Assembly (NCBI GenBank): GCA_016185945.1
Contig: JACPMR010000006.1
Coordinates: 26,423-90,422, forward strand
DNA length: 64,000 bases
Reading direction: 5' to 3'
Source: Candidatus Woesearchaeota archaeon
GTDB taxonomy: Archaea > Nanobdellota > Nanobdellia > Woesearchaeales > GW2011-AR4
Shown: positions 1 to 64,000 of the stretch, piece by piece
Position numbering within the stretch: the stretch's first letter is position 1
Layout: every line of letters begins with the position of its first letter
Made by a program: the position numbers and the translations under genes
Notes under the pieces: model-generated
What the model was told of the DNA's origin: nothing
Databases searched by the model: none
What the model saw: only the letters and a program-made list of their open reading frames with translations

Positions 1-195
1 TTCTCGAAGAAGGCAGACTATGGAGTCCAAGTTACAATGGACAGGGCAGAGCCAGGCGGCTCTTCAGGAGCGGAGCTAAAAGAAGGCATTTCATGGGGCA
101 AAATGAATCCAGATGCAAGATTTGTTGACTTAATCTGCGATTCAAACATTGCACTGCCGATTATTTTTGCTGCATTGAAAGAGAGGATAAAATAA
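1..195 (+). CDS. dys: Deoxyhypusine synthase, C-terminal fragment (gene runs off the window's left edge)
   Basis: Only the last 64 residues are present. They carry the end of the deoxyhypusine synthase fold: a PGGSSGAEL segment (residues 19-26 of the fragment) followed by SWGK at 31-34, whose lysine corresponds to the active-site lysine that forms the imine intermediate with the butylamine group of spermidine. The enzyme makes the deoxyhypusine modification on aIF5A, an archaeal and eukaryotic trait. The stop is 33 nt before panB, which has its own AT-rich box in that gap, so the two are probably transcribed separately. Identification rests on the C-terminal motif alone. Confidence 0.82.
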   Translation, partial: FSKKADYGVQVTMDRAEPGGSSGAELKEGISWGKMNPDARFVDLICDSNIALPIIFAALKERIK

Positions 196-228
196 AAGTT
201 TAAAAATAGCTCCGATTTTGTACTTTGT

Positions 229-993
229 ATGACTACAACACAACAAATCAAATCAATGAAAGGCAAGCAGAAAATAGTTATGCTTACTGCCTATGATTTT
301 CCGACTGCAAGGTTAATGGATGACATAGTTGACATAATTCTTGTTGGCGACTCTCTTGGCATGGTTGTTCTGGGTTATGAAAGCACAACAAAGGTTACAA
401 TGCAGGATATGATAAGTGCAACTGAAGCAGTTGCAAGAGGCGCAAAGAAAGCATTGATTGTTGGTGACATGCCAATTGGCACTTATGAAAATGAAAAAGA
501 AGCACTGGAAAATGCAAAGCAGTTACTGAAAGCAGGTGCACATGCTGTGAAGATTGAAAACAAACCAGAGATTGCAGAATTTCTTGTGAAAAAAGGTATT
601 GAAGTCATGGGGCATATTGGCTTGACTCCGCAGACAATAACAAGCTTTAAAGTTCAAGGCAAAAACGAGGAGGATGCAAAAAGATTGATTGAATTGGCAA
701 GGGCATGCGACAAAGCAGGTTGTTTTTCCATGGTACTTGAGTGTATTCCATTGAATCTAGCAAAAGTAATAACAAAATCTATCTCAATCCCTACAATAGG
801 CATCGGCGCAGGAATTCATTGCGATGGACAAGTTTTAGTCACTCATGACATACTGGGTTTGTTTGATGCTTTCAAGCCGAAGTTTGTAAAAAGGTATGCT
901 GAAATTGGTAACGAAATGAAAAATGCATTTAAGAAGTATGCTGAGGAAGTCGGAAAAGGGAAGTTTCCAGATGATAATCACTCATTTCATTAA
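229..993 (+). CDS. panB: 3-methyl-2-oxobutanoate hydroxymethyltransferase (ketopantoate hydroxymethyltransferase)
   Basis: A 254-residue protein of normal PanB length. It transfers a hydroxymethyl group from methylenetetrahydrofolate to 2-oxoisovalerate, the first committed step to pantothenate and CoA. Visible family residues: GDSLG at 40-44 (Mg ligand Asp41), VGDMP at 78-82 (Asp80), KIE at 108-110, HIGLTPQ at 129-135, LEC at 170-172 (Glu171 fits the catalytic base) and GIGAG at 191-195. A TTTAAAAATA box lies about 25 nt before the ATG with no Shine-Dalgarno, suggesting a leaderless transcript. No other pantothenate or folate-carrier gene is nearby. It converges on flpA with no gap. Confidence 0.93.
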   Translation: MTTTQQIKSMKGKQKIVMLTAYDFPTARLMDDIVDIILVGDSLGMVVLGYESTTKVTMQDMISATEAVARGAKKALIVGDMPIGTYENEKEALENAKQLLKAGAHAVKIENKPEIAEFLVKKGIEVMGHIGLTPQTITSFKVQGKNEEDAKRLIELARACDKAGCFSMVLECIPLNLAKVITKSISIPTIGIGAGIHCDGQVLVTHDILGLFDAFKPKFVKRYAEIGNEMKNAFKKYAEEVGKGKFPDDNHSFH

Positions 994-1674
994 TCACTTT
1001 TTCTTACAAATAAACATGCAATGATCCTTCTGAAACGGCTCAAGCTCCCTGTAATCAATAATTGTTAAATTTTTCTCCAGTTTTTCCTTAACTTCCCTGA
1101 ATATCTGCTTTGGCTGCCTTGTAACATCAATGCTTCTTGCCTTGACTGCCAGCAAAGCATATCCATCATTTTTCAAAAATAAATCAACATTCTTCATAAA
1201 AATATCAACTTGATTTTTCTGTGCAACATCCTGATAAACGAAATCGACAGCAGATATTCTTTCTTTTAAATTATCAACTTTGTTGGCATCAGCCAAAATT
1301 GGAGCAATGTTTTTTCTTTTATAGCACAAAAATATCAAATCGCGCATTACCCTTGGCGCAACATCAACTGCAAAAATAAAGCCGTCATTGCCGACAATAT
1401 CGGAAACGTGGCTTGCAGTTGTTCCAGACGCCGAGCCGAGATACAAAACAACATCGCCTCTCCTTAATCCGATATTTGGGCTTTCTTTCAGAATAGCCGC
1501 TGCAAGCTTGCTCTTGAAAGCATCCCATTCCCTGTATTCGACATTGTTTTCTTGTATAAGTTTTTCGCCATAAACATTGTTTCCAGCGGTTAAATTGACT
1601 GTGTAAAGCTGCTTTCTCTTTCCTTCAATAGCTTCATAAACCTCGAATATTTTTGACTGTTGGATTTTATTCAT
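994..1674 (-). CDS. flpA: Fibrillarin-like rRNA/tRNA 2'-O-methyltransferase
   Basis: The SAM-dependent methyltransferase of the box C/D sRNP; it methylates ribose 2'-OH at sites chosen by guide RNAs. Counting from an upstream TTG in the same frame, SAM motif I (VLYLGSASGTT) is at 81-91, AVDVAPR at 107-113, the YQDVAQ signature at 152-157 and the Lys of AVKARSID near 183. I start at the ATG at 1674, which has a GGGGT about 9 nt upstream, rather than at the TTG at 1689 that adds five residues. It follows nop5 on the same strand with about a 40 nt gap, the classic archaeal nop5-flpA pair. Confidence 0.95.
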   Translation of the reverse strand: MNKIQQSKIFEVYEAIEGKRKQLYTVNLTAGNNVYGEKLIQENNVEYREWDAFKSKLAAAILKESPNIGLRRGDVVLYLGSASGTTASHVSDIVGNDGFIFAVDVAPRVMRDLIFLCYKRKNIAPILADANKVDNLKERISAVDFVYQDVAQKNQVDIFMKNVDLFLKNDGYALLAVKARSIDVTRQPKQIFREVKEKLEKNLTIIDYRELEPFQKDHCMFICKKK

Positions 1675-1716
1675 AAAATACAACCCCAAAATTTTGAAAA
1701 AATTTTGTTGTTTGAA

Positions 1717-2655
1717 TCATTTTTCAAACTTTTTCTCCAATTCCTTCCTTAATTTATCTCCAATAAATTTGCCCTGAAAGTAGTCAACTTTTACAGCAAT
1801 AGATATTTTGTCAGCCAACGTCCTTGCAATCTTGCCGTGCATTTTGTTTGGCGCCTGCGCAATCAAAGGGTGGTGGACAATAACACCATGCCTTGGCGGC
1901 TTTGCTCCTGTTTTCAAATGCCTGAACAAAGCAGTTTCTGCCCCTAGAATTTGAATCGTCGAGGCGGGCATCTCGCTTAATCTTTTCAAGCTGCCAGCAC
2001 GCTCTATCAGTTTTGCTGCAACTGCAACTCCGCAAACTGCCTTTATGTTCTGACAAATTTCGTCCATTAGGGTTGAGATATAGTTCAATTGCTCTTTCTT
2101 TAACTGGTACAAATCATATATCTGATGCGCCAAGCTTTTAATTGGCTCTGTATCCTCCTGTCCCAAATCAGCGCCCATTGAATCATTTGGGTTTATTTTT
2201 AATTGATTCAGCAACTCGCTTTTCTCTTTCTCAAGAATTTCTTCGACAAATTTCTCATGATTTTGCACTGCAACAGAAAACTCCGGATTATGAAGCTCGT
2301 ACCACTCTCTTAATTTTTTAATAAGGAGATTGATTGCTTTGTCCAATTCGTCAACAAGTTTAATGGAGTGTATAATCAAAATATCATTGGTTACGGAGTT
2401 TTTGACGTCGATTTTTGTCAATTGAATATTTTGACTGTAAAAATTATTAAAATATTTTCTATTCTTAAAGTGTAGCAATATACTTTTCAATGCCTTTTCA
2501 TCCAATTCTTTTAGATTTTTGTGTTTGTCTCTAATTTTTTCAATGAGGTTTTCCCTGCTTTTGTAACCGCCTATCTCTTTAAATAATGTTTCATCAACTA
2601 CATCAAACTTATCATCAAATACAAATACTCCTATTACATTTGAAAAAATGTACAT
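1717..2655 (-). CDS. nop5: Nop5 (Nop56/58-like) core protein of the box C/D sRNP
   Basis: A 312-residue scaffold that bridges L7Ae-bound guide RNA and fibrillarin. The C-terminal Nop domain is unmistakable: an AAKLIERAGSLKRL stretch, then MPASTIQILGAE, ALFRHLKTGAKPPRHG, and HGKIARTLADKISIA with VDYF. The N-terminal fibrillarin-binding region and a central coiled coil (roughly residues 90-180) precede it. It is shorter than the roughly 370-420 residues common elsewhere, and the basic C-terminal tail is minimal (ends KKFEK). First gene of an operon with flpA. Confidence 0.96.
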   Translation of the reverse strand: MYIFSNVIGVFVFDDKFDVVDETLFKEIGGYKSRENLIEKIRDKHKNLKELDEKALKSILLHFKNRKYFNNFYSQNIQLTKIDVKNSVTNDILIIHSIKLVDELDKAINLLIKKLREWYELHNPEFSVAVQNHEKFVEEILEKEKSELLNQLKINPNDSMGADLGQEDTEPIKSLAHQIYDLYQLKKEQLNYISTLMDEICQNIKAVCGVAVAAKLIERAGSLKRLSEMPASTIQILGAETALFRHLKTGAKPPRHGVIVHHPLIAQAPNKMHGKIARTLADKISIAVKVDYFQGKFIGDKLRKELEKKFEK

Positions 2656-2686
2656 ATCAAATAGAGATAGTCATTGTTTTTTAAAG

Positions 2687-2743
2687 ATGTCGGAAATCAA
2701 AGATTTCCGATCACTTCAAAAATCTATGGATTTTTTCCAGTAG
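2687..2743. repeat. Pair of intergenic palindromes (CGGAAATC/GATTTCCG and AAAATC/GGATTTTT types)
   Basis: Between the divergent nop5 and cutA genes sits TCGGAAATC-aaa-GATTTCCGA, a perfect 9-bp-arm hairpin, followed by AAAAATC-tatg-GATTTTTT. The same words (CGAAAATC...GATTTTCG and AAAAATCtatGATTTTT) occur in the palindromic inserts at 29405-29495 and near 49750-49830 and 50580-50690, so this looks like a small dispersed palindrome class rather than a gene-specific site. Confidence 0.6.
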
Positions 2744-2793
2744 CGGGAAAATAGACAATAAACTTAATAAACAACAAAGAAAATCATTTACTC

Positions 2794-3096
2794 ATGGCAC
2801 TCGCTTACATAACTTGCAAAGACAAAAAGGAAGCGGAAAAAATCTCAATCCGTTTGCTAAAGAAAAGATTAATAGCGTGCGCAAACATATTTCCAATAAA
2901 AAGTATGTACTGGTGGGAAGGAAAAATTGTCAACGATAACGAGCATGTCATAATAGCCAAAACAAATGAAAAAAATTTCAAGAAATTGGAAAATGAAGCC
3001 AGAAAACTGCATTCTTACCAGATTCCATGCATCTTAAAAATTAATGCAAATGCGAACAAGGATTATGATGAATGGGCGAATAAGGAATTAAATTAA
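2794..3096 (+). CDS. cutA: CutA1 divalent-ion tolerance protein
   Basis: A 100-residue trimeric ferredoxin-like protein. Family landmarks: KRLIACANIFPI at about 24-35, the MYWWEGKI segment near 38-45, a Lys-Thr strand (AKTNEKN), the HSYQIPCIL segment (usual HPYEVP) and DYDEWANKEL at the C-terminus. Length is normal. Its molecular role is unsettled; it has been linked to copper and to other metals. Its stop overlaps the convergent DMT permease by 4 nt. No link to the copper locus at 39-46 kb is implied by position. Confidence 0.93.
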   Translation: MALAYITCKDKKEAEKISIRLLKKRLIACANIFPIKSMYWWEGKIVNDNEHVIIAKTNEKNFKKLENEARKLHSYQIPCILKINANANKDYDEWANKELN

Positions 3097-4034
3097 TATC
3101 CAAAAAGTATTGTCTTTATTCTTTTTGCAAAATTCTTTGAAACCAGAAACAATCTTTCTATTGAGTAAGTTGAGATAAAAGCCGAAATCAAAATCAATAA
3201 GCCTCCAAAAATAATTTTAATCTGGGGTGTTTCTTTAAGCACGATAAAAGAAAGAAAAACTCCAATTATCGGTCCCAAAAGCAGTACTATGCTCGATGTT
3301 GAGGATTTGACGTATGGCGCAGTATAGCTTAATAATGTGTATGGTATCAAGGTTGAAAAAATGGATATGATTAAAAGAAGCGCCAAGTGATACAATGTCA
3401 CGTTAAAGAATGTTGCCGGCTTTCCATAAGCGAAAAATAGAGGGAGCAGCATTGCAGAGTTAAGAAGAAAAATCCAGTATGTTTTTTTGTAATGGCTGGT
3501 TGTTACAGAGTACCTGTTCATCACTATGTAGCCAGCCCACAACAATGCTGACAATAGAACCATAGCTTCGCCCAAAAAAGCATCTGATTTTATATTGATT
3601 TTGTTCAAGAACATTACAGCAACGCCCAACAAGCTCAGCAGAGTTGCAGTAATATCCGTAAATGTTATTCTTTCTTTAAGGAACAAATGCGCAAGAAGCA
3701 AGGACATGATTGGGTACGTCAAAAACAATAGTATTGCCTTGTTCACATCTATATAATACAATGCCTGGAAAAACAATACCATATCTGCAACTAGCAGAAA
3801 TGAAAGTACGAAAAAGTGCTTAAATTCTTCCTTATTGACAGATATCAATTCTTTAAAGCTTGTTTTGCCAAGCAACTGCAAAATTATAGGAAAAGTTAGT
3901 ATCAAAAACATGAATCTGAAAGCAAGAACTCCTACAGGGGTGATTGTAGCAATTAATAATTTCGTCAGTATCGCAGTGAATCCAAACAATGAAGATGCTA
4001 TAAAAACCATGAATACGGGGGATTTCTTGGGCAT
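3093..4034 (-). CDS. EamA/DMT-superfamily permease (10 TM)
   Basis: A 313-residue polytopic protein with two EamA repeats (about 8-140 and 150-285), each ending in the family pattern of a TM with Pro (TYPIMSLLLAHLFLKERIT and LLGPIIGVFLSFIVLKET). These carriers export or import small metabolites such as amino acids or nucleotides; substrate cannot be read from sequence. The C-terminal tail is basic (RLFLVSKNFAKRIK). It lies alone on the minus strand between cutA and a glycosyltransferase gene, so context gives no substrate hint. Confidence 0.9.
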   Translation of the reverse strand: MPKKSPVFMVFIASSLFGFTAILTKLLIATITPVGVLAFRFMFLILTFPIILQLLGKTSFKELISVNKEEFKHFFVLSFLLVADMVLFFQALYYIDVNKAILLFLTYPIMSLLLAHLFLKERITFTDITATLLSLLGVAVMFLNKINIKSDAFLGEAMVLLSALLWAGYIVMNRYSVTTSHYKKTYWIFLLNSAMLLPLFFAYGKPATFFNVTLYHLALLLIISIFSTLIPYTLLSYTAPYVKSSTSSIVLLLGPIIGVFLSFIVLKETPQIKIIFGGLLILISAFISTYSIERLFLVSKNFAKRIKTILFGY

Positions 4035-4138
4035 GATTAGGGATGTTTTTAATGGTAATATAAAAATGTTGCAGAATTAACTTAAGTTCCCCCCAATGCC
4101 ATTAATTTTATATACCTCATATACGCCAATTAATCCAA

Positions 4139-5629
4139 ATGAACATTATTAAGTTATTTAATGAAGAAATAAATAATAAAATAACTTGGGTTATATTTAT
4201 TATTATCCTTTCTTTATTTTTTTTAGTTCAAACCACAACACGGCTGCATACTTTTGAGATTACTGATGAATATAGCTATTATTATGAAGCTAAGCTAATG
4301 GCCGAAGGCGCAGTTCCTTACAAAGATTTCATCTTTGTTCATCCTCCGCTGAGATTATACCTTTTGTTCTTAATAGGCAAGTTATTTGGCTTTCAAGTTG
4401 CGACTTTAAAGCTGCTTCCATTATTTACTGTTGTTATAGGGGTATTTTTTATATTTAAATTATTAAAAGAATTTTTTGGCAATTTCGAAGCGCTGATTGG
4501 TACTATTATCTTTCTCTCTTCAGGCGATATATCCTGGTGGAGTACAATATCTGTTGGGATTATGGAGGCGTTATCATTTAGTGTTGTTGGGATGTATTTT
4601 TTATTGAAGAAAAAATATCTTCTTGGCGGATTTATATTTGGTCTGGCTGTCCTTATTCAAACTTATTCGTTCCCGATATTTGCCGCATTATTATTGTATA
4701 CCTCATTTGAATTTGAAGGAAAAAACTTAAAATTTAAGTATAAAAGGGCGTATAAAACCGTATTAGGATTTTTAATAATTTTTATCTCTGTAATTATATT
4801 ATTTACTATAATCTCAAATAATACATACATAAAACAAGTTTATATTACCCATTTTTTAAAATCGCCATATGATAAAACAGCATCCGATTATGGAACAAAA
4901 ATTGACTCTTTCTTGTATAACTATAATTCAAATAAACTTCTTTTTCTTTTGCCTATTTTCTTTTTATTCACTAAAAAAAGGAAGGAGCTTATCCCTTTTT
5001 TACTTGTAACTTTATTTTTGGTTCTTTTCCTTTTTTCACTTAAAAAATTGATTTTTTACTATTTTTTTATGACTTACCCGATTTTAGCGATTGTTGGATC
5101 TGCATCTCTGACGGGATTTTTTAAGAAATTCAAATTTGGCTCTAGTATAATGTTGATATTGGTTTTGCTTCTTTTAACAAAATTATTTTTGATGCCATCT
5201 TTAAGTTCTACATACAATAAATATACTTCTCCAACGAAGCCTATAGAAGAATGGGACACGCTCAATATAATCGCATCTCACATTAAAAATTCTACAAGTG
5301 AAGAAGAATTAATTTATGGTGCTGGTGATTTATTTATCCCCGTCATTGCACTTTTATCGGATAGAAAAATTGCTGGAAATTACGTAGAACTTAGAGAAGA
5401 ACATTTTAAACTTGGGCTACTAGATCTCGATGTAATGATTAATGACCTACAAAATTTGATAAAACAAAGAAAACTAAAATATTTAATTTATTATCAATGG
5501 TATGGGCGCTCTACTTATATAGATAGTCATCCAGCATATATAAAAAATGTTTTAGGGCAATGCGACGACCTCATGGGAAGAGAAATTAAAAATCGTCAGG
5601 ATAGATTTGTAATTTTGCAATGTTACTAA
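4139..5629 (+). CDS. GT-C type membrane glycosyltransferase (ArnT/PMT-like)
   Basis: A 496-residue protein with about 11 TM segments and a soluble C-terminal stretch from about 380. After the first TM comes the acidic DEYSYYYEAKLMAEG segment (43-57) and a D..F.HPP motif (63-70), the arrangement seen in dolichyl- or undecaprenyl-phosphate-sugar dependent GT-C enzymes, which move sugars onto protein or lipid on the outer membrane face. Acceptor and sugar are unknown. A TTTTATATACC box sits about 25 nt upstream of the ATG, implying a leaderless mRNA. Codon use is more AT-rich than in neighbours, common for surface-glycan genes. Confidence 0.8.
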   Translation: MNIIKLFNEEINNKITWVIFIIILSLFFLVQTTTRLHTFEITDEYSYYYEAKLMAEGAVPYKDFIFVHPPLRLYLLFLIGKLFGFQVATLKLLPLFTVVIGVFFIFKLLKEFFGNFEALIGTIIFLSSGDISWWSTISVGIMEALSFSVVGMYFLLKKKYLLGGFIFGLAVLIQTYSFPIFAALLLYTSFEFEGKNLKFKYKRAYKTVLGFLIIFISVIILFTIISNNTYIKQVYITHFLKSPYDKTASDYGTKIDSFLYNYNSNKLLFLLPIFFLFTKKRKELIPFLLVTLFLVLFLFSLKKLIFYYFFMTYPILAIVGSASLTGFFKKFKFGSSIMLILVLLLLTKLFLMPSLSSTYNKYTSPTKPIEEWDTLNIIASHIKNSTSEEELIYGAGDLFIPVIALLSDRKIAGNYVELREEHFKLGLLDLDVMINDLQNLIKQRKLKYLIYYQWYGRSTYIDSHPAYIKNVLGQCDDLMGREIKNRQDRFVILQCY

Positions 5630-5702
5630 AATTAGATGATTCTAAATTATATTCATTAGATTTTTCATAAACTATTTAAATAGCGTAATATATAAAAGAG
5701 GT

Positions 5703-7382
5703 ATGTCTTTTGGAAAAGAGGTGCGTGATATAAAGCGGCTTAATGAGATACTTCTTGTGCTATTCGAAGAAGGCTTTGGCTTTTTGCTTGATAGGATAAA
5801 GCTTAAGCAACATGTTCCTGTAACAAAAAGATTGAAGTCCAAGCTTAGAAAAGACGAAGAAAAAAAGCCCGAAGTGCGGCTTAGAAAAACCTTGGAAAGA
5901 TTAGGGCCTACTTTCATTAAATTCGGGCAGCTGTTGAGCGTGAGGCCTGACTTGATACCCAAGGAGTACTCAAAAGAGCTTGAAAAGCTGCAGGACAAAG
6001 TTCCGGAGTTTCCTTTCAGCGAGGTAAAGTCAACCATAGAGAAAGGGTTTGGCAAGAGCATCGAGCATCTCTTTATTCACTTTGAAAAAAAGCCGATTGC
6101 CTCTGCTTCCATAAGTCAGGTTCACAAGGCTATTCTGAAAACAGGCGACAAGGTTGCTGTCAAGGTTCAAAGGCCAAATGTCAGGCAGGCAATGGAAACC
6201 GATATAGAGATAATGCTTTACTTTGCAAGCCTACTTGAAAAGTATGTTGAAAAAATTAGAAGGTTCAAGCCAGCCAGGATTGTAAACGAGTTCAAGGAAT
6301 GGACGGAAAAAGAGCTCGATTTCAGGTTGGAGGCAAGGAATGCAAAAAGATTCGCGCAAAACTTCAAGGGGAGCAAAACCGTACACATCCCAAAAGTTTA
6401 TGATGAGCTAACAGGCGAAAAGGTTCTGACTTTGGAATTTATTGAGGGCATTGAACTTCACAACCTAAATGAAATCAGAAAAAGGAAAATTGATTTCAAT
6501 CATGTTATAAAAAATGGCTTTGAAGCGATAATGACTCAGGTTTTTGTGCATGGAATATTCCATGCAGATCCTCATCCTGGAAACATAATTATAATGCAGC
6601 ACAATAAAATTGCATTTGTTGACTTTGGCATTGTCGGTTATTTTGATGACAGCCTAAAGAATAAATGTATAGATTTTCTGTATGGAATTGCAGAGCAGGA
6701 TGAAGAGCTGCTCATGGAAACTTTAGTAAGCATGGGAATGGAAAGCGACGACATAGATTACGAGCAACTTAAATCCGACATTGGACTTATAATACAGCCT
6801 CTGCAAAGTGCGTCGCTCAAAGAATTAAAAATCAGCAAGGTTATTGAGGAGATAATTGAAATCGGCTTGAGGCATAAGGTAAAAGTGCCTGCCCCATTTG
6901 TGCTTTTTGGCAAAACAATAGTAACTCTTGAAGGCGTTGCTCTTGAGTACAATCCAGACTTCAAGTTCATAGAAACTTCAAAGCCATTCATAGAAAAGCT
7001 TGTTAGGAAAAGAGCAAGCCCCTTGCTTATTTGGAAAAGGTTGGTGCATGATTTGCACAAGTACAGAAGATTTGCAGAGGAATTCCCAATAAAAGCTGAG
7101 CGCGCCCTTGACAAAATTCAAAAAGGAACTATGAAAGTTGACATTGAGGATACAGACATAAAGAAATTGGCTCTGGAAATCGACAGAAGCAGCAATAGAG
7201 TGGCTTACGGGCTTTTGATAGCTTCATTGCTCATAACATCGGCGATATTGTTTCAGGTTGAAAAAGGCCCTGCAATCCTAGGCGTTCCTTTCCTTTCCTT
7301 CATTAGTTTCGTTTTTGCTGTATTGTTCATGTTAGCGCTTTTGGTGTCTATAGTAAGAGAAAAATTCAGGCATTGGCAATAA
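5703..7382 (+). CDS. ubiB: UbiB/ABC1/ADCK-family atypical kinase, membrane anchored
   Basis: A 559-residue member of the protein-kinase-like UbiB family. Seen: the diagnostic KxGQ motif (KFGQ, 73-76) with RPDLIPKEY after it, an Ala/Ser-rich nucleotide loop (ASISQVH, 135-141), VAVKVQRP with Lys154, LDFRLEARNAKRF, HADPHPGN at 287-294 and DFG at 307-309. Two hydrophobic helices end the protein (about 500-550). In bacteria and eukaryotes the family supports ubiquinone biosynthesis or lipid homeostasis; no quinone genes are visible here. A GAGG sequence lies just before the ATG. It heads a three-gene cluster with the phasin-like and hydrolase genes. Confidence 0.94.
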   Translation: MSFGKEVRDIKRLNEILLVLFEEGFGFLLDRIKLKQHVPVTKRLKSKLRKDEEKKPEVRLRKTLERLGPTFIKFGQLLSVRPDLIPKEYSKELEKLQDKVPEFPFSEVKSTIEKGFGKSIEHLFIHFEKKPIASASISQVHKAILKTGDKVAVKVQRPNVRQAMETDIEIMLYFASLLEKYVEKIRRFKPARIVNEFKEWTEKELDFRLEARNAKRFAQNFKGSKTVHIPKVYDELTGEKVLTLEFIEGIELHNLNEIRKRKIDFNHVIKNGFEAIMTQVFVHGIFHADPHPGNIIIMQHNKIAFVDFGIVGYFDDSLKNKCIDFLYGIAEQDEELLMETLVSMGMESDDIDYEQLKSDIGLIIQPLQSASLKELKISKVIEEIIEIGLRHKVKVPAPFVLFGKTIVTLEGVALEYNPDFKFIETSKPFIEKLVRKRASPLLIWKRLVHDLHKYRRFAEEFPIKAERALDKIQKGTMKVDIEDTDIKKLALEIDRSSNRVAYGLLIASLLITSAILFQVEKGPAILGVPFLSFISFVFAVLFMLALLVSIVREKFRHWQ

Positions 7383-7383
7383 A

Positions 7384-7689
7384 ATGAGGCATTTAATAAA
7401 GAAAAGCATTTTGCTCGGCTTAGGAGTAGCGTCTTTGACAAAGGAAAGGATAGACAAGCTTGTTGCAGAATTTGTAAGAAGAAAGGTTATAACAACAAAA
7501 GACGGCAAATGGGTTGCAAGGAAGGTTTTAGGTGAGATAGCCAAAAACAAGAAAAGACTTGAAAAGCTTGCAAAGCTCCAAGCAGAAGTGCTGGAGATAA
7601 GTGCAAAGTCTATTGAGAGGAGGCTTGTAAAGAGAGGAAAGAAAACAGCTAAGAAAATCCTCAGAATGGCTGCAAAAGAGTTGAGATAA
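7384..7689 (+). CDS. Small phasin-like coiled-coil protein
   Basis: A 101-residue protein, hydrophobic at the N-terminus (SILLGLGVASLTKERIDKL), then helical and very basic (KKRLEKLAKLQ, RRLVKRGKKTAKKILR). The start LLGLGVASLTKE resembles polyhydroxyalkanoate regulator phasins (COG3937-like), which also occur next to ubiB in some bacteria, but there is no PHA gene here. It starts 1 nt after the ubiB stop and its stop overlaps the next start (TAATG), so the three genes are almost certainly co-translated. The precise function is unknown. Confidence 0.6.
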   Translation: MRHLIKKSILLGLGVASLTKERIDKLVAEFVRRKVITTKDGKWVARKVLGEIAKNKKRLEKLAKLQAEVLEISAKSIERRLVKRGKKTAKKILRMAAKELR

Positions 7690-8195
7690 TGCCACAGGCA
7701 GTAGTACATGTTTTGTTTACAATAATTGTACTGGACTTGTTTAGGGACCATTTTCTGAAAAATAAGAAAAGATTGCCTTTGCACTATGTCTTTATCGGAG
7801 GCATTGCCGGTTTGTTGCCGGATATTGACATACCTTTGTTTTGGCTGCTGAATAACTTTTTGAGCCTTAATGTCACGTGGTTTCACAGGATTTTTACCCA
7901 TACATTTTTCTTTGTTTTGATATTTTTGTTTATATCCTTGATTTACTTTGATTTTAACAGAAAAGTAAGCAAGCTTTTTGCAATAATCACATTTGGGGTT
8001 GCATTCCACATCTTTCTTGACTGGTTGTTGGTGGGGGGTGTTGCGCCACTCTATCCATTTTCTGACAGAGTATACGGCTTGAATTTGATTGGAAGATTAA
8101 ATCTCCCATTAGCTATAGAGGGCCTAGAAGCGATTGTTTTGCTCTGGTGGCTCTGGCACGAAGAAAAAACTCATAAGATAAGCGACTTTATTTAA
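7689..8195 (+). CDS. Membrane-bound metal-dependent hydrolase, YdjM/DUF457 family
   Basis: A 168-residue protein with about four TM segments and the conserved metal-site motifs of the DUF457 family: His at VVHVLF (about 7), the GLLPDIDIP motif near 37-45, HRIFTHT near 62-68, and FHIFLDW near 109-115. The family is thought to act on phospholipid-related or other membrane substrates, but the reaction is not established. Start and preceding stop overlap (TAATG). It converges with a small membrane protein gene with a 4 nt overlap. Confidence 0.85.
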   Translation: MPQAVVHVLFTIIVLDLFRDHFLKNKKRLPLHYVFIGGIAGLLPDIDIPLFWLLNNFLSLNVTWFHRIFTHTFFFVLIFLFISLIYFDFNRKVSKLFAIITFGVAFHIFLDWLLVGGVAPLYPFSDRVYGLNLIGRLNLPLAIEGLEAIVLLWWLWHEEKTHKISDFI

Positions 8196-8437
8196 AACCC
8201 AGAATTCCTCATTAACCTTGCAATCAAAGCTCCAAGCAATACAATTCCAATTGCTGTGAATACATTGCTTTTTTTCTTGTTTCGGGTATAAACTACAAAG
8301 CCAGCCAGAAGAACTCCAACAATCAATGAAAACAATCTCCATCCATTGCTTAGGTTTCTGTAAAAAAGATACCATTCCACCAAAGCAACAGGAACTGAAA
8401 CAACAAGGATTAAATTCCAGTTATAGTTTTCTTCCAT
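8192..8437 (-). CDS. Small membrane protein, three TM segments, unknown
   Basis: An 81-residue hydrophobic protein with helices at about 8-24, 33-49 and 58-74, and a basic loop TRNKKKSN between the second and third. No recognisable domain. An overlapping frame on the same strand also stays open but lacks the hydrophobic periodicity, so this frame is preferred. Upstream on the same strand is the structured element at 8473-8623, which separates it from pyrH. Confidence 0.6.
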   Translation of the reverse strand: MEENYNWNLILVVSVPVALVEWYLFYRNLSNGWRLFSLIVGVLLAGFVVYTRNKKKSNVFTAIGIVLLGALIARLMRNSGF

Positions 8438-8472
8438 TTTGGTTTGGTGAGTTTTATTGTTGTATTTTTAAT

Positions 8473-8623
8473 TTCAATTCGCTCGCTATCGCTCGCAAAC
8501 TTTAGTGCTCGGCAAAAATCTCCCTGCCAATCATTTTTGCCTCGCCTATATATTCAATAAACAATCAAAAGCAGTTTACTTTTATCACTTGTGGAATCTC
8601 AAAGTCGCTCTCGGGATTGAATT
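8473..8623 (-). repeat. GCGAC-family structured element, 5' module plus tail II
   Basis: Read on the minus strand: AATTCAATCCCGAGAGCGAC, then CUUU pairing with AAAG (AAAAGTAAACTGCTTTT at 8568-8584). After ATATATA comes the tail-II hairpin GGCGAGGCAAAAAT...ATTTTTGCCGAGCACTA (8501-8550) whose loop contains TGGCAG. The end (8473-8490) is a GCGAGCGATAGCGAGC palindrome where other copies have GCCGAAGGC. The stem GGCAAAAAU/AUUUUUGCC differs from other copies in compensating pairs. It lies 3' of pyrH on the same strand. Confidence 0.78.
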
Positions 8624-8679
8624 ATTTTTTATTAATGTTTTAATTGATTTTTAATGTGTTTTTATTGATTTTTTAAAAA

Positions 8680-9357
8680 TCAACCGATAACAGTTCCCTT
8701 AAATCTCTTTCCTTCAAGCAAATTCTCTAAATTCCTTAAATTCTTCCCGATAATTTTTACTTTCATTCCCAGTTTTTTTGCTTCCTTTGCTGCAACTGGG
8801 TCAAATGGCACGTTCATTCCTGCTTTCCACTTATTGCTTATCATTTTGCAATATTCTTTCCAGCTTAATTTTTCCAGCTTCTTGGCATTCTTGTGCTTTC
8901 TTGGGTCCTTGTCATAAACATAATCAACATTGCTCATGTTAATTATATCTTTAACTCCAAGCTTTTTCGCATGCAAGACAGCGCAATAGTCAGTGCTCCA
9001 TCCCGGCAGCCAGCCTGATGCTACAAGCACATTTTTCCTGAAATTTATTTTTTTATTTGGATTATCAAAAATAGAATCCTCTGCATATTCCTTGAAAATC
9101 ATTCTGACAATCTGCGCATTTGCCTTTGTAGCAAAAATCCCAAGCCAGTCAAGCTCCTCATTTTTCGGCTTTGAGGTTTTCTTCAGCGCCTGCTGCAGTT
9201 CCCTTGCTATTCTGCCGCCTCCGCAAACAATAACAAACCTGTAACTCTTTTTAATGAATTTTCCAATAGTTTTTTTGAGTTGCTTCAAGAAGTTGGTATC
9301 TATATTTTTAGGCGCTATCAATGAGCCGCCTAACGATAAGATAATTGTTTTTGGCAT
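8680..9357 (-). CDS. pyrH: UMP kinase, archaeal type
   Basis: Phosphorylates UMP to UDP. The amino-acid-kinase fold is clear: ILSLGGSLIAP at the N-terminus, CGGGRIAREL, a SGWLPGWSTD segment in the UMP site, and NMSNVDYVYDKDPR with AKKLEKLSW, then GMNVPFDPVAAKEA, all archaeal-type UMPK features. I start at the ATG at 9357: 225 residues matches the family, a TTTTTATAC box lies about 28 nt upstream, and the 33-residue extension possible further upstream has no counterpart in the family. With pyrG at 17-18.7 kb it covers two steps of pyrimidine nucleotide synthesis. Confidence 0.95.
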   Translation of the reverse strand: MPKTIILSLGGSLIAPKNIDTNFLKQLKKTIGKFIKKSYRFVIVCGGGRIARELQQALKKTSKPKNEELDWLGIFATKANAQIVRMIFKEYAEDSIFDNPNKKINFRKNVLVASGWLPGWSTDYCAVLHAKKLGVKDIINMSNVDYVYDKDPRKHKNAKKLEKLSWKEYCKMISNKWKAGMNVPFDPVAAKEAKKLGMKVKIIGKNLRNLENLLEGKRFKGTVIG

Positions 9358-9445
9358 ATGGCTTTTATTGGGAAGATTGTATAAAAATGTTTTGGAAATT
9401 TTCATTTCCAAATCCCACAAAAACATTATTTTTGTCGGTTTCTCT

Positions 9446-9796
9446 TTAGCTTCCAACTCCTATAAAAGTAACTCCCAGTATAATTAGTGCTATGCCAATC
9501 CATTTCACCTTATTCATTTTCTCCCCCAAAAATTTGACGCTAAGCAGGCTCACCCAAATATAAGTCAGGGCAACAAAAGGGTATAGTACGGACAAGTCAC
9601 CTCCCTTTAATGCGGGGATAAAAAGCAGGGTGCCTGCTGTGTACAAAGCAACTCCGCCAAAAAGATGGTAATTCTTCATTAATGAGCTTATTTTGGACAA
9701 TTTTTTAGCAGATGCCCTTTTCAGCAAAATAGGCCCAAATGCACCTGTCAAAGTCGCTGTAATCACAAGCATAATAGCCCAAATCTGTGTTGCCAT
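9446..9796 (-). CDS. Four-TM EamA/SMR-like half-transporter, partner B
   Basis: About 116 residues from MATQIWAIM, four TM segments, ending in FIGVGS. It shares the core motif with its upstream neighbour: GGDLSVLYPFVALTYIWVSL and LGEKMNKVKWIGIALI. The start at 9796 is chosen because it lies 1 nt after the upstream stop and leaves no cytoplasmic extension; a start at 9838 would overlap the neighbour by 41 nt. Such 4-TM half-permeases act as dimers; the tandem pair suggests a heterodimer of the PSMR or ArnE/ArnF kind. Substrate unknown. Confidence 0.85.
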   Translation of the reverse strand: MATQIWAIMLVITATLTGAFGPILLKRASAKKLSKISSLMKNYHLFGGVALYTAGTLLFIPALKGGDLSVLYPFVALTYIWVSLLSVKFLGEKMNKVKWIGIALIILGVTFIGVGS

Positions 9797-9797
9797 T

Positions 9798-10172
9798 TTA
9801 AATGACTCCCGGCATTGCATCTTTGCTGCCATAGCCAATTAGGGCAATGCCTGCAATTATTGTTATTACCCCAAGCCATTTAAAAAAATTCATTGTCTCT
9901 CCCAAAAACCAGATTGACAAAAAGCTAACCCAAACATAGCTTGTTGCAATTATAGGATACAAAACAGAAACTTCTCCGCCTCGAAAAGATAAAATCAACA
10001 ATGTTCCGCCAATTGCATAAAGAAATAATCCTGCGATGATTGGATAATTTGTGAGTACGGACATCAAATCGGGTTTTAAAGCTGCAGAGCCAATCTTCCA
10101 GAGTATTTGTGCTGATGAAGTCAATAATGTAGTGAATAAAACAAGCAATGCAGCCCATAGTTTAGTTGCCAT
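9798..10172 (-). CDS. Four-TM EamA/SMR-like half-transporter, partner A
   Basis: A 124-residue protein with four TM helices and the motif GGEVSVLYPIIATSYVWVSF followed by LGETMNFFKWLG, nearly the same as in the adjacent gene. The TM3 Pro in VLYPI and the Glu of LGE are family hallmarks. It is the first of the pair and is followed after 1 nt by partner B, so both chains are likely made in equal amounts. Related families are SMR drug exporters and lipid-linked aminoarabinose flippases; neither function can be assigned here. Confidence 0.86.
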   Translation of the reverse strand: MATKLWAALLVLFTTLLTSSAQILWKIGSAALKPDLMSVLTNYPIIAGLFLYAIGGTLLILSFRGGEVSVLYPIIATSYVWVSFLSIWFLGETMNFFKWLGVITIIAGIALIGYGSKDAMPGVI

Positions 10173-10213
10173 TTGGAATTTGTAAGGATATTTGTATTTA
10201 TATTTTTATTTAA

Positions 10214-11782
10214 TTACTTCAACATTACCTCAATAAAAGCAGAGTATGCAGGTCTTGTCACAAAAACTCCAATCGTAACTCCAATTATAGTTGTTATTGC
10301 AAATCCCTTCAACAAGCCCGCTCCTGCAAATATCAATGGTATCATTGCAACAACAACAGTCAGGTAAGCCAGCATAATAATCAGGAAAGCCCTTTTAACT
10401 TTTTCCTTCCAGTTGTAGACAGCAGCAGTTTCTCCTTTTAAAGTTTCATCTGTTATGACAATCTGGTCATCCACTCCAGTTCCAATAGCGACAAGAATGC
10501 CTGCAATTGCCGCCATGTCTATATTCCAGCCAATGAATGCAGCAACTCCTAATAAAATCACAACCTCTGAAAGCATTGTTATAAGTATAGGCAAGGCAAT
10601 CAACAATTTTCTGTACCTTATTCCAATCACTATTGCAACTGCAAGTATTGCAAGCGATGACATAAGAATTGCATTATCGACAAAGCCCTCTCCTAAAACT
10701 GGAGAAATTGCGTCTGTCTTTACAATGCTCAATTTTACAGGCAAAGAGCCAGTAATCAAAATTGTCTGCAATCTTTTCATATTCTGCAATGAATTATATA
10801 TTGCATCTTGCTGATTCACGCCAATTCCGCTGCCAGAGATTGCAATTTGCGTTACAGCTTCGCCTTTTAAGTCAGCGCCTATGTTGAGTTCGTCAACCTT
10901 TTTGTCGTCCAAGTATAGCTCCAATTTTTCGCTTAAATAATCGCTTCTTCCTGTTGTTGAGTCATATACAACTTCCAAGCCCTTTGTTGCTTCTGCCTGT
11001 CTTTGAGCAGCTTCATGGCTCAATGTAATTGAAAACCTAAACCTGCAAAACCATTGTCCATTGCTTTGCCCGCACCCGGCATTTGGATCAATTCCAGCTT
11101 CATTAGCGCTTCTTGCAACATAAACAATGTCCCTGCCCCCTTTAAACACGGTTTTGTTGCCTATTTTCGCCTCAAACTTGCCTTGTCTTGCAAGCAAATC
11201 CTTTACTTCCTCTTCTGAGGCGCCTGCAATTTCAACAATAATGTACTGGTTGCCAACCAAGTCATTTGCATCTCTTATAACAATGTCACTCAACCCGTAC
11301 ACATTGAGCCTTTCTTTCATATTATCTATTAAAACGCCAACATCGTAGGGATTTAACTTAACTTCTGGCTGCAAAAGAACTCTTGTACCGCCTTGCAAGT
11401 CCAGTCCTTTCCTTATGTTTGTGGTTGGAGCGTCATAAACTCTCAAGCCAATATCTTCACTTGACACCAATTTGTAAATTCCCTTTGTTGTTTTGATGGT
11501 TATTGTCCTGTTTGGCCCTATTGCTGAAATCTGATTGTAATAATCCCCAACATCCTCAATTGGCCTGTTGTTTATTGCAATTATCTTTTCCCTTGCAACC
11601 GGCTGCACATTGGGTTTTGGCTGTGGAATTCCAGCAATGCTTGCTGAGCTGTTTGTTGCAACGCTTCTTATTGCAACTCCCTTGCTTAAGGTTGGATTTA
11701 TTGCTACAATGGATATTACTATGAAGATTACAAGCATTATTACTCTCCAGTTTGTTATAAGTTTTTTAAGTTTGTAGTTCAT
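10214..11782 (-). CDS. secD: Preprotein translocase accessory subunit SecD
   Basis: A 522-residue RND-type protein that with SecF uses the proton gradient to help export through SecYEG. Seen: one N-terminal TM, then a KGLDLQGGTRVLLQPE segment (the conserved D1 motif), the large extracellular P1 domain, and the C-terminal five-TM block with IGTGVDDQIVITDETLKGE. An additional PDZ-like SVATNSSASIAGIPQ...IIAINNRPI stretch sits near 40-75. Its start overlaps the secF stop by 4 nt (ATGA), the usual archaeal secFD order. Confidence 0.95.
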   Translation of the reverse strand: MNYKLKKLITNWRVIMLVIFIVISIVAINPTLSKGVAIRSVATNSSASIAGIPQPKPNVQPVAREKIIAINNRPIEDVGDYYNQISAIGPNRTITIKTTKGIYKLVSSEDIGLRVYDAPTTNIRKGLDLQGGTRVLLQPEVKLNPYDVGVLIDNMKERLNVYGLSDIVIRDANDLVGNQYIIVEIAGASEEEVKDLLARQGKFEAKIGNKTVFKGGRDIVYVARSANEAGIDPNAGCGQSNGQWFCRFRFSITLSHEAAQRQAEATKGLEVVYDSTTGRSDYLSEKLELYLDDKKVDELNIGADLKGEAVTQIAISGSGIGVNQQDAIYNSLQNMKRLQTILITGSLPVKLSIVKTDAISPVLGEGFVDNAILMSSLAILAVAIVIGIRYRKLLIALPILITMLSEVVILLGVAAFIGWNIDMAAIAGILVAIGTGVDDQIVITDETLKGETAAVYNWKEKVKRAFLIIMLAYLTVVVAMIPLIFAGAGLLKGFAITTIIGVTIGVFVTRPAYSAFIEVMLK

Positions 11783-12750
11783 ACGACAACTCCCTTCTTA
11801 GCTTTTTTCTCAATATAAATTCTAAGCAAGCCGACATTCTGTATCCATGTGTTGAAAATGTCTGCAATCAATCCAATCAGCAAAATCAGCATAATCTGCC
11901 TTATAACCTCTGATTGGGTAACCAGCATAGCAACTGTAACAGCGACAATTGCAGTGATTGTCTCTGTCATTCCTGTTTTGATTGAGCTTACTATTCTGTC
12001 CATAACAGTCCCTTCCTTTCTTTTCAAAACCCTGACAGTAAGCAGGATATCTGTATCGACAGAATAACCAATAAGCATCAAAAATGCTGCAATTCCTGCT
12101 GTGCCTATTTTAACATCCATCAAATTTATCACAGCTAATGCAACAACCATATCAGAGAATGCAGCAAGAATGACTGCAGCGCTTGGTATTAATGTCCTGA
12201 AATAAATGAAAACTACAAGTCCCATAAACAGGAATGCGACTGCCAGTGCGATCAATGATTCTTTGAAGAAGCTTGCTCCAAGCGAAGAGCCTATTATTTC
12301 AATTCCGTAATCTACTTTGCTCATATCAGTCTTCAATGAATTCCCGATAGAGCTTAACAATTTGCTAACTTCTTCTTTGTTGTTTCCGTCAATGTCTGCC
12401 TCAAATATAATGCCGACAACAGCGCCTGCACTTCTTAAAGTTCTTACGCCAATATCATTTCTTGGAAACTGCGAAGAGATTTGCTTTTCAAGCTGTCCTA
12501 CATCAATATTCTGCTCGTAAGGAACTGTAACCGTAACTCCTCCTTTCAATGAAACATCTCTTTTTATGAAGTCGCCTGTTGAATAAATCTGGTAAGCAAT
12601 TTGTGACAATGCAAGAAAAAGCATTATGAAAGGTATTATTAGCAAAAGCTTGTATTTCTTGTCATAAACCTCAAACAAAGCTTGTTTCAATGATTTTTTT
12701 GGGTGAATATTTTGTTGTACTTTTTTTTGTTCAATGTTTTGCTCTTCCAT
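11779..12750 (-). CDS. secF: Preprotein translocase accessory subunit SecF
   Basis: About 323 residues. Family features: VSLKGGVTVTVPY after the first TM and the TM4/TM5 signature IGYSVDTDILLTVRVLKRKEG. The start is set at the ATG at 12750, which has GGTGG eight nt upstream; an in-frame GTG at 12762 overlaps that Shine-Dalgarno and is less likely. The N-terminus carries a hydrophilic 30-residue extension rich in Gln and Lys before the first TM. First gene of the secF-secD operon. Confidence 0.95.
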   Translation of the reverse strand: MEEQNIEQKKVQQNIHPKKSLKQALFEVYDKKYKLLLIIPFIMLFLALSQIAYQIYSTGDFIKRDVSLKGGVTVTVPYEQNIDVGQLEKQISSQFPRNDIGVRTLRSAGAVVGIIFEADIDGNNKEEVSKLLSSIGNSLKTDMSKVDYGIEIIGSSLGASFFKESLIALAVAFLFMGLVVFIYFRTLIPSAAVILAAFSDMVVALAVINLMDVKIGTAGIAAFLMLIGYSVDTDILLTVRVLKRKEGTVMDRIVSSIKTGMTETITAIVAVTVAMLVTQSEVIRQIMLILLIGLIADIFNTWIQNVGLLRIYIEKKAKKGVVV

Positions 12751-12855
12751 AAGATAAACCACCGCAACATGAATAAAAATATCAAATAGAAAAGTGGACG
12801 GTTAATAAAGGTTTTGGAAACAAAGTTTAAATATACATTCCTAAAAGAAGAATAT

Positions 12856-13974
12856 ATGAACAATAATGGACAAATTACTTTGTTCTTTATATTAGGTTTT
12901 GTTATTTTGATTGGTTTCGGACTTGTTTATTATGTATCTGGAAATTTAAGCTCTGATTTGGAAACTGAAGTTTCAAAAACCTCAAAAATAGCATTTTCTG
13001 TTGATAATGTCAAGAATTTCTTGGAGCTTTGTTTTAAGGACTTGACAAATGAAGGAATTGATTATATAAGTGAAAGAGGTGGTTACTTTACTTTGTCAAA
13101 ATACTCCTATGAGTATGGGGAAGTTAGGACTGCTTATTATTTTTATGAAGACAGAAACTTACCCCCTACTTTAGAGGTATTAGAAAATTCTATCTCAATG
13201 TACGTAAAATCCTATGTAAATTATTGTTTTGATGATTTGTCAGATTCGGTAGAAATTCCAAATGTAGAATATAAGATTGAAAATGTATCCACCAAACTTG
13301 TTAAAGATAATATAATTTTGAGTTTATTAATTCCAACAAAAATAAAATCAAATAATTTAACTTACGAAATAAACAATTATCAGATAAACTTAGAAGGTAA
13401 TAGATTACACGACATTTATAATTTCAATAATTACTTAATAGAAGAGCAAATTAAAGATAAATATTCTTTATGCTTAAGTTGCATAATCAGCAAGGGTGAT
13501 GAATATAATTTTTTTATAGACATCGATAATGTTGGCAATAGTACTTTAATTTTTAAGATTAATTATAATGACACAAAAATCAATGAATTTAAAAGGTTTA
13601 TTTTTGCAAATAAGTACAAACAATTTTCTTGTAGTAATCCTCCTTTAGATACAGACGAATATTTTTTAAGTTCTTTTATAGAGGATTGTACAAGACAGAA
13701 AATCGAGGAATATAATTACTCGTTTAATGTAGAAGATATGGGAAATTTATACGCCTATGTCGGTGTGCCTTTTATAACGAAGATAAAGGCAACAGGGGCA
13801 AATTTAACTTTTAAAGATTACACAGATCTATTTGAAATTGAATCAAATACAGGGATTATAAGCTTTGTGCCTAATGAAGAACAAGTTGGAGAGCATTTAA
13901 CATTGATAGAAGTAAAAGATGGTTTCGAGAATATACAAGTGATAAGCATAAATTTAACAATTTTAAATCCATAA
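12856..13974 (+). CDS. Pilin-like secreted protein with C-terminal Ig/cadherin-like domain
   Basis: About 372 residues. The N-terminus MNNNGQITLFFILGFVILIGFG resembles the class III (pilin-like) leader-plus-helix seen in many DPANN surface proteins, where GQ precedes a hydrophobic helix. The last about 70 residues (VPFITKIKATGANLTF ... TGIISFVPNEEQVGEHLTL) look like a cadherin or putative-Ig repeat. The ATG at 12856 is preferred over an upstream TTG because a TTTAAATATA box sits about 25-30 nt before it. One nt separates its stop from the next secreted protein gene. Function unknown. Confidence 0.72.
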   Translation: MNNNGQITLFFILGFVILIGFGLVYYVSGNLSSDLETEVSKTSKIAFSVDNVKNFLELCFKDLTNEGIDYISERGGYFTLSKYSYEYGEVRTAYYFYEDRNLPPTLEVLENSISMYVKSYVNYCFDDLSDSVEIPNVEYKIENVSTKLVKDNIILSLLIPTKIKSNNLTYEINNYQINLEGNRLHDIYNFNNYLIEEQIKDKYSLCLSCIISKGDEYNFFIDIDNVGNSTLIFKINYNDTKINEFKRFIFANKYKQFSCSNPPLDTDEYFLSSFIEDCTRQKIEEYNYSFNVEDMGNLYAYVGVPFITKIKATGANLTFKDYTDLFEIESNTGIISFVPNEEQVGEHLTLIEVKDGFENIQVISINLTILNP

Positions 13975-13975
13975 A

Positions 13976-16024
13976 ATGAAGCAAATAATTAAAATTTTGA
14001 TTTATATCTTGATTATCTTAAATATTATTAATATTTCCAATTCTCAAACTAGGTGTAATCCTAATTTGGATGCCACTTACAAAGATTTGGAATGCTTAAG
14101 AATTTCTGATGCAACAAAATGGAACCCAACAAAAATTGACTGGAGCAATCCAGCAGTTTTTGAAAATCCGAGTGTTTACAACAGAAAAGATATTTATAGC
14201 AATCCTAAGGTATATAACAACCCAGCATTCTACAAAAAACTTCCAGATTATGCATACAAATTATTGAATTATAAGTTAGTCCAATACGATAAGATAAACC
14301 ATGATAAGATAGATGGGGCAAAATATCTTGCGAGTTTGGGATGTAGAGGTTGTGAATTTGAAAAGGAAGGTTGGGATTGCAGCAAAGGTGGTAATAAATG
14401 TGTGTCAGTAAATATTTTGCCAAGTGGTACTCTTCAATATTCAAAGGACGGAATCAGGCATAAAAATGGTGATTACATCTCAGTATCTAATTATGCTAAT
14501 ATTATTGTGGTAGCAACTGACCAAGTTATTATAATGAAAGCGCATCGCAATGCCAGACTTAAAATACCACAAACTGATTCTTTTACTCTTATTGCTAATT
14601 ATAATAGGATAAATTACGAAGGTAAAGATGTTCTAATATCATCGGGATTAGTTTTCAAGAATGGAGTAATGTTTGTTAGTAAGGAATATGATACAGTATA
14701 TTTTGGTGTTATGATATCCACAGAAGTTGATAAAGTAAGATTATTTTTTGATGGGAAAGAGCATAATGAATGTCAATGCAGTTATGTATCTCTAGATACA
14801 GGAAGAAAGATAATTATTTCAAATGTCAAAGAAGGCACGCCACAACCTAAAGAGTTTTCTATACTAAGATTGATGTTTGGTGCAGTCAATCAGTTTATTA
14901 AAATTCAAGGACCTCTTGAGATAAGGCAAAATTTTGGAACAATAATTTTTCAAAACAGAGAAAATCAGAACCTGATACCAGAAATTAAGATGAGTTTCAA
15001 TCCAGAATTAAAATATCAAAGACCAAATAGTATTAAAAATGGCAATGCGGAGGTTCAGGTTTTTGACAGAAATAGCATAACAGGGGTTATAGTCCATGAC
15101 AGCCAACTGCCTAAAGAGTTCAAGTCAAATCCTTTAGTTTTGATCATAGAAGATAAAAATGGACAAAGCCTTTTGGGCAGCAAACAACAACCGAAAAAGA
15201 TTATATTTGGAGAAAATAATGAAATGTCAACTTTAGATTATAAAACAATCTCGACGCTTGAACCTATAAGGCTTTATTTCAGAGCATCGAATGACGTCAA
15301 AGCAGCATTAGAAAAGGCAAAAGAAGCACATAGAAGAGCGAGTGCTCTTCAAGAAGAAGCTAGAAGAAAATGGGGACTCACTGGAGTTACTTTTTTTCCG
15401 TATTTGGACGACCATCGGGAAGCACCAATATTAAGGGGCTTGAGTACCAATTGTGGTAGGTTAAATCTCCCGTTAGATTTTTGCACAGCAGTTGCTTTTA
15501 ACGAAGGTTTACATCTTTGGATGGATTCAATTTTTTATATAGATCCAAAGGCGGAAGTATCTGGGTTTTTTGCACTTGGTTTGGATACTTTTGGTTCAGA
15601 AGTAGAAACTTTGAAAAGAGGAGGTTACTTACGAAAAGATTTCAGTGAATTTAAAGTAAGCGAAGCTGAGAATGAGCAACGCCAAAAAGTTAAAACTGCT
15701 ACTTTTAAAAATATTGATGTTGCATTAGAGGCGTTTGCAGCAAGATTAAAATGGACAAGAGATAATGTTCTTAAAGATGCAGCAAGTCGTGGCTACAAAC
15801 TCAACCAAGACCAACTCGATTACTGGACATATATTTATTGGAACTGTGGGCATGGATGCGGTACACAAAGATTGAGAAGAGAAGGTCCCCAAATACCAAG
15901 CGGGCTTGGAAGCGGATCACTCGATCCTGTACCTCATGCAAAAAATGTAATGGCTACCCGTGATTTAGTAAGAAAATCAGGTATATTTGATAGAACACTT
16001 CCAGTACAAACGGCAAGTAAATAA
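13976..16024 (+). CDS. Large secreted protein of unknown function
   Basis: A 682-residue protein with a Sec signal peptide (hydrophobic 5-20, then SNSQT). Residues 55-92 contain short NPxVYxN-like repeats (NPAVFENPSVY, NPKVYNNPAF). A CxxC-x8-C-x6-C cluster lies at 123-142. A helical Ala/Glu-rich stretch near 440-460 leads into a C-terminal domain (about 480-650) with CGRLNLPLDFC, an FNEGLHLW segment, and NCGHGCG. The C-terminal pattern could be a lysozyme-like or similar hydrolase fold, but that is a guess. Transcribed with the preceding surface protein gene. Confidence 0.6.
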   Translation: MKQIIKILIYILIILNIINISNSQTRCNPNLDATYKDLECLRISDATKWNPTKIDWSNPAVFENPSVYNRKDIYSNPKVYNNPAFYKKLPDYAYKLLNYKLVQYDKINHDKIDGAKYLASLGCRGCEFEKEGWDCSKGGNKCVSVNILPSGTLQYSKDGIRHKNGDYISVSNYANIIVVATDQVIIMKAHRNARLKIPQTDSFTLIANYNRINYEGKDVLISSGLVFKNGVMFVSKEYDTVYFGVMISTEVDKVRLFFDGKEHNECQCSYVSLDTGRKIIISNVKEGTPQPKEFSILRLMFGAVNQFIKIQGPLEIRQNFGTIIFQNRENQNLIPEIKMSFNPELKYQRPNSIKNGNAEVQVFDRNSITGVIVHDSQLPKEFKSNPLVLIIEDKNGQSLLGSKQQPKKIIFGENNEMSTLDYKTISTLEPIRLYFRASNDVKAALEKAKEAHRRASALQEEARRKWGLTGVTFFPYLDDHREAPILRGLSTNCGRLNLPLDFCTAVAFNEGLHLWMDSIFYIDPKAEVSGFFALGLDTFGSEVETLKRGGYLRKDFSEFKVSEAENEQRQKVKTATFKNIDVALEAFAARLKWTRDNVLKDAASRGYKLNQDQLDYWTYIYWNCGHGCGTQRLRREGPQIPSGLGSGSLDPVPHAKNVMATRDLVRKSGIFDRTLPVQTASK

Positions 16025-16915
16025 TTACTTTCTCGGAAAAATTCCTATCGCAGTTGGTATTGCTATTTTTGCTTTAGGAATTGAAACATTTCTGTTTGGG
16101 CCGTATGTTTCGAATTGCCCATAAGTTGTATAATGCAAACTTGGAGTTCTTATAGCCATAGAAGCTTCGTAGCCGCCATCGAGATTCATCGCCGTATGGA
16201 TGTCTAGTCCACTTTCTTTCAAGAATCTACCAAAATTATAGAGGGTAAAAAATCCGCCTTCTGTAACAAATACGAGCATATTTCCACTTCTATCTTTAGC
16301 AACAACAGTTCTGTTTGCCTGCCAATCGCTTGGATTGACTTTTATTTTACCTTTTCTATCTAAAAGTATTGGCCAGTGCTGAACTCCTTGAGTGTAAGAG
16401 GTAGTTCTTATATCAAATTTATCATATTCAAAATCAAGCAAATCAACAAGCGTTAATCTTTTGTCATTTGGCTCAGCAACTAACATTCCTCTAACATAAG
16501 GATGTCGCTGACCTATCAATTTACCATCAGTTATAATATAAGCAATAGGTGCTCCCCATGGCTTTGCAAGGTATTGTGCACTATTAAACATAACAGAAGC
16601 ACCGGTTTCTCTTTGCCATTGTTCTATATTCAATAAACTGTATTTATTTGGACCTTCATATTTGGTAAAAACTCTAAGTTTATTTTTACTAGGATCAAAT
16701 TTAGCAATTGCTATTCTATCTATAAGTTCTTCACCCCTAAGAATATCGACTCTTGCAAAATAAAGTCCGTCTTGTATTTCGACCCATTTTGGTTGGGTGT
16801 GGCTTATTTTTCCATACTCCAAAGATGCTAACCTTTCTAACCCACCTATGATTTCTCGAGGAACTGCAACAGCTACAGCAAATAATCTCAAAAAATCTCT
16901 TCTGTGTATTCCCAT
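16025..16915 (-). CDS. Tat-exported phosphodiester glycosidase (NAGPA/DUF2233 family)
   Basis: A 296-residue protein. The N-terminus has a twin-arginine motif, RRDFLR at 5-10, followed by a short hydrophobic run. The domain is the NAGPA-type phosphodiester glycosidase: LYFARVDILRG, an internal NRTVVAKDRSGNMLVFVTEGG strand pair (VFVTEGGF), and the family hallmark MNLDGGYEASM near 241-251. The family removes sugars from sugar-phosphodiester links, for instance in surface glycans. It abuts the convergent secreted protein gene with no gap. The substrate here is unknown; a role in surface polymer turnover is inference. Confidence 0.85.
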   Translation of the reverse strand: MGIHRRDFLRLFAVAVAVPREIIGGLERLASLEYGKISHTQPKWVEIQDGLYFARVDILRGEELIDRIAIAKFDPSKNKLRVFTKYEGPNKYSLLNIEQWQRETGASVMFNSAQYLAKPWGAPIAYIITDGKLIGQRHPYVRGMLVAEPNDKRLTLVDLLDFEYDKFDIRTTSYTQGVQHWPILLDRKGKIKVNPSDWQANRTVVAKDRSGNMLVFVTEGGFFTLYNFGRFLKESGLDIHTAMNLDGGYEASMAIRTPSLHYTTYGQFETYGPNRNVSIPKAKIAIPTAIGIFPRK

Positions 16916-16968
16916 AGAAACAAAGTTAAGTATAATGACTTTTAAATCTTTCTATTTGTTATTATTTA

Positions 16969-18690
16969 TTAGTGATTACTTATACACGCCTTCACAAACC
17001 CGTAAAACATAGGAGAAGGATTTCCCAATCTTGACTTAAACTCAGGATGAGCTTGAGTTCCAATCATAAATTGTCCAGGCATTTCAATGTATTCCATCAA
17101 TTTTGTCTTGTCAAATCTTTCGTAATATCCTGAAAAAACCATTCCGTTCTTTTCCAATAAATTAACATATTTCGGGTTGACTTCATACCTGTGCCTGTGC
17201 CTCTCCAAAACAATTTTTTTTCCTTTTTCTAGAATTCCCAATCTGAATGTTTGTGATTTGTCTTTCATCAATTCCTGAATTCTTTTTGTGTCTTCATGCA
17301 ATCTTCCTGTTTCTTGATACAATCTCAGCACTTGTGTTTTTTCTTTCATAACTGCTGCATAAGCTCCTAAGCGCATAGTTCCCCCATACATGTGCTTTTC
17401 AAGAATTTCCCTTTGCGCTGGCTGCACATCAATCACTGGATTTTTTGTTTTTGGCTCCACTTCTGTAGTATTGGCATCCTTTAACCCACAGACATTTCTT
17501 GCAAACTCCACAACTGCAAGCTGCAAGCCATAGCATAATCCAAGATAAGGAATTTTATTCTCTCTTGCAAATCCCGCTGCCATTATCTTGCCTTCTACCC
17601 CAGAAGCGCCAAATCCTCCTGGCACAATTATACCGTCATAATTTTTTAACTCATTCAGGTTTTTCTTGTTGTCTTCAAATTTTTTTGAATCAAGCCAGTC
17701 TATATCAACTCCAATGCCAAGCGATGCGCCTGCATGCAGCAAAGACTGGTTTATTGAAATATAGGAGTCAGCCAGATTATAGTCTCCTATGTCAATGTAT
17801 TTGCCGACAATAGCAACCTTGACATTTTTCTTTGGATTAAGTATATTCTCCACCAGTTTTTTCCACTCATTCCAGTTTGGCTGTTTTTTCGATTTCATTC
17901 CGAATTCTTTTAATATTTTCTCTCCAAGCTTCTCCTTCTCCAAGTCAAGCGGAATCTGGTAAACTGTTTCAATATCCGGCTCTGAAATGACGTGCTCTGA
18001 AATAATGTTTGCGTAAGTTTCAATTTTTTTCTTTCTTACAATATCAAGCGCCTTCTTTGCCCTGCATATTATGAAGTCGGGAAATATTCCTGACTCGCTC
18101 AGCAGCCTTATCGCCTGCTGTGTCGGCTTAGTTTTCATCTCCTCTATATGGCTTGGGATAGGCAAATATGTCACAAGAACATAGCTCAAATTATGCTTTC
18201 CAATTTCCCTTTCCAGGCTTTTTGCTGCAAACAAAAATGGAATATTTTCATAGTCTCCTATTGTTCCTCCAACTTCAATCAGCACAAAATCAAAGTCATT
18301 GCTTGTATCCTTGATTCTTCTCTTGATTTCGTCAGGAATATGCGGAATGAACTGGACTGTCTGCCCTAGATACTCGCCTTGCCTTTCCCTGTCAATTATT
18401 GTTTTGTAAACCTGCCCTGTGGTTATGTTGTTTTTCCTTGGGATGTCCATGTCAAGGAACCTTTCATATGTGCCTAAGTCTTGGTCAATTTCCCCGCCGT
18501 CATCTGTAACCCAGACTTCGCCATGCTCTGTTGGCCTTAAAGTCCCTGCATCATAGTTAAGGTAAGGGTCTATTTTTATTGCAGTTACCTTGTAGCCATG
18601 CTCCTGAAGAATCTTGCCAATAGAAGCAGTTGTAACACCTTTTCCTACTCCTGACATCACTCCGCCAGCTACAACAATGTATTTAGCCAT
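16969..18690 (-). CDS. pyrG: CTP synthase (glutamine hydrolysing)
   Basis: A 573-residue two-domain enzyme that aminates UTP to CTP. N-terminal synthase domain: GGVMSGVGKG (9-18; most homologues have VVSSLGKG), KIDPYLNYDAGT, HGEVWVTDDGGEIDQDLG and GGTIGDYEN. C-terminal class-I amidotransferase: nucleophile Cys386 in LGLCYGLQ, with His548 and Glu550 in AHPEF. A GGTGG Shine-Dalgarno lies 6 nt before the ATG and an AATTTAAATTT box about 40 nt before it. A structured element (18741-18915) lies directly upstream on the same strand but appears to end before this promoter. Confidence 0.97.
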   Translation of the reverse strand: MAKYIVVAGGVMSGVGKGVTTASIGKILQEHGYKVTAIKIDPYLNYDAGTLRPTEHGEVWVTDDGGEIDQDLGTYERFLDMDIPRKNNITTGQVYKTIIDRERQGEYLGQTVQFIPHIPDEIKRRIKDTSNDFDFVLIEVGGTIGDYENIPFLFAAKSLEREIGKHNLSYVLVTYLPIPSHIEEMKTKPTQQAIRLLSESGIFPDFIICRAKKALDIVRKKKIETYANIISEHVISEPDIETVYQIPLDLEKEKLGEKILKEFGMKSKKQPNWNEWKKLVENILNPKKNVKVAIVGKYIDIGDYNLADSYISINQSLLHAGASLGIGVDIDWLDSKKFEDNKKNLNELKNYDGIIVPGGFGASGVEGKIMAAGFARENKIPYLGLCYGLQLAVVEFARNVCGLKDANTTEVEPKTKNPVIDVQPAQREILEKHMYGGTMRLGAYAAVMKEKTQVLRLYQETGRLHEDTKRIQELMKDKSQTFRLGILEKGKKIVLERHRHRYEVNPKYVNLLEKNGMVFSGYYERFDKTKLMEYIEMPGQFMIGTQAHPEFKSRLGNPSPMFYGFVKACISNH

Positions 18691-18740
18691 TCAAACCACC
18701 AATTTCAATTGGATTTAGTAAATTTAAATTTTCAAAAACT

Positions 18741-18915
18741 TCAATCGGGCTTCGCCAAAATCTAGTGCTCGGCGTTGCTTTTCTGCCAGTGACATGCGAG
18801 AGCTCGCCTCTCGCTCGCTCATTCACTCGCAACGCCTCGCCTATACATTCACTAAAAACATTAGTTTGCGGGTTACCTATTTTAACTCGTGGAAGCGCAT
18901 AGGTCGCGTATTTTT
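18741..18915 (-). repeat. GCGAC-family structured element, 5' module plus tail II with an enlarged loop
   Basis: On the minus strand: ACGCGACCTAT pairs with ATAGGTAACCCGC, so the inner stem is CCUAU/AUAGG instead of CUUU/AAAG while the GA(C)/UAAC internal loop is kept. Then AATGTATAGGCGAGGCGTTGC...GCAACGCCGAGCACTA (18765-18845) with TGGCAGAAAA in the loop, and a terminal GGCGAAGCC hairpin (18745-18756) that replaces GCCGAAGGC with all pairs kept. A GAGTG...CATGTCACTGG palindromic insert of about 35 nt enlarges the main loop. The rest of the 440 nt gap before 19151 shows only promoter-like AT-rich sequence. Confidence 0.78.
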
Positions 18916-19150
18916 TTGAGAATAATTTCAGATTATTGCAAATATTTAGCTTAGAATTAAAGCAACTTGATTTGCGTTGTTGCATTACTTACAAATAAAA
19001 CAAGTTTTATTTATAGTTTATGGTTTGATGAATAGGTTGTAATTGTTTTCAATATGGAAAGAAAGATATGGTTTTGACATGTTTATTAAATTAAATCAAA
19101 TAGTTTTATAAAGTTTAGGGATTTACCATGTGTACTATAGGGTGGTTACA

Positions 19151-19453
19151 ATGCAAGAACATGACATTCAGAGAGTGGCTAGACTTGTAAGATCAGCAAT
19201 AGCCAATAATCCAACTAATTATACCGCCCTCACTAATCAAGAGAAGGATCACATTGAAGTGAAGCGTAATGCGTGGATGGTAGTTGGGATAGCCAGAGAG
19301 GGGACAGTCAGAGAGGGACTTGAAGAAAAATTAGGATTGCAAATAGTTAGAGGCCCTAGATTTGAGGGACCAGATGAACTAGTTCTTAAGAAGATCGCAG
19401 AATACTTGGTGAAACAAGGAGTACCAGCTCAGTATTTAGCTACACCTCAATAA
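19151..19453 (+). CDS. Hypothetical protein, 100 residues
   Basis: I do not recognise this protein. It is soluble and mixed in charge, with a helical N-terminal half (QRVARLVRSAIANN) and a Gly/Arg-rich centre (REGTVREGLEEKLGLQIVRG), ending in a helix ending EYLVKQG. A GGGTGG Shine-Dalgarno lies 5 nt before the ATG at 19151 and a TTTTATAAAG box about 45 nt before it, so the gene is very probably expressed; an in-frame start at 19130 is less well supported. No cluster partner: the NUDIX gene downstream has about a 70 nt gap. Confidence 0.6.
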   Translation: MQEHDIQRVARLVRSAIANNPTNYTALTNQEKDHIEVKRNAWMVVGIAREGTVREGLEEKLGLQIVRGPRFEGPDELVLKKIAEYLVKQGVPAQYLATPQ

Positions 19454-19526
19454 ACAAAACCTTTTATTTTATCTTTTTGATTCTATTTTAGCAAAATTTT
19501 AATCTATGTTCTTTTTTCTTACATAT

Positions 19527-19973
19527 ATGAAAACCGACTTAGTTGTTGCAGGCTACATTTTCCACAATGATAAAGTGCTTTTGATTCATCATAGATTTTT
19601 GGATATGTGGCTGCCTGTTGGAGGGCATATTGACAAGAATGAAACTCCTGATGAAGCGCTTTTAAGGGAAATAAAAGAGGAAGTTGGAATTGATATAGAG
19701 ATATTAGGCAAAAACAACATTCCATTAAACGGAAATGTTAAAAAGAACCTTGCGGTTCCATTTCATGTAAATGTTCATCCTGTGCATGGGCATGAGCATT
19801 GCTGCTTTTTTTATGTGTGTAAAGCGATTAATCCAGAGAAACTAAAAATAAATCATGAATTAAAGGGCTTCAGATGGCTCACAAAAGAGGAATTATACGA
19901 TAACAATCTTGCAACAGATGTCAGAGATATTGGCTTAAAGGCGTTTGAATTGGTTGAACGGTTGAAAAAATAA
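19527..19973 (+). CDS. NUDIX hydrolase
   Basis: About 148 residues. The Nudix box spans 32-54: GG-x5-E-x7-REIKEE-x-GI, with all catalytic Glu residues present (REIKEEVG at 47-54). Such enzymes cleave nucleoside diphosphates linked to another moiety. The segment VHPVHGHEHCCFFYVC before the C-terminal half is typical of a subgroup with broad nucleotide or sugar-nucleotide targets. The start at 19527 (MKTDLVVAGYIF) is preferred to one seven codons upstream because it places the first strand at the N-terminus as in homologues. The substrate cannot be deduced. Confidence 0.9.
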   Translation: MKTDLVVAGYIFHNDKVLLIHHRFLDMWLPVGGHIDKNETPDEALLREIKEEVGIDIEILGKNNIPLNGNVKKNLAVPFHVNVHPVHGHEHCCFFYVCKAINPEKLKINHELKGFRWLTKEELYDNNLATDVRDIGLKAFELVERLKK

Positions 19974-19987
19974 ATGAAATAATTGCA

Positions 19988-20560
19988 TTAGTGTAGAACA
20001 TTAACAGAAGTGTCACCTTTTTGTGTTGGTGCTAATTCTTCCAAACACGCTCTCAGATTATCTTTTGACAATTCTGCTGCTGGATTAATTTCAAGAGCCT
20101 TACTAAAACGTAATAATGCGTCTAAAGGACGTCCAAGCTGTGTCAGAGCAAGACCATAGTTATTTAGAACTTGAATCGTAGCCTGCCGAGATGTTTGTCT
20201 AACATTCGAGTCATCAGAATTAAGTAAATTGTAAATTGCGTCTAATTTTCCCATTAATGAAAGCCAGTACCTATAATCATATTTAGCCCATTGATAGTTC
20301 TCTTGGGAGAGCATTGTATCTCCTCGCTCATGATGGTGTTGAAGCATTTTATAGGGATCTTGAATTCTCAATCTTGCTTCTTGAATTAAGGGGTGATTCC
20401 GATATTTAGGGATTGCGAGCTGTGGACTATTAAGACCTTTAGTATAGAGCGGCTGACTATCAAAAAAAGCTACGTACCTTGAAAAATTTCGAGGTTTAAT
20501 ATCTAGATATAGTGCTTCGTGCTGTTTAATTGCTTGCTCCAAATCCGCTATTAGTTGCAT
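19988..20560 (-). CDS. TPR-containing protein
   Basis: A 190-residue soluble protein. Near the C-terminus (about 130-165) is a tetratricopeptide-type helix pair with NNYGLALTQLGRPLDALLRF and KALEINP, the usual TPR consensus. The first 100 residues are helical with several aromatic residues (NFSRYVAFFDSQPLY) but no identified domain. No signal peptide. It lies alone between the NUDIX gene (14 nt, convergent) and the pterin dehydratase (divergent). It probably acts through protein-protein contact; nothing more can be said. Confidence 0.65.
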   Translation of the reverse strand: MQLIADLEQAIKQHEALYLDIKPRNFSRYVAFFDSQPLYTKGLNSPQLAIPKYRNHPLIQEARLRIQDPYKMLQHHHERGDTMLSQENYQWAKYDYRYWLSLMGKLDAIYNLLNSDDSNVRQTSRQATIQVLNNYGLALTQLGRPLDALLRFSKALEINPAAELSKDNLRACLEELAPTQKGDTSVNVLH

Positions 20561-20665
20561 AATTTTCTTAACTTTATAGTAGCATAATTTAAACTTTTCG
20601 TTATTACATTAGTTAAATATCATTAAACAACAAAATTTAAAACCTCTTATTCATTATTTGTTATT

Positions 20666-20989
20666 ATGTACCTAACCCAAAAAAAATGTGTTCCATGCGA
20701 AGCAGGAACTCCGCCATTGGAAGAATCAAAAATAAATGAATTGCTAAAACAAATTCCAATGTGGACTTTAAAAGAAGGACATCTTTACAAAAAATTCAAA
20801 TTCAAAAACTTTGTCGAGGCAATGAAATTTGTTAATTCTGTTGCTGAAATTGCAGAGCAGGAGCAGCATCATCCTGACTTTTCAGTGCATTACAATAAAG
20901 TGGAAATAGAACTCTGGACGCATGCAATAAAGGGCTTGTCGGAGAATGACTTTATTGTTGCTGCGAAGATTGATGGCTTAACTCAATAA
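20666..20989 (+). CDS. Pterin-4a-carbinolamine dehydratase-like protein
   Basis: A 107-residue protein of the PCD/DCoH fold. Visible: an aromatic strand (MWTLKEGHLYKKFKFKNF), the helix FVEAMKFVNSVAEIAEQEQ, the signature HHPDFSVHYNKV (HHPD at 68-71) and ELWTHAIKGLSENDF. The three active-site histidines (68, 69, 86) are present. The canonical role is dehydration of 4a-hydroxytetrahydrobiopterin after aromatic hydroxylation; archaea that lack hydroxylases still carry it, perhaps for molybdopterin or repair of damaged pterins. It overlaps the convergent Gdt1 gene by 12 nt. Confidence 0.93.
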   Translation: MYLTQKKCVPCEAGTPPLEESKINELLKQIPMWTLKEGHLYKKFKFKNFVEAMKFVNSVAEIAEQEQHHPDFSVHYNKVEIELWTHAIKGLSENDFIVAAKIDGLTQ

Positions 20990-21550
20990 GCTTATTACTC
21001 CAAAGAAAATAAATAAAACATTTGTTGCAATCTTTATTGTCTTTACTGGCAATCTTTTTGCTATTCTTGCTCCGATAAAGACATTCAAGCCAATTGCCAA
21101 AACAAGGGCTGAAAATGCCCCAATAAAAATATGCCATGGCAGCAAATACTTCGCAGCCAACAAGCCGGAGCTTATCTGTGTCTTGTCGCCAAACTCGCTT
21201 ACAAGAACAGTCAAAAAAGAAACAGCAAACGGGATTCTTGATTGTATTTCTTTTTTTTCCTTTTTTGCTTTTTTAATATATGGCTTTAATAATCCATAAA
21301 TTCCCAAAACAATAAATCCAAATCCAATAAGTGCTTTGATAACATCAGTTTCAAATTTAAAACCAAAAAAATAGCCCAATAATATTGCAATTCCGTCCAT
21401 AAAAGAATGCGCAAGAAGCGCTCCTAGGAAAACTTGGAAAGCCGCCTTGTACCTTAATGCTAGTCCTAAAATAACCAACTGCGTTTTGTCAGCTATTTCT
21501 GAAATGAACGTAAAAAACAGCGCAACAAAAAATGCCTCAATCATTTGCAT
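20978..21550 (-). CDS. Gdt1/TMEM165 (UPF0016) family cation transporter
   Basis: A 190-residue six-TM protein made of two repeats, each with the family motif E-x-(G/A)-D-K-T: EIADKTQ near 18-24 and EFGDKTQ near 113-119. The first repeat has Ala where Gly is usual. The family moves Mn2+ and Ca2+ out of the cytosol. A basic cytoplasmic loop (KKAKKEKKEIQ) joins the repeats. A TTTATATAC box lies about 25 nt upstream of the start. Function in archaea is inferred from the family only. Confidence 0.9.
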   Translation of the reverse strand: MQMIEAFFVALFFTFISEIADKTQLVILGLALRYKAAFQVFLGALLAHSFMDGIAILLGYFFGFKFETDVIKALIGFGFIVLGIYGLLKPYIKKAKKEKKEIQSRIPFAVSFLTVLVSEFGDKTQISSGLLAAKYLLPWHIFIGAFSALVLAIGLNVFIGARIAKRLPVKTIKIATNVLFIFFGVISLLS

Positions 21551-21575
21551 TAAATTAATTCAAAAGTATATAAAA

Positions 21576-22166
21576 TTAACCAACAAAAGCATTTATTAAT
21601 CCAGTAAAAACCTTGTAGCCATCAAACCCCGGCAACGGAAGCATATTAAATATGAACAAAAACATGTTAATTCTTTGCGTTAATACCAGCAGCAAGTAAT
21701 TTTTTTTCTTGTATTTTGTGTGTTTCAGCACGTACCATGAGCCGAGCCACAAAGCAAGATTGACAAAAGGCCCTGCAAATGCTGTCAATGCAAACTCTAG
21801 ATTAGTGCCTTGCCCGCTTATGCCTACAAATCCAGGCACGAAAAACATAAATCCAAAGCCAGTAAGCTTTGAGATTATTGTAAGCACCCCAAGCATCAAA
21901 GTAAATGAATTTCTGTAGAAAGCAAAAAATATTGCATTAAGCCCAAAGCCGATTGCAACAAACTTGTGCGCCAGTTCATGCAATATAATTGCAGGCGCAG
22001 TCGCCATTATCGCAAATTTTAACTCAGAAAAATCAAACCGCCTTTTGTAATGCTCCAGCGGATCGTATCTTTCCCTTCTGATTGGAATAATGCCAGAAAA
22101 TATATACCCGACAAAGAAAGTCATGAGTACCAAATCTATGATTTCTCCTAATGTTATTAATGGCAT
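21576..22166 (-). CDS. Site-2 protease-like M50 peptidase
   Basis: A 196-residue integral membrane metalloprotease with the zinc motif HELAH at 63-67 in a TM helix and a second metal site in MLPLPGFDGYKVF near the C-terminus, where LPGFDG replaces the usual NxxPxxxLDG. Around five TM segments. M50 enzymes cut membrane-embedded substrates such as regulators. No PDZ domain is present. The gene is minus-strand and divergent from the SIMPL gene. Its substrate is unknown; it might belong to the S2P-like minimal group common in archaea. Confidence 0.9.
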   Translation of the reverse strand: MPLITLGEIIDLVLMTFFVGYIFSGIIPIRRERYDPLEHYKRRFDFSELKFAIMATAPAIILHELAHKFVAIGFGLNAIFFAFYRNSFTLMLGVLTIISKLTGFGFMFFVPGFVGISGQGTNLEFALTAFAGPFVNLALWLGSWYVLKHTKYKKKNYLLLVLTQRINMFLFIFNMLPLPGFDGYKVFTGLINAFVG

Positions 22167-22224
22167 TTTTATTTAACTAGTGATATCCATAACATATTTA
22201 TATAAGTTTAGATTTGCAAATCAA

Positions 22225-22998
22225 ATGAAAAAAACTAACTATTTGACAGCAATACCGGCAATCGGCTTGGTTGTTGTAGCATTATTTTTGGCCATAAACT
22301 CAAAGTCAAATGTTATTGTTGACCAAAATGGACTTCAGCGTGAGACAGTAAGTGTCAGCGGCACAAGCACATTGACTGTTGACCCGAACAAGGCGGAAGT
22401 TTATGTCAGAATTGTTACATTGGAAAAAACAGCGCAGGAAGCTAAAAACAGGAACAGCGAAATATCAAAGAAAGTGACAGATGCCCTGAAAAAACTTGGT
22501 GTTAAAGACAAAGAAATTGAAACTTCTCAATTCAACATTTATCCAAAATATGACTACGAAGAAGTAATAGACATAAATGTCAGGAAGTCAAAGCAAGTTT
22601 TGCTTGGCTATGAAGTAATCCATGTATTGAAAGTCACAACTCAGGACTTGGAAAAGGTTGGCAAAATAATCGATGCATCTGTTGACTCCGACGCAAATGA
22701 CATTGACAGGATTTCATTCGGCTTGACTAAGGAAAAGGGGAAGGAAGTCAAGCAACAGGCAATGATACTGGCTTCAAATGACGCTAAGGAAAAGGCAGTT
22801 GCATTAGTAACGAATCTTGGCGTCTCATTAGGAAAGCCAGTAAGCATTTCTGAGTCAAGCTTTTACTACATGCCTTTTGATGTAGCATATAAAGTTGCTG
22901 CCATGGCAAGAGAAGAGGCTCCTGCACCTTCAACTGTTGTAAGCCCGCAAAAGCTTGATGTCTCGGCTTCAGTGCAGCTGGTTTACGAGATTAGGTAA
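22225..22998 (+). CDS. SIMPL-domain (DUF541) surface protein
   Basis: About 257 residues. One N-terminal TM or signal anchor (MKKTNYLTAIPAIGLVVVALFL), then a SIMPL/DUF541 domain: ETVSVSGTSTLTVDPNKAEVYV, TQEAKNRNSE-like helix (AQEAKNRNSEISKKV), IETSQFNIYPKYDY, and the DASVDSDANDIDRISF segment, ending LDVSASVQLVYEI. The family is periplasmic or extracellular, and its function is unclear. A TTTATATAAG box lies about 25 nt before the ATG at 22225, so I use that start and not the one 45 nt upstream, which would precede the box. Confidence 0.88.
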   Translation: MKKTNYLTAIPAIGLVVVALFLAINSKSNVIVDQNGLQRETVSVSGTSTLTVDPNKAEVYVRIVTLEKTAQEAKNRNSEISKKVTDALKKLGVKDKEIETSQFNIYPKYDYEEVIDINVRKSKQVLLGYEVIHVLKVTTQDLEKVGKIIDASVDSDANDIDRISFGLTKEKGKEVKQQAMILASNDAKEKAVALVTNLGVSLGKPVSISESSFYYMPFDVAYKVAAMAREEAPAPSTVVSPQKLDVSASVQLVYEIR

Positions 22999-23090
22999 AT
23001 TTTTAATTTTTTATTTATTTTCTTTGGATTGATAATTCATATTTATCTTATTGAAAACATTAATATACCATTCCCTATTACAAAATCTTT

Positions 23091-23447
23091 ATGACTGACT
23101 TGGTTGCATGCCTTTCATCTGGGGAGAAAAGCTGGGGGCATGTTGCTCGCTTGATTAAGGAGCAGGACTGGAAGAACATATTCTTGATTACAAATGACTT
23201 TGGCAAGCAGAATTTCAAGCCGGAAAAGCAAGTCAATTTTGTTGTTGTCGACTTCCAGAAGCCAGTGGCTGAATTGATTAATGACATAGTAAAAGGGCTT
23301 AAAGGGAAATTCTCCGATTTTGAGATTGCATTAAACATTGTTTCAGGCGGTGGAAAAGAGCACATGGCTATTTTGTCTGCATTATTGAGGCTAGGAGTTG
23401 GAATAAGATTAATGGCTGTGACAAAAGAAGGAATTAAGGAGTTGTAA
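23091..23447 (+). CDS. Small Rossmann-like protein resembling a stand-alone CARF domain
   Basis: A 118-residue protein with alternating strands and helices. The segment ALNIVSGGGKEHMAILSAL (about 80-98) resembles the N-(I/V)-(S/T)-G-G-x-K-x-M ligand loop of CARF domains, and the following GVGIRLMAVTKEGIKEL fits the strand and end of that fold. It has no HTH or nuclease part, and no cas gene or array is in the window. If real, it could sense or cleave a cyclic nucleotide, or it could just be an unrelated Rossmann fold. Its own TATA-like box lies upstream (AATATACC). A GCGAC-family element follows it. Confidence 0.5.
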   Translation: MTDLVACLSSGEKSWGHVARLIKEQDWKNIFLITNDFGKQNFKPEKQVNFVVVDFQKPVAELINDIVKGLKGKFSDFEIALNIVSGGGKEHMAILSALLRLGVGIRLMAVTKEGIKEL

Positions 23448-23511
23448 ATCAATATTAATAAACAATTAAAAAATCAATTAAATAAAAGATTTTCAATAAA
23501 AAATCAAAAAA

Positions 23512-23652
23512 CAAAAGCGACTTTTAAATTTACAGCATTAAGAAAGTAAACCGCTTTTGCAGTTGCACTTTATCTTCAGCAATAAAATGCAAGAAGAGGA
23601 GGCTGTGGTTCCCTCATCACAAAAGCAGCTACAGGGAAGCCCGATTTTTGAA
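23512..23652 (+). repeat. GCGAC-family structured element, 5' module plus tail I
   Basis: AAAAGCGACTTTT (23513-23525) pairs with AGAAAGTAAACCGCTTTT (23541-23558). Tail I follows: TGCAC-TTTAT...ATAAA-ATGCA hairpin (23563-23591), then GGCT-GTGGTT-CCCT...AGGG-A-AGCC (23601-23642) and CCGATTTTTGAA. Relative to other copies the last hairpin reads GGCU/AGCC and CCCU/AGGG instead of GCU/AGC and CCCA/UGGG, keeping pairing. It lies 3' of the CARF-like gene on the same strand. An open frame crosses it but has no gene character. Confidence 0.76.
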
Positions 23653-23697
23653 TTAAATGTTTTGATTGTTAATCCCAAAAAGTCTATTCTTATATTT

Positions 23698-24072
23698 CTA
23701 AAGCTCCATCGCAAATGTCGCTATCATCAGGAAAATTCCTTCTATCACGAAAACCACGTTATATACGCTTCTACCCAGCCACTTGAACTGGAACCATGCA
23801 GGCCCTATTCCAAAGCTGTGCAACAAAGGAAACAAGCCTATTATCAAAACCGTGACTGCAACCCCAAAAGACCACCATCCGACGATGTTGCTGTTTGTGA
23901 TTTCTACTACTGAATTAACCATCAAATAAAATCCTGCTCCAGCCACAATCCATGTAAGCAAAGAAACAGGAAGGTTATTGAGAAAAGTGAATTTGCCCAT
24001 GAGTGGCATTAACCCAAGAAGAAAAATTATAGTTCCTACAATACCAGAAATCCAATCTCTGGCTTGCATCAT
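23698..24072 (-). CDS. Small four-TM membrane protein, unknown
   Basis: A 124-residue protein with four hydrophobic helices at about 9-25, 38-54, 67-85 and 103-120, a GWWSF turn between helices and PAWFQFKW before the last helix. The N-terminus is short and cytoplasmic. I do not recognise a family motif, although small tetraspan proteins of this kind are common in DPANN genomes. It ends 46 nt from the structured element on the opposite strand and starts 22 nt after the next gene's stop, so it is probably co-transcribed with that helical protein. Confidence 0.6.
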   Translation of the reverse strand: MMQARDWISGIVGTIIFLLGLMPLMGKFTFLNNLPVSLLTWIVAGAGFYLMVNSVVEITNSNIVGWWSFGVAVTVLIIGLFPLLHSFGIGPAWFQFKWLGRSVYNVVFVIEGIFLMIATFAMEL

Positions 24073-24094
24073 TTTAGTGCCTCTTTTTTAAGGA

Positions 24095-25108
24095 TTAAGT
24101 TGTTGCTGCTTTATGTCCTAAACGTTCCAGGCTTACCATTGAAATTCTTAAGGCTTGGGCTATCGTGTGGAAGTCTTTTGATATTTTCTTTTGAATTTCA
24201 TTAAGTTTAATCTCTTTTCTTCTGACGAGTTCCTGTGGCATAAAATGAATGTGAACCCATCTTCTATTCATACCTTTTAAAACCTCAATATTAACCATAA
24301 GCTTAAGAATAAGTAAGAAATCTCTTTTCTTAATTAAGTAAGCTTCATAAAATGCATCTTCAATATCTTTGGCACTCTCTTTTATTATTGACTCCAATTC
24401 AGGTATTAATGCGTCTAAAGCCTGTCTATGTTTTTCTGGGCCTTTAGATTTAAATGCCTGCTCGGTCTTTTGAAGCAACAATTTACATCTATTAGCAAGC
24501 ATTTGTATCCTCCTTATATCACGGAGTTCTCGTCCTATCTCCATTCTTATTGCAAATTTAGCAAGTCTAGATTGTCTTTGTAAATCTTGGAACATAGTTC
24601 TAACTATCGTCATGAACTCTTCATGATTTCGTCCCGGTTTTGCTTGATTGACAATAAGCATAATGTATTTGTATTCCCATCTTTCTTCTTTCTTAGCTTT
24701 TTTAATGGCGTTCTGAATTAATACCACAAACAATCTGCTTAATTCCTCTATTTTTCTTTTATCCTCTGTGCCACTAACGACACTTTCACCCAATTGATGA
24801 ACTCTTGACATAACTTGTATTAGATTATCTGATGCTTCAAGAATTTGCATATCTAGTGTAGCTTCATTAAATGCTAAAGCATAAGTATTTGCAGCTGCTT
24901 TCTTTAATTCTAAGATTACTTTATTTGCTACCTTATCTGCCGTAGTTACTCTATGTCCCTTTTCAACTAACTCAGGCAATTGTTTGTAGATTTTCTTATC
25001 TGATGCGGCCAGATTACTGATGGCTCTTCTGGCTTCAATTCTTTCTTTAATCGAAGTCGCCCAAGGTCCTTTTAGTATTGTGCTTAGATATTGGGTGTAA
25101 TATCCCAT
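24095..25108 (-). CDS. Long helical protein of unknown function
   Basis: A 337-residue, almost wholly alpha-helical soluble protein, rich in Lys, Glu, Arg and Leu, with heptad-like stretches (LELKKAAANTYALAF, RELRDIRRIQMLANRCKLLLQ, KRDFLLILKLMVNIEVLKG). No TM or signal peptide. It begins MGYYTQYLSTILKGPWATSIKER. No known domain is seen. A GGTGAG Shine-Dalgarno lies 7 nt upstream of the ATG. It precedes the tetraspan gene with a 22 nt gap; the pair might form a membrane-linked module. Confidence 0.65.
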   Translation of the reverse strand: MGYYTQYLSTILKGPWATSIKERIEARRAISNLAASDKKIYKQLPELVEKGHRVTTADKVANKVILELKKAAANTYALAFNEATLDMQILEASDNLIQVMSRVHQLGESVVSGTEDKRKIEELSRLFVVLIQNAIKKAKKEERWEYKYIMLIVNQAKPGRNHEEFMTIVRTMFQDLQRQSRLAKFAIRMEIGRELRDIRRIQMLANRCKLLLQKTEQAFKSKGPEKHRQALDALIPELESIIKESAKDIEDAFYEAYLIKKRDFLLILKLMVNIEVLKGMNRRWVHIHFMPQELVRRKEIKLNEIQKKISKDFHTIAQALRISMVSLERLGHKAATT

Positions 25109-25210
25109 CTTTTCTCACCTTTTTGTTTATTCTTAATCTTGATAATTTATATTAACCCTTTCATTAGTTTTATTTAAATCTTTCCTTTTTGTTTAGTTTT
25201 TGAGAGTGGT

Positions 25211-25287
25211 AAATGTATTGGCGAGGCGTAACTTAGTGGCAGAAAAAGTTACGCCGAGCACTAACATATGCCGAAGGCGGATTGAAT
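25211..25287 (+). repeat. GCGAC-family tail II element without the 5' module
   Basis: AATGTATTGGCGAGGCGTAACTT...AAGTTACGCCGAGCACTAA (25211-25264), with AGTGGCAGAAAA in the loop, then GCCGAAGGC hairpin and GGATTGAATT (25270-25287). The first 50 nt are nearly identical to the copy at 29348-29398, so the two are recent duplicates. A short GAGAGTGG just upstream may be a remnant of the 5' module. It lies between the divergent helical-protein and helicase genes, reading toward the helicase. Confidence 0.78.
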
Positions 25288-25332
25288 TAAAAATAAAAAA
25301 CAATTATAAATAATAACAATATACATCCAACT

Positions 25333-27204
25333 ATGTTAAATGAAGAGCTAACCAAAGAAATCTATTTTCCTTACGAAAAAGTCAGGAACATTCAAAGTGA
25401 TATGATTTCTGACGTTCATAATGCGATCAAAAGCAAAAAGCACCTTATAATACACGCTCCAACAGGCATTGGCAAGACAGCAGCAGTTCTTGCTCCTGCT
25501 TTATCATTTGCTATGAAAAATAATCTAACAATTTTCTTTCTTACATCAAGGCAAACCCAGCATAAGATTGTAATTGACACTTTAAGGCAGATAAAGCAAA
25601 AATTCAATATTGGCTTTGAGTGTGCAGATATTATAGGAAAGAAATGGATGTGCCTGCAAAATGGCGTTGAGGATTTGGCAGCAGGCTCGTTTCATGAGTA
25701 CTGCAAGGCCTTAAGGGATGAAAGCAATTGCGAGTTCTACTTGAATACAATAAAGCAGAATATGCAGCCAACGCTTGAGGCAAAGCAGGCAATTGAAGAG
25801 CTCAAGATTATTGGACCATGCCATGTGCAGGAATTCATTGAGCAGGGAAAAAAGAAGAGAATGTGTCCATACGAGCTTGCAACTTTGGCAGCAGGCAATG
25901 CAAAAGTCATTATTGCCGATTATTACTACATTTTCAATCAGGCAATAAGGCAAAGCTTCCTCTTGAAAATAAAGAAAGAGCTTGAAAATATCATTTTGAT
26001 AGTTGACGAAGCACATAATCTGCCGGCAAGGATAAGGGAGCTTCTGACTCATAAGTTATCAAGCATTGTGATTGATAATGCAAAAAAGGAAGCAAAAAGG
26101 TATGGCAATGAAGAAACAATTGAAAATCTCGAGATTGTTGAGAATGCTTTATTTGAGCTTGGAAAAGATATTGATGCGGAAGATGTTGTAAGCAAAAACG
26201 ATTTTGTTGATTTAATTAACAAAAGCAAGGATTACAATGAAATTGCTGCAGAGCTTTTGTTCATTGGGGAGGAAATAAGGGAAGCCCAAAAGAAAAGCTT
26301 TGTGCTGGGCGTTGCAAAGTTTCTTGAAGCATGGCTCGGCTCTGACATTGGATTTGGCAGGATACTTTCAAAAGTTGTTGATAAAAAGCTAAGGATAAAT
26401 TTGTCTTATAGGTGCTTAGACCCTTCGATTGCTGCAAAAGAGATTATTGACAAAAGCTATTCCGCAATTTTGATGTCAGGCACATTAACTCCCACTTCAA
26501 TGTACAATGACATTCTTGGATTTAACAATGCAGTTGAAAAGGAATACAAAAGCCCTTTCCCAAAGAAGAACAGGCTCAACTTGATAGTCCCAAAAACAAC
26601 AACAAAGTTTGTTGAAAGGAATCACAAGCAGTTTAACGAGATAGCAAAAATATGTGCCGATATTACTAACCTAACCAATGGAAACTCTGCCATTTTTTTT
26701 CCAAGCTATGATTTAATGCTAAGCATAAACGAGCATTTTCAAAAGCAATCAAACAAGCCAATATTCATGGAAAAGCAAAAGATGGCAAAAATAGAAAAGG
26801 AAAAGCTTTTGGCTGCCTTCAAAAGTTATAAGGAAAAAGGTGCTGTACTGCTCGGCATCTCAACCGGATCTTTTGGAGAAGGAATTGACATGCCCGGGGT
26901 TCTCAAATCCGTCATTATAGCTGGCTTGCCATTGAACAAGCCCGATGTTGAGGCAAGATTGCTTATAGAATATTATGACGACAAATTCGGCAAAGGCTTT
27001 GAATATGGCTATGTATTGCCTGCAATCACAAAATGCCTTCAAAATGCCGGCAGATGCATACGCTCAGAAACAGACAAAGGAGCCATTATCTTTCTTGATG
27101 AAAGATACGCATGGCGCAACTATTATCAATGCTTTCCAGAGGATTGGGAGATTGAGGTTAGTTTGGATTATTTGGAAGAATTGAGAAGGTTTTTTGGGAA
27201 GTAG
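25333..27204 (+). CDS. XPD/DinG-type iron-sulfur DNA helicase
   Basis: A 623-residue superfamily 2 helicase of the Rad3/XPD family. Motif I APTGIGKT at 42-49, a cysteine-rich 4Fe-4S region with Cys107, 124, 133, 163 and 178, DEAH box at 225-228, motif III-like SGTLTPTSMY, IFFPSYDLM, the SGSFGEGID segment (here STGSFGEGIDMPG) and motif VI QNAGRCIRSETD. XPD-type enzymes unwind DNA 5' to 3' in repair; DinG is an alternative name for bacterial relatives. Full length for the family. A tail-II element lies upstream. Confidence 0.94.
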   Translation: MLNEELTKEIYFPYEKVRNIQSDMISDVHNAIKSKKHLIIHAPTGIGKTAAVLAPALSFAMKNNLTIFFLTSRQTQHKIVIDTLRQIKQKFNIGFECADIIGKKWMCLQNGVEDLAAGSFHEYCKALRDESNCEFYLNTIKQNMQPTLEAKQAIEELKIIGPCHVQEFIEQGKKKRMCPYELATLAAGNAKVIIADYYYIFNQAIRQSFLLKIKKELENIILIVDEAHNLPARIRELLTHKLSSIVIDNAKKEAKRYGNEETIENLEIVENALFELGKDIDAEDVVSKNDFVDLINKSKDYNEIAAELLFIGEEIREAQKKSFVLGVAKFLEAWLGSDIGFGRILSKVVDKKLRINLSYRCLDPSIAAKEIIDKSYSAILMSGTLTPTSMYNDILGFNNAVEKEYKSPFPKKNRLNLIVPKTTTKFVERNHKQFNEIAKICADITNLTNGNSAIFFPSYDLMLSINEHFQKQSNKPIFMEKQKMAKIEKEKLLAAFKSYKEKGAVLLGISTGSFGEGIDMPGVLKSVIIAGLPLNKPDVEARLLIEYYDDKFGKGFEYGYVLPAITKCLQNAGRCIRSETDKGAIIFLDERYAWRNYYQCFPEDWEIEVSLDYLEELRRFFGK

Positions 27205-27215
27205 AATAACTTACT

Positions 27216-27503
27216 TCAGTCGTGGTTGATTTGATAAACGATAAAGCCGTGGGTTGGTTCAAATAGCACAGGTTTATAACCAAGCCTTCTTAAGTATAAA
27301 CCTACAGCTAAATCAATTTGCAAAGTAGAAATTGTTGGATCTCCCAATCGATTTGCAACTATGTCACTTAATCTACCAATTTCCAATAAACCTATTATTT
27401 CTTGTAAATCACCTTGAGGCTGTTGTGAGGAAGGATCGTCTCGAGGCTTAAAAATTTCGTCTAGGTGAGGTGTAACCCTTATTACTAAATCTTGTATTCC
27501 CAT
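27216..27503 (-). CDS. Hypothetical protein, 95 residues
   Basis: I do not recognise this protein. It is acidic at the start (IRVTPHLDEIFKPRDD), has a Gln-rich linker (SSQQPQGDLQ), then helices (EIIGLLEIGRLSDIVANR) and a C-terminal strand pair (YKPVLFEPTHGFIVYQI). No TM. A TTTAAAGTAC box lies about 30 nt upstream of the ATG, so it is probably expressed. It converges on the helicase gene with a 12 nt gap. Confidence 0.55.
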   Translation of the reverse strand: MGIQDLVIRVTPHLDEIFKPRDDPSSQQPQGDLQEIIGLLEIGRLSDIVANRLGDPTISTLQIDLAVGLYLRRLGYKPVLFEPTHGFIVYQINHD

Positions 27504-27627
27504 CTTATATCTTTAGGGAAAACTGTACTTTAAAAATCTTTTTATTTATTAAATAATCAATATACATTTCTCTATACTAGTATCTAAAATCGAAATATTT
27601 ATATACTTGTAATCTTTAACTGCTAAA

Positions 27628-28038
27628 ATGGTTATCCTCTTTGACAGGTTTAACCTACCTGAAGATATATATGAAGTTATTTTTGCGACAAAGCAGCAAG
27701 TGATTGTTGCCAAACTGCTTATAGAAATGATGAAGGACAATGGCGGGGAGATAGGCAAAACAGAGATGTCTTTGTTCGCGACCAAGCTTCATGAAGGCAG
27801 CCTGATAACAGACTTGATAGAGGAACCTCCGTACAAGGGAAAGAAGGTCAAGGTAAGCTACAACAAAAGGCAGTTTTATGACAGAATCTTGACCCCTATG
27901 AAAAGCATGGGCTTGATTGATTACGATCTTTACAAGAAAACATACAAGATAAGTGACAAATTCAACAAGGACTTGCAACATATCGGCTTGCTTTGGATAA
28001 GGGAAATGAGAAAGCCCCCAAGATCATTGGTTAGGTAA
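27628..28038 (+). CDS. Probable winged-helix protein
   Basis: A 136-residue basic protein. The region from about 18 to 115 has the helix-helix-helix-strand-strand order of a winged helix, with a central EIGKTEMSLFATKLHEGSLI helix pair and a wing-like KGKKVKVSYNKRQFYDRILTPMK stretch followed by GLIDYDLYKKTYKIS. The C-terminus is Arg-rich (REMRKPPRSLVR), suggesting nucleic acid contact. No precise family is recognised. An ATATACTTG box lies upstream. A combined structured element begins 47 nt after its stop. Confidence 0.55.
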   Translation: MVILFDRFNLPEDIYEVIFATKQQVIVAKLLIEMMKDNGGEIGKTEMSLFATKLHEGSLITDLIEEPPYKGKKVKVSYNKRQFYDRILTPMKSMGLIDYDLYKKTYKISDKFNKDLQHIGLLWIREMRKPPRSLVR

Positions 28039-28084
28039 ATAACAATAAAATTCAAACAAATAACAATAATTAAAATAAACAAAA

Positions 28085-28207
28085 ACAAGAGCGACTTTTG
28101 GCTTTCACAGGTGAAGAAAGTAAACCGCTTGTGATTGTTGTTTAATGTATAGGCGAGGTGGTTAATGCCACCGAGCACTAGAATACGCCGTAGGCAGTTT
28201 GAAAATC
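28085..28207 (+). repeat. GCGAC-family structured element, 5' module plus short tail II
   Basis: CAAGAGCGACTTTTGGCTTTCACAGG starts here (first 20: CAAGAGCGACTTTTGGCTTT); the GCGACTTT arm pairs with AAAGTAAACCGCTTGTG (28118-28134). The inner hairpin GGCTTTCACAGGTGAAG is shared word for word with the copy at 54195-54416. Then AATGTATAGGCGAGGTGG-TTAATG-CCACCGAGCACTA (28145-28180): here the tail-II stem is GGUGG/CCACC and the TGGCAG loop is lost. The end is a GCC-GTA-GGC hairpin. It lies 3' of the winged-helix gene on the same strand. Confidence 0.78.
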
Positions 28208-28260
28208 AAAATCATAAATTTACATAAAAATCAAAAAATGAGGTGAACCAGAAACTCAAG

Positions 28261-28349
28261 CTCTTCAATTTGGCCCCCTAGAAGCTTATTCTTCTAAAAA
28301 CCACCCCCACGTATAAAAGAATAAAGGGGGCCAAACCCTTATTAAAGAG
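28261..28349 (+). promoter_or_regulatory. Long inverted repeat around a TATA box upstream of the 28376 gene
   Basis: TTTGGCCCCCT (28269-28279) and AGGGGGCCAAA (28325-28335) form an 11-bp perfect stem; CTCTT (28261-28265) and AAGAG (28345-28349) extend it outside, and GAAG...CTTC sits inside. The enclosed stretch contains GTATAAAAG (28311-28319), a good archaeal TATA box about 57 nt before the ATG. So this may be an operator surrounding the promoter or, if transcribed, a structured leader or small RNA. GC-rich arms stand out in this AT-rich window. Confidence 0.5.
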
Positions 28350-28375
28350 GTGATAGGGGCTCAAAACTCAACTTC

Positions 28376-28642
28376 ATGGCTCACGAACATCTCATCAAAT
28401 GGGGAAAATCTGCTTTTGAAAGAGGGCTTTCTTTAGCCCGCATCGAAAATTACCTTCTGAAAAGGGGCATGAAACAGCACGAAGCCCTTAAAGCACTGCA
28501 CGAGATAACAGCTTTTGAGCACAAAATCCACAAGGAAGCTGAGAATATAAGAAAGGAATTGTTAAGTATTCCGATTTTGCTTTTGCTGATAGCATCCGGC
28601 GTCATAGTTCTTTACCTTTTTGGGGTTATGAAGGCGAGATAA
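28376..28642 (+). CDS. Small protein with C-terminal membrane anchor, unknown
   Basis: An 88-residue protein. Residues 1-60 are helical and His/Lys/Glu-rich (KWGKSAFERGLSLARIENYLLKRGMKQHEALKAL), resembling a short UBA-like or SHOCT-like helical unit; residues 65-84 form one TM (SIPILLLLIASGVIVLYLFGV). The ATG is placed by the hydrophilic N-terminus and TATA position. It precedes endonuclease V by 42 nt on the same strand, but that gene has its own AT-rich upstream sequence. Function unknown. Confidence 0.6.
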   Translation: MAHEHLIKWGKSAFERGLSLARIENYLLKRGMKQHEALKALHEITAFEHKIHKEAENIRKELLSIPILLLLIASGVIVLYLFGVMKAR

Positions 28643-28684
28643 TTAAGCGAAAATTTTTAATAATGATTTTTTATTCTTTTCATT

Positions 28685-29338
28685 ATGGTTGATTTCAGCA
28701 AGCTAAAAGAAGAGCAGCTAAAGCTGGCTAAGAAAGTAACTATATCTGATTCTTTTGGCAAGCCAGAGCTTATTGGCGGAGTTGATTGCTCTTTCAATCA
28801 AGACGATGTTATCGCAGCCATTGTTGTCTGCAGCTATAAAACAATGGAAGTCAAGGAAAAGGTGTTTGCTGTCGTCAAGGCAAAAGTTCCTTATGTGCAG
28901 GGATTTCTTGCTTATCGTGAAGGGCCTGCAATTTCAGAAGCATATTCAAAGCTTGAGAACAAACCAGACATATTGATTGTGGACGGCAACGGCATTCTCC
29001 ATCCAAGAAGATGCGGCTTGGCTTCCCACATTGGAGTTTTGCTTGAGCAGGCAACTATTGGGATAGCAAAGCAGCTTCTTATCGGCGAAGTTAAGGAAAA
29101 GATTGTTTACATTGACAAGGAGGCAAGGGCAGAAGCAGTTGTCACAAGGGAACATTCAAAGCCAGTTTATGTAAGCCCTGGACATAAAACAAGTTTGAAA
29201 ACAAGCGTTGAGATTGTCAAAAACTGCATGAGATTCCCCCACAAGCTTCCTGAGCCATTGCATTTGGCACATAGGTATGCTAACGAAGTAAGGGAAAAGA
29301 TTGCAAAGGGAGAGATAAAAGTAGAGGTTAAAGAATAA
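28685..29338 (+). CDS. nfi: Endonuclease V
   Basis: A 217-residue DNA repair nuclease that nicks one base 3' of deoxyinosine. Family motifs: GGVDCSF with Asp34 (first Mg ligand), PYVQGFLAYREGP with Glu79, ILIVDGNGILHPRRCG with Asp100 and His106, and GLASHIGVL. The C-terminal wedge (KPVYVSPGHKTSLKTSVEIV) matches archaeal enzymes. Length is typical. Together with the two glycosylase-family genes at 36.9 and 38.8 kb, it gives the window several base-damage repair activities. A tail-II element follows the stop directly. Confidence 0.96.
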   Translation: MVDFSKLKEEQLKLAKKVTISDSFGKPELIGGVDCSFNQDDVIAAIVVCSYKTMEVKEKVFAVVKAKVPYVQGFLAYREGPAISEAYSKLENKPDILIVDGNGILHPRRCGLASHIGVLLEQATIGIAKQLLIGEVKEKIVYIDKEARAEAVVTREHSKPVYVSPGHKTSLKTSVEIVKNCMRFPHKLPEPLHLAHRYANEVREKIAKGEIKVEVKE

Positions 29339-29345
29339 TTGTTGT

Positions 29346-29515
29346 TAATGTATGGCGAGGCGTAACTTAGTGGCAGAAAAAGTTACGCCGAGCACTAAAA
29401 TTCATCGAAAATCGGAGATTTTCGAGTGTGCTCAAAAATCTATGATTTTTGACATGCGAGTGTGATCGAAAATTCCTTCGGAATTTATCGACATGCCGAA
29501 GGCGGATTGAAAATT
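29346..29515 (+). repeat. GCGAC-family tail II element carrying a nested palindromic insert
   Basis: AATGTATGGCGAGGCGTAAC...GTTACGCCGAGCACTAA (29347-29397) matches the copy at 25211 almost base for base. Between that hairpin and the terminal GCCGAAGGCGGATTGAAAA (29496-29513) lie about 90 extra nt made of three hairpins: TCGAAAATCggagATTTTCGA, CAAAAATCtatGATTTTTG and TCGAAAATTCcttcGGAATTTaTCGA, with ACATGCGAGTG between. The 25211 copy lacks them, so the palindromes look inserted. It starts within 10 nt of the endonuclease V stop. Confidence 0.78.
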
Positions 29516-29546
29516 TTATAAATTGATTAAATAAACACATTCTAAA

Positions 29547-29618
29547 GGGCCCATGGTCTAGTGGCTAGGACATAACCTTCACAGGGTTAGGGCAGGAGTT
29601 CAATTCTCCTTGGGCCCA
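29547..29618 (+). tRNA. tRNA-Val (anticodon CAC)
   Basis: A 72-nt cloverleaf. The acceptor arm GGGCCCA/TGGGCCC pairs in all seven positions. D arm GTCT...GGAC with loop AGTGGCTA. Anticodon arm TAACC-TTCACAG-GGTTA: T33 then CAC at 34-36, reading GUG (Val). Variable loop GGGC, T arm AGGAG-TTCAATT-CTCCT. Discriminator A at 29618; CCA is not encoded, as usual in archaea. No intron. It is embedded between two members of the structured repeat family. Confidence 0.95.
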
Positions 29619-29672
29619 TTGAAAATTTGGAATAAATCAATAAAATCATCTTAATAAAATTAATCAAAAAAA

Positions 29673-29828
29673 TAGAACGACCTTTGTAAGTAGTTGTGAT
29701 AAAAGTAACCTGTTCTTGATGTGGGCACTATAAATCATGAAGTATATAGTGCTACATCCCTGAGCTGGGCTCCCATAACACCTTTTTGCAGATGCTGGGA
29801 AGCGACGTTTTTTGAAATATTTTTGATT
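29673..29828 (+). repeat. GCGAC-family structured element, 5' module plus tail I
   Basis: AGAACGACCTTT (29675-29686) pairs with AAAAGTAACCTGTTCT (29700-29715): the outer stem here is AGAAC/GUUCU where most copies have GAGAGC/GCUUUU, a compensated change. Tail I: GGGCACTATA...TATAGTGCT (29723-29752), then CTGAGCT-GGGCT-CCCA...TGGG-A-AGC (29760-29803) and GACGTTTTTTGAAATATTTTTGATT. The last 20 nt are the same as in the 33848 copy. It starts about 55 nt after the tRNA-Val gene, same strand. Confidence 0.8.
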
Positions 29829-29852
29829 AAATTGAGAAAAATTGTCAATAAT

Positions 29853-30158
29853 CTATCCTATCCCAAGTCCTATCTTTGCTTCCTCAGACATTTTGTCAGG
29901 CCCCCATGGAGGGCTGAATGTAACCTCGACATCAACTTCGCCAACTCCAGAAATTGCAGAAACCTGTCTTCTTATGTCGTCCATCAAGGCAGGCCCGTAA
30001 GGGCACATTGGAGATGTGAAAGTCATAAGTATCTTTACCTTGTTGCCATTGATTTCAATATTGTAAATCAGCCCCAAGCTCCATACATCATACTGTATTT
30101 CAGGGTCGTAAACCTTCTTCAAAACTTCTATAATCTGTTCTTTCTCCACCATATCCAT
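29853..30158 (-). CDS. MIP18/SufT-like (DUF59) iron-sulfur assembly protein
   Basis: A 101-residue DUF59 protein. KKVYDPEIQYDVWSLGLIYNIEI (15-37) holds the DPEI signature, TFTSPMCPYGPAL holds the conserved cysteine (Cys of MCPY), and VEVTFSPPWGPDKMSE the PPW motif near the end. The family helps deliver Fe-S clusters to target proteins; the XPD-like helicase is one plausible client in the same window. A TTTTTATAGC box lies about 25 nt upstream of the ATG, back to back with the CapA promoter. Confidence 0.92.
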   Translation of the reverse strand: MDMVEKEQIIEVLKKVYDPEIQYDVWSLGLIYNIEINGNKVKILMTFTSPMCPYGPALMDDIRRQVSAISGVGEVDVEVTFSPPWGPDKMSEEAKIGLGIG

Positions 30159-30197
30159 AGCAATCTTTTTATGCTATAAAAATCTTTGTATAAAGTA
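30159..30197. promoter_or_regulatory. Compact divergent promoter, MIP18 and CapA genes
   Basis: Only 39 nt separate the two start codons. A minus-strand TTTTTATAGC and a plus-strand CTATAAAA overlap at about 30170-30182, each at the right distance for its own start if both mRNAs are leaderless. The two genes cannot have independent upstream control regions and are probably expressed in competition or together. Confidence 0.55.
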
Positions 30198-31280
30198 ATG
30201 AAGAATAAAAGAAAAATTATTTTTATTTTATTGTTAGTTTTATTTTTAATTATAACTAATGAAGTTAATAAAGAAAAAATGAAAAAATCTAATCAAAAAA
30301 CAACTCTTGCATTTACAGGAGACGTCATGCTGGGAAGATTGGTAAATGATTATGTTATTCTAGGCAACAAGCCACCAACTTATGTATGGGGAGATATGCT
30401 TGATTTATTGAAAAATGCTGATATTAGAATCATCAATCTTGAAAATGCAATTGCAAGCTCTGGCTCATCATGGAGCAAAACCCCTAAAGTGTTTTTCTAC
30501 AGAGCAAATCCAAAGGCAATCGATGTGTTAAAAGCGGCAAAAATCGATTATGTTACATTAGCAAACAACCATGTCTTGGACTATGAAGAAGAAGCATTTC
30601 TTGAAACTTTGGAGCATCTGGGAAAAAACAATATTGCTTATGCTGGTGCTGGCAGAAACATAAGCGAAGCGGAAAAGCCAGCTTTTCTGGAAGCAAAAGG
30701 CATCAAGATTGCAGTAATAGCCTTCACAGATAATATGCCAGAATGGGCTGCAACCCAAACAAATCCGGGAGTTAATTATATTAAGGTTTCATTGGATAAT
30801 AAGAATTTCGGCAAAGTAGAAAAAGCAATAAAAGGTGTCAGAAATAAATCAGACATTGTAATTGTTTCAGCGCACTGGGGCCCAAACATGAGACAAAAGC
30901 CGACAAAAGATTTCAAGGAGTTTGCCCATGCTGCAATTGATGCAGGCGCTGACATATTCCACGGACACAGCGCTCATATCTTCCAAGGTATAGAAATTTA
31001 CAAAGGAAAATTGATAATGTATGACACAGGCGATTTTGTAGATGACTATGCAGTTGACGAAGAGCTTAGAAATGACCAGACATTTTTGTTTTTGGTTACT
31101 TTAAACAAAAATAAGATAGAAAAAATTGAATTAATACCGGGTTTAATTAGTTTGATGCAAGTCAACAAGGCAAAAGGCATTGACTTTGAGGGGATAACAA
31201 ACAAAATGATTAAATTGTCAGAAGAATCAGGAACAAAAATGGTTAAAAAAGGAGATGGGTTGGAAGTTGTGATAGCATGA
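30198..31280 (+). CDS. CapA/PgsA-family metallophosphatase-like protein
   Basis: About 360 residues with one N-terminal TM or signal anchor (KIIFILLLVLFLIITN). The PGA_cap fold shows TFTGDVMLGR (GDVMLGR), INLENAI, LANNHVLDY, VSAHWGPN, and the FHGHSAHIFQGIEIYKGKLIMYDTGDF region (GHSAH; YDTGDF), all metal-site positions of the CapA family. CapA proteins work in poly-gamma-glutamate or polysaccharide capsule export in bacteria; here it may handle a surface polymer. I use the ATG at 30198, not the TTG at 30186, since the TATA box would otherwise be too near. It overlaps the next gene (ATGA). Confidence 0.85.
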   Translation: MKNKRKIIFILLLVLFLIITNEVNKEKMKKSNQKTTLAFTGDVMLGRLVNDYVILGNKPPTYVWGDMLDLLKNADIRIINLENAIASSGSSWSKTPKVFFYRANPKAIDVLKAAKIDYVTLANNHVLDYEEEAFLETLEHLGKNNIAYAGAGRNISEAEKPAFLEAKGIKIAVIAFTDNMPEWAATQTNPGVNYIKVSLDNKNFGKVEKAIKGVRNKSDIVIVSAHWGPNMRQKPTKDFKEFAHAAIDAGADIFHGHSAHIFQGIEIYKGKLIMYDTGDFVDDYAVDEELRNDQTFLFLVTLNKNKIEKIELIPGLISLMQVNKAKGIDFEGITNKMIKLSEESGTKMVKKGDGLEVVIA

Positions 31281-31693
31281 AACAACTAACCAAAAAAGAC
31301 AAAATGCTTGTTGAAGAAGCCAAAAAGGTTGCTAAAAAATTTTCATCAGTAAAATGGAAAGGCGAAAATATCTCATCAGTAGGAGCTGCTCTAATAACTA
31401 AAAATGGTAAGGTCTATTCTGGACCTAATATTGACCACAAACAGTCTGCACCATCCTCTATCTGTGCAGAGTATACTGCCCTGGCAAAAGCTTATAGTGA
31501 AGGGCACAGGGAAATTGACACTATTGTAGCATATTTCTATCAAAGCAAAAGAGTGCAAAAAATCTTAGCTCCTTGCGGCAAGTGCCGGGAATTCATGAGG
31601 CTTTTTGGAAATCCTTGGATTATAATTAATGCTAATGGAAAATCAAAGAAAGTCAAACTTAAAGAAATACATCCCTTTGCTGATAACTGGTAA
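31277..31693 (+). CDS. Cytidine deaminase-like zinc enzyme
   Basis: A 138-residue protein with the deaminase zinc site: CAE at 63-65 (Cys ligand variant of HAE, plus catalytic Glu65) and PCGKC at 99-103. In cytidine and blasticidin-S deaminases the order is the same. VYSGPNIDHKQSAPS before it matches the nucleoside site of cytidine-deaminase-type enzymes (GxNxE, here GPNIDH). Tetrameric CDA would salvage cytidine. The ATG overlaps the CapA stop and the next gene starts 3 nt after its stop, forming a tight operon. Confidence 0.85.
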   Translation: MKQLTKKDKMLVEEAKKVAKKFSSVKWKGENISSVGAALITKNGKVYSGPNIDHKQSAPSSICAEYTALAKAYSEGHREIDTIVAYFYQSKRVQKILAPCGKCREFMRLFGNPWIIINANGKSKKVKLKEIHPFADNW

Positions 31694-31696
31694 AAC

Positions 31697-33127
31697 ATGA
31701 ACTTCCACAAACTCCAATACCTAAAACCAGAAAAAATAAAGCAATTACAAAACAGTCTATTAAAAAATTTCATAAGAAACCAAATACCATACCATCCTTA
31801 TTACAGAAACTTATTCCAAAAAAATAATATCAAATTCTCGTATATTAAAAAAACTGATGACTTAAAAAAATTGCCATTCACATCTAAAGAAGACATTGCA
31901 CCTACTGCAAAAGAGCCAAAAAAGTTTCTTGACTTTGTGCTGCAGCCAAATGAAGATTTAATAAAAAAGCATGCAACTTTTAATAAGAAAATAAAAATAA
32001 TTCTAAACAAAGAACATCTTTACCACGAATACAAGCCAGTTCACATACATTTTACAACTGGCAGAACTGCAAATGCAACCCCTGTTCTTTACACAGCCTA
32101 TGATTTGCAAAAACTGGGGGAAAGCGGCAAAAGGATGATGGATGTTTTAAGCGCGTCAAAGAGTGATATTGTAGTCAACTCATTTCCATATGCTCCGCAT
32201 CTCGCATTCTGGCAGACATTCTATGCGACAAAAGCAGCCAACCTCCTCAGCTTGCACACTGGCGGAGGCAGGATTTTAGGAACTGGAAGAATAATAAAAT
32301 CAATAGAAAGCATGAAATCAACTATTGTTGCTGGGATGCCCGGCTACCTATATCATCTGATTAGAACAGCAAAAGAGCAGAAAGCAGATTTTAGTAATGT
32401 AAATCTTGTTATCTTCGGCGGTGAAAGAGTTCCTGCTGGCTTGAGGGATAAGATAAAGGATTTCCTTAAATCTATGGGCTCTAAACATCCAAGAGTTCTA
32501 TCAACTTACGCATTCACAGAAGGCAAAGCAGCATGGGTTGAATGCAAGGAAGAAAGTGGCTATCATCTTTACCCAGATTTTGAATTTATAGAAATTGTCG
32601 ACAAAAATGGTGAAAGGGTTGGTGAAGATGAAAAAGGAGAGATTGTTTACACTTCATTAAACTGGAGGGGCTCTGTGTTTTTGAGGTACAAGACTGGTGA
32701 TGTGACAAAAGGATTATTTTACGAGAAATGCCCCAATTGTAATAGAACACTGCCAAGGATTGATGGAGCAATTGAAAGAAGCTCTGAGTACAAAGATTTC
32801 AGACTGACGAAAATCAAGGGCAGTTTTGTCAACCTTAATGCTTTCTTTCCTATTATGATGTCCCACAAGGACATTGAGGAATGGCAGGTTGAAATAAGAA
32901 AAAAGAACAATGACCCTTATGAAATTGACGAGCTTGTTGTTTACATAGCGCCAAAGAAAAAAGCTAATTTTGAAAAATTGAAAAATGAGTTAAAAAATAA
33001 GATAATTTCTGAAACAGAAGTTACTCCGCAAATAATAAAAATGGAATTAAAGGAGTTGCTTAAAAAACTAGGAATGGAAACAGAGCTTAAGGAAAAAAGA
33101 ATTGTTGATACGAGAGAAAAGATTTAA
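31697..33127 (+). CDS. PaaK-like AMP-dependent CoA ligase family protein
   Basis: A 476-residue adenylate-forming enzyme of the phenylacetate-CoA ligase type. P-loop-like FTTGRTANATP at 119-129 (usual SSGTTG), LVIFGGERVPAGLRDKI, a TYAFTEG segment (usual YGxTE) and RYKTGD near 330. A CPNCNRTL zinc-knuckle-like pair follows, as in PaaK relatives. The P-loop is altered (Arg, no second Gly), so activity or substrate may differ. Likely attaches CoA or another thiol to a carboxylate. It sits in an operon with CapA and the deaminase. Confidence 0.8.
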   Translation: MNFHKLQYLKPEKIKQLQNSLLKNFIRNQIPYHPYYRNLFQKNNIKFSYIKKTDDLKKLPFTSKEDIAPTAKEPKKFLDFVLQPNEDLIKKHATFNKKIKIILNKEHLYHEYKPVHIHFTTGRTANATPVLYTAYDLQKLGESGKRMMDVLSASKSDIVVNSFPYAPHLAFWQTFYATKAANLLSLHTGGGRILGTGRIIKSIESMKSTIVAGMPGYLYHLIRTAKEQKADFSNVNLVIFGGERVPAGLRDKIKDFLKSMGSKHPRVLSTYAFTEGKAAWVECKEESGYHLYPDFEFIEIVDKNGERVGEDEKGEIVYTSLNWRGSVFLRYKTGDVTKGLFYEKCPNCNRTLPRIDGAIERSSEYKDFRLTKIKGSFVNLNAFFPIMMSHKDIEEWQVEIRKKNNDPYEIDELVVYIAPKKKANFEKLKNELKNKIISETEVTPQIIKMELKELLKKLGMETELKEKRIVDTREKI

Positions 33128-33155
33128 GTATTTGTTTGTCTTTATGCTTTCCAGA

Positions 33156-33797
33156 ATGGACCGAAAAATTGAACTCATTAAGTTTTGGATAGACAATTTT
33201 GGCTTTGGAGATACAGAGCTGAAAGCATTCAAGGAAGTGAATAGAGAGGACTTCATACCAGAAGAGCTGAGAAATGCCGCCTACCATGACATGCCGCTGC
33301 CATTGGTCAGAGGCAAAACAATATCGCAGCCGACAACAGTTATGATAATGACTCACGCTCTGGAACTAGAGCCAGAAGAAAAAGTTTTTGAGGTTGGCAC
33401 TGGTTCTGGTTATCAAGCGGCAATTATAGCAAAGATTGTTGGGCAAAAAGGAAAGGTGATAACAACAGAGGTTGTGCCTGAGCTTGTCAGCTTCGCCAAG
33501 CAAAATTTGAGAAGGGCTAAAATTGATAATGTTTTTGTTTATGAAGAAGACGGCTCAAAAGGCATGCCATCAGAAGCGCCTTTTGACAAAATCATTATAA
33601 CTGCTGCCTGCAAAGAATTCCCGAAGCCATTGATAGGGCAGCTAAAGACAGACGGCATAATTGTCGGCCCAGTAGGCAACCAGAATGAGCAGGAGATGGT
33701 TAGGGGCATAAAAAACAAGAGCGGCACTCTTGACTTGGAATTTCTTGGCCCTTTTCTGTTCACGCCGATGTACGGAAAGTACGGGTTTGAAGTTTAG
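33156..33797 (+). CDS. pcm: Protein-L-isoaspartate O-methyltransferase
   Basis: Repairs isoaspartyl sites in aged proteins. NREDFIPEELRNAAYHDMPLPL, then GKTISQPTTV (the P-x-x-x-G-x-T-I-S-x-P substrate motif), SAM motif I FEVGTGSGYQAA, and FDKIIITAACKEFPKPLI with GTLDLEFLGPFLFTPM at the end, are all PCMT landmarks. I start at the ATG at 33156, because a TTTAAGTA box (33122-33129) lies about 27 nt upstream; in-frame starts at 33102 and 33144 would overlap or crowd the box, and the first would overlap the upstream gene. Confidence 0.93.
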   Translation: MDRKIELIKFWIDNFGFGDTELKAFKEVNREDFIPEELRNAAYHDMPLPLVRGKTISQPTTVMIMTHALELEPEEKVFEVGTGSGYQAAIIAKIVGQKGKVITTEVVPELVSFAKQNLRRAKIDNVFVYEEDGSKGMPSEAPFDKIIITAACKEFPKPLIGQLKTDGIIVGPVGNQNEQEMVRGIKNKSGTLDLEFLGPFLFTPMYGKYGFEV

Positions 33798-33847
33798 TAA
33801 AAATGATACAAAATCAAATAAAAACAATTGATACTAAATAATTTCAA

Positions 33848-34005
33848 CAAAAACGAGAGCGACTTTGAAATCCAACAAGTGATAAAAGTAAACCGCTTTT
33901 GCAGAAGGCACTTTCTAAAGTAAGTATATAGTGCCACATTCCTGAGCTGGGTTCCCATTCCACCCTTGCTTTTGTTGGGAAGCGACGTTTTTTGAAATAT
34001 ATTTT
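33848..34005 (+). repeat. GCGAC-family structured element, 5' module plus tail I (reference copy)
   Basis: AAAAACGAGAGCGACTTT pairs as GAGAGCG/CGCTTTT outside and CTTT/AAAG inside (AAAAGTAAACCGCTTTT, 33884-33900), leaving a GAC-side and UAAAC-side internal loop. A GTGATA precedes the 3' arm. Tail I: GGCACT...AGTGCC (33907-33934), CCTGAGCT-GGGTT-CCCA...TGGG-A-AGC (33940-33982), GACGTTTTTTGAAATAT. This is the most complete copy and I use it as the reference. It lies 50 nt 3' of pcm on the same strand; the run of T may terminate transcription. Confidence 0.82.
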
Positions 34006-34105
34006 TGATTATTGTGTTGATTGAAAATATTTTTATTGAAATTCTTTAAAACTATTATATTTAAGCAAAATTTAAATATAAGGATAGCTAAGAAGTTTAA
34101 AAAAG

Positions 34106-36841
34106 GTGATTAAAGTAAAGAAATCTATATCTTTGCTGATAGTTATTTTCTTAATTCTAAGCAATATCGCTCTTGCACAATCTTTTTCTGACTCAAGTTC
34201 TTATGAAGGCAGGCCAATAGACCCATCAAAAGAAGGTGTTGAATATTACAGGGAAGGCAATGTCATAGTCTATCCTGCCAAAATTAGTTCTCAGGAAAAG
34301 GGGATGATGGAGCGCTTTACGAAAGGCGATTTTAGTGGAGAAGAGATGCGCAAAATTGCAAAGGCAAAGTTTGGCAAGGACTTTGACGAGATGGAATTTG
34401 AAAGGGATTTTATGGAGTTTAAGGAAAGAAGGGACAGGAAAGAGGCGTTTTCATACGAGCATGAAGGCTACGAGCAAAGATATTATGTAGGGCCTTCCTA
34501 TGAAGGCTACTCAAAAGAGCGCATGATTTTTGCTATGCTTTTTGAGCATATTGGCGACGAGATTGACCCAAGAGAAATAAAGCAGCAGTGCAACGAGCCG
34601 GAAAAGATTGCAGATACAGTAATTGCAAAATTAAAAAACAAGCTTGGAGATTTCCAAACTATTTGCAGCAGGTTTGAAGAGCAAGAGGCAAAATGCGTTG
34701 AGAATTCAAAAAAAGGCTGCTCTCAATTAGGCAGTGCTTTTGTAAGAGACGATGCAACAGAGCTTGAGAAATTGCAGTCAGTTGCATATTCATGCCCTCC
34801 AAACAAGGATGCTATTGTGGAAGCGTGCAAAAAAAGAGGCAAAATCCAGTTGGAGCAAAGCACAAGGCAATCAGGAGAGTCATGCGAGAGGATGTTTGAG
34901 CATGAAGGGGAAAGATTTCTCAGGGAATGCGGAAGATTCAAGGAAAACCAGATTTGTGAAAGGGATAAATATATAGAAAGGTGCATGGGCGGAATTAGAA
35001 AAGAGGATTTTGAAAAACCAATATGCCCTGCTTATCCTGCGCCCCAATGCGGCGAAGGCACAAAATTAGTTACAAGAACAGATTCGAATGGATGCGCCTC
35101 TTACCATTGTGAAACAGCATGCCCAATCCGGGATGTTCCACAATGCTCTGAAAACCAAGTGCTTCAGAAAAGGTTTGATGAAAAGGGATGTGTATCTTAT
35201 TATTGTGAAGCAAGAGTTGTCCAGCAAGCATGCAAGGAAACAGACAACGGCTATGATATTTTCACCCGAGGCACCACTTATCCGCAAGGCACAGATGGCA
35301 AAAGCGATGTTTGCGTTAATGAAAAAACACTGGCAGAGTATGGCTGCAACACAGACGGCCATTATGGAGGAGACAGGCAATACACTTGCGAGTTTGGCTG
35401 CAAGGAAGGCGCTTGTTTAAGAAGCGCCCAAAATGTATGTCCGGAAACAATAATGCCAATATGTCAGTCTGGACAGACACTTCAAAAGAAAACTGATGAG
35501 AAAGGATGCATAAGTTATTATTGCGAACAAACTTCAGTATGCCCTGAGGCAAAAGAAATCCCTTGCGCTTCAGGACAGACATTGCAGAAGAGAACAGATG
35601 AAAAGGGGTGTGTTTATTATTTCTGCGAATCAACCTGCCCAAGCGTTCAAAAGCCAGCATGCGCTGAAGGGCAGAGCATGACAACAAAATATGATGAAAA
35701 AGGCTGCATTACAGGGTACGAATGTGTTACTGTCACCACAACATCTAACCAATCAATCACTGGTTATGTTGTCTTAAGCACTTATGAGGACTTTTTAAGG
35801 CGATGCGAGAGTCAATGGAGAGAGCAGGAAAGGACATGCGCCACTATGGCAGAATCATGCGAAAAGGATGCCTTGATTGAGAAATGCAAAGCGCAGTCAA
35901 GAAAAAACCATGAAGAGTTGGCTCTAAAGCTAGAGAAGCATTGCGATACAGATACATTGCCTGAAATAAGGCATGCAGAGGAAAGATGCGCCAGAATTGA
36001 CAAAGACAGGCAGCGCTGCCTTGAGGATAGCGCAAAAAGATGCGAGCAAATTAAGGGCACTGCTGAGAAATGCAGGGAAACATTGACTGAGGAGAATGTA
36101 AGAAAGTTCATAATCGAAGAAATAAGGAAAAGGTGCAAGTTCACTGATATAGTGCAAGACGAAGATGATGTAAGGGAATCCGACAAGGTCGAGATTGTTC
36201 TGGCTGTTCTGAATACTGCCACAGAAAAGGACTTGGATAAGCTTGAATTGTTTATTGAAGGCCTAGAAAAGGAGCTTGAGTTGCAGGACACAACTGTTTA
36301 CAAAGGAATGATTGAGCCAAACAGGTTTGGAGACATAAAATTATTGCCGTTTGTAGTTAATGCAAAAATAAGCGCTGTCCAAAGCTCTGAAAGGGCAAAG
36401 GAAGTAAAGACAAAGATTGTAGCAAGGCAAAAGGTTGAAGAGGCAGCAGGCAAGCTTGCTTCATTAAGGGATTCTGATGTGCCGGCTGAATTCTTGTACA
36501 TTATAGAAGACAAGGCAAGTGATGTGCTTAATGTTTCAGACACTTTGGAAGATGTAGAAAAAAAAGAAGGGCAGAAAGGAATTGGCTACAAGATAAGATT
36601 ATTTTTGGGGCTGGCAAAGGCAGCTGAGCAGGAAGAAATCAAGCAGCTTGATGAAAGCAAGTCGAAATTAAAGAATTCAATAGAAACATTGACAAAGCTT
36701 GTTGACGAAGTGCCGAGCGATATTGCGAAAGCAATCCTGAAAGAGCAGGTTGAGAACTTAAAGAATCAGCAAACTGATATTGAGGTTCTGATTGAAGCTA
36801 AACAGAAGAAGGCAAAGGGATTTTTTGGAGTGTTTGGTTAA
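34106..36841 (+). CDS. Large secreted Cys-repeat protein
   Basis: A 911-residue protein starting with GTG (VIKVKKSISLLIVIFLILSNIALAQ gives a Sec signal peptide; the GTG lies about 27 nt after AATTTAAATATA). A charged helical N-terminal third carries Cys pairs. From about 310 to 550 are at least five copies of a unit near 37 residues: CP-x4-P-x-C-x2-GQ-x-L-x-K-x-DEKGC-x-SYYCE (for example at IMPICQSGQTLQKKTDEKGC). A second Cys-rich helical block (about 570-680) follows, then a coiled-coil C-terminal third (LDKLELFIEGLEKEL) ending KKAKGFFGVFG. Probably an extracellular disulfide-bonded surface protein; function unknown. Confidence 0.7.
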   Translation: MIKVKKSISLLIVIFLILSNIALAQSFSDSSSYEGRPIDPSKEGVEYYREGNVIVYPAKISSQEKGMMERFTKGDFSGEEMRKIAKAKFGKDFDEMEFERDFMEFKERRDRKEAFSYEHEGYEQRYYVGPSYEGYSKERMIFAMLFEHIGDEIDPREIKQQCNEPEKIADTVIAKLKNKLGDFQTICSRFEEQEAKCVENSKKGCSQLGSAFVRDDATELEKLQSVAYSCPPNKDAIVEACKKRGKIQLEQSTRQSGESCERMFEHEGERFLRECGRFKENQICERDKYIERCMGGIRKEDFEKPICPAYPAPQCGEGTKLVTRTDSNGCASYHCETACPIRDVPQCSENQVLQKRFDEKGCVSYYCEARVVQQACKETDNGYDIFTRGTTYPQGTDGKSDVCVNEKTLAEYGCNTDGHYGGDRQYTCEFGCKEGACLRSAQNVCPETIMPICQSGQTLQKKTDEKGCISYYCEQTSVCPEAKEIPCASGQTLQKRTDEKGCVYYFCESTCPSVQKPACAEGQSMTTKYDEKGCITGYECVTVTTTSNQSITGYVVLSTYEDFLRRCESQWREQERTCATMAESCEKDALIEKCKAQSRKNHEELALKLEKHCDTDTLPEIRHAEERCARIDKDRQRCLEDSAKRCEQIKGTAEKCRETLTEENVRKFIIEEIRKRCKFTDIVQDEDDVRESDKVEIVLAVLNTATEKDLDKLELFIEGLEKELELQDTTVYKGMIEPNRFGDIKLLPFVVNAKISAVQSSERAKEVKTKIVARQKVEEAAGKLASLRDSDVPAEFLYIIEDKASDVLNVSDTLEDVEKKEGQKGIGYKIRLFLGLAKAAEQEEIKQLDESKSKLKNSIETLTKLVDEVPSDIAKAILKEQVENLKNQQTDIEVLIEAKQKKAKGFFGVFG

Positions 36842-36845
36842 TTTT

Positions 36846-36881
36846 TACCACTGGACACCTCTGCCTAAAGTATTTAAAGCC
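36846..36881 (+). promoter_or_regulatory. Shared upstream element, copy 1 (TACCACTGGACA...TATTTAAA)
   Basis: TACCACTGGACACCTCTGCC TAAAG-TATTTAAA ends at 36877 and recurs before the second glycosylase-family gene at 38700. The TATTTAAA acts as a TATA box about 25 nt before the ATG at 36901; the CCACTGGACA and CTCYGCC words upstream of it are not required for a basal promoter and are absent from other promoters in this window. Confidence 0.6.
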
Positions 36882-36900
36882 AAAATTCTTACATTTTATA

Positions 36901-37338
36901 ATGGTACACATACCTCCAAAGCCGAAAAATGACGCAGAATTTCTTGAGATAATGGCTAAAATAATCTTCATCTCTGGCTTCAGATGGGATTTAGTGCATT
37001 CAAGATGGCCTAAAATAAGAAAAGCTTTTCATAATTTTGAAATAAACAAAGTTGCAAATGAAAAGATGGAGAATTTATTGAGTAAAGACGGCATGATTAA
37101 AAACAAATCAAAAATCAGCGCAGTAATTGAAAATGCCAGAATATGCCAAGACATTATTAAAAAATATGGAAGCATAGGTGATTGGATTAAGGACATACAA
37201 AAGAAAAACAGAAAATACCCTTTGTTCAATCCGACTATAAGGGAAGAGATGAAAAAATTCGTAAAAATAGGCAATACAACAAGCAGGTGGCTTGCTTATG
37301 TTGTAACAAGGGATAGAAAATTGTTAAATCACGATTAA
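36901..37338 (+). CDS. Short DNA-3-methyladenine glycosylase I-like protein
   Basis: A 145-residue protein related to the HhH-type TagI family: SGFRWDLVHSRWPKIRKAF matches the helix SGFSWxxVxxKWxxFRxAF, then KVANEKMENLL, KNKSKISAVIENARICQDI and the second half to TSRWLAYVV. The N-terminal Cys and His that bind zinc in canonical TagI (Cys4, His17) are missing, as is the C-terminal Cys, so it may belong to the zinc-free subgroup or have another DNA substrate. It shares a distinctive promoter element with the true tagI gene. Confidence 0.75.
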   Translation: MVHIPPKPKNDAEFLEIMAKIIFISGFRWDLVHSRWPKIRKAFHNFEINKVANEKMENLLSKDGMIKNKSKISAVIENARICQDIIKKYGSIGDWIKDIQKKNRKYPLFNPTIREEMKKFVKIGNTTSRWLAYVVTRDRKLLNHD

Positions 37339-37342
37339 ATCA

Positions 37343-38632
37343 TTACCTAAACCTTCTTCTATGAAAACCTCTTCTTTCGCCAGAATGCCTAGTGCTTCCT
37401 TCCCTTGGATGATATTCCTTTTTATGCTCCCCATACCTTTGGCGCGAGTAATCCTGTCTTGGGCTCTTTGAATAGGTGCTTCTTCTTGCTCCAAAATGCT
37501 GCCTTTTGTCTGACACGAAAAACGGCACTCTCTGGAATTCAGGAAGCTTCAGCTGCTCAACAATTAAAGATCTGTCCCCAAGAACGCTTCTGAAATTGTC
37601 ATGGTCCTGCTCTGACAGCAGCGATATAACTTTACCCTCTTCGCCTGCCCTTGCTGTCCTTCCAATCCTGTGGATGTACTCCTTTGATGTCTTGGGAATG
37701 TCATAATTAATTATGTGACTTACATCCTTTATGTCCAAGCCCCTTGCTGCAACATCGCTTGCAACCAAAATGTCAACTTTTTTGTTGTGGAACATGTCAA
37801 TAGCCTGTTTTCTCCTGTTCTGAGACAAGCCTCCATGTAATCTTTCAGATTGAATGCCCTGTTTGTAAAGATTCTTGCTTAAAACATCCACCCTGTTCCT
37901 TGTGGCGCAGAATATTATTGCCAGCCCGGGCGATTCATGTTTTAAAATATGCACCAGTAATGAGAATTTATCCCTTGAGCTTACAGAATAGAAGTGCTGC
38001 ACAAGCTTTGCGCTTTCAACATACTCCTGCACCTTGACTTTCTCAGGACTCCTCATGTAATGCCTCACTATGTCCTGCACTTGCTGCGAAATGGTTGCGC
38101 TGAACAACAATGTCTGCCTGTCTTTGGGTATCTGGGAGATTATCTTTTTCACATCCTCTATAAAGCCCATCTCAAACATCTTGTCTGCTTCGTCCAATAC
38201 AAGTATTTTCACCCTGGACAATTGGGCAGTTCCCCTTTCCAGATGATCGAGCATCCTGCCAGGAGTGGCTACAACAATGTCTGCGTTCCTCAAGCTGTGG
38301 AATTGGGGATTGATTGAAACCCCGCCATAAACTGCAACTATGGACATTCTCTTGTGCTTGGAAAATTTCCTCATCTCTGATGTGACCTGCTCGCATAATT
38401 CGCGCGTCGGCACAAGTATCAATGCCTGCAATCCATTGTTGTGGATTGTCTTTTCGAGAATAGGAAACCCAAATGCTGCTGTCTTGCCCGAGCCTGTCTT
38501 GGACTGCCCAATCACATCCCTGCCCTGTTGAATGAGAGGGATAGTTTTTATCTGTATGTCTGTCATCTCGGAGAATCCCATCTCTTCAAATGCCTTCTTC
38601 AATTCCGGCTGCAAATGTATACCTGAAATCAT
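37343..38632 (-). CDS. DEAD-box RNA helicase
   Basis: A 429-residue helicase core with a basic tail. Q motif (TDIQIKTIP), motif I SKTGSGKT at 44-51, PTRELCEQV, VATPGRMLDH, DEAD in VLDEADKMFE, SATISQQ, then VASDVAARGLDIKDV and HRIGRTARAG. The last about 55 residues are Arg/His/Ser-rich (YSRQRYGEHKKEYHPREG), likely binding RNA. Such enzymes remodel RNA during cold growth, ribosome assembly or decay. It converges with the TagI-like gene with a 4 nt gap. Confidence 0.95.
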   Translation of the reverse strand: MISGIHLQPELKKAFEEMGFSEMTDIQIKTIPLIQQGRDVIGQSKTGSGKTAAFGFPILEKTIHNNGLQALILVPTRELCEQVTSEMRKFSKHKRMSIVAVYGGVSINPQFHSLRNADIVVATPGRMLDHLERGTAQLSRVKILVLDEADKMFEMGFIEDVKKIISQIPKDRQTLLFSATISQQVQDIVRHYMRSPEKVKVQEYVESAKLVQHFYSVSSRDKFSLLVHILKHESPGLAIIFCATRNRVDVLSKNLYKQGIQSERLHGGLSQNRRKQAIDMFHNKKVDILVASDVAARGLDIKDVSHIINYDIPKTSKEYIHRIGRTARAGEEGKVISLLSEQDHDNFRSVLGDRSLIVEQLKLPEFQRVPFFVSDKRQHFGARRSTYSKSPRQDYSRQRYGEHKKEYHPREGSTRHSGERRGFHRRRFR

Positions 38633-38699
38633 TTTATGTCTTTTTAAATAGCACAGGCATATGCTTTATATACCTTTGTTTTTATTTACCCGTTGTTTA

Positions 38700-38741
38700 T
38701 ACCACTGGACACTGGACATCTCCGCCTAAACTATTTAAACC
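38700..38741 (+). promoter_or_regulatory. Shared upstream element, copy 2 (TACCACTGGACA...TATTTAAA)
   Basis: TACCACTGGACACTGGACAT, then CTCCGCCTAAAC-TATTTAAA, ending about 20 nt before the tagI start. Compared with the copy at 36846 it has an 8-nt tandem duplication of CTGGACA(T) and single-base changes. Both copies stand before genes of the same repair family, so either a common regulator or a promoter duplicated together with its gene explains the match. Confidence 0.6.
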
Positions 38742-38760
38742 TTAAAATTTTCCAAATGGC

Positions 38761-39315
38761 ATGAAAAGGTGCCAATGGGCAGAAGGCAGTGAATTAATGA
38801 AGGAGTACCATGACAAGGAATGGGGCACTCCAATCCATGATGACAGAGCCTTGTTTGAATTCTTGACACTGGAAGGGGCACAGGCTGGTCTCACGTGGCT
38901 CATTATATTAAAAAAGAGGGAAGGCTACAGAAAAGCCTTTGAAAACTTTGACATCAAAAAAATAGCCAAATATGACGGCAGAAAAGTCAAAGAGCTTCTT
39001 TCAAATCCAGAGATAATTAGGAACCGACTCAAAATAGAAGCCACAATAAATAATGCAAAGTGCTTTTTAAAAATAATGGAAGAATTTGGTTCATTTGACA
39101 AATATATTTGGCAGTTTGTTAATTATAAAACCATCAAAAATCACTTTGAGTCCTTGGAAGAGATTCCTGCAAAGACAAAAGAATCTGATGCCATATCCAA
39201 TGACCTTCGAAAGAGAGGCTTCAAGTTTGTTGGCTCAACAATATGCTACGCTTTCATGCAGGCTGTTGGAATGGTAGACGATCATTTGGAAAGTTGTTTT
39301 AGAAAGAGAAAATAA
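38761..39315 (+). CDS. tag: DNA-3-methyladenine glycosylase I
   Basis: A 184-residue glycosylase that removes 3-methyladenine from DNA. MKRCQWAEGSELMKEYHDKEWG carries the zinc ligands Cys4 and His17; LTLEGAQAGLTW holds the active-site Glu38; the C-terminal VDDHLESCF gives His175 and Cys179, completing the zinc site. NNAKCFLKIMEEFGSF and ISNDLRKRGFKFVGSTICYAFMQAVGM fit the family. Length and motifs are complete. It is the full-length relative of the short gene at 36901, from which it is separated by a helicase gene in opposite orientation. Confidence 0.95.
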   Translation: MKRCQWAEGSELMKEYHDKEWGTPIHDDRALFEFLTLEGAQAGLTWLIILKKREGYRKAFENFDIKKIAKYDGRKVKELLSNPEIIRNRLKIEATINNAKCFLKIMEEFGSFDKYIWQFVNYKTIKNHFESLEEIPAKTKESDAISNDLRKRGFKFVGSTICYAFMQAVGMVDDHLESCFRKRK

Positions 39316-39384
39316 CGACAACTCGCCGCTCGGGGCTGACTGCACCCTAAAGGGATGTGGTATTACGCCCCTCGCCAATATTGC
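39314..39384 (-). repeat. Divergent tail II-like element
   Basis: On the minus strand TTGGCGAGGGGC...GCCCCGAGCGGCGAG (39324-39378), the GGCGA-G...C-CGAGC frame of tail II with the stem replaced by GGGGC/GCCCC. The loop carries ATCCCTTTAGGGT, a further hairpin, and lacks TGGCAG. It lies 3' of copA on the same strand and ends against the tag stop codon of the other strand. It is the most diverged member I can place, so its membership is uncertain. Confidence 0.5.
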
Positions 39385-39461
39385 AAAAATAAAGATATTT
39401 AAATATTTCTCTCTTGATGACTCATAAATAGTAAAAACTTAACCTGTTATTTTAAATTAAC

Positions 39462-42098
39462 CTACCCCTTCCACCCCCTCATCAACAAGCTGTTGCTAAC
39501 AACACTCACAGAGCTGAAAGCCATCGCAGCTGCTGCAATTATGGGGTTCAATAAAAACCCAAAAAATGGGTACAAAATGCCGGCAGCGATTGGAATGCCT
39601 GCTGCATTGTAGAAGAAAGCCCAGAACAAGTTTTGTTTTATTTTCTTGATTGTGTAAGAGCTTAACTTAATCGACTTGACAACATCCCTCAAGTCATTTT
39701 TAATCAATACTATGCTTCCTGTTTCAATTGCAATGTCGGTTCCCGCTCCTATTGCAATGCCAATATCCGCTGCAGCAAGTGCAGGCGCGTCATTAATGCC
39801 GTCTCCAACCATTGCAACAATCTTGCCCTGGCTTTGCAGTTTCTTGATTTCCTTCTCCTTGTCCTGAGGAAGCACTTCTGCAAGCACTTTGTCAATTCCA
39901 ACTTGAAATGCAATTGCCTTTGCAACCCTTTCATTGTCGCCTGTAATCATAACAACTTCCTTGCTCATCTTGTGCAATTCAGAAACTGCTTCTTTTGAAT
40001 TTTCTTTTAAAGTGTCTGCAATTGCTATCAGCCCAATAATTGATTTGTTCAAAGCAAGAATTACTGTTGTTTTTCCTTGTTCTTCCAGCTGTTGTATTTT
40101 TTTGTCAGTTTCTTCATCAATTTTTATTTTATATTGCTGCATTAATTTGTCGTTGCCGACTAAAATATTATAACTCTTGTATTTTGCAGCAACACCTTTG
40201 CCGCTTACTGCTTCAAAGTGAGATGCCTTGCTGACTTGGATATTTTTTTCCTTTGCGCGATTTATTATTGCCTCCCCCAATGGATGCTCAGAGCCCTTTT
40301 CAGCGGTTGCGGCAAACTTAATAATATCATTTTCAACATACTTTGAATCAAGCGCAACAACATCTGTGGCTTCTGGTGCGCCTTTTGTCAAAGTGCCTGT
40401 CTTGTCAAACACAATTGTTGTAAGCTTGTGCGCTGTCTCAAGCGCCTCTGCATTCTTAATCAAAATTCCGTTTTCAGCGCCTTTGCCGGTTCCGACCATA
40501 ATTGCTGTTGGAGTTGCCAGTCCAAGCGCACATGGGCAGGCAATTATTAGAACAGCTACAAAAACAGTGAATCCGAATATGAATGGTGAAGGCTCAAGCG
40601 CAAAGAAATTTGGAGCTATAAAATACCAGAACAAAAGCGATAAAACAGAAATCAAGATGACAGCAGGCACAAAAATGCTTGACACCTTGTCAGCCAATCT
40701 TTGGATTGGCGCCTTAGAGCCCTGCGCTTCCTCTACAAGCTTTATTATCTGCGCAAGCATTGTGTCAGAGCCTACTTTAGTTGCCTTGACTTTGAGCAAG
40801 CCGCTTTTGTTCAATGTTGCTCCAATAACAATGTCATTCTTCTTTTTTGAAGCAGGTATGCTCTCGCCCGTTATCATTGATTCATCAACATATGAGGAGC
40901 CCTCAGCTACAATGCCGTCAGTTGCAATTTTTCCGCCTGGCTTTACTATGAAAATATCTCCAATCTGCAATTCATCGATGGGGATTTCTGTTTCCATGCC
41001 GTCTCTAATTACAATCGCGGTTTTAGCCTGCAAGCCAATAAGCTTTCTTATTGCCTCTGATGCCTTGCCTTTGGTTAATGCCTCCAGATACTTGCCTAGA
41101 AGTATAAATGTTATGATTATTGAGGATGTGTCATAATAAGTCCCGCCTGTGAATGTCTTTGGAAAAAACGTTGCCAACACGCTGTAAACATAAGCAGCAG
41201 ATGTGCCTACAGCTATCAAAGTGTCCATGTTGGCTGTTTTATTGCGAAGCCCGACATAAGTTCCTACATAGAAGCGATAAGCCAAAATTAATTGGACAGG
41301 CGTTGTCAGAATAAGCAAAATGTAGCTCTGGTATGGCAAAGTTATTTTAAACCATTCCGGGAATGATAAAATAAAAATTGGAACGCTTAAGATAAAGCCA
41401 AAAATAACTTCCCATTTAAGCCTTTTTATTTCCTTCTCTCTTGCGATTTTTTCTGTGTCAACAAGTGCGCCTGTAACTTCTATCGGCTCATAACCCGCTT
41501 GCTTAATTATGCTTTTAATTTTGTCGATGCTTGTCAAGTTTGGATTGTATTTGATAAATGCATTCTGATTGACGTATAATTCCTTTGACAATATCCCTTT
41601 TATTGTATTTAAAGCATCGCCAACAGTCCCGACACAATGCTGATTGTCCATTCCAATGACTTTCAATTTTATTTCTGCAACATTGCCGGATTTATGTTCT
41701 TCCACAATATTATAGCCAGTTTTCTTGACAATTTCTTTCAGTAATTTTTCATCTATTTCGTTTTTATCAAACTCTACATTCGCCTTTTCAGAAGCAAAAT
41801 TCACAGATGCCTTTACAACACCTTTTGCCTTTGACAATGCCTTTTCGATGGTTTGCGCGCATGTGGCGCAGTGCATTCCAGAAATAGCTATCATTGTTTT
41901 TTGTATATTTGTTGCTGATTTTTTTGAAGATTCATTTTTTATTATTTTTTTAATTAATGATTTTTTTTGCATTTTATTTTTATTGAATTTATCATAACAA
42001 TTCTTGCTGCAGAAATAATGTTTTTTGCCTTTTTTAACTAACTTGAATCTTGCTTTCCTCTCGTCAACTTCCATTCCGCAGACTGGGTCTTTCGCCAT
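39462..42098 (-). CDS. copA: Copper-type P1B ATPase with N-terminal YHS/TRASH domain
   Basis: An 878-residue heavy-metal pump. N-terminus: a YHS/TRASH metal site (DPVCGMEV with Cys7, then YFCSKNC with Cys30 and Cys34), HMA1 with GMHCATC (74-80), and a degenerate HMA2 (GMDNQHC, lacking the first Cys). Core: [14 protein letters not shown] (CPC metal site in the membrane), DKTGTLT phosphorylation site, and [18 protein letters not shown] plus the HMA motif points to Cu+ export. It is the last gene of a metal locus divergent from a PadR regulator at 45.98 kb. Confidence 0.95.
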
Positions 42099-42115
42099 TT
42101 TTTTATAAATATTGT

Positions 42116-42316
42116 TTACTGGTTTTTACTATCCACGCCCAAAATATTATGTATCCAGCACCATCCTACAAAGCTCTCCACTAAAGCAATCCAGCCGACA
42201 ATTGCTATGAGCCAGTTTGCCCATTCTGCATTGTACTGCGGCATCCAAGGCCCCAGCCACCAAAAAGCCAGTGCAAATCTCAAAATTCTGTCCAGTTTGC
42301 CTAAATTTTGTTTCAT
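42116..42316 (-). CDS. DUF2892 (YgaP-like) small membrane protein
   Basis: About 66 residues from [20 protein letters not shown]. The N-x-G-x2-D-R-x2-R start and two TM helices (about 11-25 and 35-52) are DUF2892 hallmarks; [12 protein letters not shown] ends the domain. Such proteins often accompany rhodanese or metal genes. A GGAGATGA Shine-Dalgarno lies 5 nt before the ATG at 42316, which favours it over upstream TTG/ATG candidates. It sits 17 nt before copA in the same operon. Confidence 0.8.
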
Positions 42317-42335
42317 CTTTCTCATCTCCAATGTT

Positions 42336-43181
42336 TTATTTTAGATTCCAGCTAAATTCTCTTATTGAAGTATCTGTTATTACAAGCTTAATGGATTTTG
42401 CATCCTTGTTTATTGATGGAAACTTCAAAATGCCTTGCCTGTGGTGTCCTCCAGGAGCAGAGCCTTCCCACTTTAATGGCTTGTAAGTGTTTCCCAAATC
42501 ATCCTGTAAAGTCGATATTTCAACCATATCAAAATCTAAATCGACAGAATGTGTGTCAATTGCAATCTGGAATTCCAAAGCACTTAATGGAGTTACTTTA
42601 AACTCAACATTGTTTTGATTGCTTGTTATTGTTTGGAAATTTATTTCTTGCTGTATTCCAGTTTTATTGTTTTTTGAAATATAGATGTATGACAAGCTAA
42701 CAGCTATAATTGACAAAACAAGCAATGAATAAAGCAGTATTTTTATTTTTTGTTTGAAAATTTTAGTATTCATCAAGCTTGCCATGTAGGTTATTCCCAA
42801 AATATTTGAAAAAACTCCTGCCAAAAGGAATGTTGACTGGTATTTTGTCAGAAACAAGCCAAGCGCAGTAATCCCAAGGAAAGGCGCGATGTCGGCAATG
42901 TGATGCGCGCAGCAAGCCACCATAGATGCTGTTGAAACTCCTGTAGACGCAGCAGCTGCGCCTGTTGCTTTTTTATGCATTTCATCCTTGACATAAAAGA
43001 ACATTCCAATCTGCACTCCAAATCCCACAATCAATGGCATCATCCAGTACCAAAGCTTTGCGAAGTTGTCAAGCGCAAAGGAAAATCCGCCTAACAGGGA
43101 CGAGACTATAAGATAAAAACCAAAAAGAGATCCGCTTGCTAAGATGCCAATTATCGCATATTTGTCGTTTTTGTTGTCCAT
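42336..43181 (-). CDS. Metal-locus membrane protein with CCAHH motif
   Basis: A 281-residue protein. N-terminal half: about five TM helices (8-30, 42-62, 83-110, 115-135, 145-165), with VACCAHHIADIAPF at 88-101, a likely soft-metal site at the start of a TM. C-terminal half: an extracellular beta-rich domain (EFKVTPLSALEFQIAIDTH ... YKPLKWEGSAPGGHHRQGIL) with a further GGHH. No family name is certain. It lies between DUF5676 and DUF2892 genes in the copper locus, so metal binding or transport is a reasonable inference. Confidence 0.7.
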   Translation of the reverse strand: MDNKNDKYAIIGILASGSLFGFYLIVSSLLGGFSFALDNFAKLWYWMMPLIVGFGVQIGMFFYVKDEMHKKATGAAAASTGVSTASMVACCAHHIADIAPFLGITALGLFLTKYQSTFLLAGVFSNILGITYMASLMNTKIFKQKIKILLYSLLVLSIIAVSLSYIYISKNNKTGIQQEINFQTITSNQNNVEFKVTPLSALEFQIAIDTHSVDLDFDMVEISTLQDDLGNTYKPLKWEGSAPGGHHRQGILKFPSINKDAKSIKLVITDTSIREFSWNLK

Positions 43182-43195
43182 AAATTTTCAAATGC

Positions 43196-43474
43196 CTATT
43201 TCAATTTTCCCTCAATCTGGTTATAAACAAAAGCAAATATGTAGCCAGTAACTGCTGCTATAATAAACCATGCGACAATGCCAACTATCGAGCCGTTCAA
43301 AGTTATGTTTTTAGTCATCATTCCGGTAAAATCAACGCTGTGTATTAGATTGTTTACAAATGGTGCCATCATTTGCAACGGGAAAATTGTCACTAAAATC
43401 AGGCAAATAATGTAAAGCACAACTGCAGTTATGCCAAGCGACAAAGCAACTTTGTTTGGGTTTAGTTTTGCCAT
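43196..43474 (-). CDS. DUF5676-type small membrane protein
   Basis: About 92 residues: NPNKVALSLGITAVVLYIICLILVTIFP forms the first TM in the pattern of the DUF5676 family, followed by NNLIHSVDFTGM (the usual xxLfHGiD turn) and a second TM (IVGIVAWFIIAAVTGYIFAFVYN). The family is found in copper and heavy-metal gene clusters. GGAGGTGA lies 4 nt before the ATG, the strongest Shine-Dalgarno in the window. An inverted repeat overlaps a TATA box 50-60 nt upstream (43522-43535). Its promoter probably serves the genes through copA. Confidence 0.8.
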   Translation of the reverse strand: MAKLNPNKVALSLGITAVVLYIICLILVTIFPLQMMAPFVNNLIHSVDFTGMMTKNITLNGSIVGIVAWFIIAAVTGYIFAFVYNQIEGKLK

Positions 43475-43521
43475 TTTCACCTCCTTCTTTTTTATTTTTC
43501 AATGAAATCTGACATTAAATC

Positions 43522-43535
43522 ATAGTCTACACTAT
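43522..43535. promoter_or_regulatory. ATAGT-N4-ACTAT dyad over a TATA box, candidate operator
   Basis: ATAGTCTACACTAT overlaps a minus-strand TATTTATAG box that is 50-60 nt upstream of the DUF5676-copA gene block. Position over the core promoter suits a repressor. It is unlike the TGATATAT sites next to padR, so a second regulator would be needed. The dyad is short, so chance is possible. Confidence 0.35.
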
Positions 43536-43681
43536 AAATATTATCCATATATTTATTGAAATCCTGTGTTATACATTTACAATCAATCCCGCAATTGCAT
43601 ACTTTATTTTGGATTATTCCACCTGAGTTTTTAAATATTCAACCTAAACTAATTTTTAATTTCACTTTAATTCAAACAATA

Positions 43682-43815
43682 GGTGACACATTTTTTTTGC
43701 ATAGTGTCAAGCACACTGCTGTACGCCTTGATACTTCCAACTTTAAAGGCAACAGTTAAAGCAGTTCACTTTCTTCACTTTACTTCTCAAAGTCGCTCTC
43801 GTTAGTGATTGAATT
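43682..43815 (-). repeat. GCGAC-family structured element, 5' module with a diverged tail
   Basis: On the minus strand AATCACTAACGAGAGCGACT starts the module; CTTTGAG...AAGTGAACTGC closes it (GAAAGTGAACTGCTTTAA, so UAA is changed to UGA). Then GTTGCCTTTAAAG and a hairpin GTATCAAG...CTTGACAC (43706-43731) and TATGCAAAAAAAATGTGTCACC. Neither standard tail is intact. It lies about 110 nt 3' of the osmC gene on the same strand. The rest of the 43481-43922 gap holds a promoter dyad and otherwise nothing I can identify. Confidence 0.65.
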
Positions 43816-43922
43816 TTTATTTTTGATTCGTTTTATTGAGGCTGTTTAATTTTCTTACTGAATTCTTAACAGCATCCTTTGCTTTTTCCCTTTCCCATTT
43901 TTTCCACCTCGCTAAAGTATTA

Positions 43923-44438
43923 TTACATTAACTCAATATCCAATTTTATCGGATTGGTTAAGCAATAAACTCCAGGACACCTTTCTTCTGCTAATTTCTT
44001 AACTTCATCTAAATTTTCTTCGTCTTCACTAGAAGCATTTACTTGCAACTTAACATTCTCAACAATAGGCTCATCGCTTAATCCTAAAGATTTGCTTAAA
44101 TTTACCTTATTCTCAACAGCTACTTTTAACTCCTTAAGCTTTATTCCTTTCTCTGCAGCAATTGATGCAAATGTCTGTGCAAAACAAGCTGCCAAACCAA
44201 ACAAGCAGTACTGCACAGGATCTGGTTTTATGCCAGAGCCTCCCATAAAAGGCGGACCATCTGCTTCTACAATTGTAGATCCTTGAGAATGCTCCAAGAT
44301 TGCAGTAAATTGAACTTTTCCATCTTCTAAATTCCAGCTGCCTTCCACTCTTTTAACTTTTAATGCCTTGCTTTTGTCTTTTTTAACTTCTTCAACAAAA
44401 GCAGAAGCTTTTTCCATATCCACATTGTTTATTTTCAT
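43923..44438 (-). CDS. OsmC-family peroxiredoxin-like protein
   Basis: A 171-residue protein of the OsmC/Ohr fold. VEGSWNLEDGKVQFTAIL, then DGPPFMGGSGIKPDPVQYCLFGLAACF carries Cys78 (and Cys85) at the helix start, and ERCPGVYCL holds Cys154 and Cys159; OsmC proteins reduce organic peroxides with one Cys from each region. GGAGGTGG lies 5 nt upstream of the ATG. Its place in the metal locus suggests a thiol or peroxide stress role during copper exposure. Confidence 0.9.
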   Translation of the reverse strand: MKINNVDMEKASAFVEEVKKDKSKALKVKRVEGSWNLEDGKVQFTAILEHSQGSTIVEADGPPFMGGSGIKPDPVQYCLFGLAACFAQTFASIAAEKGIKLKELKVAVENKVNLSKSLGLSDEPIVENVKLQVNASSEDEENLDEVKKLAEERCPGVYCLTNPIKLDIELM

Positions 44439-44483
44439 TTAAGCCACCTCCGTATCCAAACAATGCTTTAGCAATTTTTCATA

Positions 44484-45251
44484 TTATCTTGCAGTCCATC
44501 CACCATCAACAACTAAATTATGCCCTGTTATAAAGCTTGACGCATCCAATGCAAGGAAAACAGCTGCATTCCCAATGTCTTCAGGCTGTCCAAACCTCCC
44601 AACAGGGGTGTTTTCCATCATCATCTTTCGTGTTGCTGCATCTTCAAGCATTGTTTTTGTCATATCTGTAACTATAACTCCAGGGTCAATTGCATTTACA
44701 GTTATGCCATATTTTGCGCAGTCAAGCGCAACCTCTCTTGTCAGTTCTGTTACCCCGCCTTTTGATGCGCAGTAAGCGCTTATGCCTGGAAAGCCAACCA
44801 AGCCAGCAATCGATGAAATATTGATAATCCTGCCGCCTTTGCCCTGCTTAATCATTTGCTGCACAACATATTTTGTGCAGAGAAAAACTCCTTTTAGGTT
44901 TACATCAAGCTGCCTGTCCCAATCCTTTTCTGTCAATGTTGTAACAGTGCCCGAAACGAGAATTCCTGCATTATTCACCAAAATATCAAGTTTTCCGAAT
45001 TTTTTTACTGCTTTGTCGACAAGATTTCTGACATCTCTTTCCTTAGAAACATCCGCAACAATAAAAATTGCATCGCTTACAAGTTTTTTTATTTCATTCA
45101 CAACCTCTCCCCCTTCCTTGTTGCTCTTATGGCTGTTGACAACAACATTGCAGCCTTCTTTAGCAAATGCGATTGCAATTCCTTTTCCGATGCCCCTGTC
45201 AGAGCCAGTCACAATTGCAACTTTATCTTGCAATCTTTTCAATTTACTCAC
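44484..45251 (-). CDS. Short-chain dehydrogenase/reductase (FabG-like)
   Basis: A 255-residue classical SDR. TGSDRGIGKGIA (Rossmann, near 15-26), NNAGIL, catalytic Ser in ISSIAG, YCASKGG with Tyr and Lys, and the C-terminal SSFITGHNLVVDGGW. DPGVI follows the active site. Substrate unknown; many such enzymes are annotated 3-oxoacyl-ACP reductase by default. The start is open: a GTG at 45251 overlaps the GAGGTGA Shine-Dalgarno, while TTG at 45242 lies 5 nt after it, as in the next gene upstream. Confidence 0.9.
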   Translation of the reverse strand: MSKLKRLQDKVAIVTGSDRGIGKGIAIAFAKEGCNVVVNSHKSNKEGGEVVNEIKKLVSDAIFIVADVSKERDVRNLVDKAVKKFGKLDILVNNAGILVSGTVTTLTEKDWDRQLDVNLKGVFLCTKYVVQQMIKQGKGGRIINISSIAGLVGFPGISAYCASKGGVTELTREVALDCAKYGITVNAIDPGVIVTDMTKTMLEDAATRKMMMENTPVGRFGQPEDIGNAAVFLALDASSFITGHNLVVDGGWTAR

Positions 45252-45274
45252 CTCTAAATTGATTTTTTAAGTAT

Positions 45275-45805
45275 TTATTTTCTTTTTCCAAAAACTTCTC
45301 GCCAGAGCTTTATTACCCACAAATAAACTAAAATCACAAGTCCTACAACCAACAAGGTTGTAAAAAAATTCAAAAAGCTCCAGTATCCATATCCAAGATT
45401 ACCCATCATTCCGTATCCCATCATATTGTACATTGCCATATTCATCATTCCTCCATAACTAATTCCTCTTTTTAATCCAGTGCCCATCATTCCGTAACCC
45501 ATCATGCCATAATTTGTCATATCACTTATATCATTGCAGTACAATCTCTTAGCCATTGCAATATGCATCAATCTTAAACTTTCAGAGCCTTCTCCGCCCA
45601 TCATTTTGTCCATTACCTCGTGGGCTTCTCCCGGATGTATCTGCTCCATCGTGTAGTCACCCATAATCTCTAGCTGGCTTTCTGTCAGCTGACTGCACGG
45701 TGTTTTTGCGTCAATCAGTTTCTTTGCTTCGGTGAAGTCTTCGGCATCGGCATAAGCAAGCCCGATGCTCAATACAAAAATTATGATAAATGCGGCAATT
45801 CTCAA
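45275..45805 (-). CDS. Secreted Met/Gly-rich protein, probable metal binder
   Basis: About 177 residues from a TTG start. GGAGGTGA lies 5 nt upstream of this TTG, which begins a clean signal peptide (LRIAAFIIIFVLSIGLAYADA); the longer frame upstream would put the Shine-Dalgarno inside the gene. The mature part has a helical unit with LTESQLEIMGDYTMEQIHPGEAHEVM and MMGGEGSESLRLMHI, two Cys, then Met-rich repeats (YGMMGYGMMG, YNMMGYGMMG) and a C-terminal TM. Met clusters suit Cu+ binding. First gene of the operon divergent from padR. Confidence 0.75.
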   Translation of the reverse strand: MRIAAFIIIFVLSIGLAYADAEDFTEAKKLIDAKTPCSQLTESQLEIMGDYTMEQIHPGEAHEVMDKMMGGEGSESLRLMHIAMAKRLYCNDISDMTNYGMMGYGMMGTGLKRGISYGGMMNMAMYNMMGYGMMGNLGYGYWSFLNFFTTLLVVGLVILVYLWVIKLWREVFGKRK

Positions 45806-45866
45806 ATTAATCACCTCCAATGTTTTGGATTTTGGGTTTTGGCTGCACCCAGCCATCATGTTAGCG

Positions 45867-45941
45867 TTGATATATCCGTTTTTGATATATTATGGGCACT
45901 GCTATATAAATCTTTCTATATATCATATTTGGATATATCAA
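45867..45941. promoter_or_regulatory. Symmetric array of four TGATATAT half-sites, candidate PadR operator
   Basis: TGATATAT occurs at 45868-45875 and 45883-45890; its complement ATATATCA at 45918-45925 and 45933-45940. Spacing is 15 nt within each side, and both pairs are centred on 45904, giving perfect dyad symmetry. A minus-strand TATA box (TTTATATAG, about 45902-45910) sits at the centre, and the padR TATA box (TATTTATATAAG, 45946-45957) begins right after the last site. The layout fits a dimer pair that represses both directions. Confidence 0.65.
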
Positions 45942-45975
45942 AAAGTATTTATATAAGTTAGTTCTCATATCCTGC

Positions 45976-46401
45976 ATGGCTGATATAAAAATAAATAATA
46001 TGGTAAAATTTTATACGTTGTGCCTTTTGGCTACAGGCCAAAAGCATGGCTACGACTTGATAAAAGAGCTTGAAGAAAAGCTTGGAAGAAGGATAAGCGC
46101 AAGCAACATGTACCCTTTTCTAAACACATTAAGGAAAAACAGGCTGATAAAATTCGGCAAAATAGGAAAAAGGGATAAAAAGGTGTATCACTTGACGCAA
46201 AAAGGCAAAAATTTCACCGGGCAAATGTTCAGCAAATTCGGAGATCTAATCAACATTGCAATCAGTCCAAGGATATCAGCGTGCCCTTGCGGCTGCAAAA
46301 TTTATTCTGGAGGGCATGCGGAAAAAATAAGGGGCAAGGCAATGAAATTTTGCTGCACCCATTGTGCAAAGATTTATAAGTCCAAGAACAAACTTAAGTG
46401 A
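45976..46401 (+). CDS. PadR-family regulator with C-terminal TRASH-like metal site
   Basis: A 141-residue protein. PadR winged helix at about 9-85: FYTLCLLATGQKHGYDLIKEL, then ASNMYPFLNTLRKNRLI and KKVYHLTQKG. The C-terminus has CPCGC at 103-107, SGGHAEK (His114) and FCCTHCAKIY with Cys126, 127 and 130: a TRASH/YHS-like metal site, the same kind as at the N-terminus of CopA in the divergent operon. Most likely a metal-responsive repressor of that operon. The gene for UspA follows after 1 nt. Confidence 0.85.
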   Translation: MADIKINNMVKFYTLCLLATGQKHGYDLIKELEEKLGRRISASNMYPFLNTLRKNRLIKFGKIGKRDKKVYHLTQKGKNFTGQMFSKFGDLINIAISPRISACPCGCKIYSGGHAEKIRGKAMKFCCTHCAKIYKSKNKLK

Positions 46402-46402
46402 T

Positions 46403-46816
46403 ATGATAAAGAGAGTACTGCTTCCTGTCGACGGTTCTTCTTTCTCTGAGAAGGCAGGAGAATATGCCATTTATCTGGCAAAAAATCTGAATGCGCATAT
46501 CATTGTCATACATGTAATCCAGGTTGGCGCAACGCAGAAGCTCGATAGCGAGAATATAGAAATGAAAAAGCTCAGGCAATCTGACTTGTGCTTTAAGTCG
46601 CTTAAAGAAAAAGCCGTAAAAGAAGCGATTGAATTGGAGACAAAAATTCTTGTTTCAAGAACTATTGTGGATTCAATACTAGAGGAGGCAAAGGATGGGG
46701 ATTATGACTTGATAGTTATGGGCTCCCGCGGCTTAAGCGGAATAAAAAAGCTAGTTTTGGGGAGCGTTACAGGAGGTGTTGTTAAAAAATCCACAATCCC
46801 TGTACTGGTTGTTTAA
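46403..46816 (+). CDS. Universal stress protein (UspA family)
   Basis: A 137-residue ATP-binding USP: MIKRVLLPVDGSSFSEKAGEYAI at the start, VIHVIQVG strand, and the nucleotide motif G-x2-G-x9-G-S in GSRGLSGIKKLVLGSVTGG, ending STIPVLVV. The start at 46403, 1 nt after the padR stop, gives the proper N-terminus; an upstream start would lie inside padR. Co-transcribed with the regulator, so possibly part of the metal response. Confidence 0.9.
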   Translation: MIKRVLLPVDGSSFSEKAGEYAIYLAKNLNAHIIVIHVIQVGATQKLDSENIEMKKLRQSDLCFKSLKEKAVKEAIELETKILVSRTIVDSILEEAKDGDYDLIVMGSRGLSGIKKLVLGSVTGGVVKKSTIPVLVV

Positions 46817-46825
46817 CAATAAACA

Positions 46826-48280
46826 ATGTTCAAGCCGGAAAAATTAGTAAAAATAACCTGCATTTTTCCCCAGAAATATTTATCGGATGTAACTTTAAAG
46901 CTTCAGGACATTGGATTAGTGCATCTAACAAAGGCGCAGTTGACTGATGGCTTCAAGCCTGTAAAATCGTTTGACAAAGAATATAAAAACCTTTCAGGGC
47001 TTCTTGTGAGGATAAGCTACTTGATAAATTTGATAAAATCTAGGACTTTTAAATCATTTTTCAGGGAATTTTTTGGCCCAAGGTATGTTTATGCTGCACC
47101 AAGAGCAGGGTTAGATAAAAAAAAGATTAGCAAAGACTTGGAGCGGCTGGAAAAAAAATACGGCATTTTGAAATATTCCAAGGCAAAGATAAACTGGAGC
47201 GATTACAAACATATTATTTTGTACAGGGATATTGTTGATGACATGCTAGAGCGCCACAGAGTTTTGCAATTATTCTCCAAATCAAAATACCTTATGCGCT
47301 TTGACGGCTGGGTTGAGCATGACAAAGTAAACAGAGTCAAGAATGCAGTCGAGTTTGCAACGAATAAGGCGGCTGTTTTCACAACCAACAAACCAAAAGC
47401 TGATGAAATGCCAACTTTAGTCAAAAATCCTTCGGTTGTAAAGCCGTTTGAAATTCTCACTGAAACCTATGGCGTGCCGAGCCAAAAGGAGATTGATCCC
47501 ACGCCAATAATAGCAGTCACCTTTACCTTGATATTTGGGCTTATGTTTGCAGATGTTGGTTATGGCTTAAGTTTGTTTGTATTGAGCTTGTTTGTTTACT
47601 TGTATACGACAAAAGAATCGAGATTCAGAAGAAACCTGAACCTTGTGCTTATTTACCTGGGATTAGTTTCTGCAATCTTTGGCTTTATTTTCGGGGAGTG
47701 CTTTGGTGTGCATTTCAGGAAAGGTGTAGTTGACCCTATCAGAGATGTGATTTTATTTTTGAAAATCTCTATAATAATAGGATTGGTGCATCTGAGCATA
47801 GGACTACTGGCAAAAATCTTCACAAGCTTTCATGACAGAAAGAAAGTATTGCAGGGCATTTCATTGCTGGTAGTCATGTGGGCTGCCTTTTCACTGTATT
47901 TCAAGCAAACCATTTTGAATAAGGCGTTGCTTGTTATTGGCGTCTTGGTGCTTTTGGCTGTAGAAAAATTGAAAATGTTGGAAGAGATTTCTTCACTTCT
48001 GGCTGCAACGCTGTCTTATATGAGGATAGCAGCACTCGGCTTGGGGCACATAATAATAAGCAGGCTGCTTGTATCATCATACGCGCAACTAAGCGGAAAT
48101 CCTGTGCAAATTGCATTTTTCATAGCGATATTTGCTACAGGCGCATTGATTCTTCTTACGCTTGGAGTGTTTGTGACGATTATTCAAGACACCAGACTTC
48201 ATTGGGTGGAGTTTTTGCCAAAATTCATGGTTGGAAAAGGCACCAAATTCAAGCCATTTAAGCACATGTATTCAGTATAG
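46826..48280 (+). CDS. V-type ATP synthase subunit I-like protein (short a-subunit)
   Basis: A 484-residue protein. The C-terminal half has the a-subunit membrane domain: EIDPTPIIAVTFTLIFGLMFADVGYGL, GFIFGECFG and LSYMRIAALGLGHIIISRLL, which contains the region of the essential TM Arg (SYMRIAALGL). The N-terminal cytosolic part (about 215 residues) is shorter than the usual 330 or more. No other V-ATPase subunit gene is in the window. It starts 10 nt after uspA. It could be an orphan with a new role or one of a scattered set. Confidence 0.85.
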   Translation: MFKPEKLVKITCIFPQKYLSDVTLKLQDIGLVHLTKAQLTDGFKPVKSFDKEYKNLSGLLVRISYLINLIKSRTFKSFFREFFGPRYVYAAPRAGLDKKKISKDLERLEKKYGILKYSKAKINWSDYKHIILYRDIVDDMLERHRVLQLFSKSKYLMRFDGWVEHDKVNRVKNAVEFATNKAAVFTTNKPKADEMPTLVKNPSVVKPFEILTETYGVPSQKEIDPTPIIAVTFTLIFGLMFADVGYGLSLFVLSLFVYLYTTKESRFRRNLNLVLIYLGLVSAIFGFIFGECFGVHFRKGVVDPIRDVILFLKISIIIGLVHLSIGLLAKIFTSFHDRKKVLQGISLLVVMWAAFSLYFKQTILNKALLVIGVLVLLAVEKLKMLEEISSLLAATLSYMRIAALGLGHIIISRLLVSSYAQLSGNPVQIAFFIAIFATGALILLTLGVFVTIIQDTRLHWVEFLPKFMVGKGTKFKPFKHMYSV

Positions 48281-48424
48281 ATTTTGAGTTATTTTTATTT
48301 ATTGATAAACAACTCATTACATTAAAAAAGAAAAATCAAAAAATAACCATACTAACAGGCAACTATTGTATAAATATTTTTGTCCGTGAGTCTAGTCATT
48401 TTGGAATTGATTGGATGTCTTTTA

Positions 48425-48928
48425 TTATTCCTTGCAGCAATCTATGATTTTTTTAACGATTAAAGAGAATTTATGCATCAAACTTGAGTTATTATTAGGT
48501 TCTTGAATATTATTTTCCAATTCTTTTGTTTCAATCATCTTCATGTTTATTGCGAAAAATAATGAATATAACTCGAAGGCAGATTTGAAATATATGTTTG
48601 CTTCCTTCTCGTTATTTTTTGCAAGTTCTTTTGTCCCTACTTCAATCAATCTCATGCTTGCTGCAAGCAAATGCTTGCTTATGCACCATTCTTCCCCTTG
48701 GGGGTTCGTGACAATTTTTCCCAATAAAGTCTTTCTCAAGTTCCTTACAGAATTAAGCATTTCCAGGTATTTCTGGTTGTTAGTTTTCATTGCAGTAAAA
48801 TAAAAGTGCTCTTCTAGGCTTATAAGATTCATTAAAGCGATGCTTAAATCCTCGTCTCTGGATAAGTCAATTTCTCCTTTTTTCATATCTTCTATTTTCC
48901 TTATCCAGCCTTTTACATCATCTTCCAT
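48425..48928 (-). CDS. Helical protein of unknown function, coupled to a membrane protein gene
   Basis: About 167 residues, helical, with MEDDVKGWIRKIEDMKKGEI at the N-terminus, LSIALMNLISLEEHFYFTA, RNLRKTLLGKIVTNPQGEEWC, a KHLLAASMRLIEVG helix and C-terminal CC. The start at 48928 lies 1 nt after the upstream stop (TGA-a-ATG), so it is translationally coupled; a start at 48967 would overlap by 38 nt. I do not recognise the family. It is the last gene of the Cys-rich membrane cluster. Confidence 0.6.
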   Translation of the reverse strand: MEDDVKGWIRKIEDMKKGEIDLSRDEDLSIALMNLISLEEHFYFTAMKTNNQKYLEMLNSVRNLRKTLLGKIVTNPQGEEWCISKHLLAASMRLIEVGTKELAKNNEKEANIYFKSAFELYSLFFAINMKMIETKELENNIQEPNNNSSLMHKFSLIVKKIIDCCKE

Positions 48929-48929
48929 T

Positions 48930-49463
48930 TCATTTGAAAATAAAATAAATTCCAACTCCTGATACAAGCAAAAACAGCAATGTTATTGCAACCCCCTGAA
49001 ACGGAAATAAAACCTTGCCTTTTGCTTTCTTTATTGTTATATGAATCCAATAAGCAATTAATGTGATTATTCCCCCTAATATGCTGCCAAACAGCATTTT
49101 GTCAATCCAATAAACTCTGTTCAGGATTGAGCCGGATTGCCCAAAAAGCAATAATGGCAAATAAATGGCATCGTTTTGAATGTAAAAGATTGGGATAATC
49201 GTCAGCAAAAATGACGCTAAAACAATTACTGGTAGCTGGAATTTAAAGTATTGTTTCTTTACTTTCAACCCAATCCACAAGCCAGTTGAGATGCCAAAAG
49301 CGCCTATAAGCAATCCTATTATGCTTGTGTCCATGCCATAATATTTCGCTGAGATTGCAGCAGCTCCAACTGCGGCAGTGCACAATGGGCAATGTGCATG
49401 AACTGCAGGAATAATTAATATTAACAAAACAATAAATAAAATAAAAATAAATTTTTTATTCAT
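48930..49463 (-). CDS. Membrane protein with HCPLC motif
   Basis: A 177-residue protein with a signal-like first helix, then HAHCPLCTAAVGAAAISAKYYGM (Cys25, Cys28) just outside the membrane and about four more TM helices. The HxHCPLC motif could bind a metal or form a redox disulfide. GLLIGAFGISTGLWIGLKVKK is the second helix. Its start overlaps the stop of the preceding gene (ATGA). I do not recognise a named family; CPLC-type membrane proteins of this sort occur in DPANN and related archaea. Confidence 0.6.
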   Translation of the reverse strand: MNKKFIFILFIVLLILIIPAVHAHCPLCTAAVGAAAISAKYYGMDTSIIGLLIGAFGISTGLWIGLKVKKQYFKFQLPVIVLASFLLTIIPIFYIQNDAIYLPLLLFGQSGSILNRVYWIDKMLFGSILGGIITLIAYWIHITIKKAKGKVLFPFQGVAITLLFLLVSGVGIYFIFK

Positions 49464-49723
49464 CAGCAGCCACCTACCATGTTGGGCGATTGTTTGTTAT
49501 TTTGCTGAAATCTAGCCGGCATTATTCCATGATGCTCGTACTGCATCTTTTCATCCTCTGTCCAGCTGCTTGTATCAATAACATCGCTGTTGATTGCATT
49601 TGCAGTTATTTGGTTTTTTATAGAACTAATCTGGAATGATTGAAATACAGAAATCAATAAAACCAATACAACAATTCCAGCTAATAAATAACCCTTTACT
49701 TTATTTTTATTTTCAGTTTCCAT
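49463..49723 (-). CDS. Small single-TM protein with C-terminal Cys
   Basis: An 86-residue protein: cytoplasmic KNKVK, one TM (GYLLAGIVVLVLLISVF), then an extracellular tail with SWTEDEKMQYEHHGIMPARFQ and the final MVGGC. The WTEDEKMxYEHHGIMPARF part is likely a conserved short motif with two His and one Met; with the end Cys it may bind metal. Overlaps the CPLC gene by 1 nt. First gene of a three-gene unit. Confidence 0.6.
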   Translation of the reverse strand: METENKNKVKGYLLAGIVVLVLLISVFQSFQISSIKNQITANAINSDVIDTSSWTEDEKMQYEHHGIMPARFQQNNKQSPNMVGGC

Positions 49724-49747
49724 TCTCTACACCTCTGAATTTATTAA

Positions 49748-49832
49748 GAGGTTCCGAAAGCTCTAAAATTCTTGAATTTTCGGCTCCCGAAAATCTTTGA
49801 TTTTCGTGGAATCATTGATTTTCGATAACCCT
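49748..49832. repeat. CGAAAATC/GATTTTCG palindrome cluster
   Basis: Three hairpins in 85 nt between two minus-strand genes: CCGAAA...TTCGG with AAATTCttGAATTT inside, then CTCCCGAAAATC-ttt-GATTTTCG, and ATTGATTTTCGATAA. The words GGCTCCCGAAAATC and GATTTTCGATA recur inside the enlarged structured element at 50577-50690 and in the insert at 29405-29495. Confidence 0.6.
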
Positions 49833-50438
49833 ATATTTATTCGAAGCTAAATTGATGTAATTCAGTTCAATGCCTTTTCCCTTAAGTATCGCTGCCTTTT
49901 TTGCAATCGCATCCGGAAAAAACAAGGTTTTCCATTTGCCCAGCTCTTCCAATATCTCGTCATTAGTAAATTCATCTCCATGATTCTTTATGAGATATTT
50001 TGCAAGCCCCCTCATTGCATAGCTGTGGTTGCATCCGCAAGCCGGCTTTCCGTTGCTGAAGATTATCGATTCAACACCGCAGCAGTACTCACAGCTAATC
50101 TGGCTCGCAATTGAAATGTATCTTTCAATCTCCTTGCCATTTAAGTTAATCTGCTCGTCCAGAGTGCCTAATCTCTTTATTGTTGCATCTGCTTTTTGTT
50201 GGTTTGATGCAGAAACATCATCATAACTCACTCCAAGCTCCTTTCCGTATAACCTTGGAATGCCTTTTGGAATAACATCTATGCCGGAAAATGCGCTTTG
50301 TGCTGTTATTTGGTTATTTTGGTTATTTGAAGTTGATGTCTTTTTTATGCCCTTCAATTGGCTTATCTGGTAAGCATTAAAGCCCATAACCAATACAACC
50401 AAAATTAATAACCCATAAAGTAATTTGTCAGTCCGCAT
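49812..50438 (-). CDS. Anchored protein with CxxCC...CGC motif (PCYCGC-like)
   Basis: A 208-residue protein. One N-terminal TM (KLLYGLLILVVLVMGFNAY), a Ser/Asn/Gln linker, then a helical domain with ISCEYCCGVESIIF (Cys116, 119, 120) and KPACGCNHSYAM (Cys134, 136) that resembles the PCYCGC-motif family, thought to bind metals or act in redox on the outer face. GGTGAAAAC lies before the ATG. It is separated from the small TM gene by the palindrome cluster, probably still one transcription unit. Confidence 0.7.
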   Translation of the reverse strand: MRTDKLLYGLLILVVLVMGFNAYQISQLKGIKKTSTSNNQNNQITAQSAFSGIDVIPKGIPRLYGKELGVSYDDVSASNQQKADATIKRLGTLDEQINLNGKEIERYISIASQISCEYCCGVESIIFSNGKPACGCNHSYAMRGLAKYLIKNHGDEFTNDEILEELGKWKTLFFPDAIAKKAAILKGKGIELNYINLASNKYRVIENQ

Positions 50439-50543
50439 GTTTTCACCTTAAAATTTTAATAAGAGAATAAGTTTTTGAAACGCCTTTTTAAAGTAATGAT
50501 GAAACTAGTTTCAAAATTAGTTTACATCCATTAAAGAATAAAC

Positions 50544-50795
50544 AATTCAATCCCGAGAGCGTCCTTTGGAAGCATAGTGAATAAGGTATCGAAAATGCTC
50601 CGAATTTTCGGAACTCCCGAAAATCCCCGACTTGTGAGCGAGTTCGCTTCGAACGAAGCTCACTCGCATGCCACGGATTTTCGATAGAGACCTGCTTTTG
50701 CTGTCGCACTCTTAAGTTAAGAGTTATAGTGCAGCTTTCCTGAGCTGGGTTCCCATTAATGCCTGCAGATGATGGGAAGCGACGTTTTTGAATTA
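50544..50795 (+). repeat. GCGAC-family structured element, tail I, with a 100-nt palindromic insert
   Basis: AATTCAATCCCGAGAGCGTCC (first 20: AATTCAATCCCGAGAGCGTC) and ACCTGCTTTTGC (50689-50703) are the two ends of the 5' module. In the 3' arm, where UAA should be, about 110 nt are inserted: TATCGAAAAT...ATTTTCGATA enclosing CTCCCGAAAATC and GTGAGCGAGTTCGC-ttc-GAACGAAGCTCAC. Tail I is intact: GCACTCTTAA...TTATAGTGC (50706-50732), CCTGAGCT-GGGTT-CCCAT...ATGGG-A-AGC (50739-50780), GACGTTTTTGAATT. This copy runs opposite to both flanking genes. Confidence 0.78.
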
Positions 50796-50835
50796 TTTAT
50801 ATTTATTGTTTTGATTTAATTTTTATCCAATTCCT

Positions 50836-51342
50836 TCACTTCAATACAATTATATTTGTCATGCCCCTTCTTTTTCTTTCCAGAATGTCTTTAGACTCTA
50901 ATTTGTCTAATATCCTTGTAACTTTAACTTTGCTGAATCCTGTCTCTTTCATCAAATCGCTTTGGTAAGCAGAGCCTTCTTTGCTTTTTATTACATTATA
51001 TATTTTCTTCTCTTCGTCACTGAGCTTTGAAGTATCGATTTCCTTAAAATCTTTTTTTAGCTCTTTAGTTGATAGTTTATAGAAAAATGACAAATAAGCC
51101 CCAGTCCCAAATATCAAGGCTGCAATTCCATATGCTGCTGTAATCATCCAGGACACATTTGCCCAGAAACTATTGGTTTTATGCACAGGGCATTCATTCA
51201 TGTTAAGCTGATTTTCATGGAATTTCTCGCACAAAAAAGCAGATTGTTCGTCAACTTGTACTTTGATTATAGTTAAAAATACGAACAAAATAACAGAAAA
51301 TCCCATTAGCAGATATCCAATATTCTTTGTGTTTTGTGTCAT
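50836..51342 (-). CDS. Membrane-anchored winged-helix regulator
   Basis: A 168-residue protein: TM1 about 9-27, an outside loop of 34 residues with Cys38 and Cys51 (ECPVHK), TM2 about 62-86, then a cytoplasmic MarR/DUF7343-like winged helix at 108-168 (DEEKKIYNVIKSKEGSAYQSDLMKETGF, recognition helix SKVKVTRILDKLE, wing ERKRRGMTNIIVL). The outside Cys pair may sense redox state or metal, signalling to DNA through the membrane. It is adjacent to the Cys-rich membrane cluster, which it may control. Confidence 0.82.
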   Translation of the reverse strand: MTQNTKNIGYLLMGFSVILFVFLTIIKVQVDEQSAFLCEKFHENQLNMNECPVHKTNSFWANVSWMITAAYGIAALIFGTGAYLSFFYKLSTKELKKDFKEIDTSKLSDEEKKIYNVIKSKEGSAYQSDLMKETGFSKVKVTRILDKLESKDILERKRRGMTNIIVLK

Positions 51343-51470
51343 TAGCTAATCGTATTAAAGAAAATATAGAAGTTAATTTAAATATATCGTTCTAAAATTA
51401 GTGAAATCAATTAAAATGATGCATTTATATAAAAACATTTAATAAGATAAAAATTATTTGAGGTGAGTAC

Positions 51471-53015
51471 ATGGCAGAGTTATTAATTGCGTTACTTCCG
51501 TTCATCCTATTATTTGCTTTAATTGTGCTTCTTAAGATGCCCGCCATAACAGCAATGCCATTAACTTATCTTTTATCCGCAATTATAGGCGTTGTTTATT
51601 GGAAAATAAATATAGCTATCATAGCCGCTGCTTCAATAAAAGGGCTTATTATTGCATTGGACATCTTTCTTATTGTAGTTGGAGCGATATTTTTGCTTGA
51701 AGTTTTAAGGCAAGCAAAATTTATTCAAATAATTGATAATTTATTAAAGCATATTTCCCATGATAGGAGAATACATATCATAATAGTAGCGTGGTCATTT
51801 GGCGCATTTATAGAAGGTGCTGCAGGATTTGGTAGCCCTGCTGCATTGGCTGCTCCTTTGTTAGTCGGATTGGGTGTCCCAGCCTTGTCTGCAGTTATCG
51901 TCTCACTAATAGCTAACTCTACTCCAGTAAGCTTTGGAGCAATAGGCACACCACTAATTATAGGCCTGGGCACCATAACCACTGACATAAAAGAAATAAC
52001 AATTTATACTGCAGTAGTTCATTCTATAATCGGATTGTTCATGCCGTTATTAATTTCTTGTATTTCGACAAAATTGGGCAAAGAGAAATCTTTTAGAAAT
52101 GGTCTAGAGATATGGCCATTTGCCTTATTTGCAGGTGCGTGTTTTGTTTTGCCATATTTAGCATTTGCCATATTTCTTGGACCGGAGTTTCCTTCGATTT
52201 TAGGCGGGCTAATTGGCTTTATTTTGCTTATTGCTGGAGCAAAAAAGGGATTTTTTATACAAAAAAAGTTTAGACTTAATAAAGTAAGACTTGACAAAAC
52301 AAAAGCTATGCATGCTCTGGCACCTTATTTCCTTGTAGCTGTAATATTGGTTTTATCAAGAATCAGAAATGTAAATTCTATATTGAAGAGGGTAGATATA
52401 GGGATTAGTAACCTATTTAACACAGGAATAAGCCAATCATTTTATCCTTTAGTGTCTCCTGGAATAATTTTTTTAATTGTGTCTCTGATTGCCCTATTTT
52501 TCATAAAACTTCCAAAAGAATCTGTTAAGAATGCTATTAAGAACACTGCTGTAAAAAGTGGTTATACATTTATCGCTTTATCATTTACTGTCGCTTTGGT
52601 GCAGATATTCATATCTTCTGGCTATAATAGCTCTGGACTTCCGAGCATACCTATAGTTATTGCAAAAGGTATAGTCTCCTTAACTGGCAATGCATTTGTT
52701 GTTATTTCACCATTAATAGGAATTTTCGGTGCTTTTATAGGAGGAAGCAATACAGTATCTAATTTATTGTTTGGTGCTTTTCAACAGCAAACTGCATTTA
52801 CGCTGGGATTGCCTCAAAGTATTATTTTGGCATTGCAGAACGTAGGTGGTGCAGCGGGCAATATGATAGCTATCAACAATATAATAGCTGCCTCTGCCAT
52901 TGTTGGATTAAAAGGAGAAGAAGGGGCAATAATCAAAAACAATATTGTGCCTGCTTTGCTTTATGGATTGATAGCAGGGATTATTGGCTTTGTTCTGATA
53001 AAAGCTGTAGTATAA
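51471..53015 (+). CDS. lctP: L-lactate permease (LctP family)
   Basis: A 514-residue transporter with about 13 TM segments. Family hallmarks: SFGAFIEGAAGFGSPAALAAP and VGLGVPALSAVIVSLIANSTPVSFGAIGTPLI, and near the end SPLIGIFGAFIGGSNTVSN with LQNVGGAAGNMI. It imports or exports lactate with protons. GAGGTGAG lies 3-10 nt before the ATG. With the following D-2-hydroxyacid dehydrogenase, it suggests lactate production and exchange in a fermentative metabolism. Confidence 0.95.
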   Translation: MAELLIALLPFILLFALIVLLKMPAITAMPLTYLLSAIIGVVYWKINIAIIAAASIKGLIIALDIFLIVVGAIFLLEVLRQAKFIQIIDNLLKHISHDRRIHIIIVAWSFGAFIEGAAGFGSPAALAAPLLVGLGVPALSAVIVSLIANSTPVSFGAIGTPLIIGLGTITTDIKEITIYTAVVHSIIGLFMPLLISCISTKLGKEKSFRNGLEIWPFALFAGACFVLPYLAFAIFLGPEFPSILGGLIGFILLIAGAKKGFFIQKKFRLNKVRLDKTKAMHALAPYFLVAVILVLSRIRNVNSILKRVDIGISNLFNTGISQSFYPLVSPGIIFLIVSLIALFFIKLPKESVKNAIKNTAVKSGYTFIALSFTVALVQIFISSGYNSSGLPSIPIVIAKGIVSLTGNAFVVISPLIGIFGAFIGGSNTVSNLLFGAFQQQTAFTLGLPQSIILALQNVGGAAGNMIAINNIIAASAIVGLKGEEGAIIKNNIVPALLYGLIAGIIGFVLIKAVV

Positions 53016-53153
53016 CGAAATAATAGAAGAAAAGGCTGTATAGCAGCATAGAGACAGAGCGCTCTTGATTCTTTTACCGACTTAAAGGCTAAATTGTACT
53101 AACCACATTCTTAGATAGAAAACTATATATATAAAATAACAAATAAAAACAGC

Positions 53154-54170
53154 ATGCCCAAAAAACCGTTCAAAATCGCCTTCTTCGAGCTTGAGCAATG
53201 GGAAAGGGATTATTTTCAGAAAAATTTGAAGAATTGGAATATGCAGTTCATTGACAGCCATCTAAATGAAAACAACACAAATCAGATAAAGGAAACTGAT
53301 GCAGTTGGTGTGTTTATTTATTCTGTTATCAATAGAAAAGTGCTTGACAACCTCCCAAACCTTAGACTTATAGTTACTTTATCAACCGGCTTTGACCATA
53401 TTGACTTAAAGGAATGCAGAAGAAGAAAAATAATTGTGTGTAATGTGCCCCATTATGGCGAAAACACAGTTGCAGAGCATACCTTTGCCTTGATTCTTAA
53501 CCTGACAAGGATGATACATAAGGCATATGAAAGAACGATAAGGGGAGATTTCTCAATTGAGGGATTGAGGGGCATTGACTTGCAGGGCAAAAAAATCGGA
53601 GTTATAGGCACAGGAAGCATCGGGCAGCATGTCATAAGAATTGCAAAGGGCTTTGAGATGGAAGTAATTGCTTTTGATAAATTCAAAAATCAAAAAATGA
53701 CAAAAAAACTTGGCTTCAAGTATGTAAGTTTTGATAATTTATTGAAGAACTCTGATATCATAACTTTGCACGTTCCTTACAACAAAGAAACGCATCATTT
53801 GATTGACAGAAAAGCAGTTGCTAAAATGAAGAAAGGGGTTATCTTAATCAACACAGCAAGAGGCGGCATTATAGAAACAACTGCTTTACTGGAAGGGTTG
53901 CAAGCTGGCAAAGTTGGCGGTGCAGGGCTTGATGTTCTGGAAGGAGAATGTTTTATCAAAGAAGAAAAACAGATACTTTCCAAACACTTCTTAAAAGAAT
54001 GCGACTTAAAAACAGTGCTTCAGGACCACTTATTACTAAAACAACCTAATGTCATAATCACCCCCCATAATGCCTTCAACAGCTGGGAAGCACTGCACAG
54101 GATTCTTGACACTACAATATTGAACATCAATTTTTTCTTGAAGAAAAAGCCAGTTAATGTAGTGAAATGA
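53154..54170 (+). CDS. D-2-hydroxyacid dehydrogenase, D-lactate dehydrogenase-like
   Basis: A 338-residue NAD-dependent enzyme. The dinucleotide motif GVIGTGSIGQHVIRIA, VTLSTGFDHIDL (substrate domain), NTARGGIIET with the catalytic Arg, VLEGE with the Glu, and ITPHNAFNSWEA with the catalytic His fit the D-LDH family. D-lactate is the likely product, although hydroxypyruvate or other 2-oxoacids cannot be excluded. A TATATATATAAAA box upstream gives it its own promoter 138 nt after lctP; the gap holds nothing else I can identify. Confidence 0.9.
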   Translation: MPKKPFKIAFFELEQWERDYFQKNLKNWNMQFIDSHLNENNTNQIKETDAVGVFIYSVINRKVLDNLPNLRLIVTLSTGFDHIDLKECRRRKIIVCNVPHYGENTVAEHTFALILNLTRMIHKAYERTIRGDFSIEGLRGIDLQGKKIGVIGTGSIGQHVIRIAKGFEMEVIAFDKFKNQKMTKKLGFKYVSFDNLLKNSDIITLHVPYNKETHHLIDRKAVAKMKKGVILINTARGGIIETTALLEGLQAGKVGGAGLDVLEGECFIKEEKQILSKHFLKECDLKTVLQDHLLLKQPNVIITPHNAFNSWEALHRILDTTILNINFFLKKKPVNVVK

Positions 54171-54194
54171 TGTTATTAAAAATTTATTTTAAAA

Positions 54195-54416
54195 AACAAT
54201 CCGAGACATGGAAAGCGAGCCTGCGACATGCGTGCGAGCTTGTGAGCACGCTCACAAGCAACAGCTTTCCTCGCAGGCAGGTCCCATGCGCTTCTAGACA
54301 GCGAAATGGGTGCCCCTCCTATATCTGATTGCACTATAATGCAAATATTTCAAGTGCATCAGCAAAAGCGGTTTACTTTCTTCACCTGTGAAAGCCAAAA
54401 GTCGCTCTCGTGTTGT
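54195..54416 (-). repeat. GCGAC-family structured element with variant tail I
   Basis: On the minus strand: CACGAGAGCGACTTTTGGCT starts the 5' module, closed by AAGAAAGTAAACCGCTTTTGC (last 20 nt of it). The loop hairpin GGCTTTCACAGGTGAAG is the same as in the 28085 copy. Then TGCACTT...TATAGTGCA (tail I first hairpin) and GGCA-CCCAT...ATGGG-ACC-TGCC, a changed version of the second hairpin. A long GC-rich palindrome follows, including CTTGTGAGCGTGCTCACAAG, a perfect dyad, with ACATGCG words. It lies 30 nt 3' of lgt on the same strand. Confidence 0.75.
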
Positions 54417-54446
54417 TTTTGATTTTTATTTTTCTCTTGTTTAAAT

Positions 54447-55247
54447 TTAATGTGTTATTGTATCCTTTTTCTTCAACCTAAACAACATATAAATCCCCAG
54501 CAAAAACAATGGAAAACTAAGTAATTGTCCCATTGTGAAATAATTGAACAAAAATCCAATCTGCTCGTCCGGCTGCCTGAAAAACTCAACAATTGTCCTG
54601 AACAAACCATATAAAGTTACAAAACTCCAGAAGAGAAAGCCCTTTGGCAGCTTCTTGCCCTTCAAAACCCATAAAGCAGCAAATATAGCCAAATTCTTTA
54701 TTGAGGAATAAATCTGTGATGGATGTCTGCAACCGCTTGGCAAATTTTGTACAAACTGATTTTTGGAATAATCGATGCACCAAGGTACTTCTGTAATCCT
54801 GCCGTAAAGCTCTGCATTGATGAAATTGCCTATCCTGCCCAAAGCCAAGCCCGCTGCTATAGGCACAACTGCTATGTCTGCCAAATCGTAAAATTCTATT
54901 TTCTTCTTTTTGCAAAATAAGTATCCGGCAACTATTGCGCCTGTTAAGCCTCCATGAAAGCTTAAGCCGCCGTGCCAGATTGCAAATGCTTCAAGTGGAT
55001 TTTGGAGGTAAAACAGCGGATTGTAGACTATGACATAAATCAGTCTTGCGCCTAGAACAATCCCGATAATTTCGTACATCATAAAATCAGCAATATCGTC
55101 TTTTGTCAGATTTAATTGCTTTATTTTCGCCAAATATGAAATCAAGAAATAAGCAATAATGAATCCCAATGCATAAAAAAGCCCGTAGTATCTTATTTGC
55201 AAAGGTCCAAACTCAAGCAAAACCGGGTTTATGTTAGGGTAAAACAT
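54447..55247 (-). CDS. lgt: Prolipoprotein diacylglyceryl transferase (Lgt)
   Basis: A 266-residue seven-TM enzyme. GLSFHGGLTGAIVAGYLFCKK with the H-G-G motif, the Lgt signature LGRIGNFINAELYGRITEVPW, and HPSQIYSS with GLFRTIVEFFRQPDEQ are all bacterial-type Lgt landmarks. It moves diacylglycerol to a lipobox Cys in bacteria. The start at 55247 is 1 nt after the upstream stop. In an archaeon the lipid donor would differ (diether lipids), so the reaction here is an inference. Confidence 0.93.
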   Translation of the reverse strand: MFYPNINPVLLEFGPLQIRYYGLFYALGFIIAYFLISYLAKIKQLNLTKDDIADFMMYEIIGIVLGARLIYVIVYNPLFYLQNPLEAFAIWHGGLSFHGGLTGAIVAGYLFCKKKKIEFYDLADIAVVPIAAGLALGRIGNFINAELYGRITEVPWCIDYSKNQFVQNLPSGCRHPSQIYSSIKNLAIFAALWVLKGKKLPKGFLFWSFVTLYGLFRTIVEFFRQPDEQIGFLFNYFTMGQLLSFPLFLLGIYMLFRLKKKDTITH

Positions 55248-55248
55248 T

Positions 55249-56040
55249 TTATTTAATTTCTTTGGCAATAGTGTAGAAAGAAACTCTGTTTATTAATATT
55301 ATGAAATAAAAAACACCATCCAGCACAAGAATAGTTATTTGCTTGAAATACGAATAAGTGATTAGGTATGATGTGTAGTTTTTTGCCACAATCAGCCTTA
55401 GCAAATATCCGCTGCTATAAAGGAAAAGCCATAAAATCAGCAGGGACAAGATAATAACCAGAATTATTTCCCTGTAAGCCCTCATTTTTCTGAAAGTAAT
55501 GCTGAAGCCTTTTTTTAGCGAGTCTTTTATTGATTCGCCTTCATAAAACAAGGAATGGGCTATATTAGTTGTTACATACAAAAACAATACGTAAGGAGTT
55601 GCAAAAATAATAAAAACATAAGGCTGATAAGTAACTTTGATGTTGATTAAGACATAGTTAAGCGCCAGCATTATGGCAAAAAATATGCCTGCTATTATGA
55701 TATTTAATGAATAAAATTGTCCAACTCTGCCAAATGAAAATTCCGTCTTTTTAAACAAGGATTTTAGGTAATATAAAATGTTATATTTGAAAAAAGAATA
55801 CGCAAATAAGATTACTAAGTAATAAATCAAAGAAAAAACAATAAAGATAACAAATGATGCAATGGTTACAGGAATCGCAAGACTTTGTGATAGATATCCA
55901 AACAGATTTTGCAGCCCGAAAAAAGACACTAAAAATAAGACATCAAACAAAACCATCAATCCTGCACTGCTTGGATTGGTTTTTAGAAGATTAATGCTTT
56001 TAAAAAAAAGAAACTCTTTCTTGCTCTTTTTTTGCTTCAT
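55249..56040 (-). CDS. Six-TM membrane protein, unknown
   Basis: A 263-residue polytopic protein with a basic N-terminus (KQKKSKKEFLFFKSINLL) and about six TM helices. The central YEGESIKDSLKKGFSITFRKMRAYREII segment resembles DUF4013-like or GDPD-associated membrane domains (SLKKGF.I...), common upstream of lgt-like genes in some genomes. It is followed after 1 nt by lgt, so the two are translationally coupled; a link with lipid modification is possible but not shown. Confidence 0.65.
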   Translation of the reverse strand: MKQKKSKKEFLFFKSINLLKTNPSSAGLMVLFDVLFLVSFFGLQNLFGYLSQSLAIPVTIASFVIFIVFSLIYYLVILFAYSFFKYNILYYLKSLFKKTEFSFGRVGQFYSLNIIIAGIFFAIMLALNYVLINIKVTYQPYVFIIFATPYVLFLYVTTNIAHSLFYEGESIKDSLKKGFSITFRKMRAYREIILVIILSLLILWLFLYSSGYLLRLIVAKNYTSYLITYSYFKQITILVLDGVFYFIILINRVSFYTIAKEIK

Positions 56041-56074
56041 TTAGAAAATGATAATGTATTAGTATTTAAAGGTT

Positions 56075-56773
56075 TTATTTTTTGTATTTGTATTTTGTGA
56101 CTCTGATTAATTTGTCTTCTTTCTTGAGTTCTTCTAATCTTTTTTCTGCGATGCCAAGTAATTCTTTTAGAATATTTTTGGGGACATCAATTTTATAGTT
56201 TTCTTTTAGCTCTTCCAAAAAATCGTAGAGTAATATAGGAAAAGCAGCAATTCCAATTTTGGTTTGCTGGGAGGTTTCATCTATAATAACATTCCAATTT
56301 ATATTAAATTTTTTTATTAATTCTGCTGCATCGTCCCTGTCTCTTTCCCTTTCTGTGCAGGCTTTCATCATTAAGATATCTTCAGGGCTTGCGGTTTTTA
56401 CGATGAAATTCTTGAATTCGTGAATCTCTCTTGTTCTTTCAATGGTATTTTTATGAATCATAAATCCTATTACCTCATTTAAGAAAAGATCAAACCTTGT
56501 TTCTTTTCCTTCCATCATTACTGGCTTGCCTGTTCTATCTTCTCTAAATATTCCTTGGATGTTTCTCCTTTCATCAAATCCTGAATTGAAAAGTATCTTT
56601 TTGACAGCATCCAAATCATCTTTTTTAAAAAAAACTATATCCACATCTTTAGTTGCATTTTTCACTCCATAAAACATCATTGCAGATCCGCCTATTGCAA
56701 TGCATTCTACCTTATTTTTAAGCTGTTTTCCTATTATCTTAAAAAGTCCAATTTGTTCTTCTAGATTAATCAT
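56075..56773 (-). CDS. Nucleotidyltransferase-fold protein, AbiEii/DUF6036-like toxin candidate
   Basis: A 232-residue protein with a minimal nucleotidyltransferase site: IAIGGSAMMFYG (28-36) and DVDIVFF with Asp43/Asp45, then FDLFLNEVIG for the third acid, and a helical C-terminal part with DILMMKACTERERDRDDAAEL (the K..A....RDxxD motif of the AbiEii group). AbiEii toxins transfer nucleotides to tRNA. Its ATG overlaps the preceding gene's stop (ATGA), typical for toxin-antitoxin pairs. Confidence 0.82.
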   Translation of the reverse strand: MINLEEQIGLFKIIGKQLKNKVECIAIGGSAMMFYGVKNATKDVDIVFFKKDDLDAVKKILFNSGFDERRNIQGIFREDRTGKPVMMEGKETRFDLFLNEVIGFMIHKNTIERTREIHEFKNFIVKTASPEDILMMKACTERERDRDDAAELIKKFNINWNVIIDETSQQTKIGIAAFPILLYDFLEELKENYKIDVPKNILKELLGIAEKRLEELKKEDKLIRVTKYKYKK

Positions 56774-57396
56774 TCTTTATAAGCCTCTAAATCTGCCTTA
56801 TTAAAAGGCACAAATACGTTCCATATTTTTTCTATACCCTTAAAATCCTTTGTCCTTGCATTTTTAATTATAAACTTGTCTTCTACTTTGCCTTGAAGCA
56901 AGGTTTTTCTTGTCCTTTCATCCATTCTTCTGACTCTTATTATTGTTCTTGTAGTGTCGTATAAAGCACCTATTTTTCTGCCTACAAGCTCTTTTTTTGC
57001 AATTTGGCTTAGTAATACCCAATTCTTAACTTTATTGAACAGTGCCAATGAAGACAATATAGTTCTAAAATCTCCTGTTTTTACTGCTCTAACAATCATT
57101 TCTTCAGGGGTTGGCTTATGGTCATAAATTCTATTTATGTAAGGCGCGTAAATTTTTATCTTAGAGTATTGGTTTAAATATTCGTAAAGCCCATCATAAC
57201 CATATCTCTTCACTTTTAAAGGAGATATCTTGTACATCCTTATCTTTCTTTTCCCATACATTGTTTGCGCAAAACCCTTTTTTCTCAACATCCATACATA
57301 GTTAATGGCTGTTCTTCTATCTACGTTAAGGCTATTTGCTATGCTGTCTACTGTTTGCAATCCCTCAAGTTCTTTGGCAAGGTTAAATGTATTCAT
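56770..57396 (-). CDS. HTH protein, antitoxin candidate of an AbiE-like pair
   Basis: A 208-residue protein. N-terminal HTH at about 13-60 (VDSIANSLNVDRRTAINYVWMLRKKGF), then a wing and a helical C-terminal part (MIVRAVKTGDFRTILSSLALFNKV, IRVRRMDERTRKTLLQG). First of the pair; its stop overlaps the nucleotidyltransferase start by 4 nt. AbiEi-type antitoxins are HTH repressors of their own operon, and an inverted repeat overlaps its promoter (57397-57434). Confidence 0.75.
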   Translation of the reverse strand: MNTFNLAKELEGLQTVDSIANSLNVDRRTAINYVWMLRKKGFAQTMYGKRKIRMYKISPLKVKRYGYDGLYEYLNQYSKIKIYAPYINRIYDHKPTPEEMIVRAVKTGDFRTILSSLALFNKVKNWVLLSQIAKKELVGRKIGALYDTTRTIIRVRRMDERTRKTLLQGKVEDKFIIKNARTKDFKGIEKIWNVFVPFNKADLEAYKE

Positions 57397-57434
57397 TTTA
57401 TATCACATTTTTTTATTAAATTTAATGATATAAA
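57397..57434. promoter_or_regulatory. TTTATATCA-N20-TGATATAAA dyad before the HTH gene
   Basis: Perfect 9-nt arms TTTATATCA (57397-57405) and TGATATAAA (57426-57434) lie right in front of the HTH gene start and overlap its TATA-like sequence. An autoregulatory operator is a natural reading. The arms are themselves TATA-like, so the symmetry could partly come from promoter composition. Confidence 0.45.
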
Positions 57435-57471
57435 AGAACTAATATTTAAAGTTTTCTATTTCAAAAGACAT

Positions 57472-57894
57472 TTATAGTTCTTTTAAAAGTATTTTGAGTC
57501 TTTCAGAAAACTCCTTTGCAATATCTAAGATATGTTTTGCAGTTTCTTCGGAATAAGCATAATGATAGTCGGCCTCCTCCCTTGAAGATAGCCCAGCATT
57601 GAAATAGTTAACAAATTTTGACTCTAACATGCCTTTTTTGTTTAAATCTTCTAAAACAACACTTATAACAAAGTGTCTTTTTTCTCTGTAGCCTATTTTG
57701 AATAATATCGCTCTCGCAGAATGAAACATAGAATAATAGCTTTGGATAATGCACCATTTAAAGTCTTTTTTTTCAAAAGCTTTTTCAGCTCTTTCTAAAT
57801 CGTAATTTGATTCTGCCAATTCTTTTTTTATTAAAGTTTCATCAGAGTCTACTTTCTTTAAAAATCCCTTTTCTAAACATTCACCTATATCCAT
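57472..57894 (-). CDS. HEPN-domain protein (HepT-like toxin candidate)
   Basis: A 140-residue helical protein from MDIGECLEKG. SNYDLERAEKAFEKKDFKWCIIQSYYSMFHSARAIL is the HEPN core (K/D-rich turn and YYSMFHSARA helix). GYREKRHFV and SSREEADYHYAYS follow, the latter giving R105-x5-H111-Y, close to the R-x4-6-H ribonuclease motif. The ATG overlaps the MNT gene stop (TAATG). HEPN/MNT pairs are toxin-antitoxin systems in which the nucleotidyltransferase modifies the HEPN toxin. Confidence 0.85.
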   Translation of the reverse strand: MDIGECLEKGFLKKVDSDETLIKKELAESNYDLERAEKAFEKKDFKWCIIQSYYSMFHSARAILFKIGYREKRHFVISVVLEDLNKKGMLESKFVNYFNAGLSSREEADYHYAYSEETAKHILDIAKEFSERLKILLKEL

Positions 57895-58433
57895 TAGCAC
57901 AACCTTATTTTATCTTTTTCAACTCTTTCATAAAAAGCAGGATCTTTTTTAGAGATATTGGACCATTCTAATGGCGTGAAAATTACGATTTTTATTTCCC
58001 TATTTATTTGCTTTGATATATCATTTATATATGAAACAATCTTTTCTTTATTTATCCTCCCTATTATTAACAAATCAATATCGCTCATTTCTATATCTTC
58101 TCCTCTTGACGAACTTCCATACAAATAAACTTCTATTTGATATTTTTCTCCAATTGCTTTAATTTGATTTAAAGCCAATAAATTATTTAAAATCTTTAGC
58201 TGTTTAACTATCGTATTTTCCCTATTCAGTGCATAAAGTTTATTTAAGCCTACTCGCTCTACTTTTATAAAATTCTCTTTTAACAGAAAATCCAGATGTT
58301 TTGCCAAAGTACCTTTAGCAATTTTAACTTTTTTATGCAAGTCTGTAAAAGAATTTTTACTAGTTGGATTTCTAAGAAAAAAGCTTAAAATTATTATTAA
58401 TTTTCTATTTCCTAGTTCAATTAACTGAACCAT
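57894..58433 (-). CDS. HTH-MNT nucleotidyltransferase (MntA-like antitoxin candidate)
   Basis: About 179 residues: an N-terminal winged helix (SFTDLHKKVKIAKGTLAKHLDFLLKENFIKV, about 28-58) and a minimal nucleotidyltransferase domain with YGSSSRGE (105-112) and SDIDLLI (117-123). Both catalytic motifs GS-x3-G and D-x-D are intact. The DNA-binding fusion suggests autoregulation. I start at the ATG at 58433; a TTG nine nt upstream is possible. It precedes the HEPN gene with overlapping stop and start. Confidence 0.87.
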   Translation of the reverse strand: MVQLIELGNRKLIIILSFFLRNPTSKNSFTDLHKKVKIAKGTLAKHLDFLLKENFIKVERVGLNKLYALNRENTIVKQLKILNNLLALNQIKAIGEKYQIEVYLYGSSSRGEDIEMSDIDLLIIGRINKEKIVSYINDISKQINREIKIVIFTPLEWSNISKKDPAFYERVEKDKIRLC

Positions 58434-58534
58434 TTGTCTCAATCCTTTGGTAATAAGTTCAAATATTTAAACCTTATGGTTCAAATTATTGGACTTCATA
58501 AATTATTACCAACCGAAAAGCATTTAAATAAGTG

Positions 58535-58551
58535 GTTACCTATTAGGTAAC
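58535..58551. promoter_or_regulatory. GTTACCTA-t-TAGGTAAC perfect palindrome, candidate operator
   Basis: A 17-nt perfect dyad lies between a CATTTAAATA box (58521-58530) and the ATG at 58553, ending 1 nt before the start. Position across the expected transcription start suits repression by the product of the first gene, an HTH-like protein. The sequence is unlike the other candidate operators in the island. Confidence 0.6.
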
Positions 58552-58552
58552 T

Positions 58553-59155
58553 ATGATAAGTGAAATTCCACAATATTGTTTGAGAGCCTATGCATTATTC
58601 TTCTCAAAGCATGGCTCAAGAGAACCTTTTAAGCAGCCTGAATTAGACTGGATTGTAAGCCAGAGCATGAGGAAAAAGATATTTTCCATATTGTTAAAAG
58701 CAGGATGGATTATAAAGGCGTCGAGAGATTCTTACAAATGCATAGAGCCTGAAAAAGTTGTAAAAGGATTAGTTGAGTTTAAAGTCCCAGAATTAATTAA
58801 AGAAGCTAAAAAGCCTTATGCATTTGCAAATTTGTCAGCTGTAGAGATATGGTCAGACTACTCCTATGTTCAGAGAGGCATAGAAAAATCACCTTACTTT
58901 ATAAAAGTATTAAAGAAAGACTTAAGATATTGGAAAGAGTTCTTTAACAAAAGGAACATTCCAAACTACATAAATGAGGGCTCGACAATAGGAGAATATG
59001 TTATTTTAATGCCCGTGGGCAGAATTGATTATGTAGATAAAGATGGCTTAAAAGTTGAATCTTTAAAGAAAACATTAACCATAGCAAAAAAGAATGAGAT
59101 GTTCTCCTATGCTTATGACTATATGAGGAACAAATATGGAGCTGCTTCAGCTTAG
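58553..59155 (+). CDS. HTH-like protein, antitoxin candidate of a second AbiE-like pair
   Basis: A 200-residue protein. N-terminal part (YCLRAYALFFSKHGSREPFKQPELDWIVSQSMRKKIFSILLKAGWI) has HTH character, followed by ASRDSYKCIEPEKV and a transcriptional-regulator-like AbiEi_3-type middle (KKPYAFANLSAVEIWSDYSYVQRG). EGSTIGEYVILMPVG lies toward the C-terminus. The gene overlaps its partner nucleotidyltransferase by 20 nt. It is divergent from the HEPN/MNT operon with a 110-nt promoter region in between. Confidence 0.75.
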   Translation: MISEIPQYCLRAYALFFSKHGSREPFKQPELDWIVSQSMRKKIFSILLKAGWIIKASRDSYKCIEPEKVVKGLVEFKVPELIKEAKKPYAFANLSAVEIWSDYSYVQRGIEKSPYFIKVLKKDLRYWKEFFNKRNIPNYINEGSTIGEYVILMPVGRIDYVDKDGLKVESLKKTLTIAKKNEMFSYAYDYMRNKYGAASA

Positions 59156-59819
59156 AGAAAAGGAAGTTTTTGAAACTTTAAAGAAAATAAAAAACTGCAG
59201 GTTTGTGCTTATTGGAGGCTATGCAGTAAATGCATACACTTTGCCAAGATTTTCAGTAGATTGCGATATAGTTATTGCAGACAATGCTGCAGCTGCTAAA
59301 ATAGAGAAAGAGCTTGTAAAAATGAACTATGTTAGGGCTACCGACACAGATTTAGTACAGTATCACGAGGATTTTCTAAAGTACGAGAAAACAGTAATGA
59401 AAAACTTCAAAGTAAGTGTGGATATATTAATCAAAAATGTATCTGACAGGCTTACAAGGGGATTATTCAGCGCAGAATGGATATTCAAGAATTCTGCTAT
59501 CAGAGTGCTTAAGGGTAAAACAATACCAGAAGAATTAAAGCTAAGAATAATAAATCCAGACGCTCTTTTAGTCATGAAGATTGTAAGCTGCAGAACCGCA
59601 GATATTAGAGATGTGTTCATGCTTATGCCGCAAGCTAAAGATGCAAATTGGATAAAAGAAGAGGTTTCAAAGAGATACGATTTTAAGAATAGATTTGAAA
59701 GGATAAAAGATAAAATTGCTTCAGATGAATTCAAGAATAATTTGCAAGGAGTATATGGGTACATTGACAAGAACATATTTGAAAAGCATAAGAAAGCTGT
59801 TTTGATTGTAGATAAATAA
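59136..59819 (+). CDS. Nucleotidyltransferase-fold protein, AbiEii-like toxin candidate
   Basis: A 227-residue protein with VLIGGYAVNAYTLPRFSVDCDIVI: GGYAVNAY (27-34) and Asp42/Asp44. VSVDILIKNVSDR gives the third acidic residue (VDI near 90). NPDALLVMKIVSCRTADIRDVFML corresponds to the K-x(n)-R..D helix of AbiEii. It resembles the gene at 56075 in layout but not closely in sequence. Start overlaps the upstream gene by 20 nt. No TM. Toxin role is inferred from pairing and fold. Confidence 0.82.
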   Translation: MELLQLREKEVFETLKKIKNCRFVLIGGYAVNAYTLPRFSVDCDIVIADNAAAAKIEKELVKMNYVRATDTDLVQYHEDFLKYEKTVMKNFKVSVDILIKNVSDRLTRGLFSAEWIFKNSAIRVLKGKTIPEELKLRIINPDALLVMKIVSCRTADIRDVFMLMPQAKDANWIKEEVSKRYDFKNRFERIKDKIASDEFKNNLQGVYGYIDKNIFEKHKKAVLIVDK

Positions 59820-59840
59820 TATTTATTTTCAATTCAACAT

Positions 59841-59930
59841 ATAGCAAACCATAGAAATAATTAGGTATAATAGCTGTGGTTTGCTATCTCGCCAACCACA
59901 ACTATTTGTTAAAAGATTATTGTGGTTGGC
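59841..59930. repeat. Tandem hairpins with related arms (GCAAACCA and GCCAACCACAA)
   Basis: ATAGCAAACCATAG (59841-59854) pairs with CTGTGGTTTGCTAT (59874-59887), 14 bp with one G-U; three nt later GCCAACCACAA (59891-59901) pairs perfectly with TTGTGGTTGGC (59920-59930). Both arms share the AACCA/TGGTT core, and loops are 19 and 18 nt. It lies about 20 nt after the toxin-candidate stop. It may be a terminator pair, a small RNA, or an inserted element. The rest of the gap to 60118 holds a TTTAAATAG promoter and nothing else I can identify. Confidence 0.55.
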
Positions 59931-60118
59931 AATAAAATCAATTTTGTGTTAATCTAATTTAACTTAGGATATATATTCTATTGAAAAAGGTTTTTCATAA
60001 CGCCTACAAGATTTTAAGGAGAAATGTTTTTAATAACCATTTTATAGTAACAACAAAATCGAAAGATTTAAATAGTAGTGATTAATCTCCTATCCCAAGA
60101 AAGTATTTTGAATTAAAA

Positions 60119-61405
60119 ATGAATAAAAGAAAATCTTTAGGGTTATTGGTTGGTGCTGCTGCTGGAGTCTTAGCTGGTGGTGCTATAGCTCATGCTTCAG
60201 AACAAATGCCACCGCCTTCTCCACCAACAAATCCTGAAAAAAGGTACCCATCTGAATATTTAGGTGTTATGTTGGAACGCGGTGTTCCTGATAGATTTCC
60301 ATCTTCAGTTTCATGGCATCCATTAGACAGAAATTTGGCATTGGCACGAGCACTCCCTCAAAGAGAGCCATCACAAGTAGCTGCTCAACCAGCGCCAGTC
60401 TCACCAACACCAGCTCCTACAACTTCTCGAAAAAAACCTATAGTTAGAGTTAAAAAATCTCCTACAAAGCAAACTTATAGATGGGTTTTTAATCAAGCAG
60501 AGCAAGAGCATAAAAATTTTATAGCGGGTAAGGTAAAATATGCAAGTCTCCCTGACGCTGTTAGGGCATGGTTTTCTTTAAGACATCCAAAGTTTGAATT
60601 GAGTGAGACTAACGGAAAATACGCCATTAAAGTCACTCCTATAACAAAATACAAAGGAAAAGATTTAGTAGATTTTGTGGGTGCGATTAAAATAGGAAGT
60701 GGTAAAGATGGTAAGTGGTATTATAGTTTACCCTTGAATGTAACCTCAACAATTAATCTTACACAAGAAGAATACGACGCTATAAAAGCAAGCAAAAACC
60801 CTATAGCCCAACTCATGTTTTACAAATTGGAAAATAATGGAGCAACAGCTAGAGTATATGCTTCCTTAAATTATGAAAGAGACCCATCAGGAATTCCAAA
60901 ACCAAAGAAAAAAGCTGGTTTAGAAATGGTTATAGCATCACCAGACGGGGAAAGAGTTTATGTTGTAAATAATGGCAGTAAATCGTCAGCAATTCTTGTT
61001 GGAAGTTCCCCACAAGATGGAGTTAAGGTTTACAGAGGTTTACACCCATTAGCTGATGTTTTAAGAGAAGGTGGAAGTCTTGAGCAACTAGCAAGCTCAC
61101 TACAAATATACAATAGTACAGCAGCTCGCCTAACAACTGAAACAGCACCACCTCAAGCTGGGGCAGTAGCCAATGATAATGGAAATATACAGCAAATAGC
61201 TTATGGAAATGGTTCTCAAGCAGGCAACGGCAAGCGAGCAACTGCATCACCTTTATTGACACAAGAGGTTGCTGCTTTAAATTCAAAACCTTCATCAGAG
61301 TCAATTGCACAAAAGATTGAAACTAATGGCATGAAATTGCCAACTGATCCAATTTTAAGAAAAGCTTATTTGAAGACTATGGCTTACTACATGCAAAAAT
61401 CTTAG
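60119..61405 (+). CDS. Secreted protein with Pro-rich linker, unknown
   Basis: A 428-residue protein. Signal peptide MNKRKSLGLLVGAAAGVLAGGAIAHASE, then a Pro-rich segment (PPPSPPTNPEKRYP), a second Ala/Pro/Thr linker (VSPTPAPTTSRKKPIV), and a beta-rich domain from about 120 to 345 (GKYAIKVTPITKYKGKDLV, GKWYYSLPLNVTSTINLT). The C-terminal part is Ala/Asn/Gln-rich and ends with a short helix LKTMAYYMQKS. No recognised domain. It converges on the LCP gene with an 18 nt gap; both are likely surface proteins. Confidence 0.65.
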   Translation: MNKRKSLGLLVGAAAGVLAGGAIAHASEQMPPPSPPTNPEKRYPSEYLGVMLERGVPDRFPSSVSWHPLDRNLALARALPQREPSQVAAQPAPVSPTPAPTTSRKKPIVRVKKSPTKQTYRWVFNQAEQEHKNFIAGKVKYASLPDAVRAWFSLRHPKFELSETNGKYAIKVTPITKYKGKDLVDFVGAIKIGSGKDGKWYYSLPLNVTSTINLTQEEYDAIKASKNPIAQLMFYKLENNGATARVYASLNYERDPSGIPKPKKKAGLEMVIASPDGERVYVVNNGSKSSAILVGSSPQDGVKVYRGLHPLADVLREGGSLEQLASSLQIYNSTAARLTTETAPPQAGAVANDNGNIQQIAYGNGSQAGNGKRATASPLLTQEVAALNSKPSSESIAQKIETNGMKLPTDPILRKAYLKTMAYYMQKS

Positions 61406-61423
61406 TCTTAATTATCTTTATTT

Positions 61424-63991
61424 TTATATTCTGCTATTAGGATAATTTATAACTCTATCAAAATAACTCCTAGTGCCTGGAATGTTTGCTGGAATCCAAT
61501 AAGAAACCTTGCCTTGTATGTAACCCTTACCGACATAGTAATATGTGTCTTGCCTCTCCTCTCCACGTCCAGGTACGCAATATGCCGAAACATAGTATTC
61601 TTTGCCAGCCCATTCCTTGAATATTTCTCTTACCTCTTCTGGAGACAAATTTGTATATGTGGCATAACCCATTAATTTGGCAATATTGCTTCTGTCAAAA
61701 ATTATCCTTTTATTAGGATCGTTGTAATACTCACGCAGAGTTTGAATCAATGCAGCTAATATTTTTGCATGGTTTTTTGCTCTTCCTACAGCAAAATCTG
61801 GATGATCTCTCGATCTTGTCCACGAGTCTATCTCGTCCCAGACTATTTTAGCATTTCTTATACCAAGTTTTTTGGCAATATCAATAAGAAAATTAGTTCT
61901 TCCAACATCCTTTGATACAAAAGAAAATATTGCTCTTAGATTGTCCCATCCTAGATAAAAAACTTTATGAACATCTACGCCTAGAAATTGTTCTAATATC
62001 TTTTTTTGAAGCTTCCATCCATTATTGCCACCATAAATCAAGCCATTGTTTATTTTTGTTCTTTTCTCTCCGATTATATTATACTCATCCATCGGGATTA
62101 AAACATAAGTGTCTCTTGGTATTGTAAGCACATTTATTACCTTTTGGACAGTATCCGTATTAATCAAAACCAATGCATCAGCTCTTTCCCCTGGTTGTTT
62201 TGTTTCTACACCTTTATACTTATCACTCCCAATCAATAATATGTTAAATACTCTTGGCAACTCAACGATTTGTGGCACAAAATTAATGTCTGTTGCTAAT
62301 TCTGGATACTCCTCAATCAGTTCATTTACAACCTTTATCATCTCTGCTTGTTTTTTGGCATTACCTACTTCAACTTCTATGTTTACATAAGGGAGATTTC
62401 TCCAAGTTACAGCATATGACAACGAGCCGTCATCATTTTCATGCTGGTTGCCTTGAAGAATAACATTCCACCCTTTTGCTTTTAGAACTTCAAACCATCC
62501 TCTTGTGTTTACATAAGCGAAGTTCCACTTACTAGCATTTGGAGTTATATTCAAATCAGCAGCATGTCTTTTGAATTTTGAGTCCTTTTGGTAAGACTCT
62601 ATGCTAAAGCTTTTGTTTGTAATTTGGTGAAGAGCAAAAACCATTCTTCCATGAAAGACTCTTCTGTTTATCTCGTCTTCAAACCTTCTTATAGCAGAAA
62701 GGAGTTGTTGCTTTTCTGTATCACTTAACTTATCGAAAGATACATTATTAAGTTCTTTAAGGCCGCTTACAATTCCCTGTTGACAGAAAGCGCTGTTTGT
62801 ATCAATTTGATACGTTTTTTTATTTATTGTTATTTTTAAATTTCTTCCGTTATTGCCATTGGTTTCTGCTACATAAGTTATTGGCCCTTTGGCTTCTTGT
62901 CTTGCAGCTAAAAGAGCATTAAGCTCTGTAGTATGGGGAATAACAACAATGTATTTTGCGTTTCTGTAACTGCCTTCTGTATAAATCACCTTATTCACTT
63001 CAGGAATTACTACAGGCTCAAAGCTTATATCCGGAATTCCAATATCGATAATTGATTGTGCTTTCAGCTCCGCATTATAGTACAAAAAAACTCCAAGCTT
63101 GGCGCTTCCGAGAGCAAAATTACCTGGAATCGGCAATTGACTTTTCCCAGTTTTTCCTTCATGAATTGTTGCCCAAGCCTCATATTGCCTAATCTTCCAT
63201 ATAAACTTCATAAGCATGCCTCTATTTATCAAGGCGCTTTGCACTCCTTCAGCTTCTGCCTCCAGATAGCTAATTGGCTTGCCAATAATATGTGAAGAAC
63301 CAGCAAGAGGCTTAACTATTTTCAAAGTTAAAGGTTTTATTAAAGGATTTACCTCTCTCTTTTCCACTCTTGGCAAAGGTATGCTGCCTGTTGCTGCTAT
63401 TGTTGCTGCTGTTACTCCAGCAACCTTCAGGAATTGTCTTCTAGAAATGTGTTGTTTATCTGCTTGCTCCGGGCTTATTGGTTTAATTTGTTTTTTAATA
63501 TCATTCAAAATTCCTGTGAAAAAGTCAATTTCATCTTTATTGAATATTCGCTTGAAAGTATCATTTTTAATTAGTTGTTCAAGTCGGTTAGAATTTTTGT
63601 ACTCGACAGAAACAACCAAATAATTCAACAACCTTGCTTCTTCGTCATTAAACATTTCTCTCCATCTTCCATAGCTAATCCAGTATCTTGCTTTGGTATA
63701 GTTTTTAGCTTCAATCAACTTAACAAAATTATTAACAATAATAGTTCTATTCTTTCTGATTTCTTCTTCAGATGGTTTCACCAGAAATTCGAGATACCCT
63801 CTAACCTTTAACTCCTTGATTAATATGTCAGCATACCTTAAATCAACTTCCAGAAGTTCAACAAGATTGTTAAAATGAGAAAGATGCTCTTGCCATGCTT
63901 TATGAGGATTTTCATTTTGGCTTATTTCCGTTAATGTTGGTATAAACCATCTGTCTAGAAAATATCGCTCTTGCCCTACAAGCTTCATCAT
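61424..63991 (-). CDS. LCP (LytR-CpsA-Psr)-family protein with an internal Tat-like signal
   Basis: At least 855 residues; no stop precedes the first ATG at the window edge, so the start is uncertain. Residues 1-180 are helical and look cytoplasmic. HISRRQFLKVAGVTAATIAATG (RRQFLK at 184-189) is a twin-arginine-like signal. A middle part of unknown fold follows (VVIPHTTELNALLAARQ, FALHQITN). Residues about 581-800 form an LCP domain: FNILLIGSD, RADALVLINTD, TIPRDTYV with KINNG, and DFAVGRAKNHAKI. In bacteria LCP enzymes ligate polymers from lipid carriers to the wall or proteins. The acceptor here is unknown. Confidence 0.82.
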   Translation of the reverse strand: MMKLVGQERYFLDRWFIPTLTEISQNENPHKAWQEHLSHFNNLVELLEVDLRYADILIKELKVRGYLEFLVKPSEEEIRKNRTIIVNNFVKLIEAKNYTKARYWISYGRWREMFNDEEARLLNYLVVSVEYKNSNRLEQLIKNDTFKRIFNKDEIDFFTGILNDIKKQIKPISPEQADKQHISRRQFLKVAGVTAATIAATGSIPLPRVEKREVNPLIKPLTLKIVKPLAGSSHIIGKPISYLEAEAEGVQSALINRGMLMKFIWKIRQYEAWATIHEGKTGKSQLPIPGNFALGSAKLGVFLYYNAELKAQSIIDIGIPDISFEPVVIPEVNKVIYTEGSYRNAKYIVVIPHTTELNALLAARQEAKGPITYVAETNGNNGRNLKITINKKTYQIDTNSAFCQQGIVSGLKELNNVSFDKLSDTEKQQLLSAIRRFEDEINRRVFHGRMVFALHQITNKSFSIESYQKDSKFKRHAADLNITPNASKWNFAYVNTRGWFEVLKAKGWNVILQGNQHENDDGSLSYAVTWRNLPYVNIEVEVGNAKKQAEMIKVVNELIEEYPELATDINFVPQIVELPRVFNILLIGSDKYKGVETKQPGERADALVLINTDTVQKVINVLTIPRDTYVLIPMDEYNIIGEKRTKINNGLIYGGNNGWKLQKKILEQFLGVDVHKVFYLGWDNLRAIFSFVSKDVGRTNFLIDIAKKLGIRNAKIVWDEIDSWTRSRDHPDFAVGRAKNHAKILAALIQTLREYYNDPNKRIIFDRSNIAKLMGYATYTNLSPEEVREIFKEWAGKEYYVSAYCVPGRGEERQDTYYYVGKGYIQGKVSYWIPANIPGTRSYFDRVINYPNSRI

Positions 63992-64000
63992 GGCTATGTA

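What the first reader, a model, noticed from the sequence alone, without database searches (positions are those of the whole stretch)
33848..34005. A dispersed family of intergenic elements that look like structured RNA (at least twelve copies in 64 kb)
Copies at 8473-8623(-), 18741-18915(-), 23512-23652(+), 25211-25287(+), 28085-28207(+), 29346-29515(+), 29673-29828(+), 33848-34005(+), 39314-39384(- , weak), 43682-43815(-), 50544-50795(+), 54195-54416(-). Nine share the 5' module GAGAGC-GAC-CUUU...AAAG-UAAACC-GCUUUU. Hairpin arms vary in compensating pairs (outer stem GAGAGC/GCUUUU against AGAAC/GUUCU; inner CUUU/AAAG against CCUAU/AUAGG), while the unpaired GAC and UAA sides and several loops stay fixed, as selection on RNA structure would give. 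No reading frame is kept. I do not recognise this as a published RNA or IS family.
Basis: partly seen in the sequence, partly recalled or inferred. Interest (0 to 1): 0.93.

Follow-up and report, generated by a model that had tools for sequence, protein, structure and literature searches.

The report
Hairpin repeats capping archaeal messages
This Woesearchaeota genome carries about a hundred copies of a short repeat made of inverted hairpin-forming ends, mostly set in the reading direction beside genes and often kept at the same genes in related species, so it probably spread as a mobile element and now likely serves as a folded cap on messenger RNAs.

Summary
The 5' module recurs 96 times in the 1.5-Mb genome at E<=0.01. 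It occurs in 17 of 20 genomes of the genus; in an order-wide sample of 287 genomes the one match outside the genus looks like chance. Pairs covary (one is A-U in 66 and U-A in 34 of 100 copies, never broken). Rfam has no match.

New here: the 5' module is homologous to the inverted right end of type-B copies (44 of 44 beat their shuffle), so the family is built from inverted hairpin ends, like a MITE. Unlike the repeats compared here, copies lie in sense (61:8 in co-directional gaps; 41:5 in relatives) and recur at orthologous genes (15/18 against 18/73 for controls). In this genome, type A and module-only copies precede a same-strand gene in 42 of 44 cases; in relatives that link is weaker (47 of 63). 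At S19e and pyrG, copies or single ends sit between a predicted promoter and the start codon; some species have empty leaders. No target-site duplication, transposase link or closing stem was found.

Verdict: an exapted, MITE-like UTR element; the mRNA function is inferred.

The parts
33855..33901 (+). Left end / 5' module (P2 hairpin: GAGAGCG-ACUUU..AAAGU-AAAC-CGCUUUU) of the index copy
   Evidence: R1 67.3 bits (one of the 7 model sequences); covariation
33908..33935 (+). P3 hairpin GGCACU..AGUGCC of the index copy (type B)
   Evidence: P3B permutation z -7.1
33944..33996 (+). Right B-type end (P4 GAGCTGGGTTCCCA..TGGGAAGCG plus tip TTTTTTGAA), inverted homologue of the left end
8473..8612 (-). 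Type A copy; left module 8566-8612; co-directional, before the ORF 8192-8437
18741..18907 (-). Type A copy before pyrG (16969-18690; gene name recalled); left module is the pyrG-specific variant 18868-18907, with a nested palindrome in the right half (by eye)
23512..23652 (+). Type B1 copy in a convergent gap; left module 23513-23559
25211..25287 (+). Type A right end without left module, before an XPD-like helicase gene
28085..28207 (+). Type A copy; left module 28087-28133
29346..29515 (+). Type A right end without left module, with nested hairpins, just before tRNA-Val (29547-29618)
29673..29828 (+). Type B2 copy just after tRNA-Val; left module 29673-29718 (AGAAC/GUUCU variant)
39314..39384 (-). 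Weak A-like fragment GGCGAGGGGC..GCCCCGAGC
   Evidence: by eye; no model match
43682..43815 (-). Copy with left module 43756-43800 and a divergent right half, assigned to type B by hand
50544..50795 (+). Type B2 copy with about 100 nt of nested palindromes in the bulge of the left module; antisense to both neighbours
   Evidence: by eye
54195..54416 (-). Type B3 copy with a nested palindrome; left module 54363-54409; convergent gap

Best explanation
This is a family of short interspersed elements, found only in one genus, built from two inverted hairpin-forming ends and mostly set in the sense direction before or after genes, where the folded RNA likely acts as a protective and insulating cap on the predicted leader or trailer of the message.

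Shown: the left end (P2) and the type-B right end are inverted homologues. P2, P3 and P4 covary as local hairpins. Copies are sense-biased, recur at orthologous genes, and are present or absent at the same gap in different species.

In this genome two outputs of one layout are shown as a statistical split. Left end alone or plus an A end runs on into about 35 nt of A-rich sequence and a start codon. Left end plus a B end tends to run into T-rich sequence and may lie at 3' ends.

Inferred: the copies spread as a MITE-like mobile element, now largely quiet. They are retained because hairpins near mRNA ends shield against exonucleases and separate cistrons, while leaving the ribosome site open in the A form and aiding 3'-end formation in the B form.
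For: Covariation: score 0.246 against shuffled 0.131 and slid at most 0.094; other species, 16 double changes against 2.0 shuffled, 0 of 500; P2 inner z -10.4 and outer z -8.8, P3B -7.1, P4B -4.9; P3A -8.5, P4A -7.1.

Inverted ends: (mean score to left ends 4.93 for reverse-complemented B right ends, 0.44 sense, -0.09 and 0.22 shuffled; 44 of 44); weak support (16 of 50 touch a left-end profile; 0, 0, 2 and 0 of 50 in four controls).

Strand: (61:8, p 3e-11; relatives 41:5, p 4e-8).

Class and context in G000: (42/44 against 33/58, p 8e-6; convergent gaps 0/44 against 19/58; T5 run downstream 7% A, 0% module-only, 61% B; A end to start codon median 35 nt, 27 copies).

Retention: (15/18 against 18/73; 14/17 against 13/76). 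S19e leader: 13 of 16 species have a copy or an end, and G008 and G014 have short empty leaders; paired columns 0.94 identical, bulge 0.80, loop 0.63 among 8 modules. pyrG: a locus-specific module shared by G000, G018 and G005 (by eye).
Against: No RNA data exist here; transcription is inferred from TATA-like boxes and gene order. In one search two of five covariation measures do not exceed the shuffles (pairs changed on both sides 54 of 500, further pair types 383 of 500). The tips do not covary as a closing stem (z -0.2 and -0.6). Left and right ends of one element are no more alike than ends of different elements (z 0.59). No target-site duplication (60 copies, 6 lengths, only 4 nt near 0.02 uncorrected).

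Context is weaker in relatives: 10 of 65 A or unclassed copies lie in convergent gaps, and the next gene is on the same strand in 47 of 63 with a known one. A-end pattern matches without a left module show no strand bias (5 same, 6 opposite, 5 without a called gene; a loose pattern). 8 of 102 copies are antisense to both neighbours, and B also occurs in divergent gaps (11 of 58). Orthologous modules are only somewhat closer than others (median rank 23 of 102, 15 pairs). The S19e identities come from modules found by the model, which favours paired columns. Gene calls are from a home-made caller and classes are partly hand-assigned.
Confidence: 0.55

Rival explanations
1. A selfish MITE family with no use to the host: it inserts by its inverted ends, and sense copies remain because antisense or promoter-disrupting ones are lost.
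For: Inverted homologous ends; TTCAA-like words at the left tip in 67 of 87 copies against 23 of 87 further upstream, and TTGAA-like words at the right in 77 of 87 without a control; presence/absence at the same gap; 0 to 94 copies per genome; nested insertions.
Against: Paired columns kept better than the loop at S19e (0.94 and 0.63), orthologous recurrence, placement about 35 nt before start codons and 0 of 44 in convergent gaps in G000 (weaker in relatives). No duplicated target and no transposase link in the two families searched.
Confidence: 0.28
2. A true regulatory leader RNA (protein- or ligand-binding) defining a regulon, with the right ends as interchangeable expression platforms.
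For: Near-invariant module positions, unpaired ones among them (A 100%, C 97% in the bulge), leader position, and different right ends at orthologous genes (B in G000, A in a relative).
Against: Many unrelated genes (names recalled from their N-termini) and tRNA-Val; 19 of 58 B copies in convergent gaps; S19e already has its own conserved leader hairpins.
Confidence: 0.1
3. Independent small RNA genes: type B is a stand-alone transcript ending in a U tract.
For: T run of 5 or more within 50 nt downstream in 61% of 51 B copies; B in divergent (11) and antisense (6) positions; TATA-like boxes upstream of some.
Against: Sense bias also holds for B in co-directional gaps (22 against 6); A and module-only copies lie close before start codons.
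Confidence: 0.07

Closest known systems
BOX elements of Streptococcus pneumoniae (PMC3049150, passages read)
   Same: Short, intergenic, modular repeats of high copy that are predicted to fold as RNA, can be co-transcribed as 5' or 3' extensions of operons, and in one case lie inside a leader (between T boxes); pneumococcal repeats also insert into one another (PMC10969869).
   Different: BOX, RUP and SPRITE mirror the coding bias (60.8, 60.9 and 63.3% on the leading strand) and are enriched in convergent gaps; here copies are sense to both genes 61:8 in co-directional gaps, and in G000 A or module-only copies are absent from convergent gaps (0 of 44). Sequence and host domain differ.
Correia/NEMIS and ERIC elements (review PMC10969869, passages read)
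   Same: MITE-like repeats that enter transcripts; Correia/NEMIS RNA is cut by RNase III and ERIC can expose RNase E sites, so an mRNA-processing role is the nearest precedent for mechanism.
   Different: No duplicated target and no related transposase found here; each end folds on itself, and the two ends do not covary with each other.
Archaeal r-protein leaders and other cis-regulatory RNAs (PMC7247131, passages read)
   Same: Structured 5' leaders with covariation, upstream of genes.
   Different: Each leader there belongs to particular r-protein genes; here many unrelated genes, exchangeable right ends and copies after genes. No Rfam match to a copy.
Rickettsia palindromic elements (named in passages of PMC3049150 and PMC10969869)
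   Same: Like the small nested palindromes seen inside these copies and in-frame in an L30e gene of relatives.
   Different: Those palindromes are a second repeat layer, not the element itself.

Membership tests
MITE (non-autonomous DNA transposon) | Short, no open reading frame kept, many copies | tested here: met
   About 165 nt without inserts, 96 copies at E<=0.01; no coding test beyond variable lengths and inserts
MITE (non-autonomous DNA transposon) | Terminal inverted repeats | tested here: inconclusive
   Left end homologous to inverted B right end in 44 of 44, left tip words enriched; but ends of one copy do not match each other better (z 0.59), tips do not pair, and A ends are a different module
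MITE (non-autonomous DNA transposon) | Target-site duplication | tested here: inconclusive
   None clear at 2-8 nt in 60 copies; A-rich flanks and uncertain tips limit the power
MITE (non-autonomous DNA transposon) | Related autonomous transposon in the host | tested here: inconclusive
   Y1 transposase 0 in G000, 8 of 20 in genus; TnpB zinc ribbon only two matches below the cut-off in G000; other transposase families not searched
IS200/IS605-derived (REP/RAYT-like) repeats | Y1 transposase partner in the host | tested here: not met
   G000, with the most copies, has none (genome 90.7% complete)
Known structured RNA family (Rfam 15) | Covariance-model match at gathering score | tested here: not met
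   Only tRNA-Val in the window; no match in 11 related loci
Structured RNA (generic) | Covariation in excess of shuffled and slid controls | tested here: met
   two of five measures do not exceed the shuffles
BOX-like small interspersed repeats | Modular, intergenic, RNA-folding, co-transcribed repeats | not testable with these tools
   Modularity and location met; co-transcription needs RNA data

The most novel reading that the evidence does not exclude
Probability: 0.17. Interest if true: 0.87.

Novelty: new variant of a known kind. Interest (0 to 1): 0.62.

Why it matters
Small interspersed repeats are usually treated as neutral or parasitic. This one offers about a hundred natural replicates, with empty sites at the same addresses in sister species (S19e, pyrG, S12-S7, RpoA'-L30e), to test directly whether repeat-derived hairpins become mRNA control elements. 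It would also be a lead on untranslated-region biology in Woesearchaeota, of which no laboratory genetics is known to me (recalled, not searched).

Tried and rejected
A closing stem P1 (TTCAATC/GATTGAA): rejected, own pairs no better than shuffled.

Upstream reading frame starting at the ATG after the module: considered by eye, no frame kept; dropped.

BHB or K-turn reading of the bulge: no matching geometry by recall; not tested by tool; dropped.

IS605/TnpB guide RNA origin: no Y1 match, and only two TnpB matches below the cut-off, in G000.

Viral or plasmid origin: 0 matches for a 5'-module pattern in IMG/VR; the index copy has no similar DNA in the phage or plasmid collections.

Spread beyond the genus: the only outside match (G044) lies inside a called ORF and was judged chance.

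Corrections and limits: note 2 says 97 copies and 18 of 20 genomes; the outputs give 96 at E<=0.01 and 17 of 20 in the genus (18 of 59 in all). The first alignment misaligned the pyrG copy and was dropped. Classes were set by regular expressions; 16 copies were then reassigned by hand before the counts. In one search the held G000 DNA is enriched for copies, which inflates the percentages but should leave the odds ratio roughly right. The P4B segments were picked by patterns of the known subfamilies (50 of 51 used), which leans towards pairing. In one search the mean profile score of the reversed B ends is -0.19 bits, so that test is weak. In one search six type-A copies were left out of P3A and at least one segment was cut wrongly. 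In one search four distances are negative because starts were called too early. In one search the model found none of the pyrG leader modules; those were read by eye. On re-reading, relatives have A and unclassed copies in convergent gaps; for that reason the probability of the novel case was lowered from 0.20 to 0.17.

Full report
WHAT WAS CHECKED. The window is G000:C5:26423-90422 of a 1,506,178-base, 24-contig genome. It encodes XPD-like helicase and V-ATPase proteins, and a genome-collection scan for the 5' module returned 68 stretches, all titled Candidatus Woesearchaeota. Rfam 15 finds only tRNA-Val in the window at gathering score; a laxer scan adds two chance-level matches away from the copies. 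The twelve copies were read out and modelled. R1 (47 positions, 12 pairs, from 7 window copies) finds these 7 again by construction and the 18741 copy weakly. In the whole genome R1 gives 102 matches at E<=1, 96 of them at E<=0.01; a plain pattern gives 32 against 0 in the reversed control.

STRUCTURE. On 100 distinct genome copies, 94.3% of cells pair; the covariation score is 0.246 (shuffled 0.131, slid at most 0.094). Pair 8-81 is A-U in 66 and U-A in 34 with none broken, pair 10-79 U-A 58 and C-G 38 (4 unpaired), pair 5-88 G-C 89 and A-U 9 (none broken). Two of the five measures do not exceed the shuffles: pairs with a change on both sides (6 against 4.5; 54 of 500) and further pair types (14 against 14.5; 383 of 500). 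Related sequences inflate such shuffles, and many of these changes separate two subfamilies, ACUUU/AAAGU and UCCUU/AAGGA, so they are not 34 independent events. On 91 distinct rows from other species, 7 pairs and 16 cells change on both sides against 1.7 and 2.0 expected (0 of 500 each). Two pairs have G-U as their commonest form; outside them G-U 13 and A-C 4 cells in G000, 8 and 6 in relatives, so strand polarity from wobble pairs is weak. Permuting partners between copies supports P2 inner (z -10.4), P2 outer (-8.8), P3 of type B (-7.1), P4 of type B (-4.9), P3 of type A (-8.5, 23 of 29 copies) and P4 of type A (-7.1). It does not support a closing stem between the TTCAATC and GATTGAA tips (z -0.2 for 51 B and -0.6 for 27 A copies).

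MODULES. After regular-expression sorting and hand reassignment of 16 copies, the 102 fall into A 29, module-only 15 and B 58. Type A typically ends in GGCGAGGC..GCCGAGCACTA plus a hairpin with a GAA-like loop and GGATTGAA. Type B typically ends in a GCAC..GUGC hairpin plus a bulged hairpin such as GGGYUCCC..GGGAAGC or GGGGCACCC..GGGTCGC.

INVERTED ENDS. Read backwards, the left module is GCG-GTTT-ACTTT..AAAGT-CGC, the same layout as the B right end GCG-GGGC-ACCCA..TGGGT-CGC. In 44 B copies without large inserts, the reverse-complemented right end aligns to left ends with mean score 4.93, against 0.44 for the sense strand, -0.09 and 0.22 for dinucleotide-preserving shuffles, and 0.64 for the P3 region; 44 of 44 beat their own shuffle. 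A left-end profile touches 16 of 50 reverse-complemented B ends but weakly (mean -0.19, at most 6.6 bits), against 0 of 50 for the sense strand and 0, 2 and 0 of 50 for three shuffles; A ends match in neither direction (0 of 29). In relatives, by eye, L251 and L221 hold an inverted A end followed by an A end, and L239 and L299 an inverted B-like end followed by an A end. So the family is made of end modules used in inverted pairs. Within one copy the two ends are no more alike than ends of different copies (z 0.59, 43 copies), and no clear target duplication was found, so recent transposition is not seen.

PLACE AND STRAND. Flanking genes come from a home-made ORF caller. In co-directional gaps 61 copies are sense and 8 antisense (p 3e-11); in 68 stretches from relatives 41 and 5 (p 4e-8). 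In G000 the next gene is on the same strand for 42 of 44 A or module-only copies and 33 of 58 B copies (p 8e-6); convergent gaps hold 0 of 44 and 19 of 58. In relatives this is weaker: of 65 A or unclassed copies, 10 lie in convergent gaps, and the next gene is on the same strand in 47 of 63 where one was called. Loose-pattern A ends without a left module in G000 show no bias (5 same, 6 opposite, 5 without a called gene). In G000, A ends lie a median of 35 nt before the called start (27 copies). A run of five T follows within 50 nt in 7% of A, 0% of module-only and 61% of B copies (29, 15 and 51 measured). The 40 nt upstream are 56-61% A and 2-5% G.

HISTORY. In the genus 17 of 20 genomes match R1 at E<=0.01, and outside it 1 of 39, in G044. 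A second model (R2, from the 106 rows of A4) was run over 287 genomes drawn from the order: 10 genomes of the genus match, and of the other 277 only G044, inside a called ORF. Of 18 relative genes with a copy upstream and an orthologue in held G000 DNA, 15 orthologues have one too, against 18 of 73 control genes (p 7e-6); for copies downstream, 14 of 17 against 13 of 76 (p 6e-7). Held DNA is enriched for copies, so only the odds ratios should be used. The right end can differ between orthologous copies, for instance B in G000 and A in a relative, and orthologous modules rank a median 23rd of 102 in similarity (15 pairs).

TEST LOCI. S19e (name recalled): 16 loci carry the full gene (L236-L251). 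The 15 leaders printed all carry the same two short hairpins; L238 was not printed because the script missed its gene, and its module is. Between these hairpins and the start codon lie a left module by model in 8 species, an A end without it in 5 (by eye) and nothing in 3 (G014, G008, G012); in G014 and G008 the leader then runs almost directly into the start codon. Paired columns of the 8 modules are 0.94 identical, the bulge 0.80, the loop 0.63. pyrG (name recalled): of 21 leaders printed, 1 has a misplaced start; of the other 20, 9 (in 8 genomes) hold an element or A end and 11 none, one of these (L283) read only in part; G000, G018 and G005 share a pyrG-specific module, which model R2 misses. 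In the S12-S7 and RpoA'-L30e gaps of the RNA polymerase/ribosomal cluster, G000 has copies in both, G013 (by model) and G006 (by eye) in the first and G018 in the second; several others have gaps of a few bases. These are gains or losses at fixed addresses.

MECHANISM. The best account is a MITE-like element that spread in the ancestor of the genus and was retained in sense as hairpin caps in untranslated regions. A ends leave an A-rich open stretch before the start codon; B ends tend to run into U tracts. Exonuclease shielding, cistron insulation and help with 3'-end formation are inferences with precedents in NEMIS, ERIC and BOX (PMC10969869 and PMC3049150, passages read).

KNOWN OR NEW. Searches of an open-licence library listed, among the rows shown, no paper on such elements in Woesearchaeota; subscription journals and preprints are not held. 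Passages of three papers were read (PMC3049150, PMC7247131, PMC10969869); of the others only listings were seen.

Noticed in passing
window 50618-50720 and 29406-29500; L006, L022, L105, L114; L232 and L221 near the L30e gene: A second layer of small nested palindromes (GACATGCGAGTGAGC.., CGAAAATC..GATTTTCG and others) sits in loops and bulges of the copies and in other spacers, and in relatives also in-frame in the N-terminal part of an L30e gene, as Rickettsia palindromic elements do.
   Followed up: partly
L236-L251, leader of the S19e gene (for example L249 before the start codon): A conserved two-hairpin leader (GCTAAC..GTTAGC and CACCGCAAGGTG) precedes the S19e gene in all 15 species printed; no Rfam match in the 4 of these loci that were scanned (L236, L242, L243, L249). 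A candidate ribosomal-protein leader.
   Followed up: partly
window about 19000-19070, minus strand (upstream of pyrG); L276-L291: A well conserved promoter block with a palindrome (TTTCAATATTGAAAA) and ACCATAAACTATAAATAAAAC precedes pyrG in most of the leaders printed.
   Followed up: no
L052 (G000:C3:65735 minus) and some other B1 copies: The 3' tail of some B1 copies is repeated in tandem, about 45 nt per unit (GGAAGCC..GATTGAA..TTGTTTTTTA), units ending in a T run.
   Followed up: no
L179, L180, L187, L201, L211, L213; reverse-complement-like part near window 28230-28330: A conserved stretch of about 90 nt with GTTGGGGGTGGTTTT and hairpins lies just after the copies in several species; no Rfam match in 5 loci scanned.
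   Followed up: partly
G000:C11:20463, C11:81245, C3:133767 (upstream stretches): Truncated left ends (ACGAGAGC.. without a 3' half) lie roughly 50-110 nt upstream of full copies, as if relics of earlier insertions.
   Followed up: no
window 29346-29828: The tRNA-Val gene is bracketed by a type A end before it and a type B2 copy after it, both in sense.
   Followed up: no
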